Assembly: GCA_002030045.1 (NCBI GenBank)
Contig: LQBI01000031.1
Span: 158,854 to 198,617, forward strand
DNA length: 39,764 bases
Source of the DNA: Candidatus Aegiribacteria sp. MLS_C
Lineage (GTDB): Bacteria; Fermentibacterota; Fermentibacteria; Fermentibacterales; JCC-6
Direction: 5' to 3'
The position numbers were made by a program, and so were the translations under genes. This document shows, one piece after another, positions 1-39,764 of this stretch; position 1 is the stretch's first letter; the number at the start of each line of letters is the position of its first letter. The notes below the pieces were generated by a model. That model was not told the DNA's origin. It ran no database searches and saw only the letters and a program-made list of their open reading frames with translations.

Positions 1-1202
1 GCCACTCCCGCGGGACCCGATGCGCACCCTATCGAAAGGATTCCGGGCGCCGAGGTCAGTACCGATGAACGATGGGGGCCTGGATTGTGAACATACCCCG
101 AATCGTCCGTTGAAACGCCGGTCAGGGCGGCCATTCCGGCGGTTCCCTCCGAAGGGACCATGACCGGACCCAGGATGACCATGTCCATCTTCCTTCTCTG
201 TTCTTCCTCCCCGGCATTCCAGACAACTTCGGTCCCGTCCTTCGAACTCCTCAGCGAGACCGGTCCCGAATGGACCGCAAGCTCGGAGTCCACGTCTTTC
301 CAGGACAGGTGGTGAGGGTCATCGATGGGATCGGGCGAGTAGCTTCCGTCAAGCAGAACGAGAGGTCTGATCCCCGGCAGTTTCTTCGAAATGTAGTGCA
401 GGAACTTCAGACCGCACAGGGTGCTGATGGCCGAATGGGGGCCGATGCCTCCCGCATGGACCACCAGGGCAACGGATCCGGGTTCCCTGCCGTCCTTCAT
501 GAGCAGTTCGCCGGAAGTGGGACCGTTGGAGGCGTACAGCCTCTCGAACTCCGATGCCGTGAATACTCCGGGACCCGAGGATCCGGCCTGTTCCGGGTAG
601 CGGTCGCCGGCGGTGTCGTAACCGGTGGCTATGACAACGTCCGAAACCTCGAACCTGTGCTCGGTGTCCGCCTGCTCGTAATCGACGGCTTCGAATACGC
701 AGGCTTCCCTGCAGAGGGAACATTCCGCCCCCTCCGTCCATCTGAGGCAAGCGTTCCTGTCGATCCAGGGAACATTGGGCAGGGCCCCGGCGCAGGGAAC
801 GGAGATGGCACTCCGTCTAGACATGCCCTCCTCGAACCGGTTGTCGAGGCTGACAGGGCAGGCGTTCCAGCACTCCGCGCAGCCTATGCAGGCTTCGGCG
901 TCCACGGATGAGGCCCTCTGCAGCACCACGGCGACGAAACCGCCGTCCTTCCTCTCCAGGGAGACGACACTGCTTAGCATCAGCAGCTCTATGCCGGTGT
1001 TCCTGAGCACCTCCTGCTGCATCGGGGATACCATGCAGGTGGCGCATTCCATGGAGGGATACACGTCCTCGCAGCGGATCAGCCTGCCTCCGATGACGGA
1101 GCTGTTCTCCACCAGGAAGACCCTCCTGTCCGCCGCGGCCAGCATGAGGGATGCCTTCATCCCGGCAACGCCGGCTCCTATTACAAGGACTCCGTCAGCC
1201 AC
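1..1202 (-). CDS. hdrA: HdrA-like FAD/iron-sulfur protein (partial)
   Basis: Heterodisulfide-reductase subunit A-like flavoprotein, cut by the left window edge after 400 codons. I translated it by hand. The GTG start overlaps the mvhD stop by one base (TAGTG), so translation is probably coupled. The N-terminus has a dinucleotide-binding GAGVAG at residues 10-15 and the GGR motif after the second strand. Cysteines at about 44, 53 and 56 lie where HdrA/QmoA proteins carry their first cluster ligands. Two further cysteine sets follow: C105, C108, C111 and C115 (CIGCAECWNACP), and C152, C161, C164 and C168. These fit two inserted [4Fe-4S] clusters. HdrA proteins pass electrons through FAD between low-potential donors and thiol/disulfide or sulfur chemistry. 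The MvhD neighbour supports HdrA rather than a plain pyridine nucleotide-disulfide oxidoreductase. The C-terminal half is outside the window. Confidence 0.85.
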   Translation of the reverse strand, partial: MADGVLVIGAGVAGMKASLMLAAADRRVFLVENSSVIGGRLIRCEDVYPSMECATCMVSPMQQEVLRNTGIELLMLSSVVSLERKDGGFVAVVLQRASSVDAEACIGCAECWNACPVSLDNRFEEGMSRRSAISVPCAGALPNVPWIDRNACLRWTEGAECSLCREACVFEAVDYEQADTEHRFEVSDVVIATGYDTAGDRYPEQAGSSGPGVFTASEFERLYASNGPTSGELLMKDGREPGSVALVVHAGGIGPHSAISTLCGLKFLHYISKKLPGIRPLVLLDGSYSPDPIDDPHHLSWKDVDSELAVHSGPVSLRSSKDGTEVVWNAGEEEQRRKMDMVILGPVMVPSEGTAGMAALTGVSTDDSGYVHNPGPHRSSVLTSAPGILSIGCASGPAGV

Positions 1203-1624
1203 TATATCAGGGTTTCCCTGGACACCGGGTTGGGGCCGAGGGCCCTTATCTTCTCGGTGAACTCCTCGACCACCTTCCTGAACCTGACGCCCTCCGAGGC
1301 GGATATCCAGGAGAGTCGAAGCCTCTCGGACTCGAGACCCAGGCTCTCCATCACCTTCTTGAGAACGGCGAACCTCCGCCTGGCGAAGTAGTTGCCCTTG
1401 TCGTAGTGGCAGTCCCCCGGGTGGCAGCCGGCAATGAGCACGCCGTCAGCTCCCCGGAGGAAGGCGTCGGTAACCATCTCCGGATCGACCCTGCTGCTGC
1501 ACATCACCCTGATGGGAACAAGGTTGGGCGGCATCTCCAGCCTGCTTGTGCCGGCCAGGTCCGCTCCGGCGTAAGAGCACCAGTTGCACAGGAAACCGAC
1601 TATTCGGGGCTCGAAATCGCTCAT
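1202..1624 (-). CDS. mvhD: MvhD/HdrA-associated hydrogenase delta subunit
   Basis: A 140-residue protein of the methyl-viologen-reducing hydrogenase delta family, full length for the family. The family's cysteine motifs are clear: CNWCSYAGAD near residue 13, RVMCSSRVDP near 40, and GCHPGDCHY near 66-74. The last is a [2Fe-2S] ligand set. MvhD is the small protein that docks to HdrA and delivers electrons from hydrogenase, formate dehydrogenase or other donors to its flavin. It lies 14 nt after tusA and overlaps hdrA by one base. No hydrogenase large or small subunit is visible in the window, so the donor is unknown. Confidence 0.9.
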   Translation of the reverse strand: MSDFEPRIVGFLCNWCSYAGADLAGTSRLEMPPNLVPIRVMCSSRVDPEMVTDAFLRGADGVLIAGCHPGDCHYDKGNYFARRRFAVLKKVMESLGLESERLRLSWISASEGVRFRKVVEEFTEKIRALGPNPVSRETLI

Positions 1625-1638
1625 TTAAGATCCGCCTG

Positions 1639-1863
1639 TCAGAACTGTATCTGCGCCCTGTGCCTGCCTTCGCCCTCGTCGGCACAGAACAGGAGGGTAC
1701 GGCCGGTCCTGTCGCACCAGGCCCTTATGTCATCGGGGAATGACGGGCAGTCGGCCAGGACTTCCAGCATGTCGCCCTCCTCCAGTTCCTTTGCCTTTAC
1801 GGCTATCTTCAGAATGGGCTGGGGGCACTTCAGGCCCATGGCATCCAGTGTATGGTCGGCCAT
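1639..1863 (-). CDS. tusA: TusA-family sulfur carrier
   Basis: A 74-residue sulfur-carrier protein with the TusA signature MGLKCPQPILK. The persulfide-forming cysteine is C13. A second cysteine lies near residue 43. TusA proteins carry sulfane sulfur as a persulfide between sulfurtransferases, for tRNA thiolation or dissimilatory sulfur metabolism. The position between a DsrE-like gene and mvhD-hdrA (gaps of 16 and 14 nt) points to sulfur trafficking toward the Hdr proteins rather than tRNA modification. This role is inferred from context. Confidence 0.92.
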   Translation of the reverse strand: MADHTLDAMGLKCPQPILKIAVKAKELEEGDMLEVLADCPSFPDDIRAWCDRTGRTLLFCADEGEGRHRAQIQF

Positions 1864-1879
1864 TTCAGAATCCTTTCCG

Positions 1880-2233
1880 CTAGAATGAGAAGGTTACGCC
1901 GGCGTCCCGTATGTCGGCCATGAAACTTGTGGCGCCGCCGATCTCGATATCGTCCCTCAGGTCCCCGGGAGTGACGTCCTTGGCCTCCAGGGCCAGTTCG
2001 CACAGTATGAACCTTCCTCCAAGGGCCTTTATCCCCTCCAGGAGTTCTCTCATGGGCGGCATTCCCTTGGCCGTGATACCCTCCAGGTATCCCGGCTTCA
2101 GTGCGGGAACTGCCGTAGGACAGAAGAAGAACACGACGCTGTCGCCGGAGGCCGCCGCCGCCGATCCCATTATGAAGCTTGGATAGAGATTCGAGTTCTC
2201 GCTCCCGTTGACCACTATCGCCACTTTGCCCAT
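1880..2233 (-). CDS. DsrE/DsrF-like sulfur-relay protein
   Basis: A 117-residue protein of the DsrE/DsrF-like fold. The N-terminal strand (KVAIVVNGSE) is followed by a hydrophobic strand with VVFFFCP. The conserved region GGRFILCELALEA carries C78, matching the position of the DsrE active cysteine. DsrE-type proteins accept and donate persulfide sulfur and often act together with TusA. It lies 21 nt downstream of arsR and 16 nt upstream of tusA in the same operon. It may correspond to the peroxiredoxin-family or DsrE2 annotations. The exact subfamily cannot be set by eye. Confidence 0.85.
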   Translation of the reverse strand: MGKVAIVVNGSENSNLYPSFIMGSAAAASGDSVVFFFCPTAVPALKPGYLEGITAKGMPPMRELLEGIKALGGRFILCELALEAKDVTPGDLRDDIEIGGATSFMADIRDAGVTFSF

Positions 2234-2254
2234 AAAAGGCTCCTCTCGCTTATT

Positions 2255-2623
2255 CTAGGACCCAATACCGTCGAGTCTGTTCTTCAGGGCTTTGCTGAAA
2301 CTGCTCCTGGCCTCTTCTATGCCGGTCTCGGGCCAGTCAGCGGAAAGGGCTTCAAGGACCGCCTTCACAAGGCCCGGCCAGCGCAGGTAGTAGCATCTGT
2401 AGGGTCCGTCACGCTCCGCAAGGATGAGACCCGAGTTCTTAAGTACGGAAAGATGCTGGGAGATGTTCGGCTGCTTCGCGCCGAGTATCTCGTGAATAGC
2501 CGTCACGCACCTGGGGTTCCTGAGGAGTTCCTCCAGTATTCGGAGCCTGACCGGATTGGCCATGGCCTTCAGGAACTCGGCGAGCCTCTTCGTGGATATG
2601 GTTCCGTATTCGAGGTCCTTCAT
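2255..2623 (-). CDS. ArsR-family transcriptional regulator
   Basis: A 122-residue winged-helix repressor. Residues 15-34 (EFLKAMANPVRLRILEELL) are the classic ArsR opening helix. The recognition helix is QPNISQHLSVLKNSGL (51-66), and the wing reads ERDGPYRCYYL. C39 lies in the stretch where ArsR and thiol-sensing relatives carry a sensor cysteine, and C77 lies at the end of the wing. This pairing is not the spacing of BigR/SqrR, so thiol sensing is only a possibility. First gene of the sulfur operon, with a promoter and palindrome directly upstream, so autorepression is likely. No Shine-Dalgarno sequence is evident before the ATG. Confidence 0.9.
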   Translation of the reverse strand: MKDLEYGTISTKRLAEFLKAMANPVRLRILEELLRNPRCVTAIHEILGAKQPNISQHLSVLKNSGLILAERDGPYRCYYLRWPGLVKAVLEALSADWPETGIEEARSSFSKALKNRLDGIGS

Positions 2624-2654
2624 CTATTCAACACCATGCATTCCGGAAGTGGAA

Positions 2655-2705
2655 TATTCGAATAACCGAATACGGAACGCTAGCCCGAAGCGTCGCTACT
2701 GTCAA
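2655..2705 (-). promoter_or_regulatory. arsR operon promoter with palindromic operator
   Basis: On the minus strand there is a perfect -35, TTGACA (2705-2700). A 17-nt spacer separates it from a weak -10, TAGCGT (2682-2677). Directly downstream, around the expected start of transcription, lie a perfect 10-bp palindrome TATTCGAATA (2655-2664) and an extra half-site CGAATA (2668-2673). Such an operator over the start site fits ArsR-type repression. The leader to the ATG would be about 45 nt. Confidence 0.55.
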
Positions 2706-2735
2706 GAACCGGGCGGGTCCGGGTCCGGTCGCGGC

Positions 2736-2820
2736 CGGGCCTCAGTGACTGCTTGGCCTCAGCGTCCGTTTGGCCTCAACGGCCGCTTGGCCTCAGCGTC
2801 CGTTTGGCCTCAACGGCCGC
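2736..2820. repeat. 17-bp tandem repeat, ABAB pattern
   Basis: Four exact 17-bp units stand head to tail at 2753-2769, 2770-2786, 2787-2803 and 2804-2820. All begin TTGGCCTCA. Units 1 and 3 end GCGTCCGT; units 2 and 4 end ACGGCCGC. A fifth, diverged unit occupies 2736-2752. The array runs from the last codons of the diguanylate cyclase gene toward the arsR promoter. It looks like a 34-bp duplication of a 17-bp doublet. Confidence 0.9.
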
Positions 2821-4117
2821 TGCGAAGCAGGATGTCGTCCTCCGAGATCCGGCTCCTCCGCTGCTGCTTGTCCTCGTACATCAGCGAGTCGGCGCAGCTG
2901 AGCAGGCGGCCTATCTGGGTCTGGTAGTGCAGTACCGTCGAATGGTAGCCTATGCTGAGGGACAGCATGAAAGGCAGCGGCTTGGATGCAACTATCTCGT
3001 CGATCCTGGAGTCTATCCGCTGTCTTATGGACTCAACGGCGAAACCTTCGGTGTCCATGAAGAGGACCACGAACTCGTCCCCTCCAAGCCTGGCGATGAT
3101 GTCGGATTCACGGAAGCAGCTCCTGAGCACCCTGGCGGTGGTCTCGATGGCACTGTCCCCCGCTGCGTGCCCCAGCTCGTCGTTGATGAGCTTGAGATAG
3201 TCAAGGTCCACGTACAATAGCCCTATCTCGGGCTGTTTCCTCCTGCTGGAGTCAAGCAGCTGCCGTCCCAGGGTCATGAAACCCCTTCGGTTGTACAGAC
3301 CGGTGAGACTGTCGTGCAGGGAGAGTTCGGTCAGTCTCTTCTCGAGCCTGACCCTGTTGGTGATGTCGAGGAAGGACAGTACATGGCAGGCCTCGTCCTC
3401 CTCCGTAGCTTCCACGGTTATGGCGCTGGCGGAGGCGGTGAAGGTGGTGCTGTCCCTGCGCTGGCACTCTATCTCCCCCTCCCATTTTCCCTTGGAGGCC
3501 ATTATTTCCTCCATGTCGTCGAAGTCGCCTATGAGGGAGAACAGGTCGGCCACTTCCATCCTCAGTATCTCCGCCCTTCCGTACCGCCAGTAGTTCAGGG
3601 ATTCCGCATTGGCGTAGCATATCCTCCAGGAGGGATCGGCTATCAGCATGGCGCTCAGGGCGCTGTCCAGGGCCCTGTTCTTCTTCATCATCTCCCTCTG
3701 GAACCTGCGTCTCTCCGATGTCTCGCGCAGCGTCATCAGTATGGAACTGAAGCCATTGCTCTCTACCAGACTGGTGGTCATGTCCATCGATTTGAGGCTT
3801 CCGTCGGCGCACCTCACCTTCCTGTCCAGGAAGACCCCGTCCAGTATGGAGGGCACACCTCCGTCCATGCCGGAGCGACGGTCTTCGCCGGTGTCGGGGA
3901 GCAGCAGACCCACTTCCGTTCCCAACAGGTCCTTGCGCGGGTAGCCCAGGATGTTTTCGGCAGCGTCGCTGACCCTCTTGATGATCCCGTTCTGGGCGTC
4001 CACGACTACCAGTACGTCGATGGAATTGCGGAAGACCAGCTCCAGGCTCTGCAGCCTGCGCTTCAGTACCGCGATCTCTCTCCCGAGTGTGCCCGCGTCC
4101 TTCTCTTCACTGTCCAT
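2810..4117 (-). CDS. PAS-PAS-GGDEF diguanylate cyclase
   Basis: A 435-residue cytoplasmic sensor enzyme predicted to make cyclic-di-GMP from two GTP. A short coiled coil (about 8-25) precedes two PAS domains, about 25-135 (with VVVDAQNGIIKRVSDAAENI) and 150-260. The GGDEF domain spans about 270-430, with the signature RLGGDEF near residues 342-348, so catalysis should be intact. The inhibitory I-site RxxD (RESD) sits five residues before GGDEF, so product feedback is expected. No transmembrane segment is seen. It is a single gene, not tightly coupled to its neighbours. The signal sensed by the PAS domains is unknown. Confidence 0.93.
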   Translation of the reverse strand: MDSEEKDAGTLGREIAVLKRRLQSLELVFRNSIDVLVVVDAQNGIIKRVSDAAENILGYPRKDLLGTEVGLLLPDTGEDRRSGMDGGVPSILDGVFLDRKVRCADGSLKSMDMTTSLVESNGFSSILMTLRETSERRRFQREMMKKNRALDSALSAMLIADPSWRICYANAESLNYWRYGRAEILRMEVADLFSLIGDFDDMEEIMASKGKWEGEIECQRRDSTTFTASASAITVEATEEDEACHVLSFLDITNRVRLEKRLTELSLHDSLTGLYNRRGFMTLGRQLLDSSRRKQPEIGLLYVDLDYLKLINDELGHAAGDSAIETTARVLRSCFRESDIIARLGGDEFVVLFMDTEGFAVESIRQRIDSRIDEIVASKPLPFMLSLSIGYHSTVLHYQTQIGRLLSCADSLMYEDKQQRRSRISEDDILLRSGR

Positions 4118-4356
4118 GTTCCCGCTTCCCGCATAGTTACGGCTGCAACCGAGGAATGAACCGGCCGGGTCCGGCAGGTCCTAAGATAGCCGGCGGCAGG
4201 TCCCGCCGGGAGTCCGAACGAATCTGCATTCCTGCACCGGACCGGCTGAGAGCCATTTGACCGGATGCCGGCGGTTGACGGCCCTGTCCGGACCCTGCAT
4301 TCTCGCACCTGCGTGAATCATGGCTAATATAAAAAGCACCGGCGGGAGGTTGGTGA

Positions 4357-4767
4357 ATGGGCGCGAGATTTGAACTTGAACCCGGAGAGAACGTCCTGGC
4401 GGATACCAGGAGGCACGGTCTCCAGGGGAAGAGGATCAAGTTCCCCGTCATCACGAGATGTGTGCTGACGGACCGGCGGTTCGTATTCTTCGATCTCGGA
4501 AGGATGGCACCGTTCTACATGCAGCTCGGTTTCCTGCTCAGACCACTGGTGAAGGGTGCTCCGGTAAGCCTTCCACTGGATGGGATGAGGGTATCCAGGG
4601 GTGTGTACTTCAGGAACAGGAACCTGCTGGAACTCGAATCGCAGAATGGAAGTTCAGTACTGCTGGACAGGTTCGAGAAATCCCTGGAATGGCTGCGTGA
4701 AATCCTTCATAACAGTGGATATGGACTGACGCCGACAGGGGGGGAGGAATGGATGGTCGCTCTGTGA
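4357..4767 (+). CDS. PH/GRAM-like domain protein, unknown function
   Basis: A 136-residue soluble protein that starts with a good ribosome-binding site (GGGAGG, 7 nt before the ATG). The pattern LEPGENVLADTRRHG, then a strand pair with CVLTDRRFVFFDLG, resembles bacterial PH-like domains, which open with 'GE.vl' and contain 'lT..R..f'. The remainder is short beta strands and a C-terminal helix (FEKSLEWLREILH). No catalytic motif or membrane segment is seen. A TATAAA element at 4328-4333 may be the -10; I saw no good -35. It converges with the MazG-like gene, with 6 nt between them. Confidence 0.6.
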   Translation: MGARFELEPGENVLADTRRHGLQGKRIKFPVITRCVLTDRRFVFFDLGRMAPFYMQLGFLLRPLVKGAPVSLPLDGMRVSRGVYFRNRNLLELESQNGSSVLLDRFEKSLEWLREILHNSGYGLTPTGGEEWMVAL

Positions 4768-4773
4768 GGACTC

Positions 4774-5109
4774 TCAGGGCCGCTTCATCGCCCTTCCCCT
4801 GACGGCTTCCACCGGGTACCTCTCCTCGTTGAGTTCCAGTTTCCTGTTGACCGTTTCCTCTATGTTGAGACCCAGTTCGCTGGCAAGGATGGTGAGGAAT
4901 ATGGCTATGTCGGCCATCTCCTCTCCAATGGCCCTTATGGCATCCTCCGGCATTCTCCTCGACTCCTCGGAGGTCCTCCACAGGAAATTCTCGAGAAGCT
5001 CTCCGGATTCTATCGCTATCGCCTCGGCCAGATTCTTCGGATCGTGGAACTGTTTCCAGTCCCTCAGATCGCGGAACTCCAGTATCCTGTCCCTGAGTCT
5101 GTCCAGCAT
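4774..5109 (-). CDS. MazG-like nucleotide pyrophosphohydrolase
   Basis: A 111-residue all-alpha NTP pyrophosphatase of the MazG/DCTPP1 (RS21-C6) type. The metal-binding acidic motifs are visible: IAIESGELLENF (ExxE, about residues 33-41) and EEMADIAIF (ExxD, about 63-71). The WKQFHDPKNLAEAI opening is typical of the single-domain subfamily. Such enzymes hydrolyse dCTP, modified or surplus NTPs to monophosphate and pyrophosphate (house-cleaning). The substrate cannot be told from sequence. The gene stands alone on this strand. Confidence 0.88.
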   Translation of the reverse strand: MLDRLRDRILEFRDLRDWKQFHDPKNLAEAIAIESGELLENFLWRTSEESRRMPEDAIRAIGEEMADIAIFLTILASELGLNIEETVNRKLELNEERYPVEAVRGRAMKRP

Positions 5110-5164
5110 CCTGTTACCTCCGTAGCAGGTTGAATGCCGTGCCGGTAAGGCCGGCCGGCGGACC

Positions 5165-5848
5165 TCATTCCACAGGCTCGACGATGACTTCGGTCACCTG
5201 CAAGCGGCCGTCCACAAGTTCCATTACCGTGGTCACCATGGAGTCGGCACCGTCGTACTCGGTTGTCACGGACCTGGTTCTGACGGGAACGCCGTCTTCC
5301 ACGGTGTATTCATCGGTGCCGTACATGCCCATTCCGCCCCTGTGAAAACATGTTATCATCCCTTCGACGGGATCGAAGGAAGGGGAGACGAGACCCGCAT
5401 CCTCCCACTCCAGGGACCTCTGGAAGGTTCCCTCCCCGGGCCGGAAGAGGAAGAAGTACCAGTAGGTATTGGGCCCGGCTGTGGGTGACATCATCAACCT
5501 GAGGTCACTGTATCCGTCGAAATCCATGTCTTCCGATACCAGGTAGCCCTCCGTCCCCAGGCCGCTGCCGTAGTAGGCTTCGATACCCTCGAAGAAGGAA
5601 CGGCATCCCGATTCCAGCCCGGTGAACGAGATGGTATGGCCCATACGGAAACCCTGCGGGACCTCGGGGGGGCCGGTCCAGTAGAGGTCCGCCCGGAAAT
5701 CCTCCACGCCGTCCCTCACTGAAAGGGTGCAGCTTGTAACGCCGGTCGCGTCCGAAGGGGGCTGGATCCCTCCTGCCAGAACGTGGTGCATGAACGGTGA
5801 ACCGGTCGGCAACCATGCGGCCAGGACGCAGAGCTGAATGAAGCGCAT
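5165..5848 (-). CDS. Secreted protein of unknown function
   Basis: A 227-residue exported protein. I place the start at the ATG at 5848, because GGAGGA lies 6-7 nt before it and because it opens a signal peptide (RFIQLCVLAAWLP). An in-frame extension upstream to 5926 has neither. The body is beta-rich. DMDFDGYSDLRLM resembles a calcium-binding FG-GAP/EF-hand-like loop, as in the XAC2610-type secreted proteins. YWYFFLFRPGEGTF follows. The C-terminus is plain and I see no sorting domain. Function unknown. Confidence 0.75.
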   Translation of the reverse strand: MRFIQLCVLAAWLPTGSPFMHHVLAGGIQPPSDATGVTSCTLSVRDGVEDFRADLYWTGPPEVPQGFRMGHTISFTGLESGCRSFFEGIEAYYGSGLGTEGYLVSEDMDFDGYSDLRLMMSPTAGPNTYWYFFLFRPGEGTFQRSLEWEDAGLVSPSFDPVEGMITCFHRGGMGMYGTDEYTVEDGVPVRTRSVTTEYDGADSMVTTVMELVDGRLQVTEVIVEPVE

Positions 5849-6039
5849 TCGGATTCCTCCATGTCGATGCTGCCGGAACCTACCAGCGGCAGTCGTCAAT
5901 GTAAGCCTCCCTCCGCCGGCGGGCAAGTCCCCGGCACGGTGACGGAGGAGGAGGCGGTGACGGAGGTAGGCTCGGGAGTTAGTTTTCCTCTGCGCGGACG
6001 ATGTATCCCCGGGAGATCTTGCGGAACGGGAGGAAGAGC

Positions 6040-6867
6040 ATGCTCGGCAATCCGGTACTGGACTGCATCATGGGGAGGAGATCCATAAGGAAATACAGGG
6101 AGGAGCAGCCTGAGGACGAGGTACTGGAGGCGGTGGTGAGAGCCGGCCAGCAGGCTCCCTTCGCCATGCAGATGGGAAGCCTCCTGCTTTCCAGGGACAT
6201 TGACGCCAACGTATTCAGGGCTCCTCTGATGTTCACGGTATGCGCCGACGTACACCGGATGGAGAAGGTGATGGAGGCCAGGGGCTGGAAGAGGACGGCG
6301 TCGGATGCCTACACGCTGCTCTTCGCCGTCCAGGATGCATCCTACATGGCACAGAACATGGTCATAGCCGGCGAGAGCCTGGGGCTCGGGAGCTGCTACA
6401 TCGGGGCGGCACCGTTCATGGTGTCCAGGATAAGGGAACGGTACGGGCTTCCCGACAGGGTATTCCCGCTGGTCCTCCTTACGATGGGGTATCCCGCGGA
6501 GGACCCGCCGGTCAGACCCCGCTACCCCCTCGAGTTCCATCTCTTCGAGGATTCCTACCCGGAGATGGACCGTGAAACGGTTCGGCGTGCGATGGAAATC
6601 ATGGACTCCGGGTATCTGGAACAGGACTACTACAGGAAGGCCAACTACATGATCGCTCTCCCGGAGGGAATGGAGGAGACCTTCGACTTCGACAGCTACT
6701 CCTGGACCGAGCACATTTCACGAAAACTGGGTCTCTGGGGAGGCGATCACGAAGAAGTGCTCAGGAACGTGCGGCGTTGCGGTTTCAGGGTATGCGGCGA
6801 GGTTGAGGATAGCACCGACCCTCAGGCGGAGGGAGATCGGAAGACGGGACGCGGGAGAACTGACTGA
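6040..6867 (+). CDS. Nitroreductase-family FMN oxidoreductase
   Basis: A 275-residue flavoenzyme of the nitroreductase superfamily, probably FMN- and NAD(P)H-dependent. The start at 6040 is chosen because GGGAGG lies 6 nt upstream; an upstream ATG at 6001 has no such site. The RRSIRKY motif near residue 12 binds FMN phosphate, and the GLGSCYIGA region (about 122-130) is the family's second flavin contact. A longer C-terminal part (MDRETVRRAMEIMDSGY..., ANYMIALPEGMEE) resembles NfsA/FRP-type proteins. The last 25 residues are charged and probably disordered. The natural substrate is unknown. The next gene starts 16 nt downstream and may be co-transcribed. Confidence 0.85.
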   Translation: MLGNPVLDCIMGRRSIRKYREEQPEDEVLEAVVRAGQQAPFAMQMGSLLLSRDIDANVFRAPLMFTVCADVHRMEKVMEARGWKRTASDAYTLLFAVQDASYMAQNMVIAGESLGLGSCYIGAAPFMVSRIRERYGLPDRVFPLVLLTMGYPAEDPPVRPRYPLEFHLFEDSYPEMDRETVRRAMEIMDSGYLEQDYYRKANYMIALPEGMEETFDFDSYSWTEHISRKLGLWGGDHEEVLRNVRRCGFRVCGEVEDSTDPQAEGDRKTGRGRTD

Positions 6868-6883
6868 TTAACGGGAGACATTC

Positions 6884-7909
6884 ATGATGCGCAGGAGCGC
6901 GATGAACACGGTTATGGTCCTTTCCATTTCGGCTGTGACGGCGGCGGCGGTCCTGCTATCATTTCTTCCGGCCTGCGGCGGGGCAGCAGGTCCGGAGGAG
7001 GAGGGGATCGACCGTCGGCAGGAGATGAGACAGCTGGTGACGGACATTGCGGAATACTCCAGGGGTCTCTCCCCGGGTTTCATCATCGTGCTCCAGAACG
7101 GCCAGGAGCTTCTCACTGAGGACGGCGAGCCCGAAGGTCCCCTATGCCAGCCCTACGCCTCGTCAATAGACGGACAGGGAAGGGAGGACCTCTACTTCGG
7201 GTACGACGAGGACGATGTGCCCACTCCTCCGGATGAGACCGACTGGATGGTGTCCTTCCTGGACCTGGCCGAGCAGAACGGGGTGGAGGTACTGGTGACG
7301 GACTACTGCTGGACGACTCAGCATGTGGACAGTTCCTACGCGTGGAACCAGTCCCGCGGATACACTTCCTTCGCCGCGGACAGCCGCGACCTGGATCGTA
7401 TTCCCGCCTATCCTCCGCAGCCCTGGAACCACGACGGCGATCCGGTTACCGCCCTTTCCGAGGCGGGGAACTTCCTGTACCTGATCGACGACGGTCAGTA
7501 CTCATCGGTTTCGGAGTTCGTCGGCCAGCTCTCGGCAACCGATTACGACCTGTTCATACTCGACCTGTTCTGCTGCGGCGAAAGCCTGGACCGGGACGAC
7601 CTGGCCCTCCTGGGCGTGAAACCGAACGGACAGCCGAGGCTGGTGCTCTGCTACGTCAGCATAGGCGAGGCCGAGGATTACCGCTGGTACTGGGACCCGG
7701 AATGGGAGACCGACCCGCCTTCATGGCTCGGGCCCGAGAATCCCCAGTGGCCCGGCAACTACCTGGTGGAGTACTGGGATCCCGAATGGGCGGCCATTCT
7801 CTACGGCAGTGACAGTTCATACGTGGACATGGTGGTCACTGCAGGTTTCGACGGCGTCTACCTGGACAAGATAGATTCCTTCGAGGATTACGAGCAGGCG
7901 ACTTTCTGA
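6884..7909 (+). CDS. GH114-like (TM1410/MJ1477) lipoprotein, possibly truncated
   Basis: A 341-residue lipoprotein. An N-terminal hydrophobic segment ends in a lipobox LPAC, with C31 as lipidation site. The body matches the TM1410/MJ1477, endo-alpha-1,4-polygalactosaminidase-like (GH114) TIM barrel: YLIDDG near 195, CYVSIGEAEDYRWYW near 258-272, and GFDGVYLDKIDSFEDY near 321-336. Family members usually continue well past the VYLD strand. Here the stop follows within 15 residues, so the barrel is probably C-terminally cut, in keeping with the decayed DNA that follows. The role is presumably cleavage or binding of galactosaminoglycan-type polymer, but activity is doubtful. Weak ribosome-binding site GGGAGA. 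Confidence 0.72.
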   Translation: MMRRSAMNTVMVLSISAVTAAAVLLSFLPACGGAAGPEEEGIDRRQEMRQLVTDIAEYSRGLSPGFIIVLQNGQELLTEDGEPEGPLCQPYASSIDGQGREDLYFGYDEDDVPTPPDETDWMVSFLDLAEQNGVEVLVTDYCWTTQHVDSSYAWNQSRGYTSFAADSRDLDRIPAYPPQPWNHDGDPVTALSEAGNFLYLIDDGQYSSVSEFVGQLSATDYDLFILDLFCCGESLDRDDLALLGVKPNGQPRLVLCYVSIGEAEDYRWYWDPEWETDPPSWLGPENPQWPGNYLVEYWDPEWAAILYGSDSSYVDMVVTAGFDGVYLDKIDSFEDYEQATF

Positions 7910-7953
7910 AGGAGAGGGTTCAATAAAGCAAGGTCATTCATGATGATGGCCTA

Positions 7954-8361
7954 ATGGCGTTTTCTCCCTGTGCCGGGGGACTCCCGTACGGTGGGGAAGG
8001 CGCTGTGCTGGTCACCGACTTCGCTGCCGGGACCTCACTGGTGATGGACTCCTGGATAGGCCTGCATCTCAGGTTCGATTCCAGGAAGTCATTCCCGGAT
8101 GATACCGACACGGTGCTGAGGATATGCCTCGGACTCGGCGGGGAGCCCGGGCTCTACTCGACTGGAGCCGCCGCGGCGGCCGGTGCCGTTGCCTGGCAGC
8201 TGTCCAGGATGGACTGACCGCTTCAAAACTGGGACGGCACGGGAGAGGGAGGCTCCAGACTGCCCGTAGGAAGGTACATCATCTACCTGTCATCGAGAGC
8301 TGAAGACACCGGAGAATACCGCGAGGACTTCGGAGTGGTGGTCCTGGCCAGGCATCTGTGA
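7954..8361 (+). pseudogene. Remnant of a secreted protein with FlgD-like C-terminal domain
   Basis: An open frame of 87 codons (7954-8217) ends at TGA. The same frame then reads on for 48 codons to a second TGA (8359-8361). The part after the first stop (NWDGTGEGG..., LPVGRYIIYL, FGVVVLARHL) looks like the C-terminal end of a FlgD Ig-like domain, common at the end of exported FCB proteins. The first part matches nothing I recognise. No good ribosome-binding site precedes it. I read it as the decayed 3' end of a longer gene whose 5' part was lost. A read-through stop is less likely. Confidence 0.45.
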
Positions 8362-8456
8362 GGCCTGGTCCAGCAACCCCTGAGCGACCCGTCGAAACTC
8401 TCACGAGCATTGAACAGATATAGATGAACGATAACCCGAATGCCTGGTTAGCTTGC

Positions 8457-8595
8457 TGCAGCATAACACCGTGGATTCCGGTGTTAACTAGCACAAGTGT
8501 ATTGCCCTTGAACGTGTTATCGATATTGACTCGCATATATCAATGCTTTTATTCTCTGTCAGCATAACCGGGCAACGGTGTTAACCTGCTGAGAA
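8457..8595. repeat. Pair of related hairpin repeats
   Basis: Two similar inverted repeats about 100 bp apart lie in an AT-richer stretch without genes. The first (8464-8486) has an 8-bp perfect stem, TAACACCG/CGGTGTTA, with a 7-nt loop. The second (about 8561-8594) reads CAGCATAACCG ... CGGTGTTAACCTGCTG, a bulged stem. Both share CAGCATAAC at the left and CGGTGTTAAC at the right. The left arm of the first can also pair with the right arm of the second. They could be remnants of a mobile element or regulatory sites for the toxin-antitoxin pair. Apart from these and the broken gene at 7954-8361, I see nothing in 7910-8606. Confidence 0.6.
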
Positions 8596-8606
8596 TGGTA
8601 ATGGGA

Positions 8607-8636
8607 TTGACGAATGTATATGATGAAAGTATACAT
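8607..8636 (+). promoter_or_regulatory. brnTA promoter with overlapping inverted repeat
   Basis: A -35 TTGACG (8607-8612), a 17-nt spacer and a -10 TATACA (8630-8635) form a near-consensus promoter. An inverted repeat, ATGTATA (8614-8620) and TATACAT (8630-8636), covers the spacer and -10, a typical place for a repressor operator. Transcription should start around 8642, which is the first base of the toxin gene, so the message may be leaderless. Confidence 0.65.
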
Positions 8637-8641
8637 GTGAT

Positions 8642-8944
8642 ATGGTAAGGCCAAGAGGCCAATTGAAAGAATGCACCGGATTCCAATGGGATGAAGGGAA
8701 CGCAACGAAGAATTGGGACAAGCACGATGTATCTCAATCCGAATGCGAACAGGTATTCTTCAATCGACCGCTCATTTTGCGAAGAGATTCGAAGCATTCC
8801 GCAATGGAATCGAGATTCTATGTACTTGGCCATACTGATTTGGGCAGACTCCTCTTCATGGTTTTTACCATTCGGGGAGACAGAATCAGAATCATATCCG
8901 CAAGGGACATGACTTCAAGTGAAGAACGAAGGTATAGAGAATGA
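8642..8944 (+). CDS. brnT: BrnT-family toxin
   Basis: A 100-residue ribonuclease toxin of the BrnT family. The family pattern is clear: FQWDEGNATKNWDKH near residues 14-28, EQVFFNRP near 36-43, the SRFYVLGHTDLGRLLFMVFT beta hairpin, and the C-terminal IRIISARDMTSSEERRY. BrnT (RelE-like fold) cleaves RNA and is neutralised by BrnA. The gene overlaps the antitoxin by 4 nt (ATGA), the usual toxin-first order. Base composition is clearly more AT-rich than the flanking genes, which suggests recent transfer. No Shine-Dalgarno sequence is seen, and the promoter position implies a leaderless message. Confidence 0.92.
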   Translation: MVRPRGQLKECTGFQWDEGNATKNWDKHDVSQSECEQVFFNRPLILRRDSKHSAMESRFYVLGHTDLGRLLFMVFTIRGDRIRIISARDMTSSEERRYRE

Positions 8945-9216
8945 AGAGAATCCCGAAATTCAGAACAGAAGCGGAAGAGAGAGAATTCTGGAGAACACAT
9001 GACTCCAATGATTACCTCTCCTGGGAAGATGCAACAGAAATCACGCTGTCAAAGCTCAAGCCATCGACAAAAACAATATCTCTTCGCTTGCCGGAATCAA
9101 TGATAGAAGAATTAAAAATCCTCGCGAACAAGCAGGACATACCATACCAATCTCTTCTCAAGGTCTTTCTTGCTGAACGCCTGGAAGCTGAGATGGAAAG
9201 TATCCGAGCAAATTAG
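8941..9216 (+). CDS. brnA: BrnA/CopG-family antitoxin
   Basis: A 91-residue antitoxin. The N-terminal part (PKFRTEAEEREFWRTHDS, DYLSWEDA) wraps the toxin in this family. The C-terminal part (KPSTKTISLRLPESMIEELK, then a helix with QDIPYQSLLKVFLAERL) is a ribbon-helix-helix DNA-binding domain. It should neutralise BrnT and repress the shared promoter, probably through the inverted repeat at 8614-8636. Translation is coupled to brnT by the ATGA overlap. Codon use is AT-rich like the toxin. Confidence 0.92.
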   Translation: MKRIPKFRTEAEEREFWRTHDSNDYLSWEDATEITLSKLKPSTKTISLRLPESMIEELKILANKQDIPYQSLLKVFLAERLEAEMESIRAN

Positions 9217-9228
9217 TGCAGAACAACA

Positions 9229-9288
9229 AAATTCAGTAGAACTGCGCACTGGTGTCTGAAGATCATGCTTTGGCAGTCTACTGATTTT
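9229..9288 (+). terminator. Stem-loop with T-run after brnA
   Basis: TCAGTAGA (9233-9240) pairs with TCTACTGA (9277-9284). The stem continues inward by four pairs past a one-base bulge (A9241), and TTTT follows at 9285-9288. It is long and imperfect with a large loop. It could terminate the toxin-antitoxin transcript. I see nothing else in 9289-9403 except the tspO ribosome-binding site. Confidence 0.4.
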
Positions 9289-9403
9289 GAGCGTTGGGCC
9301 AGGATGATTGGCTTAAACCTCGACCTCCCTGTTCGATTATAGTTCCGCATCCGGGTTTCACACTGAAATCGATGGTATATTCACAGATCGCAGGGAGGAA
9401 GAC

Positions 9404-9874
9404 ATGAAGACCTGGCTGGCTCTGCTCCTCTGGATAACGGTATCGCTGGTCCCCGGTTTCGCGGGCTCCCAGTTCCAGCCCGGGGAATGGTACGCCTCGC
9501 TTGAAAAACCGTCCTGGAATCCTCCGGGATGGGTTTTCGGTCCTGTCTGGACGACCCTCTACGTTCTCATGGGCATATCGGCATGGCTGGTATGGAAGCA
9601 GAGCGGTTTCAGCGGAGCGGGTCCCGCCCTCTGGATATTCCTCGGTCAGCTTGTGCTGAACGGGCTCTGGTCGTACCTTTTCTTCGGCATCAACTCTCCA
9701 CTGTCGGCTTTCATCGAGATAATCGCACTGTGGCTGGCCATACTGGTCACTACCGTGCTGTTCTGGAGGGTGAGGCCGCTGGCGGGGTCCCTTCTGCTGC
9801 CCTACCTCGCCTGGGTGGGTTTCGCCTCGGTACTGAACTTCACTCTATGGAGGCTCAACCAGCCGGTTACCTGA
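9404..9874 (+). CDS. tspO: TspO/MBR family membrane protein
   Basis: A 156-residue integral membrane protein with five hydrophobic helices, the size and fold of TspO (translocator/peripheral benzodiazepine receptor homologue). The signature WNPPGWVFGPVWTTLYVLMG lies near residues 38-57, and NGLWSYLFFGINSP near 87-100. The last helix ends FTLWRLN. Bacterial TspO binds porphyrins and affects tetrapyrrole and stress responses; the exact function is unsettled. The ribosome-binding site GGGAGG lies 5 nt before the ATG. It converges with the SDR gene, with 12 nt between. Confidence 0.95.
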   Translation: MKTWLALLLWITVSLVPGFAGSQFQPGEWYASLEKPSWNPPGWVFGPVWTTLYVLMGISAWLVWKQSGFSGAGPALWIFLGQLVLNGLWSYLFFGINSPLSAFIEIIALWLAILVTTVLFWRVRPLAGSLLLPYLAWVGFASVLNFTLWRLNQPVT

Positions 9875-9886
9875 GAGGGCCGGGCT

Positions 9887-11038
9887 TCATATCCGCAGAC
9901 CTGAACCCCAGCCGCACTCCACCGCGAAGTCCATGCATCTGCCGAAGGACTCGCTGTCCAGCCCGGGGCATTCCACGCCGGTGCCGCGGAGGACGGACCT
10001 GGTGCGTCGGTCGTCGAACCTCCTCCTGTCGGTCATATAGGGATAGTAGAGCTTGATATAGCCGTCCAGCAGCACCTCCAGCGGCGAAGGCCCTCCGGCC
10101 CTCCTCCCGAGAACGGTCCGAAGACCGCGGATGCCGAACTTGCTTCCCGTCATTTCCACGAGTTCGTCAAGCGTGTTCTCCCTCCGGTTCACGATATGGA
10201 AGACGCCGGTCTCCCCGGATTCCATGATGCGGAGTACCGAAGCGACCAGGTAGTCGACAGGTATCAGGTTCATCCAGCCTCCGCGATGGGGTATCGTAAG
10301 GGGAATGACCGTCTTCCCGGATTCGTCGATCCCGATGCCCAGTCTCCGCGCCCTGGACCCTCCCGAGGTCTCCAGGTCCCTTCTGAAGGTATCCCTGAGG
10401 AAGACCATTATTCGAACAGGGTAGTAAAGGGCGTTGAACCTCAGGCTCCTGCCTGTTGTGGAATCCCCGTAGACGATTGAGGGACGGTAGATGGTGAGCT
10501 TTCGGCCGGCATCCCCGCACAGCCCGGTTATCATTCTCTCGGCAAGGTGCTTCGATCTCTCGTACTCGTTGTGGAACCCCTCCGCATCGGCCAGCTCCTC
10601 CGTGTAGGTCCCCTCACCGCTGCCCACGGCGTATGCGGTGCTCATGTGATGGAAGTGAGAATCCCCGCCCAGGGTCCGGAAGAGGTTGAGTAGGCCGTCC
10701 ACGTTGGTCCTTCTGACCTGTTCGCTCCGCCTTGCCGCGAAAGAGGTGTCAGCGGCGCAGTGCAGGATATGGTCAGCCCTGCTCCCCAGCCGCCGCGCTT
10801 CGGACCTTCCCATTCCAAGGTCCGGGTCGTCCAGGCTTGCCTCCACCACCTCGGGACCTTTCCCGGGACCGATCCCGAAGAATTCCATAAGGTTCCGGAT
10901 CCTGCTCCCGGGATCCCTGCCGTTCCCCGACCTCGCAAGTGCTATCACGCTGCACCCGGCCCCGAGGAGCCCGGCGGTGAGGAATCCCCCTATGAAACCG
11001 GTTGCTCCGGTGACTATGACGACAGGTCCGGCTGTCAT
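9887..11038 (-). CDS. Extended SDR / thioester-reductase-like NAD(P) oxidoreductase
   Basis: A 383-residue extended short-chain dehydrogenase of the 'male sterility'/thioester-reductase type (NAD_binding_4). The nucleotide motif GATGFIGG is at 11-18. The catalytic pair is Y159xxxK163 (YERSK), with STAYAVGSGEG upstream providing the serine/threonine. The substrate region has IYRPSIVYGDSTTG. Such domains reduce acyl thioesters to aldehydes or alcohols, or act on sugar nucleotides. The FFGIG segment after the Rossmann loop favours the acyl-reductase branch. It is the last gene of an operon and overlaps the preceding gene by 4 nt (ATGA). The substrate is unknown. Confidence 0.82.
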   Translation of the reverse strand: MTAGPVVIVTGATGFIGGFLTAGLLGAGCSVIALARSGNGRDPGSRIRNLMEFFGIGPGKGPEVVEASLDDPDLGMGRSEARRLGSRADHILHCAADTSFAARRSEQVRRTNVDGLLNLFRTLGGDSHFHHMSTAYAVGSGEGTYTEELADAEGFHNEYERSKHLAERMITGLCGDAGRKLTIYRPSIVYGDSTTGRSLRFNALYYPVRIMVFLRDTFRRDLETSGGSRARRLGIGIDESGKTVIPLTIPHRGGWMNLIPVDYLVASVLRIMESGETGVFHIVNRRENTLDELVEMTGSKFGIRGLRTVLGRRAGGPSPLEVLLDGYIKLYYPYMTDRRRFDDRRTRSVLRGTGVECPGLDSESFGRCMDFAVECGWGSGLRI

Positions 11039-12888
11039 TCCCCGATGGCCCTGCGGTAGAGGAAGGTCTCCTTCCTGCAGAAACCCTGGTTGAACAGGTA
11101 CCTGATCCAGAGGAACCTGGGATCCTTCGACTGCAGCTCCTCCAGCATCCCGGCCGCCTCGGCCATGGCTCCCTGCATGCGGCGGACCTGCTCAGGGTCG
11201 GTGTGGTCGAGGTACATGTCCCACTCCATGACTCCCCGCCTTCCGCGGTCCAGGGGGGTGATGAAGCCGAATTCCCCCCTGACGCCGGCACTGGCGGCCA
11301 CGTCCGCGAAGGCGAGATCGAGGTCCCTGACGGCCTCGGCGTCGTCCATGGGTACGTAGACGATGAAGGCCACTACGTGTCCCTCGCGGCCCATCCTGGA
11401 GCTGACGCTCCTCACGGCGTTCATCATGAAGATGTCGGTCATCGAGGGATCCCGGTAAACTTCTCGGTATAGTTCCCTCAGGTCCTCATCCACGGCGGAT
11501 GCGAGTTTTTCCGGCGACGGTCCCAGGACCGCCTCCAGCACCGGGAGCATCTCCGGTCTTGCCAGGAGCGTGTATGGCGGTTCGTCACCCTCCAGACCGG
11601 CCAGGATGTCGGAGATCCCGTCGTCGGAAAGCGATGGGAGGCCAAGGATCAGGCATCGCATCACTTCCTGCGAGAGGACCGCGTCAGCGGCCCTGGAGGC
11701 TGACTCCAGGGTCCCGCCGTCACCCAGGACCACCACGGAGTACTCGATGCCCAGCTTCCCGGGCAGTATTTTCCGAAGGGCTTCAGCCTGTGCCGCGACG
11801 GGGGCTATGAACGAGGACAGGTACTCGGTTCCCAGCATGCCTATGCCCAGTCCCGTGCCGGACGCGTTGAGTTCCCTGGCGTACTCCAGAGCGCTTTCGA
11901 AATCCCCGAAGGGCACTAAGATGCCCGATTCGTCCCCCGAAAGGGGGTGAAGGCGTACGGTTGCCTCGGTGCATATTCCGGGAGCCCCGCGTTCCTCCAT
12001 TCGAAAGAACGAGAGGTCCGGCCCTCCTTCCGCGCATAACCGGAAGACCTCCCCCTCTGGAGATACGAACTCGGCGTCCAGGACGTTGTCCCTGCAGGTC
12101 CCCAGGGAGCTTGAGAAGAGGGAGAATATACCGGAGCAGACCATGTTGGCGCAGTAGAGGGCCGCAGGTTCGGCTGCGTTCACCAGGAAACCCCTGGCCA
12201 GGGCCGCTCTCTGCAGGTCGTGGGAACTGACACCGGCCCCCACCCTGACGCACCAGTCCTCCTCGTCGAACTCCATCCACCTCATCCTGGCGGTGTCGAT
12301 GACCAGTCCGGGGGTGAGGACGAAACCCATCACCGATGAACCGTTCCCCCTGACCGCGTAATCGATGCCTTTATTCATGCAGTGCCGCACTATCGAAGCC
12401 GTCTCGGCGGCAGTGGCAGGAAGCGCCACGTAGCGTGGCACAGTGCGCCGCGAGATTGGGCAGGGGTCGTCGGAATAGGCCTCCAGGTGCGCCGGGTCGT
12501 TGCTGGCCCATTCATCCCCCACTATTTCCCTCAGCCCGTCCAGGAAGGGGTCGGAAGGCACCTCCTCCGGTTCCCGCGTACCGGTCAGCCGCTCCACAAG
12601 TTCCCTGAGGGCGGAAGCGGCGGCCGATGGTCTCAGGCCCTGGACGAAGTGGCATTGCATATCGCATTCGCCGCAGAGCGTGCAGGACCGCGCCACCTCG
12701 GCGAGTACGGGAGTGAGCGGAAGCCGCCCGGAGGCGGCGGCGGCGTAGAGGTCCATCCTGCCCTGGGGGTAGAATGACACGTAATAGCGGCCCGCCGCTC
12801 CAGGGCAGAGGCCCCTTCCAAGGTAGTCTATCTTGCACATGGCGTAGTGCCGGCAGCTCCTGGCTGTTTCGAGGGGGCCGAGGCTCAT
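11035..12888 (-). CDS. Iron-sulfur/FAD-binding oxidoreductase
   Basis: A 617-residue protein. I choose the ATG at 12888 because it overlaps the preceding stop in ATGA; an upstream in-frame start at 12921 is possible. The N-terminal 90 residues hold cysteines in SCRHYAMCKIDYLGRGLCPG and SCTLCGECDMQCHF, enough for [4Fe-4S] binding. Residues of about 145-330 form a FAD-binding PCMH domain, as in GlcD and lactate dehydrogenases (PRYVALPATAAETASIVRH, AVRGNGSSVMGF). The rest resembles the FAD-oxidase C-terminal cap. Putting the Fe-S part before the FAD part reverses the usual GlcD-GlcF order. It probably oxidises a 2-hydroxy acid or reduces a related compound. The substrate is unknown. Confidence 0.75.
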   Translation of the reverse strand: MSLGPLETARSCRHYAMCKIDYLGRGLCPGAAGRYYVSFYPQGRMDLYAAAASGRLPLTPVLAEVARSCTLCGECDMQCHFVQGLRPSAAASALRELVERLTGTREPEEVPSDPFLDGLREIVGDEWASNDPAHLEAYSDDPCPISRRTVPRYVALPATAAETASIVRHCMNKGIDYAVRGNGSSVMGFVLTPGLVIDTARMRWMEFDEEDWCVRVGAGVSSHDLQRAALARGFLVNAAEPAALYCANMVCSGIFSLFSSSLGTCRDNVLDAEFVSPEGEVFRLCAEGGPDLSFFRMEERGAPGICTEATVRLHPLSGDESGILVPFGDFESALEYARELNASGTGLGIGMLGTEYLSSFIAPVAAQAEALRKILPGKLGIEYSVVVLGDGGTLESASRAADAVLSQEVMRCLILGLPSLSDDGISDILAGLEGDEPPYTLLARPEMLPVLEAVLGPSPEKLASAVDEDLRELYREVYRDPSMTDIFMMNAVRSVSSRMGREGHVVAFIVYVPMDDAEAVRDLDLAFADVAASAGVRGEFGFITPLDRGRRGVMEWDMYLDHTDPEQVRRMQGAMAEAAGMLEELQSKDPRFLWIRYLFNQGFCRKETFLYRRAIGE

Positions 12889-13907
12889 CGCCAGTACTCG
12901 TCCTTCCCGAGTCCTCCGCACCTGTCGAGCAGTTCCTCCGGATAGGGATGGAAGAACGTCTGGTCCCGCAGGTAATCAACATGGAACCTCACGATCCAGC
13001 TCTCCAGGAGCTTGATGCAGGTGACCAGGGGTGTTCTGCCCTCCCTGTACATCTCCAGGTGGTCCAGGAAGAAACCCCTCTCCTCCGGCGAGATATGGTC
13101 GGACACGTAGCCGAAGGCGTGCTGCAGCACGTTGATGTTGGCCCGGTAGGAGGGGCCTCTCGAAAGGGCGGACCGAAGAACCCCGCCGTAGAGTTCCACC
13201 GTCCTCTCCAGCCCGGCGGATCTCTGAGCGGCCACTATCCTTCCCAGTTCCCTCATCCGCTCCTGGTCGTACGCCATCAGCAGCAGCTTGTTCCTGCTCT
13301 GGAAATCAACCAGTTCGGAAGCTCTGCCGATTCCGCCGATCCTCCTGAAGTCGGCCAGGGTGAAGAGTTTCCTAAGGAAATGGTCCCTTATCTCCACGTT
13401 GTGGAGCCTTCCCTCGTCTTCCACCGCCAGCCCCGGGAAGCGCCTTGCCACCTCGCCCCCGAACAGGCCGGCGCCCCTGCCGGTGATAAGGCTCTGACCG
13501 TCCTCCCTGTACTGCTTCACATCCCTCATTCCGCAGGAGGGCGACCTTGATTTGAGAAGGAAACCGTCCACCTCGCCAAGGTCCTCCAGGAACCTCTCGA
13601 CGTACTCCAGCATGCTTCCGGTATGGTCGAGGCCGGTGGCGGGCTGGAACATCCTCTGTTCACCGTCATGGACGATTATGCGCACCGGATGTCTGGGAAT
13701 GCCCAGTCCGATGTCGGCTTCCGGACAGGGGGTTACGAACTCCACGAAGAGCTCCAGGGCCTCGACCAGCGGATCGCTCAGCTTCTGGCCGTTGTAGCGG
13801 CAGCTGTCGAAACCTAGGCACCTGCTGCACACCAGCCTGGGCCTGACCGGCCATTCGATCTTGGGCATACCGGCCTTTCCTTTCAGGGTCTGGATGGACG
13901 ACTTCAC
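12885..13907 (-). CDS. DUF523 (TudS-like) - DUF1722 (YbgA-like) fusion
   Basis: A 340-residue two-domain protein. The GTG start at 13907 overlaps the preceding stop (GTGA), matching the coupling elsewhere in this operon. An ATG at 13868 preceded by AAAGG is the alternative. Residues of about 23-170 are DUF523, with CSRCLGFDSCRYNG (C27, C30, C36) and SPSCGM near 124. In 2-thiouracil desulfurase TudS such cysteines bind a [4Fe-4S] cluster that removes sulfur. Residues of about 190-330 are the DUF1722 domain (KLLLMAYDQERMRELG, HAFGYVSDHISPEE). The fusion is a known architecture. Whether it desulfurises a thiolated base or another compound is open. Confidence 0.88.
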   Translation of the reverse strand: MKSSIQTLKGKAGMPKIEWPVRPRLVCSRCLGFDSCRYNGQKLSDPLVEALELFVEFVTPCPEADIGLGIPRHPVRIIVHDGEQRMFQPATGLDHTGSMLEYVERFLEDLGEVDGFLLKSRSPSCGMRDVKQYREDGQSLITGRGAGLFGGEVARRFPGLAVEDEGRLHNVEIRDHFLRKLFTLADFRRIGGIGRASELVDFQSRNKLLLMAYDQERMRELGRIVAAQRSAGLERTVELYGGVLRSALSRGPSYRANINVLQHAFGYVSDHISPEERGFFLDHLEMYREGRTPLVTCIKLLESWIVRFHVDYLRDQTFFHPYPEELLDRCGGLGKDEYWR

Positions 13908-14752
13908 GTGCTCCCCGGGGAGCCGCTGTCCCGGGACCTGTCACGACCGGGCATGCAGGGTCCGAGATGTGTCGACAGGAAGTCGGAGACCTCGCGGAAG
14001 GCCTTCAACGCCTCCGGCGAGAGTTCACCGTTCCTGTCCGGTCTTACGAAGGCGTGGGGCTGTCCTTCGAAGAGGCAGAGCCTGACCTCTGTTCCTTCTG
14101 CTGCAAGCGCCTCGTGAAGGATCTTCGACTGCTCCACCGGAACCATTCGGTCCGAGCAGCCATGGATTATCATGAAAGGAGGGGTGTCCTGGCTGACCAG
14201 CAGGGCGGGTGAAGCCGATTCGACTGTTGCCCGGGGAGGCCTCATCCGGCCGAACAGTATGTACTGGCCCACTCTTCTCCTTCCCGGACCCAGGTGGGAG
14301 GGGCCGAAGAAGTCGACCACGCACCTGATGTGCTTCGCCGTTTCGGGCCGGGTGCCCAGCAGGGCGGCAAGATGGGCGCCTGCGGAGTACCCTACGGCCC
14401 CTATCCTCGAAACGTCTACGCCCAGGTCTTCACCCCCTTCCAGGACCCATTCGAGGAGTGTGCGCACGTCCTCCCAGCACGCCGGCCACCTGTTCCTCCC
14501 CCTCCTCGCCAGCCTGTAGTTGGCGGTGAAGACCACGAACCCCCTGGAGGCGAGACCTCTTGACGCTCCGGCCAGCATGTCCTTGTCGCCCTTCCTCCAG
14601 GCTCCTCCATGCAGGTGCAGAACGGCCGGAAGCCGCTCATCCGATGAGGACCGCCCGACGGCAGGTCTGTATATGTCCACGGCCTGCTCTTCGAGGTCCC
14701 CATACCGTACATCGGAAAGGACGTCACATTCGAACCTGGCTTCGATACCCAT
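13904..14752 (-). CDS. Alpha/beta hydrolase, esterase-like
   Basis: A serine hydrolase of the BD-FAE/carboxylesterase group, about 282 residues. It has the oxyanion motif HLHGGAW and the nucleophile elbow GYSAG. The acid lies in HGCSDRMVP and the histidine in GQPHAF, so the triad looks complete. No signal peptide is seen, so it is cytoplasmic. The start is uncertain: ATG 14752 has GGAGAGG about 9 nt upstream, while ATG 14773 and GTG 14809 are in frame but poorly supported. First gene of a four-gene operon, with a promoter just upstream. It overlaps the TudS-like gene by 4 nt. Likely an ester or amide hydrolase; the substrate is unknown. Confidence 0.85.
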   Translation of the reverse strand: MGIEARFECDVLSDVRYGDLEEQAVDIYRPAVGRSSSDERLPAVLHLHGGAWRKGDKDMLAGASRGLASRGFVVFTANYRLARRGRNRWPACWEDVRTLLEWVLEGGEDLGVDVSRIGAVGYSAGAHLAALLGTRPETAKHIRCVVDFFGPSHLGPGRRRVGQYILFGRMRPPRATVESASPALLVSQDTPPFMIIHGCSDRMVPVEQSKILHEALAAEGTEVRLCLFEGQPHAFVRPDRNGELSPEALKAFREVSDFLSTHLGPCMPGRDRSRDSGSPGST

Positions 14753-14823
14753 GTACCGGACCCTCTCCTCCATTACCGCCGGGTCTGCGCGGGTTACCGG
14801 ATGCAACACCTGGATGATTGACT

Positions 14824-14853
14824 AAGATAGCCGGGGTTTTCAGGGGAGGTCAA
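14824..14853 (-). promoter_or_regulatory. Promoter of the hydrolase-TudS-oxidoreductase operon
   Basis: On the minus strand, TTGACC (14853-14848), an 18-nt spacer and TATCTT (14829-14824) make a plausible sigma-70-type promoter. Transcription would start about 14817. The GTG at 14809 would then be almost leaderless, whereas the ATG at 14752 would have a 65-nt leader with a ribosome-binding site. The -10 region, CCGGCTATCTTAG, recurs exactly upstream of the diguanylate cyclase gene (4193-4181). Confidence 0.55.
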
Positions 14854-14872
14854 CTAGCTGTCATGAAAGGAG

Positions 14873-14913
14873 GGCGGACCGGTCGCCGAGAGGGGAGGAG
14901 CGACCGGTCCGCC
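14873..14913 (-). terminator. GC-rich terminator hairpin after pstS
   Basis: A perfect 14-bp stem, GGCGGACCGGTCGC (14873-14886) and its complement (14900-14913), encloses a 13-nt loop 21 nt past the pstS stop. It has no strong T-run; CCTCCTTTC follows on the minus strand. It most likely ends the pstS transcript before the next promoter on the same strand. Confidence 0.7.
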
Positions 14914-14933
14914 ATGAAACCCGTCCGGCTGGA

Positions 14934-15734
14934 TCAGCCGGCGGGGAGGTAACCCTCTTCGAGTACGATGGCCTGACCTTCGGGTCCGAGTATGAACTCG
15001 AGCCATTCGGCCACGGCACCGGTGGGTTGACCCCTGGTGATCATGTTCAGCGGACGGACCACGGGGTATTCCCCGGAAACGGCGTTCTCAACGGTGGCGT
15101 CCACTCCGTCGACGGCAAGGGGCTCGACGGAATCGTCAATGTAGCCGAAGGATAGGAAACCGATGGAGTAGGGGGTGGTGGACACGGTGGTCCTCACGGC
15201 GCCGTTGGAGGGCAGGAGTATGGCGCTGAGGCAGATCAGGACCTCGTCCATCACCATCTCCTCGAAGGCGGCCCTGGTGCCGGACCCCTCTTCCCTGGCG
15301 ACGACGGTTATCATCTGGTCCGGGCCGCCGACCTGGCTCCAGCTGGTTATTTCGCCTGAGAAGATTCCCCTTACCTCTTCGATGGTCAGACCGGCCACTG
15401 GTACGCCGGGGTTTACGGCTATGGCTATTCCGTCCCTGGCTATGGTGTGCACTACGATCTCGGGGTTCTCGGCGAATTCCGACTCCTTGACCTCCCTGGA
15501 GGCTGCTCCGATGTCGGCCGTGCCGTCCGCCGCGGAACGCACGCCTACGCTGCTGCCGCCTCCCTGGATGGTTATGCGCACCGAGGGGTCCACCTGCTCG
15601 TAAGCCTCGGCAAGACTCTCGGCCAGTGGCTGGACGGTGGTGGAGCCCACCACCTCTATGTCGGCAGCTGCTGCCCCCGGAACGGGAGCAACGAAGGAGA
15701 GAACCGTCAGGAGAACTATTGACAGTCTTGACAT
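14934..15734 (-). CDS. pstS: Phosphate-binding protein PstS
   Basis: A 266-residue periplasmic solute-binding protein. A signal peptide (RLSIVLLTVLSFVAPVPGAAAA) precedes the mature domain. Family motifs are VVGSTTVQPLAESLAEAY near residue 28 and ITIQGGGSSVG near 54, followed by DIGAASREVK. The phosphate-loop-like EEGSGTRAAF lies near residue 150. The ribosome-binding site GGAAAGG precedes the ATG. It captures phosphate for the PstCAB importer, but no pstCAB gene is found on either side, so it is an orphan binding protein here. Likely under phosphate control through the box at 15826-15869. Confidence 0.9.
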   Translation of the reverse strand: MSRLSIVLLTVLSFVAPVPGAAAADIEVVGSTTVQPLAESLAEAYEQVDPSVRITIQGGGSSVGVRSAADGTADIGAASREVKESEFAENPEIVVHTIARDGIAIAVNPGVPVAGLTIEEVRGIFSGEITSWSQVGGPDQMITVVAREEGSGTRAAFEEMVMDEVLICLSAILLPSNGAVRTTVSTTPYSIGFLSFGYIDDSVEPLAVDGVDATVENAVSGEYPVVRPLNMITRGQPTGAVAEWLEFILGPEGQAIVLEEGYLPAG

Positions 15735-15825
15735 GTTTCACCTTTCCTTCTGTGACGGGTTGAAGGATACCGGGCTTTGGCCACCCGGCGACCATGGATT
15801 ATGGTTGGAGCGATGATGTAGCCCG

Positions 15826-15869
15826 GGTGTTAAGCGGGTATTTTGCAGGTGTTAAGAAGAAGCTAAGGA
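15826..15869. promoter_or_regulatory. Candidate Pho box, 11-bp direct repeats
   Basis: Between pstS (minus) and the beta-helix gene (plus) lie repeats with an exact 11-bp period. GGTGTTAAG occurs at 15826-15834 and 15848-15856. A diverged unit, GGTATTTTG, lies between them at 15837, and a weaker AAGCTAAGG follows at 15860. On the minus strand the unit reads CTTAACACC, containing the TTAACA-type half-site known for PhoP boxes. PhoB/PhoP-type regulators bind tandem sites at this spacing. The box is about 95-135 nt upstream of pstS and about 25-65 nt upstream of the beta-helix start, so it could serve either or both. Confidence 0.55.
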
Positions 15870-15891
15870 GTCAGCCCGGGAGGGGGCCCGA

Positions 15892-17394
15892 ATGCGTTCG
15901 ACAGTTGTCCTGCTGTGTATTGCGGTATGTCCTGTGATGTCGGTCACCTACTACGTGTCCAACGGGGGCAACGATTCCTGGAGCGGCACCAGCCCGGATT
16001 CGGCCTTCGCCACCCTTCAGCATGCGGCCGACCTGGTGGCACCTGGCGACAGCGTCCTGGCACTTGACGGCTACTACGCGGGGTTCGACCTGAGGTCCGG
16101 CGGTACAGGTACTTCCCCCGTAGTGTTCGCCGCCATGGATGACGACGCCTGGATAGACCAGCGGAACCCCGTCACCGAGGACGGAATAAACCTTGAGGGA
16201 GCGGACTGGGTGGTGGTGGACGGTTTCAATCTTGCGGAGCTTCCCCGCAACGGTGTCAGAGTGGCCCTCTCGGACCATGTGACCGTCAGGGAGTGCTACT
16301 GCGAGGGATGCTTCGAGAGAGGGATCTTCACCGCTTTCGCCGAGTATTTGACCATAGAGCACAACGAGTGCTGCGGAAGCGTGGACGAGCACGGCATCTA
16401 CCATTCCAACAGCGGCGACCACCCGGTGATAAGGTACAACGTGTGCTATAACAACAACGGTTGCGGAATACACATGAACGGTGACCTGAGCTCCGGCGGG
16501 GACGGCATCATCTCCGATGCCGTGGTCCAGGGGAACGTAGTGTACGGCAACGGTCAGGGAGGCGGCTCGGGGATCAACTGCGACGGAGTGGTGGAGTCGG
16601 TCATCTTCAACAACCTGCTCTACATGAACCACTCCGGCGGATTAAGCCTCTACATGATCGACGGGGCAACCGGCTCGCATCACGTTGAGGTGTACAACAA
16701 CACCATCGTGCAGCCCGACGACGGCAGGTGGGGGATCAACATCAACTCGGGCTCCACCAATGCGGCGGTTCTGAACAACATCGTGCTGACGGCGCACCCC
16801 TGGAGGGGCAGCGTATCCCTGGATGCCTCCTCCCAGGAGGGTTTTCAGAGCGGGTGGAACCTCACGGAGGACAGGTTCAGCGTGGACGGCGGCGATACGG
16901 TGATCCCTCTCTCCGAATGGCAGTCCCTGGGCTACGGCGTCTCCACCGAGGTCTGTGCGGGCTGGAACCAGACCTTCGTAAACTGGCAGGGTGACGACTA
17001 CCACAACGCTCAGGGTTCCCAGGCGTTGGATTCGGGGACCTCCCAGGTGCAGCCTCCGGTGATGGACGACCTGGAAGGCGTTCCCAGACCCCAGTGCGGT
17101 AGCTTCGACCGGGGATGCTACGAATCCTGGCCCCAGGGGACGGAGGATCCCGCCTCCGGGCAGTCACCGTCTCCCCGTTTCCTTCGCGGCCCCGGGTATG
17201 TGCTCTTCACGGGTCTTCCTGAAGGGTCCGAGGTCCTGGTGCTGGACCTGTCGGGAAGGCTCCGGGCGGAACTGTACGAGCGGGAGGGCACCGCACTTTG
17301 GGTCTGCGGTCACCTGCCCGGGGGTGTGTACCTTTTCGGAGTGCGTTCCCGGGAGGGCGGCCTGGACTCCACCGGTCGCCTGGCGCTCATATGA
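15892..17394 (+). CDS. Secreted right-handed beta-helix protein with C-terminal sorting domain
   Basis: A 500-residue exported protein. A short signal peptide (RSTVVLLCIAVCPVMS) is followed at once by TYYVSNGGNDSWSGTSPDSAFATL. This is the DUF1565/pectate-lyase-like opening of parallel beta-helix proteins. Asn-rich coils of the helix recur over about 60-330 (for example YNVCYNNNGCGIHMN, NNLLYMNHSGG, YNNTIVQP). The last 70 residues (VLVLDLSGRLRAELYER, LPGGVYLFGVRS) resemble a type IX secretion sorting domain. The substrate is probably a polysaccharide, but no catalytic residues are certain. The nearby Pho-type box raises the possibility of phosphate control. Confidence 0.82.
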   Translation: MRSTVVLLCIAVCPVMSVTYYVSNGGNDSWSGTSPDSAFATLQHAADLVAPGDSVLALDGYYAGFDLRSGGTGTSPVVFAAMDDDAWIDQRNPVTEDGINLEGADWVVVDGFNLAELPRNGVRVALSDHVTVRECYCEGCFERGIFTAFAEYLTIEHNECCGSVDEHGIYHSNSGDHPVIRYNVCYNNNGCGIHMNGDLSSGGDGIISDAVVQGNVVYGNGQGGGSGINCDGVVESVIFNNLLYMNHSGGLSLYMIDGATGSHHVEVYNNTIVQPDDGRWGININSGSTNAAVLNNIVLTAHPWRGSVSLDASSQEGFQSGWNLTEDRFSVDGGDTVIPLSEWQSLGYGVSTEVCAGWNQTFVNWQGDDYHNAQGSQALDSGTSQVQPPVMDDLEGVPRPQCGSFDRGCYESWPQGTEDPASGQSPSPRFLRGPGYVLFTGLPEGSEVLVLDLSGRLRAELYEREGTALWVCGHLPGGVYLFGVRSREGGLDSTGRLALI

Positions 17395-17400
17395 CCCGGT

Positions 17401-17426
17401 CCGGGGCTTGCAGCCCGCTTCCCCGG
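17401..17426 (+). terminator. Weak hairpin after the beta-helix gene
   Basis: CCGGGG (17401-17406) pairs with CCCCGG (17421-17426), and an alternative tight stem GGGCT/AGCCC lies inside at 17404-17416. There is no T-run. It may attenuate transcription between the beta-helix gene and the ABC transporter operon. No promoter is evident in the short gap to 17477. Confidence 0.3.
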
Positions 17427-17476
17427 CGGGTAGTATCCCAGTTCACCATCACCATGAACCCTGATTGGAGACGGCA

Positions 17477-18643
17477 ATGGGAGTTCTGAATCACCGGTCA
17501 CTGATCCGCTCATCATCCGCGGCAGCGGCTGTGGCGGTCATTCTCCTGATGATCCTGGCAGGCTGCGGTGGAGAAGAAGTCCCGGAAACTGCCACCTCCG
17601 CCGACAGCACCGTTACAGTAGTTGACGGTCTCGGCCGCACCGTCACCGTCCCCTTCGACCCGGAACACGTGATATGCTCGGGACCCGGCTGCCTCAGGCT
17701 GCTGGTCTACCTGCAGGCCCAGGACCGGGCTGTTGCGGTGGACGATATGGAGGGTAGACGCGCCACCTTCGAGGCCAGGCCCTACTTCCTGGCGAACCCG
17801 CAGCTGGCGGAGCTGCCTGTCTTCGGAGAGTTCAGGGGACACGACAATCCCGAACTGATAATAGCGCTGGACCCCAGGCCCCAGGTCATATTCAAGACAT
17901 TTCCTCTCATGGGGACCGATCCCCTGGAGCTGGAGGAGAAGACCGGCATACCGGTAGTGGTGCTTGAGTACGGCAGTGTATGGCCCGACCGCGAGGATTT
18001 CGGCCGGTCGCTGAGGATCATGGGGGAAGTTCTGGACCGCGGGGAGAGGGCGGAAGAGGTCATCGCCTTCATCGACTCGACAATCTCAGACCTGGCGGAG
18101 CGCACATCCGGCATACCTGATGACCTGCGGAGGAGCTGTTTCGTGGGGGGCATAGCCTATCGCGGCCCCCACGGCTTCCAGTCCACGGAACCGGGTTATC
18201 CGCCGTTCATCTTAGCCGGCGCCCGCAACGTCTCGATGCCGGAGGACCCAGGAACGCTTACAGGGGAGCACGCCGACGTGGCAAAGGAGCAGATACTGGC
18301 ATGGGACCCGGAGGTGATCTTCGTGGACGGTTCCACCCTCGAAGCCGATCCCGGGGCCAGCGCCCTCCACCAGCTCCGTACCGACCCCGCCTACTCCTCT
18401 CTCTCGGCAGTGAGAACCGGTGAGGTATACTGCCTTCTGCCCTACAACTGGTACACATGGAACCTCGGCTCCATCCTGGCCGATGCCTACTTCATCGGGA
18501 AGGTCCTCTACCCGGAGAGCTTCGAAGACGTGGACCCCGCCGAAAAGGCAGACGAGATCTACCGTTTTCTGGTGGGGGCGGAGGTCTTCCTGCAGCTCAA
18601 GGGATCATTCGAGGGAATGGTCTTCGAGAGGGTGGAACTCTGA
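17477..18643 (+). CDS. Iron-complex-type ABC transporter binding lipoprotein
   Basis: A 388-residue substrate-binding protein of the FecB/BtuF class (PF01497). The ATG at 17477 is preferred because GGAG lies 6 nt upstream; a TTG at 17465 is also in frame. The signal segment ends in lipobox LAGC (C30), so it is a lipoprotein. Family features: VTVVDGLGRTVTVPFDPEHVIC near 45-65, NPELIIALDPRPQVI near 130-145, and ILAWDPEVIFVDG near 275. The ligand could be a siderophore, haem, cobalamin or a metal-chelate oxyanion; the sequence does not say. It leads an operon with a FecCD permease and an ATPase. Confidence 0.88.
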   Translation: MGVLNHRSLIRSSSAAAAVAVILLMILAGCGGEEVPETATSADSTVTVVDGLGRTVTVPFDPEHVICSGPGCLRLLVYLQAQDRAVAVDDMEGRRATFEARPYFLANPQLAELPVFGEFRGHDNPELIIALDPRPQVIFKTFPLMGTDPLELEEKTGIPVVVLEYGSVWPDREDFGRSLRIMGEVLDRGERAEEVIAFIDSTISDLAERTSGIPDDLRRSCFVGGIAYRGPHGFQSTEPGYPPFILAGARNVSMPEDPGTLTGEHADVAKEQILAWDPEVIFVDGSTLEADPGASALHQLRTDPAYSSLSAVRTGEVYCLLPYNWYTWNLGSILADAYFIGKVLYPESFEDVDPAEKADEIYRFLVGAEVFLQLKGSFEGMVFERVEL

Positions 18644-18661
18644 CAGCGCAGGGAGGCCGCC

Positions 18662-19732
18662 GTGCACCTTGAGGACGGCAGGGTCCCGGAGGAGTACACG
18701 AAGTACACCGGCAGGAAGCTGCTGCTGAACCTGGCGGGGCTTCTGGTACTGTTCCTTCTCTTCATCGTCTCCATCTCGGTGGGGGCCGTGCCCATACCGC
18801 TGGGACAGGTGCTCAGGGCCCTGTTCACCGGAGGCGCATCCCACCAGGTGAATATGATTGTGATGAACATCAGGCTTCCGCAGGCCCTTGCCGCGGTGGC
18901 GGCGGGGGCCGGGCTGTCGGTCTCCGGGGCCGCCATGCAGTCCATTCTCCGCAATCCCCTGGGTTCACCCTTCACACTGGGCATATCCAACGCCGCAGCT
19001 TTCGGGGCCGCATTCTCTGTGATGGTCCTGGGAGGCGGGGCGATGCAGAGCACAGCAGCCGGGGCCGTTTCCATAACGAATCCCTATATGACCACGGCGG
19101 CGGCCTTCATCGCCTGCCTGACCGCGGCGGCGGTCATACTGGCGGTGGCCAGGGCGGCCAGGGTGTCCCCGGAGGTGATGGTCCTGACCGGAGTAGCGCT
19201 GGGCTCACTGTTCACCGCCGGGACCATGTTCCTGCAGTACTTCGCCGACGACGTGCAACTGGCGGCCATTGTCTTCTGGACCTTCGGGGACCTGGCCAGG
19301 GCAAGCTGGAGGGAACTCCTCATCATGTCGTCGGTCACCCTGGTCTCATCGGTGTATTTCCTTCTGAACAGCTGGAGCTACAACGCAATGGACGCCGGCG
19401 ACGAGACAGCCGCCAGCCTGGGCCTTCCCGTATCGAGGAAGAGGCTGGCGGGGATGCTGGTGGCCTCCCTGGTGACCGCCACCATCATCTCATTCGTGGG
19501 AGTGATAGGTTTCGTCGGACTGGTGGGACCTCACATGGTGAGGAGGGTCCTGGGCGACGACCACAGATACCTCGTGCCCGGGTCCATGCTTGCCGGGGCA
19601 ATTCTCCTGCTTGCCGCCGATACGGTGGCGCGGACCGTAATGTCGCCCCAGGTCCTTCCGGTGGCGATACTCACCGCTTTCGTGGGCGCCCCGGTGTTCG
19701 TGTTCCTTCTCATAAGGGGATACAGGAGATGA
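18662..19732 (+). CDS. FecCD-family ABC transporter permease
   Basis: A 356-residue permease with about ten hydrophobic helices of the BtuC/FecCD family. The GTG start at 18662 is preceded by GGGAGG. Recognisable motifs: IRLPQALAAVAAGAGLSVSGAAMQSILRNPL near 75-105, the GISNAAAFGAAF segment, and GFVGLVGPHMVRR near 283-295, which contacts the ATPase. It forms the membrane channel for the substrate bound by the upstream lipoprotein. It overlaps the ATPase gene by 4 nt (ATGA). Confidence 0.93.
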   Translation: MHLEDGRVPEEYTKYTGRKLLLNLAGLLVLFLLFIVSISVGAVPIPLGQVLRALFTGGASHQVNMIVMNIRLPQALAAVAAGAGLSVSGAAMQSILRNPLGSPFTLGISNAAAFGAAFSVMVLGGGAMQSTAAGAVSITNPYMTTAAAFIACLTAAAVILAVARAARVSPEVMVLTGVALGSLFTAGTMFLQYFADDVQLAAIVFWTFGDLARASWRELLIMSSVTLVSSVYFLLNSWSYNAMDAGDETAASLGLPVSRKRLAGMLVASLVTATIISFVGVIGFVGLVGPHMVRRVLGDDHRYLVPGSMLAGAILLLAADTVARTVMSPQVLPVAILTAFVGAPVFVFLLIRGYRR

Positions 19733-20523
19733 TACTCAGCGTTGAAGGGCTCTCGTTCAGCTACGGTGACCTCAAGGTCCTAAGGGACGTCTCCTTCGGT
19801 GTGCGCACCCACGAGGTTGTTGCGGTGATGGGGCCGAACGGGTCCGGGAAGACGACACTGCTCAGGTGCATGAACAGGCTGCTGACACCCGACGGAGGAA
19901 GGATCAGGCTGCTGGGGCGGGACATGGAGGAGTACTCGAGGAGGGAAGTAGCCTGCAGTATGTCCTACGTAGCACAGCGGAGCGAGCCCGGAAGGGTAAC
20001 CGCCTTCGATGCGGTGCTGCTGGGTCGGAAACCGCACATCGGCTGGAGGGTGAGCAGGAGGGACCTGGAACTTACGCAGGCCGCTCTGCACCGGCTGGAC
20101 CTGGAGCACCTTTCCCTCAGGTACACGGACAGCATGAGCGGGGGCGAGTACCAGAAGGTGTGCATAGCCAGAGCGCTGGTTGGACAGCCCGGAGTGATGC
20201 TGCTGGACGAGCCTACAGCGTCCCTGGACCTCAGGAACCAGCTGTCGATCCTTCGGCTGCTCAGGACCATCGTGAGAGGACACGATATGTGCGCGGTGGT
20301 GACCATGCACGACCTGAACCTGGCTTTCCGCTATGCCGACCGGTTCCTGTTCCTGAAGGACGGCGGCATCATGGCCTCGGTGGACAGGGCCGGAATAACG
20401 GAATCGGTCATAGAGGAGGCATACGGAGTTCCCGTGAGTGTCAGTTGGCATCAGGACCATCCATTCGTGCTCCCCCTGGACGACAACTCCGGGGACGCTC
20501 CGGAAACCGCCCATGACCATTGA
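19729..20523 (+). CDS. Iron-complex-type ABC transporter ATPase
   Basis: A 264-residue ATPase of the FecE/BtuD group. Walker [10 protein letters not shown] is at 36-44, the signature MSGGEYQKV at 138-146, Walker B VMLLDEP at 158-164, and the switch histidine in VVTMHDLN near 190. It powers uptake through the FecCD permease. Its last 11 bases overlap the start of the DUF255 gene, so the four genes form one transcription unit. Confidence 0.94.
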
Positions 20524-22549
20524 GGATGACCGGGGACATTCCGGATTATCCCTGCTCCGGAACCGGCTCTCCGAAGAGACCAGCCCCTATCTTCTCCAGC
20601 ACGCGGACAACCCGGTACACTGGCAGCCCTGGGACGACAGGGCCTTTCAGGCGGCCAGGGAGACGGACAGGCCGATCTTCCTGTCCATAGGCTATTCGAC
20701 CTGCCACTGGTGCCACGTTATGGAGAAGGAGTCCTTCGAGAACGGCGCCGTGGCCGCCCTGATGAACGATGCCTTCGTCTGCGTAAAGGTCGACCGGGAG
20801 GAACGGCCCGACATAGACGGCGTCTACATGCGCTATGCGGCAGCGATGATCGGTAGCGGTGGATGGCCCCTGAACATGGTCATGACCCCCGACGGGAAAC
20901 CCTTCTTCGCCGCCACGTACATTCCTGCCGGCTCCTCCTTCGGAAGGGTTGGAATGCTGGAACTCGTTCCTCTCATCGACAACGCCTGGAGGAACAGGCG
21001 GGAGGAGGTGGTCTCGGCGGCGGGGTCCCTTGCCGGATCGCTTTTCGGTGAGGTCCAGGTACCGCCTCGGGCGGACGCCCCCGAGGACCCCGCCGGATCG
21101 GTCTTCCGGCGGCTCAGGTCATCCTACGACAGCCGATGGGGCGGCTTCGGCGAGGCTCCCAAGTTCCCGGCTGCACACAATATGCTCTTCCTTCTCAGGT
21201 ACTTCCGCTACAGAGGGGATACCGAGGCAATGGAGATGGCCTGCAGGACCCTTGCCGCGATCAGGTACGGGGGCATCTGGGACCAGCTGGGAGGGGGCCT
21301 TCACAGGTATTCCACCGACAGGGAGTGGCACGTTCCCCATTTCGAGAAGATGCTGTACGACCAGTCCGTCACCGCACTGGCGGCATTGGAGGCCTTCCAG
21401 GCAACCGGCGGCGGTCTGTACCGTGAGATGGCCGCCGGGCTGCTGGATTTCGTAATGGACAGGATGAGATCCCCGGACGGGGGTTTCTTCTCGGCCCTGG
21501 ACGCCGACAGCCCTGATGGTGAGGGAGCCTACTACGCCTGGCGGATGGATGAACTGGCGGCGCTGCTGGGTCCCGGCAGGGCCTCCGGTATAGCCGAGTT
21601 GTGGGGGATCGACAGGGAAGGGGACCTGGATGGGATCCCGGGCGGGAACATCCCCAGACTGCGGTTCCCCCCTCCCGGACAGCTTCCTCCTTCGCCCCCT
21701 CCGGCCCCCGACCCCGAGGTTAGAAGGATCCTTCTCGAGCACAGGGGCAGGAGGCCCGCACCCATGATGGACCGCAAGGTCCAGGCCGACTGGAACGGAA
21801 TGACGGCGGCGGCCCTTGCCAGGGGTTCCCGCGTGCTGTCGAGGCCGGACTTCCTGGAGGCTGCAAGGGAATGCATCGGGTTCATGACCCGCAGCATGGT
21901 GACGGACGACGGCAAACTGATGCACAGCTGGACCTCCGGGTCCCCCGGCTGCTACGGTTACCTGGACGATTACGCATACGTCATATGGGCCTGCATCGAG
22001 CTTCACAACGCGACCCTGGAGGACGGGTTCGCGAATATGGCCCTGTCCCTGCAGGCCGTGCAGGACAGCATGTTCAGGGACCCTTCCGCCGGATGGTACA
22101 GGTTCTCCGGAGGGGAAGGCGAAGGCATCCCGATCCCGGGAACGGTGGAGACCCATGACGGTGCGGTCCCCTCGGGCAGCTCCGTGACTCTGATGAACCT
22201 CTACAGGCTCCGGGGAATGACCGGTGAGGACCTTTTCGAGGAGAGGGCAGAAGCGCTGGCTGAATCCCTCTCCGGGGCCCTGAGGTCGGCTCCCTCCTCG
22301 CATACAATGCTGGCCGCCGCAATGCTCTCCGGGCCGGCTCACGCCGACATAACTCTCGCGGGACGACCCGGGGACGCAGCCCTGCACTCGATGCTGGAGG
22401 CCGCATGGTCGGTGTTCCTTCCAGACATGACCGTCTCGCTGGACGGGAGCGATGGCCCGGCATCCGCCCGAGTGTGCTTCCGGGGGACCTGTCTGCCTTC
22501 CGCGGGCTCTTCGAACGAGCTGGCGAGGCTTCTCGACGGACTGCGCTGA
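20513..22549 (+). CDS. YyaL/DUF255 thioredoxin-domain protein
   Basis: A 678-residue cytoplasmic protein of the YyaL/SPATA20 family, about the usual length. I choose ATG 20513, inside the end of the ATPase gene, because the family's opening [21 protein letters not shown] begins about 16 residues later. Residues of about 15-175 form a thioredoxin-like DUF255 domain with [15 protein letters not shown] (CxxC). It is followed by an (alpha/alpha)6 barrel like that of N-acylglucosamine 2-epimerases ([40 protein letters not shown]). The function is unproven; a redox or glycan role has been suggested for relatives. Coupling to an iron-type importer is unusual. Confidence 0.92.
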
Positions 22550-22637
22550 GTTCGGATTCGTGATCGGGATGCCGGAGCCGGCTGCGATTGCAGGGTTCGC
22601 CCCGCGGATATAGATTCTGGACGGGAAGGAGCGGGCG

Positions 22638-23318
22638 ATGAACATCGCGGCATCCCTGCTGATGTGCCTCATCCAGGGAACGGTGCTCTTCCGGGACGAC
22701 TTCGACGACGGCGACGCCGAGGGCTGGCACGAGATCAGCATGGTGAACTATGACGTTGTCGGCGGCATGTACAGGATGTACGGCGGCTACGAGGAGAACC
22801 ACGGCATCTCGTTCAACGGAGACCTGGAGGGCTGCATGAGCACTCCCGACTACTCCGTCCGATGCCGCATGGTGCCGGAGACAGGGGTGTTCTTCGGAAT
22901 GATGTGCAGGTTCTCCGAAGATACCGAATACAGGATCATGCTGGTCCTGAGCCACCAGCACCAGAGCCTCCGCTTCTACAGGTGGGACGCCGCGGGGATC
23001 TCTCTGCTGGACGATGCACCCTTTACAGTAGAGCTGATGCATGAATACTGGATGAGGTGCGAGGTCCGGGGGGACTCTTTCAGGGGAAGGGCCTGGACCG
23101 GCGGCGTCTCGGCAGAACCTTTCCTGTGGATGGTGGAGATGCAGGACACGCTCTCCCTTCCGGGTTCGGCGGCCCTCTTCTGCGCCGGGATCCCCTGCGA
23201 CCGCGTATCGATGAGCTGCAGGTTCGATGACGTGATGGTCACCGACTGTCCCGCCGGCCTCCGCCAGGATACATGGGCCGGAATAAAGGAGACGGGTCGG
23301 CGTACCGGAAGGAGATGA
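22638..23318 (+). CDS. Secreted beta-sandwich protein, unknown function
   Basis: A 226-residue protein with a short signal peptide (NIAASLLMCLIQG) and a ribosome-binding site AAGGAG. The mature part opens FRDDFDDGDAEGWHE, as in concanavalin-like/DUF1080-type jelly-roll domains, which bind or act on glycans. Later strands (YRIMLVLSHQHQSLRFYRW, HEYWMRCEVRGDSFRGRAW) fit the same fold. No catalytic residues are evident. The C-terminal 20 residues are basic and lack a sorting domain. The next gene begins 8 nt downstream, so the two are probably co-expressed. Confidence 0.72.
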   Translation: MNIAASLLMCLIQGTVLFRDDFDDGDAEGWHEISMVNYDVVGGMYRMYGGYEENHGISFNGDLEGCMSTPDYSVRCRMVPETGVFFGMMCRFSEDTEYRIMLVLSHQHQSLRFYRWDAAGISLLDDAPFTVELMHEYWMRCEVRGDSFRGRAWTGGVSAEPFLWMVEMQDTLSLPGSAALFCAGIPCDRVSMSCRFDDVMVTDCPAGLRQDTWAGIKETGRRTGRR

Positions 23319-23325
23319 TCCAGAA

Positions 23326-24837
23326 ATGTACCTTATACTGATGATATTGACCGCGAGCGCTCCGGACACGCTCTGGTGGAACGTGACCAGCGGCGGGGTC
23401 TACTCCATTGTGGAGATCGGGGACCTTAACGGGGACGGGACCCGGGACGTTGCCTGCGGAGTTAACTTCTGGGACGACCAGCCGACACTGTGGTGCCTGT
23501 CCGGCGCGGACGGTGCAACCATCTGGAGTTCGGACCAGTACAAGGGGATCTACCAGGACGAGGGCCTCGCCGGGGTACCTGACATGGACGGGGACGGGTA
23601 CAACGACATCCTGCTGGCCACCCCCGGCGGCTACGCCCCTCCGGGAAGGTGCCTGATACTGGTATCCGGTGTCGACGGTTCGCTGGTATGGCAGTGGAGC
23701 GCCTACGAGAACATGCCCTCGGGTGCCGGGTGGGGCTACAGCTGCTGCATAATGGAAGACCAGACCGGCGACGGGCTGCCGGAGTGCATCGGAGGTTTCG
23801 GCTCCACGGGTTCCTCCAATACATCGGCAGCCGCCTGCCTCGACGGCGCCACCGGCGACACCCTCTGGACCAGGACCGTGGCGGACGCGGTGGAGGACGT
23901 ACTTGCGGTCCCGGACGTCAACCAGGACGGAGTGCAGGAGGTGGTGCTGGGAATAGGGGGCAACCACTACACGGACTATACCATAGAGCTCCTGGACGGG
24001 TCGGATGGTACAATGCTCTGGAGCCGCATGGGAGGCGGTGATGTGATGTGCGTCGATGCCATGGACAGGGAGGACACGCTGCCCTGGATAGTCACCAGCT
24101 CCTTCGACGGGGAGGTCACCTGCTACGACCTGGGCGGTACCCTTATCTGGGACCGTGACATTGGAGGCATGCTCCTTGATGTGGAAGCCGGCCCCGACCT
24201 TGACGGGGACGGCATCCCCGAAGTGGCCCTCGCGGGGGACAACGCAGGAACGATGTGCCTTGACGGCGCCACGGGCAACACCCTCTGGACCTACCCCTCC
24301 GGTTCCAATACATGGAGCGTGGCATGGGCCGATTCCGTCTACACCGGCGGGTTCTACGTGCCCTGCATCGTCGGCGGCAGCGTCAACGGGTACCGGATCA
24401 CCTTGAACGATGCCCTGACCGGCGGACTGCAGTGGGAGCAGCCCTTCACCGAAAGGGTCTACAGCGTGAGTTCCTTCGTTCTTGACGGAGTATCTTCCTC
24501 GCCGGCAGTCTTCGCCGGGCTGCAGGACCAGCAGCCGCAGCCCTACCACGCCTGGGCCTTCCTCTCGTCCACCGGTACATCAGTGGGACATGGTGCGGAG
24601 GGAGCCTTCGCGGGAAGGCTCATCCTGAGGAATCCCGTGCGCGGTTCGCTGTCCCTGAGCGTACCCTCCGGTGAATGGGTGTGTTCCGTCTACGACCTGA
24701 CCGGACGGCTCCTGGCCAGGGAGACCGTGGAAGGGGATACGGAACTGGACGTCTCCGGCTGGAACCCCGGCTGCTACCTGCTGGTCGCCTCCTGTGGAGA
24801 CAGTGAGATGAGGGGCTCCTTCACGGTACTGGAGTAG
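23326..24837 (+). CDS. Secreted FG-GAP/PQQ-like beta-propeller with C-terminal sorting domain
   Basis: A 503-residue exported protein. The leader is very short (YLILMILTAS). Repeats of about 45-60 residues each hold a calcium-loop motif: DLNGDGTRD, DMDGDGYND, DQTGDGLPE, DVNQDGVQE and DLDGDGIPE. These alternate with LDGATGDTLW-type strands typical of PQQ-like propeller blades. Residues of about 430-503 (VCSVYDLTGRLLARETVEG, GWNPGCYLLVAS) form a type IX-like sorting domain. It is probably a surface adhesin or scaffold rather than a PQQ enzyme. It follows the beta-sandwich gene closely. Confidence 0.8.
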   Translation: MYLILMILTASAPDTLWWNVTSGGVYSIVEIGDLNGDGTRDVACGVNFWDDQPTLWCLSGADGATIWSSDQYKGIYQDEGLAGVPDMDGDGYNDILLATPGGYAPPGRCLILVSGVDGSLVWQWSAYENMPSGAGWGYSCCIMEDQTGDGLPECIGGFGSTGSSNTSAAACLDGATGDTLWTRTVADAVEDVLAVPDVNQDGVQEVVLGIGGNHYTDYTIELLDGSDGTMLWSRMGGGDVMCVDAMDREDTLPWIVTSSFDGEVTCYDLGGTLIWDRDIGGMLLDVEAGPDLDGDGIPEVALAGDNAGTMCLDGATGNTLWTYPSGSNTWSVAWADSVYTGGFYVPCIVGGSVNGYRITLNDALTGGLQWEQPFTERVYSVSSFVLDGVSSSPAVFAGLQDQQPQPYHAWAFLSSTGTSVGHGAEGAFAGRLILRNPVRGSLSLSVPSGEWVCSVYDLTGRLLARETVEGDTELDVSGWNPGCYLLVASCGDSEMRGSFTVLE

Positions 24838-25010
24838 CTTCAGAAAACCGGGACAGATTCCGCCAGCTGACCTGGATCAGAGAAGCAGGGATTCCTTCCG
24901 GACCCGCCTTTCCCCGTGTTTTCCGAACTCTAGTTCCATCATCAGGAATCTCCGTCCGAATCCCTTCGGCATCCCGGGCCTGAATGCGCAGCGGTCTGTC
25001 TGCCGGGGGA

Positions 25011-25038
25011 TTGACACGAGTCCCTGTATACATATGTT
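25011..25038 (+). promoter_or_regulatory. Promoter of the unknown gene at 25071
   Basis: A perfect -35 TTGACA (25011-25016) and a -10 TATGTT (25033-25038) are 16 nt apart. The region between includes the palindrome TGTATACA (25026-25033). The 18 bp at 25024-25041 match, with a single difference, the sequence over the start of the transposase gene near 39514-39531. The rest of the 24838-25010 gap holds nothing I can identify. Confidence 0.55.
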
Positions 25039-25070
25039 TACCTACATGGAAACCCGTGGAAGGAGATGCC

Positions 25071-25568
25071 ATGTACAAGGACGGGACAGCGGAAGCAAAG
25101 CGTTCGACCAGGGGGTTCTTCATCGTTCACCATGAGATGTCGGGCGTAGATGACAGGCTTGCGGAAGTCAGGATAAGCGAGACATTCCCCTCCCCCCTGG
25201 AATGTCTGGCCGACATGAGGGGAAGGCGAATACCCGCCATTCTGCGCGAAGCATCGGGACTGGCCGGCGAGACTGATATACAGGTGCTGCTCGACGGGTG
25301 CGGCTACTCAGTCTCCTTCGTGGCGGAGGAACTCCTGGGCATGATAGACGACTGCCTGTCATCGGGAGGCTGCTCTCCGGAGGAGCTGAGGATGATGAGG
25401 GAGGTTTACAACTCACTTTCATCCTTCCACCGCGGCCGTTCGCGCAGCATCAGGTACTGGGGACATGTTCGAAGGATGTCGGGTATCGAGGTATCTCAAC
25501 GGTCCGGACATTCAATATCGTCTCCCGCGGCCGTTGACGCTTCCTTGCAAGGCATGATGGCGGTATGA
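25071..25568 (+). CDS. Hypothetical protein
   Basis: A 165-residue soluble protein I do not recognise. ATG 25071 is chosen because AGGAG lies 5-6 nt upstream and a promoter lies 30-60 nt upstream; a longer reading from 24984 has neither. The first part may form beta strands (TRGFFIVHHEMSGVDDRLAEVRI). The middle is helical with paired cysteines (DDCLSSGGCSPEELRMMREVY). The C-terminus (about 130-165) is basic and Ser-rich and probably disordered. No membrane segment or known motif is seen. It converges with the TSUP permease gene. Confidence 0.6.
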   Translation: MYKDGTAEAKRSTRGFFIVHHEMSGVDDRLAEVRISETFPSPLECLADMRGRRIPAILREASGLAGETDIQVLLDGCGYSVSFVAEELLGMIDDCLSSGGCSPEELRMMREVYNSLSSFHRGRSRSIRYWGHVRRMSGIEVSQRSGHSISSPAAVDASLQGMMAV

Positions 25569-25630
25569 CCTTCAGTACGATGAAGCTGCCGGTGAACTGA
25601 CGTTTCCGCCAGTCGACCTGCGGTCCCACT

Positions 25631-26251
25631 TCAGAACAGTGCGCTGAACAGTGCCAGCCTCCCCGGGATCAGGGTCTCGCCCCCTGCCATGAAGGTGAAG
25701 CTCTCCGACAGGGAGGTGATGGCAACGGAGTTCCTGATGTCCACGCCGGACAGGACCTGGCCCCAGGTGACCAGGGGTCCGTACCCTCCGCCCGAGAGTC
25801 CCTTGTTGAAGGCGGCCAGAACCCCGAGCCCCGTTATTCTCCTCCAGCTGAACCTCCGCTCGGACTTCCTGCCCGCAAGGATGAGGATTCCCATGGACGT
25901 GACTATCAGTCCGATGAACAGCTTCAGGAGGGACTTTGGTATGTTTACCGCAACGAGAACAGCCGCCACAGCACCGGTCAGGCTGCAGACCGCCAGGACA
26001 AAGGCGATTCTCGAGGCCTTTGACCTGGGCATGTATCCAAGCAGTATCATCTTGTTCACCAGCCGGTGCCCGGTGTCGTTGCGGAAATCGAAGACCACGT
26101 TCCCTTCCCTGTGGTGGAAGAAGGCAGCCAGCCCTCCTGTTACCAGCTCCGAGGCCGGTATGGCCGGTACGACTGACAGGGGGCCGAATCCCATCATCAG
26201 CTGGATCGGAGTAAGCGTCGTGCCGTATCCCATGCCCAGGGATGAGTCCAT
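25631..26251 (-). CDS. TauE/SafE (TSUP) family permease, N-terminus uncertain
   Basis: A 206-residue membrane protein of the TSUP family, which exports sulfite, sulfoacetate or other small anions. The hallmark SSLGMGYGTTLTP sits at the very start, and SELVTGGLAAFFHHREGN follows near residue 34. Several hydrophobic helices and a second GGGYGP loop are present. In relatives an extra half-helix precedes the hallmark. Here the frame continues upstream (IPVPFPTAIICES) to a TAA at 26303-26305 with no ATG, GTG or TTG start. So the start may be a rare codon, or the 5' end is damaged. It lies just after an AbrB-like gene and is probably co-transcribed with it. Confidence 0.75.
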   Translation of the reverse strand: MDSSLGMGYGTTLTPIQLMMGFGPLSVVPAIPASELVTGGLAAFFHHREGNVVFDFRNDTGHRLVNKMILLGYMPRSKASRIAFVLAVCSLTGAVAAVLVAVNIPKSLLKLFIGLIVTSMGILILAGRKSERRFSWRRITGLGVLAAFNKGLSGGGYGPLVTWGQVLSGVDIRNSVAITSLSESFTFMAGGETLIPGRLALFSALF

Positions 26252-26307
26252 GGACTCGCAGATGATTGCTGTGGGAAAGGGTACCGGGATCTCCGGCAGA
26301 CCTTACA

Positions 26308-26535
26308 TCAGACATCCTTTACGGCGAAAGGCTCCCCTGCCTGTTCATCATCGGCTTTCCTCACCCTGGATATGCTCAGCCTGCCGTCGTTGAACAGCAC
26401 CCAGCGGACCCTGTCGCCGTCGAGGATACCCAGTTTGTCGACTATGTCCTTGGGAATGGTCAGCCGCCGCCTGCTGTTCCTTATGGTCACAGATGTCTCT
26501 CCGACGAATGCGACTTCGTTCAGGTCGATCTGCAT
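26308..26535 (-). CDS. AbrB/SpoVT-like swapped-hairpin DNA-binding protein
   Basis: A 75-residue protein with one AbrB/MazE-type domain. The pattern is SVTIRNSRRRLTIPKDIVDKLGILDGDRVRW, followed by the strand GRLSISRV. A strong ribosome-binding site, GGGAGG, lies 5 nt before the ATG. It is either a transition-state-like regulator or the antitoxin half of a lost pair; no toxin partner is adjacent. The downstream TSUP gene is the likely target. The 184-bp divergent gap to the PPDK_N gene is AT-rich (AATATATT near 26573-26580) and should hold promoters. Confidence 0.85.
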   Translation of the reverse strand: MQIDLNEVAFVGETSVTIRNSRRRLTIPKDIVDKLGILDGDRVRWVLFNDGRLSISRVRKADDEQAGEPFAVKDV

Positions 26536-26719
26536 TCGGACCTCCCGATAATGAGTTTGGAGTAATTCCTAAATATATTGGTATGGTACTCATGCCCGAA
26601 ACCACCGTCCATGTCTTCGGAACAGCCGTCCGGCATAACTCCCGCAGGGGATTGCGAATATATTCTTCCATCGATGGGATAACGATCAGCTCAGACGTTC
26701 CCGTTCCCGGGAGGCATGC

Positions 26720-29719
26720 ATGCAGGACAGGAGACTGGACGAAGTCGTGGGCCGGAGGGGCGATGAGACGGTTCCCTTCTACTCACTCATGTCCAGGAGG
26801 ATCAGGAACGTGCTCCTCGTGTCCAGCCTGTACGATTCCTACACCCTGGAGGAGGACGGAAGGTTCACAGAGGTCCTGTTCTCGGAGTACCTGAGCCTCA
26901 ATCTGAGGTACGCCCCGCGCATAGTCAGGGTATCAACCGGCGAGGAGGCCCTCGAGAGACTGGGAACAGAGGACTTCGACCTGGTCATCTCAATGCTGAA
27001 CATCGGTTCGATGCATTTCGACCAGCTTGGAAAGGCCATCAAGGAAAGGGTTCCGGGACTTCCCTTCGTTGTCCTTGCCTACACGGGCAGAGACCTGAGG
27101 GTATTCGAGGAGAAGGGCAGGCTGGAGAGCGTCGACCAGGTTTTCATCTGGCAGGGCGACGTGAGGCTCTTCCTTGCAATAATCAAGTCGGTGGAGGACA
27201 GGCTCAACGCTGAACACGATTCCAGCGTGGCCGGGGTCAAATGCATCATCCTGGTGGAGGATTCGATACGCTTCTGCTCGTCCTACCTGCCCATGCTCTA
27301 CACCGAGCTGATGGAGCAGACGCAGATGCTGATGACAGAGGGCGTCAACCAGATGCAGAAGCTGATGAGGATGAGGGCGCGGCCCAAGATACTGCACGCG
27401 GACGACTACGAGGGCGGTCTCCAGCTCTACAGGTCCTTCAGGGAGAACCTTCTGGGCGTCATACTGGACGTGAGGTTCAGGAAGGACGGCGTCGAGTACC
27501 CCAGGGCGGGATTCCAGCTGGCGGAGGAGATACGCTCCGGAAGTCCGGAGTGCCCCATACTGTTCCAGTCCTCCGAGGAGATAAACAGGCAGCTGGCAGC
27601 CAGGATCGGGGCAGCATTCATAAACAAGAACTCCCCCACACTGCTGGCGGACCTCAGGAAGTTCATGCAGGACTACCTGGGTTTCGGTGATTTCGTGTTC
27701 AGGAGTCCCGAGGGCGTCGAGGAGGCCAGGGCCGGCGACCTAAGGGAGATGAGACGGGTGCTGAGGAAGGTATCCGATGCAAGTCTCTTCTACCACGCGG
27801 AGAGGAACGATTTCTCCACGTGGCTAATGGCCAGGACGGAGTTCGACCTGGCCAACGCGCTGAGACCCCAGAAAGTCGACGATTTCCGCTCCGCCGCGGA
27901 CCTCAGGGAGTATCTCATTTCCTCGCTCACCCTCTGGATGGAACGTTCCAGGGCCGGCCAGGTGGAGGAATTCTCCAGGGATACCTTCGACTACTTCACC
28001 GAGTTCACCAAGATAGGTCCCGGATCCCTTGGCGGCAAAGGCAGAGGGCTGGCCTTCGTGAATGCGCTGCTTAACATGTACAGGATAGACCAGGGTTTCG
28101 AGGAAGTGTACATTCACGTGCCGCCGACAGCGGTGGTGGCCACCGGTGTCTTCGACAGCTTCATGGAGAATCCGGGACTTGGCGGGCTGGTATTCGGCGG
28201 CATGGGGACTGAGGGGGGTCCCTTCGACAGGGAGTGGGACAGGAGCGTAGCGGCCGCTTTCCTGGATGCGCCGATGCCTGGCGATGCAGTGGACATGATT
28301 CGGACTTTTCTCAAGAAGGTCGACTACCCACTTGCAGTCAGGTCTTCCAGTCTCCTCGAGGACAGTCCGGCACATCCTTTCGCAGGCATATACAGAACCT
28401 ACATGCTGCCCAACAACTCTCCGGACATCGAAGTCAGGCTTCTCCAGCTTCTGAACGCCATCAGGCTGGTCTACGCCTCGACCTTCTACAGAGAGTCGAT
28501 AGCCTATATGGAGAGCACTCCGAACAGGCTGGAAGAAGAGAAGATGGCGGTTGTGATACAGCGGGTCGTGGCCAGGAAGCACGGCGAATCCTTCTATCCG
28601 AATCTCGCCGGTGTAGCCAAGTCGTACAACTACTACCCCCTGGACGGCATGGGGGAGGAGAGCGGTGTCGTCTCCGTGGCCCTGGGCCTGGGAAGCACCG
28701 TGGTGGACGGCGGCAGGTGCGTAAGGTTCTCGCCTGATTCACCCGGCAGGCTCTACCAGTTCTCCAGTACCGAAGAGTTCCTGAGGAACTCGCAGAGGGA
28801 GTTCCTGGCCCTGGACCTGGCGGGAGGGGCCACGGTGGACCTGGAGGACCCCGGGAGGGACGTACACCTCGTTAAACTGGACCTGGAGAGGGCTGAGTCC
28901 GACGGGACCCTCCCGCCGGTGGGGTCGGTCTACTCGGCTGAGAACGATATGATAATGGACGGCACTTTCCGTCCCGGTGCCAGGCTCATCACCATGGCCG
29001 GAGTGCTCAAGGGCGACTACTTCCCGCTGGCGCCTCTGCTACGGAGGCTTCTCGAAGTCGGGAAACTGGCCTTTTCCGGGGATATTGAACTGGAGTTCGC
29101 CGTTAACCTCGGCAACGTCAGAAAGGGAGAAAAACACGAGTTCGGGTTCCTACAGATAAGACCGATGGCACAGGCAACTGGCGCGATGCCGGAAGTTGAC
29201 GACCGTGACAGGGGGGGATCCGTCTGCATCTCACACCGGGTAATGGGTTACGGGATCATCGACGGGATCCAGGACATAGTCTACGTGTCGCCCCGCACCT
29301 TCGAGCGTTCGAAGAGCGCGATCATAGCAGGTCAGATCGAGCAGGTTAACAGCAGGCTGCGCAGGCTCAGGAGGCATTCGCTCCTTATCGGTCCGGGCAG
29401 GTGGGGGAGTTCGGACAGCTGGCTGGGCATACCGGTAAAGTGGAACCAGATATCCTCGGTGAAGTGCATCGTGGAGACACCCCTGGAGGACATGGAGGTC
29501 ACCCCGTCGCAGGGCACCCACTTCTTCCAGAACATTACTTCCCTGGGCATCGGGTACTTCACCATCACCAGGGATCCCGATGATTTCATCGACTACGACT
29601 TCCTCGAGGAGCACAGCGCACTTTCCAGGACGGATTTCGTCAGCCACATACATCTATACAAGTCCCTCCAGATCCTGATCAATCCCAGGGAGAAGAAGGG
29701 CGTCATAAGACTGACCTAG
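26720..29719 (+). CDS. REC-REC-PPDK_N (PEP synthase-like) signalling protein
   Basis: A 999-residue cytoplasmic protein. The start has GGGAGG 5 nt upstream. Residues of about 28-155 are a receiver-like domain whose usual phospho-Asp position reads LVISMLN, so it is probably degenerate. Residues of about 172-325 are a second receiver domain with IILVEDS, LLGVILDVRF (acceptor Asp) and the lysine in FINKNS. Residues of about 425-815 are the pyruvate phosphate dikinase N-terminal ATP-grasp domain: KIGPGSLGGKGRG, PLAVRSSSLLEDS and FLQIRPM. The swivelling phosphohistidine and PEP/pyruvate barrel domains are absent. A unique C-terminal domain (about 830-999) follows. Similar proteins are annotated in Bacteroidetes as PEP synthase. 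Actual PEP synthesis is unlikely; a phosphotransfer role is inferred. Confidence 0.8.
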   Translation: MQDRRLDEVVGRRGDETVPFYSLMSRRIRNVLLVSSLYDSYTLEEDGRFTEVLFSEYLSLNLRYAPRIVRVSTGEEALERLGTEDFDLVISMLNIGSMHFDQLGKAIKERVPGLPFVVLAYTGRDLRVFEEKGRLESVDQVFIWQGDVRLFLAIIKSVEDRLNAEHDSSVAGVKCIILVEDSIRFCSSYLPMLYTELMEQTQMLMTEGVNQMQKLMRMRARPKILHADDYEGGLQLYRSFRENLLGVILDVRFRKDGVEYPRAGFQLAEEIRSGSPECPILFQSSEEINRQLAARIGAAFINKNSPTLLADLRKFMQDYLGFGDFVFRSPEGVEEARAGDLREMRRVLRKVSDASLFYHAERNDFSTWLMARTEFDLANALRPQKVDDFRSAADLREYLISSLTLWMERSRAGQVEEFSRDTFDYFTEFTKIGPGSLGGKGRGLAFVNALLNMYRIDQGFEEVYIHVPPTAVVATGVFDSFMENPGLGGLVFGGMGTEGGPFDREWDRSVAAAFLDAPMPGDAVDMIRTFLKKVDYPLAVRSSSLLEDSPAHPFAGIYRTYMLPNNSPDIEVRLLQLLNAIRLVYASTFYRESIAYMESTPNRLEEEKMAVVIQRVVARKHGESFYPNLAGVAKSYNYYPLDGMGEESGVVSVALGLGSTVVDGGRCVRFSPDSPGRLYQFSSTEEFLRNSQREFLALDLAGGATVDLEDPGRDVHLVKLDLERAESDGTLPPVGSVYSAENDMIMDGTFRPGARLITMAGVLKGDYFPLAPLLRRLLEVGKLAFSGDIELEFAVNLGNVRKGEKHEFGFLQIRPMAQATGAMPEVDDRDRGGSVCISHRVMGYGIIDGIQDIVYVSPRTFERSKSAIIAGQIEQVNSRLRRLRRHSLLIGPGRWGSSDSWLGIPVKWNQISSVKCIVETPLEDMEVTPSQGTHFFQNITSLGIGYFTITRDPDDFIDYDFLEEHSALSRTDFVSHIHLYKSLQILINPREKKGVIRLT

Positions 29720-29727
29720 TATGCGGA

Positions 29728-29756
29728 AAGACCCCCGGCTGAACGCCGGGGGTCTT
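29728..29756. terminator. Bidirectional rho-independent terminator
   Basis: A perfect 12-bp stem, AAGACCCCCGGC (29728-29739) and its complement (29745-29756), has a 5-nt loop. It lies 9 nt after the PPDK_N gene stop and 22 nt after the gdhA stop, so it serves both convergent genes. A-rich and T-rich ends flank the stem, though T-runs are short. Confidence 0.88.
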
Positions 29757-29777
29757 CCAGTCAACCAAGCCGGATCG

Positions 29778-31130
29778 CTAGACCACGCCCTGGGCCATCA
29801 TGGCATCGGCAACCTTGCGGAATCCGGCAGCGTTGGCGCCAAGGACGTAGTTGGTGGGATCGCCGTACCTCTCCGCCGCGGCCTTCGCCTGGGCGTGGAT
29901 GTTGATCATTATGCTGTGGAGCTTCCTGTCAACTTCCTCCCGGGACCAGCTGGAGAAGATTGCGTTCTGAGCCATCTCCAGGCCTGAAGTGGCGACACCG
30001 CCGGCGTTGGCGGCCTTGCCCGGACCATAGAGGATACCGTGCTGAAGGAAAATGTCCACTCCAGCGGGCACCGTGGGCATGTTGGCACCTTCCGACACGA
30101 GGTAGACGCCGTTGTTTATCAGGTTCTGGGCATCCTTCTCGTTGATCTCGTTCTGCGTGGCGCAGGGGAAGGCGCAGTCTGCGCTGTAGTTCCAGAGCGG
30201 ATTGTAGTCCAGCTCGGGGTCTGCGGGTGTGTACACTGCTCTGTTGTACTTCTCGACGTACTCCTTGATCCTGCCCCGTCTGTTGTTCTTGAGGTCCATG
30301 ACGAAAGCCAGCTTCTCCGTGTTGATGCCCTCCTCGTCGTAGATGCAGCCGCTGGAGTCGGAGAGTGTGACCACCCTGGCGCCAAGCTGGTTGAGCTTCT
30401 CGGTGGCGTACTGGGCCACGTTGCCCGAGCCTGAGACCAGGCAGACCTTTCCCTCATAGTTCTCGCCCCTGGTCTTCAGCATCTCCTCGCCGAAGTAGAC
30501 CGCGCCGTAGCCTGTGGCCTCGGGTCTTATGAGGCTGCCGCCGTATTCCAGTCCCTTGCCGGTCAAAACGCCGCTCCACTCGTTGCGGAGCTTCTTGTAC
30601 TGGCCGAAGAGGAAGCCTATCTCGCGTCCGCCCACGCCTATGTCACCGGCGGGGACGTCGGTGCTGGGTCCGATGTGACGGAAGAGTTCGGACATGAAAC
30701 TCTGGCAGAACTTCATGACCTCGATGTCGGACTTGCCCTTGGGGTCGAAGTCGGAACCGCCCTTGCCTCCGCCCATGGGAATGGTTGTGAGGGCGTTCTT
30801 GAAGACCTGCTCGAAGGCAAGGAACTTGAGGATACCGAGGTTAACCGAGGGGTGGAAGCGGAGCCCGCCCTTGTAGGGACCGATGGCGCTGTTCATCTCG
30901 ATCCTGAAACCGCGGTTGACCTGCACCTCGCCGTTGTCGTCAACCCAGGGAACCCTGAACATTATTACCCGCTCGGGCTCCACGATCCTCTCGGGGATCC
31001 TGGCCCTGCGGTACTCAGGGTGCTTCTCGAGGACTACCTCCAGGGAATCAAGGACCTCCTTGACAGCCTGGTGGAATTCAGGCTGCGCCGGGTCCTTCTC
31101 TACGATCTTGTGATAGAGTTCTTCCAGCAT
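29778..31130 (-). CDS. gdhA: NADP-type glutamate dehydrogenase
   Basis: A 450-residue enzyme interconverting 2-oxoglutarate plus ammonia and glutamate. The start at 31130 (GGGAGG about 9 nt upstream) gives the normal length; a reading from 31202 adds a cysteine-rich tail unlike the family. The substrate region is GPYKGGLRFHPSVNLGILKFLAFEQVFKNALT. The catalytic lysine motif is MGGGKGGSDFDPKGKSD. The Rossmann segment is VCLVSGSGNVAQYATEKL (S-G-S-G-N), typical of the hexameric NADP form. It links nitrogen assimilation, or amino-acid fermentation, to the NADP(H) pool that the complex encoded downstream on the other strand may feed. Confidence 0.95.
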   Translation of the reverse strand: MLEELYHKIVEKDPAQPEFHQAVKEVLDSLEVVLEKHPEYRRARIPERIVEPERVIMFRVPWVDDNGEVQVNRGFRIEMNSAIGPYKGGLRFHPSVNLGILKFLAFEQVFKNALTTIPMGGGKGGSDFDPKGKSDIEVMKFCQSFMSELFRHIGPSTDVPAGDIGVGGREIGFLFGQYKKLRNEWSGVLTGKGLEYGGSLIRPEATGYGAVYFGEEMLKTRGENYEGKVCLVSGSGNVAQYATEKLNQLGARVVTLSDSSGCIYDEEGINTEKLAFVMDLKNNRRGRIKEYVEKYNRAVYTPADPELDYNPLWNYSADCAFPCATQNEINEKDAQNLINNGVYLVSEGANMPTVPAGVDIFLQHGILYGPGKAANAGGVATSGLEMAQNAIFSSWSREEVDRKLHSIMINIHAQAKAAAERYGDPTNYVLGANAAGFRKVADAMMAQGVV

Positions 31131-31221
31131 CTCCGGGCTCCTCCCTTCGAGGGTACTGCATTTGAGAACAAAACACCTGAAAAGGACATATTTCCTATCC
31201 ATGTACCAAGAATAAGCTACT

Positions 31222-31251
31222 AGCCTAGCAACTGGAACGACCCCGCGTCAA
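31222..31251 (-). promoter_or_regulatory. Possible gdhA promoter
   Basis: On the minus strand, TTGACG (31251-31246) and TAGGCT (31227-31222) are 18 nt apart, about 90-120 nt upstream of the chosen gdhA start. The -10 is poor (three of six), so support is modest. Confidence 0.35.
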
Positions 31252-31341
31252 GTACCTGTCCCGCCTGCGAATGGACGGTATTCGACCCCGGGACCAGCAT
31301 TCCTTCATGGTCGTTCAACACTTGAGAGCGTGTATTCCTAC

Positions 31342-31370
31342 TTGACCGATATGTTAACTGGACCTATTGT
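31342..31370 (+). promoter_or_regulatory. Candidate distal promoter of the REC-RAM / NuoEFG operon
   Basis: TTGACC (31342-31347), a 17-nt spacer and TATTGT (31365-31370). If used, it would give a leader of nearly 300 nt containing the hairpin array at 31402-31564. A second -10-like TATTAT at 31604-31609 is nearer to the start codon but has no good -35. Confidence 0.4.
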
Positions 31371-31401
31371 GATACGTTGCAGGCGGTCGTACCTCTCGGC
31401 G

Positions 31402-31564
31402 GCTGAAATGCGCAGCATTATGCAGGTTGTTTTGAACCAGTACCTGCAGTTCTGCATTCGCGTGAAATATGATGGGGCAGAACTGCCATGCTGAACTGCA
31501 GTTCTGCATTCGCGTGAAATATGATGGGGCAGAACTGCCATGCTGAAATGCGCAGCATTTCAGC
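31402..31564. repeat. Perfect 52-bp tandem duplication within a hairpin array
   Basis: Two identical 52-bp units stand head to tail at 31444-31495 and 31496-31547. Each contains the 10-bp inverted repeat GCAGTTCTGC/GCAGAACTGC, 21 nt apart. The arms of neighbouring units can also pair with each other. The array is flanked by an 18-bp direct repeat GCTGAAATGCGCAGCATT at 31402-31419 and 31542-31559. The right copy forms a perfect hairpin (10-bp stem 31542-31551 / 31555-31564, loop GCA). It lies in the 465-bp gap between gdhA and the regulator gene. The rest of that gap holds only the promoter candidates. Confidence 0.9.
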
Positions 31565-31667
31565 CGTTGACTTACGCCCACCCTCATCTTAACGTTCCTC
31601 CGTTATTATGCGGATTGGGGTCGGAACAGGTTTTCTTACGGACCAGCTCAATATGAGGAGGCATCTA

Positions 31668-32654
31668 TTGAAAGGCCGCGTACTGGTGATCGACGATGAG
31701 ACCGAGATCCGCCGGACTCTCGACTACGGGCTCACCCACGAGGGTTATACGGTAGTCACCTGTTCAGACGGTATCTCCGCGATACATGCGCTCTCAGAGG
31801 CAGATGATAGTGGGGAAGGATACGACTACATAGTGACAGACGTATTCCTTCCCGATATCGACGGTCTGAAGATGCTCAAGGTGATCAGGTACATATATCC
31901 TGAAGTCCCCGTTCTTGTTGTGACGGGCTTCGGGGACGATGACCTTGAACGTTCAGTACTCTCGAAGAGCAATACGGGATACCTCGAGAAACCTATCGGT
32001 ATAGCCGATCTGGTGGAGGCTCTCCAGAGGCTTTCCAGGGGGTACACCGGCTCCCCCGCTGCGGTTACGGGGCCGGAAGAGGACATTGAAGGACCGTTCA
32101 GGGCATACCTGACCGTAAGGATCACCGAACCTGACAGGAGCATGGAGATCTACGACTCTTTGCGCAGAATGGACGGGATCGTCTCGTGTGATGCGGTCAG
32201 GGGAGACTTCGACCTGGTCCTGGTGGCCCGGGCACCGTCCAGGGCGGGGATCGAGGGAATTATGGACAGTATTGGATCACTGGACGGCATAGATGTGGTT
32301 TCCGTACGCGAAGTGAAGAGGCCCCGTCTGGAAAGAGACGTCGAACGCTTCATCAATGTATACAGGCATATGGCAGGAAGTGAAACACGGACCGAAACCG
32401 ATGACTGTTCCAAGAACACAGGTTACCTTATCGTGGACATCGATCCTGATTCCATCCAGAGGGTGTACACAACGGTCTTCTTCATGGACGACGTAGTCTC
32501 CTGCGACATGCTGGACGAGTGTGATGGGCTCATGGTGACCATAGCGGACCGGGGTGCCGTGGGCAGAACTCCGAAAACGGTACAGAGATTAAGGCAGATC
32601 GACGGTGTCCTCAGGGTCCGGGAGGCCAGAGCGATCAGGCTCGTGGAGGATTGA
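31668..32654 (+). CDS. Response-regulator receiver with two RAM-like domains
   Basis: About 328 residues. I choose the TTG at 31668 because GAGGAGG lies 6-7 nt upstream and the receiver domain (KGRVLVIDDE) begins at once; upstream ATGs at 31653 and 31608 lack this. The receiver domain (1-125) is complete: D9/D10, acceptor D58, T86 and K108. Two segments, about 138-218 and 245-325, each show the beta-alpha-beta-beta-alpha-beta pattern of Lrp/AsnC RAM ligand domains (FRAYLTVRI, GDFDLVLVARA, IDVVSVREV; TGYLIVDI, CDGLMVTIAD, VLRVREA). No helix-turn-helix, GGDEF or kinase domain is present. It precedes the NuoEFG-like genes and may control them or bind the complex. No histidine kinase is adjacent. 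Confidence 0.75.
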   Translation: MKGRVLVIDDETEIRRTLDYGLTHEGYTVVTCSDGISAIHALSEADDSGEGYDYIVTDVFLPDIDGLKMLKVIRYIYPEVPVLVVTGFGDDDLERSVLSKSNTGYLEKPIGIADLVEALQRLSRGYTGSPAAVTGPEEDIEGPFRAYLTVRITEPDRSMEIYDSLRRMDGIVSCDAVRGDFDLVLVARAPSRAGIEGIMDSIGSLDGIDVVSVREVKRPRLERDVERFINVYRHMAGSETRTETDDCSKNTGYLIVDIDPDSIQRVYTTVFFMDDVVSCDMLDECDGLMVTIADRGAVGRTPKTVQRLRQIDGVLRVREARAIRLVED

Positions 32655-32667
32655 CAGGCGAAAACCG

Positions 32668-32692
32668 CTGAAGGATGCCTTTCATCCTTCAG
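32668..32692 (+). terminator. Intercistronic hairpin before nuoE
   Basis: CTGAAGGATG (32668-32677) pairs perfectly with CATCCTTCAG (32683-32692) around a 5-nt loop, and CCCTTTT follows at 32700-32706. It fits a terminator or attenuator between the regulator and nuoE, which would let the complex be expressed at a different level from its regulator. Confidence 0.6.
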
Positions 32693-32741
32693 AGTATCTC
32701 CCTTTTGCCGTCTGGCGGGATGGGAGAGACTGAAGGGAGTG

Positions 32742-33221
32742 ATGGAAACGGCTGCAAGTAAAGAGAGCTTCAGCTACAGACTCTGGAGGTACGAAGGTCA
32801 GCCGGGAGAGCTGATCCCCCTCCTGCAGTCAGCCCAGGAGCATTTCGGCTACATTCCGAGAAGAGCCATCAGCTACATTGCCGGAGCTACGGGTATTCCC
32901 GAGTCAGACATATACGGTGTGATAACCTTCTACTCCCAGTTCAGGCTCCAACCCATGGGAAAACATGTCATCCGTGCCTGCGCCGGAACCGCATGCCACG
33001 TATCTGGTGCCAAGCTCATAAGGGAGACAATAGAGGATGAACTGGGGATCGAGGAAGGTGAAACGACCGAGGACGGACTTTTCACCCTGAATACCGTCGC
33101 CTGTATCGGCTGCTGCTCCCTTGCACCGGTGATGATGGTTAACGATGAAACCCACGGCAGGCTCACACCGGCTTCCGTGCGGAAGATACTACGCGGTTAC
33201 AGGAAGAAAGCGGCGGATTAG
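32742..33221 (+). CDS. nuoE: NuoE-like [2Fe-2S] thioredoxin-fold subunit
   Basis: A 159-residue protein of the NuoE/HydC family. It opens with a helix bundle (LIPLLQSAQEHFGYIPRRAI), then the [2Fe-2S] thioredoxin-like domain with C-x4-C (RACAGTACHV) and C-x3-C (VACIGCCSLAP). ATG 32742 is preferred over the GTG three bases earlier. It passes electrons with the NuoF-like subunit at the NADH site. It lies 80 nt before nuoF, with only a plain gap between. Part of a soluble complex; no membrane Nuo subunits are present. Confidence 0.92.
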   Translation: METAASKESFSYRLWRYEGQPGELIPLLQSAQEHFGYIPRRAISYIAGATGIPESDIYGVITFYSQFRLQPMGKHVIRACAGTACHVSGAKLIRETIEDELGIEEGETTEDGLFTLNTVACIGCCSLAPVMMVNDETHGRLTPASVRKILRGYRKKAAD

Positions 33222-33301
33222 TCGGAATGAGTGTCCGGAGAATCCTGTGAGGGAACCGCTCGCCTTTTCCTTTGAAAACAGATGAACGTCTGGAGCAATC
33301 T

Positions 33302-35083
33302 ATGAAGAAGATATTTGTTGGAATGGGGACCTGCGGACTTTCCGCCGGCGCCAGGGCGACTTACGACAGGCTGGAGGCCCTTGCCGCCGAGCACCCCGAG
33401 GTCTGTACCCTGGCCAGGACGGGCTGTATCGGCATGTGCTACAGGGAACCTCTGGTGGAGATCAGGGAGGATGACAGGAGGATCATATACGGGGACGTTA
33501 CCCCTGAATCCGCTGAGGAGATCTTCAGAAGACATGTCCTGGATGATCAGGTACTGGATGGTGAAAACCTGGTCTACTCCCGTGGACAGAATGGTGAGAC
33601 AGCAGGATCCGAGTGCGATTTCCTCGACCAGCAGACCAGGATAGTCCTGCGGAACTGCGGGACGATAGATCCCGAGTCAATAGGGGACTACGAGGAAGCC
33701 GGAGGCTACCTGGCCCTCAGGAAGGTCCTTGATTCCATGAAACCGGACGAGATCATTCAGGTGATCAAGGACTCGGGGCTCCGTGGAAGGGGAGGAGCGG
33801 GTTTTCCTACCGGCCTGAAATGGTCCTTCGCGGCGGCCAATGAAGGGGATGTGAAATACGTTGTCTGCAACGCTGACGAAGGCGACCCCGGAGCTTTCAT
33901 GGACCGTTCGGTCCTGGAGGGAGATCCGCACTCGGTTCTGGAGGGCATGATAATATGCGCCAGGGCTATCGGAGCCTCTTCCGGTTACATCTACTGCCGT
34001 GCCGAGTACCCCCTGGCAATAAAAAGGCTGGAGATCGCCATCGAGGCAGCCCGGGGCAGAGGGTACCTGGGAACGGACATACTGGGGTCCGGATTCGATT
34101 TTGACATAAAGATAAAACAGGGTGCCGGTGCATTCGTCTGCGGAGAGGAGACCGCCCTCTTCGCTTCCATAGAGGGCGAGAGGGGTATGCCGAGGATAAG
34201 GCCCCCCTTTCCGGCCGAGAAGGGTCTCTGGAAGAAACCAACCAACAACAACAATGTCGAGACCTATGCCAACGTGCCGTGGATAATCATGAACGGTGCA
34301 GGTGCATTCACCGCCTGCGGTACGGAGAAGAGCCCGGGCACGAAGGTCTTCGCCCTGGCCGGGAAGGTTGCTCACGGTGGTCTGGCAGAGGTTCCAATGG
34401 GGACTACGATCGAAGACCTGGTCTTCAGGATAGGCGGCGGGATAAAGAAGGGCAAGAAGTTCAAGGCGGTCCAGATGGGAGGCCCGTCCGGCGGGTGCAT
34501 TCCGGCATCGATGAAGGAAACTCCGGTCGATTTCGAGTCGATACCGGCTACAGGGGCGATCATGGGCTCCGGCGGAATGGTCGTCATGGACGAGGACACC
34601 TGCATGGTGGAGATCGCAAGGTTCTTCCTTGATTTCACGCAGAAGGAATCCTGCGGAAAGTGCACCTTCTGCCGCATAGGTACACTCAGGATGCTGGAGA
34701 TCCTCGAGAGGATAACCAGGGGCGAGGGTGTACCCGAGGACATAGAGAAACTCGAGAAACTCTCGGTACAGATCAAGGAGGCCAGTCTCTGCGGGCTCGG
34801 GCAGACGGCCCCCAACCCTGTCCAGACTACACTGAGGTACTATTCGGACGAATACCGGGCCCATATCTTCGAGAGGAAATGCCCTGCAGGAGAGTGTCAG
34901 GCCCTCGTCGAGTTCAGCATCGACCCGGAAAAGTGCGTGGGATGCACTCTCTGCGCGAAGAACTGCCCGGTGAACGCCATATCCGGCAAGGTCAGGGAAG
35001 TTCACGTCATCGACACCGAAGTTTGCGTCAAATGCGGCAAATGCGTCACTAGCTGCAACTTCGGCGCGATAGTGAAAAGGTAG
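33302..35083 (+). CDS. nuoF: NuoF/HydB-like NADH-binding flavoprotein with extra Fe-S domains
   Basis: A 593-residue NADH- and FMN-binding subunit. ATG 33302 has GGAG 6 nt upstream; a TTG at 33272 is weaker. Domains in order: an N-terminal [2Fe-2S] thioredoxin-like domain (GTCGLSAGA, TGCIGMCYREP; about 1-90) and the NADH/FMN core (GLRGRGGAGFPTGLKW near 162-177, NADEGDPGAFMDR near 190, GAGAFVCGEETAL near 275). Next come an SLBB segment, the NADH_4Fe-4S site SCGKCTFCR near 450, and a C-terminal two-cluster ferredoxin (CVGCTLCAKNCP, CVKCGKCVTSCN). This layout is that of bifurcating HydB/NfnB-partner proteins rather than respiratory complex I. It sits 9 nt before the fusion gene. Confidence 0.93.
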   Translation: MKKIFVGMGTCGLSAGARATYDRLEALAAEHPEVCTLARTGCIGMCYREPLVEIREDDRRIIYGDVTPESAEEIFRRHVLDDQVLDGENLVYSRGQNGETAGSECDFLDQQTRIVLRNCGTIDPESIGDYEEAGGYLALRKVLDSMKPDEIIQVIKDSGLRGRGGAGFPTGLKWSFAAANEGDVKYVVCNADEGDPGAFMDRSVLEGDPHSVLEGMIICARAIGASSGYIYCRAEYPLAIKRLEIAIEAARGRGYLGTDILGSGFDFDIKIKQGAGAFVCGEETALFASIEGERGMPRIRPPFPAEKGLWKKPTNNNNVETYANVPWIIMNGAGAFTACGTEKSPGTKVFALAGKVAHGGLAEVPMGTTIEDLVFRIGGGIKKGKKFKAVQMGGPSGGCIPASMKETPVDFESIPATGAIMGSGGMVVMDEDTCMVEIARFFLDFTQKESCGKCTFCRIGTLRMLEILERITRGEGVPEDIEKLEKLSVQIKEASLCGLGQTAPNPVQTTLRYYSDEYRAHIFERKCPAGECQALVEFSIDPEKCVGCTLCAKNCPVNAISGKVREVHVIDTEVCVKCGKCVTSCNFGAIVKR

Positions 35084-35092
35084 GAGCGGCCA

Positions 35093-38000
35093 ATGGAGAA
35101 GATCAGGCTCAGGATCAACGGCAGGGAGATAGAGGCCACTCCAGGGAAGACGATCCTCGAAGTGGTACAGGAGAACCAGCTGGACGATATTCCGACCCTG
35201 TGTCATTCACCGGAGCTGGAGCCCTACGGTTCCTGCTTCCTCTGCGTCGTCGAGGTCAAGGGAAGGAACAACCTCGTTCCTTCCTGCGCCACGAAGATCT
35301 CGCCCGGCATGGAGGTGGAGACCAGGAACGAAAGGATAATCGCTTCGCGCAGGACGGCACTCGAACTGCTGACTTCCAACCATTACGCGGACTGCGTTTC
35401 CCCGTGCATGGAGGGATGTCCTGCCGGAGTCGATGTCCAGGGCTACATTGCACTGGCGGCCATGGGCCAGTACAGGAAGGCCGTGGACCTTATCCGGGAG
35501 ACCAACCCGCTTCCGGCGGTCTGCGGACGAGTGTGCGTACGGAAGTGCGAGGAAGTCTGCCGAAGGAAGGACATAGACGCCTCGGTAGCCATCAACAACA
35601 TCAAGAGGTTCGTATCCGATTCGCCGGAAGCTTACGCCACCGACCCTCAGGGAGACCCTGACACGGGAAGGACCGTCGGAATAATCGGATCGGGACCGGC
35701 CGGCCTCACCGCCGCGTGGTTCCTTGCCAGGAGCGGCATAAAGCCGGTCATCTACGAGATGAACCAGCGCACCGGAGGCATGCTCCGATACGGTATTCCC
35801 GAGTACAGGCTCCCGGACGACGTTCTCGACAGGGAAGTCGAATACATATGCAGGGCAGGGGTGGAGATAAGGTGCGGAGTAAAGGTCGGCAGGGATGTAA
35901 GCCTGGACGAGCTGAGGAAGAGGCACGATGCCGTCTTCATAGGTCCGGGTGCCTGGACCGGCAAAGCCATGAGGGTCGAGGGCGAGTACGATACCGAAGG
36001 CGTGGTCACCGGCGCCGACTTCCTGGTGGAGAAGGCCGACGATCCGGAACCAGTATCCGGCACGGTAGTCGTGGTCGGCGGCGGGAATACCGCCATGGAC
36101 GCCGCCAGGACATCGTGGAGGCTTAATGCCGACAAGGTAATAATCCTGTATCGCCGCACAAGGGCGGAGATGCCGGCTGATCCCATGGAGATCGAGGACT
36201 GCCTGGACGAGGGCATCGAGATAATGGAGCTGGCTGCTCCGACCGGAATAGTCAGGAAGGACGGCAGGCTGGTCGCCCTGAAGTGCCAGAGGATGAAGCT
36301 GGGCGATCCCGATGCATCTGGACGCCGCAGGCCGATACCCATCGAGGGCGCGGAGTTCGAACTGCCCTGTGAACTCGCCATATCCGCCATCGGGCAGGAC
36401 ACCGTCCTGAACGGCCTGGTCGAGGCGGAAGGGGAGGAGATAGAACTCACGCGATGGAACACATACGTGATCGATCCCGGGACGATGATGACGAACATAG
36501 AGGGGGTTTTCGCCGGAGGTGACGCGGCCGACGATGGTCCCACAGTGGCAATTGACGCCATCCGCGACGGCCAGAAGGCCGCAGCGGCGATCCGGGCCTG
36601 GCTCCTGGGCGAGGACCCGGCGCCTGAACCCTTCGTCGTGAGGAAGGACTTCTGGGAGAAGCCCGGACATGCCGAAATGGGTGATATCAGGGAATCGCCT
36701 CGTCACGAAGTGCACATGATAGATGTGGACGAGAGACGCAGCAGCTTTGTCGAGGTATCAACCGGTTTCGAGCCTGAAGACAACGTCCACGAGTGCGGGA
36801 GGTGCCTCTCATGCGGCTGCGTCAGGTTCGAGGACTGCAAACTCAGGCTCTACGCCGAGGAGTACGGCGTGGATATGGAGCACTTCAGGGGCCGTGTCCG
36901 GAAGCACAGGGTGGACGACCGCCATCCCTACATCGTCTACGATCCCAACAAGTGCATACTATGCGCCAGATGCATAAGGACCTGCGCTCGGATACTTCCC
37001 ATACCCGCCCTGGGACTGGTTAACAGGGGCTTCAGGACCGAGATGCGTCCGGCGATGAACGATCCTCTGATAGAGACAAGCTGCGTCAGCTGCGGGAACT
37101 GTGTGGACTCATGCCCCACCGCGGCCCTGACGGTCAAGTACCCTTTCCCGGGCAGGGCCTGCCTCGAGAGCGAGGATGTGAAGTCACACTGCGGGTTCTG
37201 TTCCCTCGGCTGCGAGATAACGGTGAAGAATTTCGGGGAGGGAAGGTACTACATAACCTCCTCGGGAGTGCCCGGGGACTACCTCTGCAGGTACGGGCGC
37301 TTCGGGAATGAACTCTTCATCAGGAAGGACAGGCTCACGGGCGCGGTCTGGAAGCAGGGATCGACCTATTCACCCGTAAGCCTGAGGACCGCCTACTCCG
37401 GAATAGTGGAAAGCCTCAGAAGGATCGCGGAGGAATACGGACCGGAGAGCGTCGGTGTTTTCGTCTCGCCGGAGCTGACCAATGAGGAACTGTACCTTTC
37501 CGGCAGGATAGCGAGGGAAGGCATCGGGACAAGCAACGTGGGGTCCCTCGCCATCATCTCGGGCGCCGGCAGGTCCGGGGTCCTGGACGGGTCCTTCGGT
37601 TTCACGGCATCGACATCTGACAGGGGATGCCTTTCGGATGCCGACCTGATAATCTGCAACAACACATCCCTGGAGTCCGACCATCTGGTGCTGGCGGTTG
37701 ACGTCATCCAGGCGGTGCGTGACGGTGCGAAGCTCGTTGTCTCGAACTCGATCCTCGACTCCACAGACCAGCATATCGCTGCGTTGACCGTGGATCCGAT
37801 CAGGGGCAGGGCCTCCTTCTTCTGGAATGCCGTCATGCAGGTCCTGATCGACGACGGGGACGTTGACCCGCAGGGACTCGAGGGAGCCGATGACTTCCTT
37901 AGGGACCGGGAGGTCACAGTGGAGTCCGCTGCCGCGAAGGCTGGAGTGGACGTAAGCGATGTGTACGAGACCGCCGAACTGCTTCGCTACGCCGGCAAGG

Positions 38001-38758
38001 TCGTATTCGTGCACAGCCCCGACCGTGCGCAGGATGCGTCCCCGGACGACATGGAGATCTTCGCGGACCTCACGCTCCTATTGAGGGATAAGGGCAGGAG
38101 GGTGGACATACTGCTTCCCAGGCTGCTGGCCAACAGCGCGGGCCTCGAGGTTACGGGAGCGGATCCGGCGTTCCTTCCAGGAAGGAGACCGTCAAGGGAC
38201 GGTCTGCCCGGTGCGGCTTCCAGTCAGGATCTGAGGCGGATGCTCGAGGTTGGAGGGCTCAGGGCGGCACTGGTGGTCGGGGAGAACCCTCTCGAACACG
38301 ACATGACGGGCTCCTGGTTCAGCAACGTGGATTTCCTGGCGGCGATGGACTGGACCGATACCGAGACCACCCGGTTCGCCGATTATACGATCCCGGGAAC
38401 GACTTACCTCGAGACACCGGGAACCAGGTGCAACTTCGAGGGCAGGCTCATCGATTTTGCAGGCGCGGTAATGCCTCCCTCGGGAAGGAGCAGCATCGAG
38501 GTGCTGCAGGGTCTCGCCTCGGCCTTCGGGATCGATCCTTCGACGGAAGGACTCGATACCCTGGTCAGGGACAGCCTGGGAGAGCTGGCGAGGTTCTACT
38601 GGAACACTGGGCAGGAAAGGGAGTGGGACGGAAGAGGGAAGCTGGTCCCGGTAGCGGCCGAGGCGAAGGCGGCTCCGTTAGAGCCTCCTCTGACCCATTC
38701 CCAGGAATACAGGCAGGAGATCCGCCTGGTAGGCACCGAACGCTACCGCGTCACCTAG
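35093..38758 (+). CDS. GltD-like/NuoG-like fusion subunit, catalytically dead formate-dehydrogenase domain
   Basis: 1221 residues; AGGAG lies 6 nt before the ATG. The N-terminal [2Fe-2S] domain (LCHSPELEPYGSCFLC, about 36-65) is NuoG-like. Residues of about 95-520 form a GltD/NfnB-type NADPH:ferredoxin flavoprotein. It shows CVSPCMEGCPAGVD, GIIGSGPAGLTAAWFLA (FAD, near 197), VVVVGGGNTAMDAAR (NADPH, near 324) and GVFAGGDAADDGPT. A further cysteine cluster (CGRCLSCGCVRFEDC) lies near 568, and two [4Fe-4S] sites near 621 and 664. The molybdopterin-type domain starts with CGFCSLGCE (near 700) and LCRYGRFGNELF. Where formate dehydrogenases have the catalytic Cys/Sec, this protein reads ISGAGRSGVL. 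The C-terminal dinucleotide-binding domain is also missing. It is most like Sporomusa-type (Stn) bifurcating transhydrogenase subunits. Confidence 0.85.
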   Translation: MEKIRLRINGREIEATPGKTILEVVQENQLDDIPTLCHSPELEPYGSCFLCVVEVKGRNNLVPSCATKISPGMEVETRNERIIASRRTALELLTSNHYADCVSPCMEGCPAGVDVQGYIALAAMGQYRKAVDLIRETNPLPAVCGRVCVRKCEEVCRRKDIDASVAINNIKRFVSDSPEAYATDPQGDPDTGRTVGIIGSGPAGLTAAWFLARSGIKPVIYEMNQRTGGMLRYGIPEYRLPDDVLDREVEYICRAGVEIRCGVKVGRDVSLDELRKRHDAVFIGPGAWTGKAMRVEGEYDTEGVVTGADFLVEKADDPEPVSGTVVVVGGGNTAMDAARTSWRLNADKVIILYRRTRAEMPADPMEIEDCLDEGIEIMELAAPTGIVRKDGRLVALKCQRMKLGDPDASGRRRPIPIEGAEFELPCELAISAIGQDTVLNGLVEAEGEEIELTRWNTYVIDPGTMMTNIEGVFAGGDAADDGPTVAIDAIRDGQKAAAAIRAWLLGEDPAPEPFVVRKDFWEKPGHAEMGDIRESPRHEVHMIDVDERRSSFVEVSTGFEPEDNVHECGRCLSCGCVRFEDCKLRLYAEEYGVDMEHFRGRVRKHRVDDRHPYIVYDPNKCILCARCIRTCARILPIPALGLVNRGFRTEMRPAMNDPLIETSCVSCGNCVDSCPTAALTVKYPFPGRACLESEDVKSHCGFCSLGCEITVKNFGEGRYYITSSGVPGDYLCRYGRFGNELFIRKDRLTGAVWKQGSTYSPVSLRTAYSGIVESLRRIAEEYGPESVGVFVSPELTNEELYLSGRIAREGIGTSNVGSLAIISGAGRSGVLDGSFGFTASTSDRGCLSDADLIICNNTSLESDHLVLAVDVIQAVRDGAKLVVSNSILDSTDQHIAALTVDPIRGRASFFWNAVMQVLIDDGDVDPQGLEGADDFLRDREVTVESAAAKAGVDVSDVYETAELLRYAGKVVFVHSPDRAQDASPDDMEIFADLTLLLRDKGRRVDILLPRLLANSAGLEVTGADPAFLPGRRPSRDGLPGAASSQDLRRMLEVGGLRAALVVGENPLEHDMTGSWFSNVDFLAAMDWTDTETTRFADYTIPGTTYLETPGTRCNFEGRLIDFAGAVMPPSGRSSIEVLQGLASAFGIDPSTEGLDTLVRDSLGELARFYWNTGQEREWDGRGKLVPVAAEAKAAPLEPPLTHSQEYRQEIRLVGTERYRVT

Positions 38759-38769
38759 GGGGACGGAGG

Positions 38770-38798
38770 CATTTTATTCGCAGAGCACAAATAAAATG
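38770..38798 (+). terminator. AT-rich hairpin after the fusion gene
   Basis: CATTTTATT (38770-38778) pairs with AATAAAATG (38790-38798) around an 11-nt loop, 12 nt past the stop. It is AT-rich without a clear T-run after it. It may end the NuoEFG operon or belong to the transposase's flank. Confidence 0.45.
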
Positions 38799-38858
38799 TA
38801 TAATATTCAGTGGGCAGTTCCATTTCCCCTGGACTATTTGTGGCATGACTGTTTCTCT

Positions 38859-39521
38859 TCAGGAATGATGTGTTCTGGAACCTGACAGATCGGGATTCCG
38901 TGACTTCATGGCGCTGATGAACCACTGTCTTGCGGCGGGTCTGTTCCTTGCAGCTGCTTTTCTTATTCTGAGGAGCACTTCGGCGTCCGGCTCGATCGTC
39001 AGAAAGCCCTCCCAGTCATCGATACTCAGATACTGATCGGAATCCACGGATATAAGAGGGTCGGAACGTTTCCTTCCAGTATGGTAAGCAGCACTTGACC
39101 ATCTGTATTCCCAGGCTTCGCCCACGATCCCTGCCCTTACGGGATTCTGCTCCACATATCTGACAGCATTGTGGAGGTAAGAAGGGCCGAGCGGACTTGA
39201 GCTGAACCGGTACTGCCAGAGATGACCGCTCCATTCATTCTGTCGGTTCACATTACGGGAATACAGTGAGTGGGCTTTCCTGAAGCATCTGGCGAACGAA
39301 TCCCCTTTTCCCGGAACAGCTACGAGGTGAACGTGGTTGTCCATCAGACACCATGATATGAAGATGACATCCTCCTCCAAAGCCGATTTGCGGATGAGCG
39401 ACAGGTACTCGTATCTGTCGGAGTCGGAGAAGAAGACATTCTGCTTCCTGTTGCCTCTCTGGACTATGTGGTGAGGCAGTTGAGGTACTACTGTTCTCGC
39501 GGTTCTGGCCATAGTGAACAT
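38859..39521 (-). CDS. REP-associated tyrosine transposase (Y1_Tnp/RAYT)
   Basis: A 220-residue single-strand HUH transposase of the IS200/RAYT group. Motifs: HHIVQRGNRKQNVFF near 17-31, the metal-binding HUH in WCLMDNHVHLVAVP near 57-70, and the catalytic tyrosine in AVRYVEQNPVRAG near 119-131. The C-terminal tail (SSAAYHTGRKRSDPL) is typical of RAYTs. The first ATG (39521) and an ATG three codons later (39512) are both possible. There is no second transposon gene and no clear terminal repeat, so it is a domesticated-type single-copy gene or the core of a REP-type element. It is flanked by AT-richer DNA. Confidence 0.92.
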   Translation of the reverse strand: MFTMARTARTVVPQLPHHIVQRGNRKQNVFFSDSDRYEYLSLIRKSALEEDVIFISWCLMDNHVHLVAVPGKGDSFARCFRKAHSLYSRNVNRQNEWSGHLWQYRFSSSPLGPSYLHNAVRYVEQNPVRAGIVGEAWEYRWSSAAYHTGRKRSDPLISVDSDQYLSIDDWEGFLTIEPDAEVLLRIRKAAARNRPAARQWFISAMKSRNPDLSGSRTHHS

Positions 39522-39547
39522 ATGTATACAGAAGCAAACGGTGTCAA
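39514..39547 (-). promoter_or_regulatory. Upstream motif of the transposase gene
   Basis: On the minus strand, TTGACA (39547-39542) is followed 10 nt later by CTGTATACATATGTTCAC (39531-39514), which runs over the start codon. The same 18 bp, with one change, lie in the promoter at 25024-25041, also after TTGACAC. The spacing from -35 to a good -10 is irregular here, so the promoter call is tentative. The shared motif itself is certain. I see nothing else in 39548-39657 except a CCCCTTTTTT stretch near 39599-39608. Confidence 0.45.
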
Positions 39548-39657
39548 GTATGGTGTAATGACACTTTATAGGTATCAGTCATGATAAAATTCCTCCGTCC
39601 CCTTTTTTGTTATGTTCAGGTATTACAAGTAACTTGAGAAGGAAGGGATGATCCGAG

Positions 39658-39764
39658 GTGTTGAGGGTCCTGGAACTGACAAAGGTGTACGAGCAGGGGA
39701 AAAGGGGAAGCGCCGTGACGGTAAGGGCTGTCGACGGTGTCTCCTTCGAATGCGGTCCAGGGGA
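39658..39764 (+). CDS. ABC transporter ATP-binding protein (partial)
   Basis: The first 35 codons of an ATPase, cut by the right edge before Walker A. The reading LRVLELTKVYEQGKRGSA, then VRAVDGVSFECGPG, matches the opening of LolD/MacB-type ATPases (an 'LTK.Y..G....AlDGVsf..g.G' pattern). The start is GTG 39658 or TTG 39661. A purine-rich GGAAGGG lies upstream at 39641-39647. A role in lipoprotein release or macrolide-type export is likely for the subfamily, but the deciding motifs are outside the window. Confidence 0.75.
   Translation, partial: MLRVLELTKVYEQGKRGSAVTVRAVDGVSFECGPG

Follow-up and report, generated by a model that had tools for sequence, protein, structure and literature searches.

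What does a response regulator control when it carries no DNA-binding domain and its gene immediately precedes those of a predicted electron-bifurcating transhydrogenase? In many anaerobes, enzymes of this kind determine the pools of NADH, NADPH and ferredoxin, and to our knowledge little is known about how their activity is controlled. The question is raised by a 39,764-nucleotide stretch of the Candidatus Aegiribacteria sp. MLS_C genome (home phylum Fermentibacterota), here called the window. A gene at 31668-32654 (+), delimited by its open reading frame, Pfam, AlphaFold2 and alignment, encodes a 328-amino-acid response regulator in which a receiver is followed by two RAM domains.

Domain architecture of the regulator

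The reading frame is real, as both its TTG start and the ribosome-binding site GAGGAGG at 31655-31661 (+) are kept in relatives. The receiver domain spans residues 1-122 (31668-32033, +) and matches Pfam Response_reg at 2e-21. It retains the acidic pair D9/D10, the phosphoacceptor D58, T86 and K108, so the receiver is catalytically complete, as the preliminary description had stated. In 30 regulator sequences from three phyla, whose identity to the window protein is about 23-55%, the invariant residues are D9, D58, K108, P109, C174, G179 and D182, and C279 is near-invariant.

The first RAM domain, of the Lrp/AsnC ligand-binding type, covers residues 143-218 (32094-32321, +) and holds the invariant C174 and a G179-x-x-D182 motif. 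It scores above the Pfam cut-off for AsnC_trans_reg (1.8e-8), a match that recurs in all 36 home-phylum orthologues and in 30/30 members of the three-phylum alignment. The second RAM-type domain, residues 250-324 (32415-32639, +) with the near-invariant C279, falls under Pfam cut-offs when the window protein is taken alone. Its weak match to NapD (19.4 bits, where the family cut-off is 28) was rejected as an identity in favor of a duplicated RAM domain. Profiles of the two domains drawn from the three phyla align with an HHalign probability of 98.7% (E 1.6e-16), and BLAST comparison of the two within single proteins gives E-values as low as 1e-16. Judged by these alignments, the two domains are a tandem duplication.

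AlphaFold2 models, one of the full-length protein with 36 orthologues (mean pLDDT 73) and one of the C-terminal half alone (mean pLDDT 77), are of moderate confidence and show a beta-alpha-beta-beta-alpha-beta fold twice, at 144-217 and 251-322, with a helix joining both. No helix-turn-helix or winged helix is found in the regulator by Pfam, NCBIfam or the AlphaFold2 models. The earlier claim that the output consists of two RAM-type folds and nothing else is therefore borne out by Pfam for the first domain, by the models for both and by their HHalign homology, and the modeled C-terminal half contains two ferredoxin-like folds where a winged helix might have appeared. Since the regulator has no DNA-binding domain, it can reasonably be supposed to act by protein contact. 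A whole-genome search found no Lrp/AsnC ligand domain in the window's genome other than those of the regulator.

Because the receiver dominates Foldseek matches of the full-length model, the C-terminal half was modeled by itself for this comparison. Its single output domains match Lrp-type structures, and both domains taken as a unit align with single-chain alpha+beta barrels at a query TM-score of about 0.50-0.56. Heme binding of the kind seen in these barrel relatives was rejected, as the C-terminal half has no invariant or nearly invariant histidine in the 30 regulator sequences. Amino-acid binding, for its part, is not a requirement of the RAM fold.

Stn genes and nfnAB at the regulator locus

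Three genes follow the regulator on the same strand. stnA (32739-33221, +) encodes a NuoE-like 2Fe-2S subunit (NCBIfam NuoE, 1.4e-49), and stnB (33302-35083, +) a NuoF-like FMN/NAD subunit with a C-terminal ferredoxin part (NCBIfam nuoF_fam, 6e-150); the listed open reading frame of stnB begins at 33272, and its start was set by homology at residue 11. stnC (35093-38758, +) encodes a 1221-amino-acid fusion of 2Fe-2S, GltD/NfnB-like and NuoG-like parts, with NCBIfam GltD-type and NuoG matches in one chain, and its layout is the same as that of StnC in PMC10482914. The NuoE-like, NuoF-like and GltD-NuoG fusion subunits of a predicted transhydrogenase are thus encoded in one operon, and they share the StnA/StnB/StnC layout of the Stn enzyme of Sporomusa ovata (PMC7483475, PMC10482914). 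On sequence grounds, the regulator's neighbors fit StnABC of a Sporomusa-type bifurcating transhydrogenase.

A genome scan with the single protein returned receivers alone, and a profile of the C-terminal half was required to trace the family. With it, 37 of the 42 home-phylum genomes yield a match, one per genome, and the regulator lies directly upstream of the NuoE-like, NuoF-like and GltD-NuoG fusion genes in 36/36 judgeable loci, a count that takes in one locus (G025) judged by its contig-end tail. The same profile finds full-length relatives in 16/396 genomes of an Acidobacteriota-centered sample and 7/396 of a Bacteroidota-centered one; these samples are partial, and the phylum names refer to their centers. 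Here too the regulator sits directly upstream of stnA in every locus (23/23), which brings the combined count to 59/59 testable loci in three phyla, in all of which it adjoins nuoEF-type genes. Two regulators from the Acidobacteriota-centered sample are 62-64% identical to a home orthologue, and the remaining outside regulators share about 29-36%. That the placement as first gene before stnABC holds even at about 30% regulator identity is counted for a dedication to Stn, although so strict an order can also reflect co-regulation instead of contact.

Two clusters in the Acidobacteriota-centered sample (L121 and L122, in G1095 and G1375) have a regulator-Stn-kinase arrangement near the home-phylum type, which suggests transfer or misplaced contigs. 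Samples centered on Omnitrophota (G046; 285 genomes), Chloroflexota (G048; 350) and Clostridia/Bacillota (G044; 399) contained no family member beyond short Lrp-like matches. These are weak negatives, and in the Chloroflexota sample the search used a full-length profile with a strict cut-off that left few candidates scored.

Upstream of the regulator, nfnA-nfnB, the genes of the other known bifurcating transhydrogenase, lie directly adjacent on the same strand in 30 home loci, and four further home loci are cut by contig ends. In three genomes, that of the window (G000), G013 and G035, nfnAB is missing at the regulator locus, and the phylum search found no orthologue elsewhere in them. The regulator of these three genomes is 54%, 37% and 74% identical to that of genus-mates, against at least 81% in all others, while their StnA, StnB, StnC and GDH identities are ordinary. 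On a fixed Stn topology, the same three carry the longest of 31 regulator end branches (4.24, 1.26 and 0.55; the next is 0.37), with ordinary StnAB end branches. They also rank as the top three by branch ratio, with G030 (7.05), which has nfnB, close behind G035 (7.73).

G009, a genome that has kept nfnAB and whose regulator is normal, forms a group with G000 and G013. The loss of nfnAB therefore took place in at least two events, that of G035 being separate and G000 and G013 representing one or two losses (support 57). In G039, Stn is present and both nfnAB and the regulator are absent; in G001, nfnAB is present without adjoining Stn genes and the regulator is absent. The locus of G027 is cut by a contig end. 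Within the home phylum, the regulator depends in evolution on the presence of nfnAB. Its fast evolution after nfnAB loss could reflect relaxed or changed function, and not the balancing of the two enzymes.

Among the loci of other phyla, nfnAB adjoins the regulator divergently in 7/23; with so few, Nfn is not a universal partner by neighborhood. An initial idea, that Nfn and Stn are both required by the regulator, was narrowed accordingly, most outside loci having no adjacent nfnAB.

The gap where relatives carry nfnAB is occupied in the window by repeats. A 52-bp unit at 31444-31547 is present in exact tandem duplication, with inverted GCAGTTCTGC/GCAGAACTGC motifs inside, and is flanked by an 18-bp direct repeat that also contributes to an 85% inverted pair. 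A gene resembling Y1 (REP-associated type) transposases (38859-39521, -) comes directly after stnC, with about 240 bases left before the contig end, and has 62-64% identical relatives near the same place in the loci of five genus-mates. There may be a link between this transposase-like gene and the palindromic repeats that precede the regulator.

Beyond the repeats lies the divergent gdhA (29778-31202, -), with no nfnAB between it and the regulator here. The preliminary description had placed the regulator in a setting of gdhA and a transhydrogenase operon. The transhydrogenase genes are indeed constant, but gdhA is not a general neighbor: it adjoins the regulator only where nfnAB has been lost, is separated from it by nfnAB in most relatives and is distant in several. 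A linkage to gdhA or amino acids was rejected as the main theme, the constant partner being stnABC, and the amino-acid/gdhA reading is only partly supported. A 999-amino-acid protein encoded at 26720-29719 (+), with a PEP-synthase-like (PPDK N-terminal) region after a long, receiver-like-looking N-terminal part, is of a type found near gdhA in many relatives.

Kinase arm and proposed role

Downstream of stnC, many loci carry a histidine kinase (PAS, HisKA, HATPase_c) and an NtrC-type regulator. In the home phylum these genes are adjacent in G004 and G041, and also in G005 and G025, where the NtrC-type gene is cut by the contig end; in G007, G009, G014 and G021 they lie a few kb downstream. The window's contig ends at 39764, before the position of the kinase genes in relatives. 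In the kinase at L066:15531-17528 and its orthologues, the PAS region shows the pattern C...PCxDC (KCYSTFFDREEPCPDC), possibly a metal or redox site. In four loci of genus 3 (L057, L061, L078 and L082), a sigma54-activator-like AAA+ gene lies just upstream of nfnA and is about 40% identical to the AAA+ part of the NtrC-type protein.

In the other phyla, every one of the 17 loci that can be read over the region encodes an NtrC-type protein with the GAFTGA loop. Strong sigma54 matches precede the regulator by 30-110 bp in 19/21 of the outside loci, where 0.5 would be expected from how densely such matches occur in the remainder of these loci. The home-type protein has the loop in none of seven readable loci (L122, a close relative, and six loci of the home phylum), and Pfam detects no Fis helix in the single home member scanned (L066). 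No sigma54 site stands out before home-phylum operons; a sigma54 promoter before the window operon was rejected, no match being better than in shuffled sequence. In the home genera that keep nfnAB, regulator identity is nevertheless at least 81%. Conservation of the REC-RAM-RAM protein while the sigma54 arm decayed argues against a purely transcriptional role.

We give an even chance to the reading that the regulator is a dedicated non-DNA-binding response regulator of Stn, acting probably by protein contact. In this mechanism, the histidine kinase of the cluster would phosphorylate the receiver, and the two RAM domains would together form a single-chain alpha+beta barrel, with a metabolite, a protein partner or both as its ligand. 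Phosphorylation and ligand would jointly decide whether the regulator binds StnABC, or StnABC and NfnAB, and this binding would set the split of electrons among NADH, NADPH and ferredoxin. The target of contact is probably either the Stn enzyme itself or the signaling that governs it. In lineages of other phyla, this kinase would in addition activate the operon by way of the NtrC-type protein and sigma54. The home phylum has a degenerate transcriptional arm, and there the protein-contact arm would remain. The bolder form of this proposal, in which a phospho-switch with a built-in metabolite sensor gates the bifurcating transhydrogenase and the NfnAB balance by contact in three phyla, is tentative.

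The main rival, which we regard as unlikely, takes the regulator for a second receiver of the operon's kinase, a phosphate sink or metabolite-sensing feedback part that tunes the NtrC-type protein and the sigma54 promoter and touches no enzyme. Kinase, NtrC-type regulator and sigma54 promoter do share an operon outside the home phylum, and the regulator heads the genes that follow this promoter, where a feedback part would be expected. Yet in the home phylum, where the sigma54 arm is degenerate, the regulator is highly conserved and fixed to stnA, the kinase and NtrC-type genes are several kb away in the four genus-1 genomes checked, and the dependence on nfnAB is left unexplained.

A different function for the tandem RAM domains would be that of a redox or metal/cofactor sensor, with C174 and C279 forming a disulfide or binding a ligand and the protein reporting redox state to the kinase or enzyme. 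The two cysteines, in 30/30 and at least 90% of sequences, respectively, occupy equivalent places in both repeats, and the setting is that of a redox enzyme. This reading is nonetheless improbable: L122 has no second cysteine, a histidine conserved for heme as in the Foldseek barrel relatives is missing, and ordinary Lrp proteins also show a cysteine at the place equivalent to C174 and C279. Still less probable is an ordinary amino-acid-responsive, Lrp-like regulator tied to gdhA and nitrogen metabolism; Lrp RAM domains bind amino acids (PMC2995911) and gdhA is the divergent next-door gene in the window genome, but the regulator has no DNA-binding domain, and gdhA lies at a varying distance and becomes a direct neighbor only after nfnAB loss, stnABC being the constant partner.

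If the proposed contact with Stn is true, flavin-based electron bifurcation would be under a post-translational control that three phyla share. With a regulator that accompanies stnABC at every testable locus of these phyla, and with its candidate kinase, the control of a transhydrogenase becomes open to direct experiment on proteins expressed in E. coli, a host in which Stn has already been made (PMC10482914).

Comparison with known systems

Tandem RAM domains joined to a receiver are a further type of response-regulator output, one that does not involve DNA binding. A text search of the Sporomusa ovata Stn papers finds no mention of a response regulator (PMC7483475, PMC10482914), and the titles and abstracts of open-licence literature on Stn and response regulators describe none of this kind. 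In acetogens, Stn and Nfn are reported to be almost mutually exclusive (PMC7483475), whereas 30 genomes of the home phylum have nfnAB, the regulator and stnABC side by side.

Like the regulator, stand-alone RAM proteins such as DM1 (PMC2995911) have the RAM fold without a helix-turn-helix, and the best PDB sequence matches of the first RAM domain are short archaeal proteins of this type, 2e1a and 2cvi. Unlike the regulator, they are archaeal, lack a receiver and consist of a single dimerizing domain (PMC2995911). Two fused ferredoxin-like domains are also found in chlorite dismutase, HemQ and the siroheme decarboxylase NirDL (PMC4835899); these single-chain barrels are heme or tetrapyrrole proteins, in contrast to the regulator with no conserved histidine in its C-terminal half, and identity is about 10%.

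The preliminary description knew of no described example of the architecture, a statement that needs two qualifiers. The first is archaeal REC-NitrOD1, whose NitrOD1 domain is, in the consulted part of PMC5847659, perhaps a variant of the Lrp/AsnC ligand domain. It differs in being confined to the Nitrosopumilus group, in having one domain and in being assigned by remote similarity, and that part of the paper reports no transhydrogenase link.

The second, Rv3143, is an output-less response regulator encoded near nuo in Mycobacterium. The consulted part of PMC9274095 describes it as a CheY-like receiver, called an orphan, that binds and modulates the Nuo complex, and mentions neither tandem RAM domains nor an Stn enzyme. 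Rv3143/MSMEG_2064 binds NuoD, with NuoE, F and G copurifying (PMC9274095). As far as this source goes, the likeness lies in the missing DNA-binding domain and in a gene placed in or near the operon of a NuoE/F/G-type redox complex, and the binding of Rv3143 to Nuo means that a contact mechanism of this kind exists.
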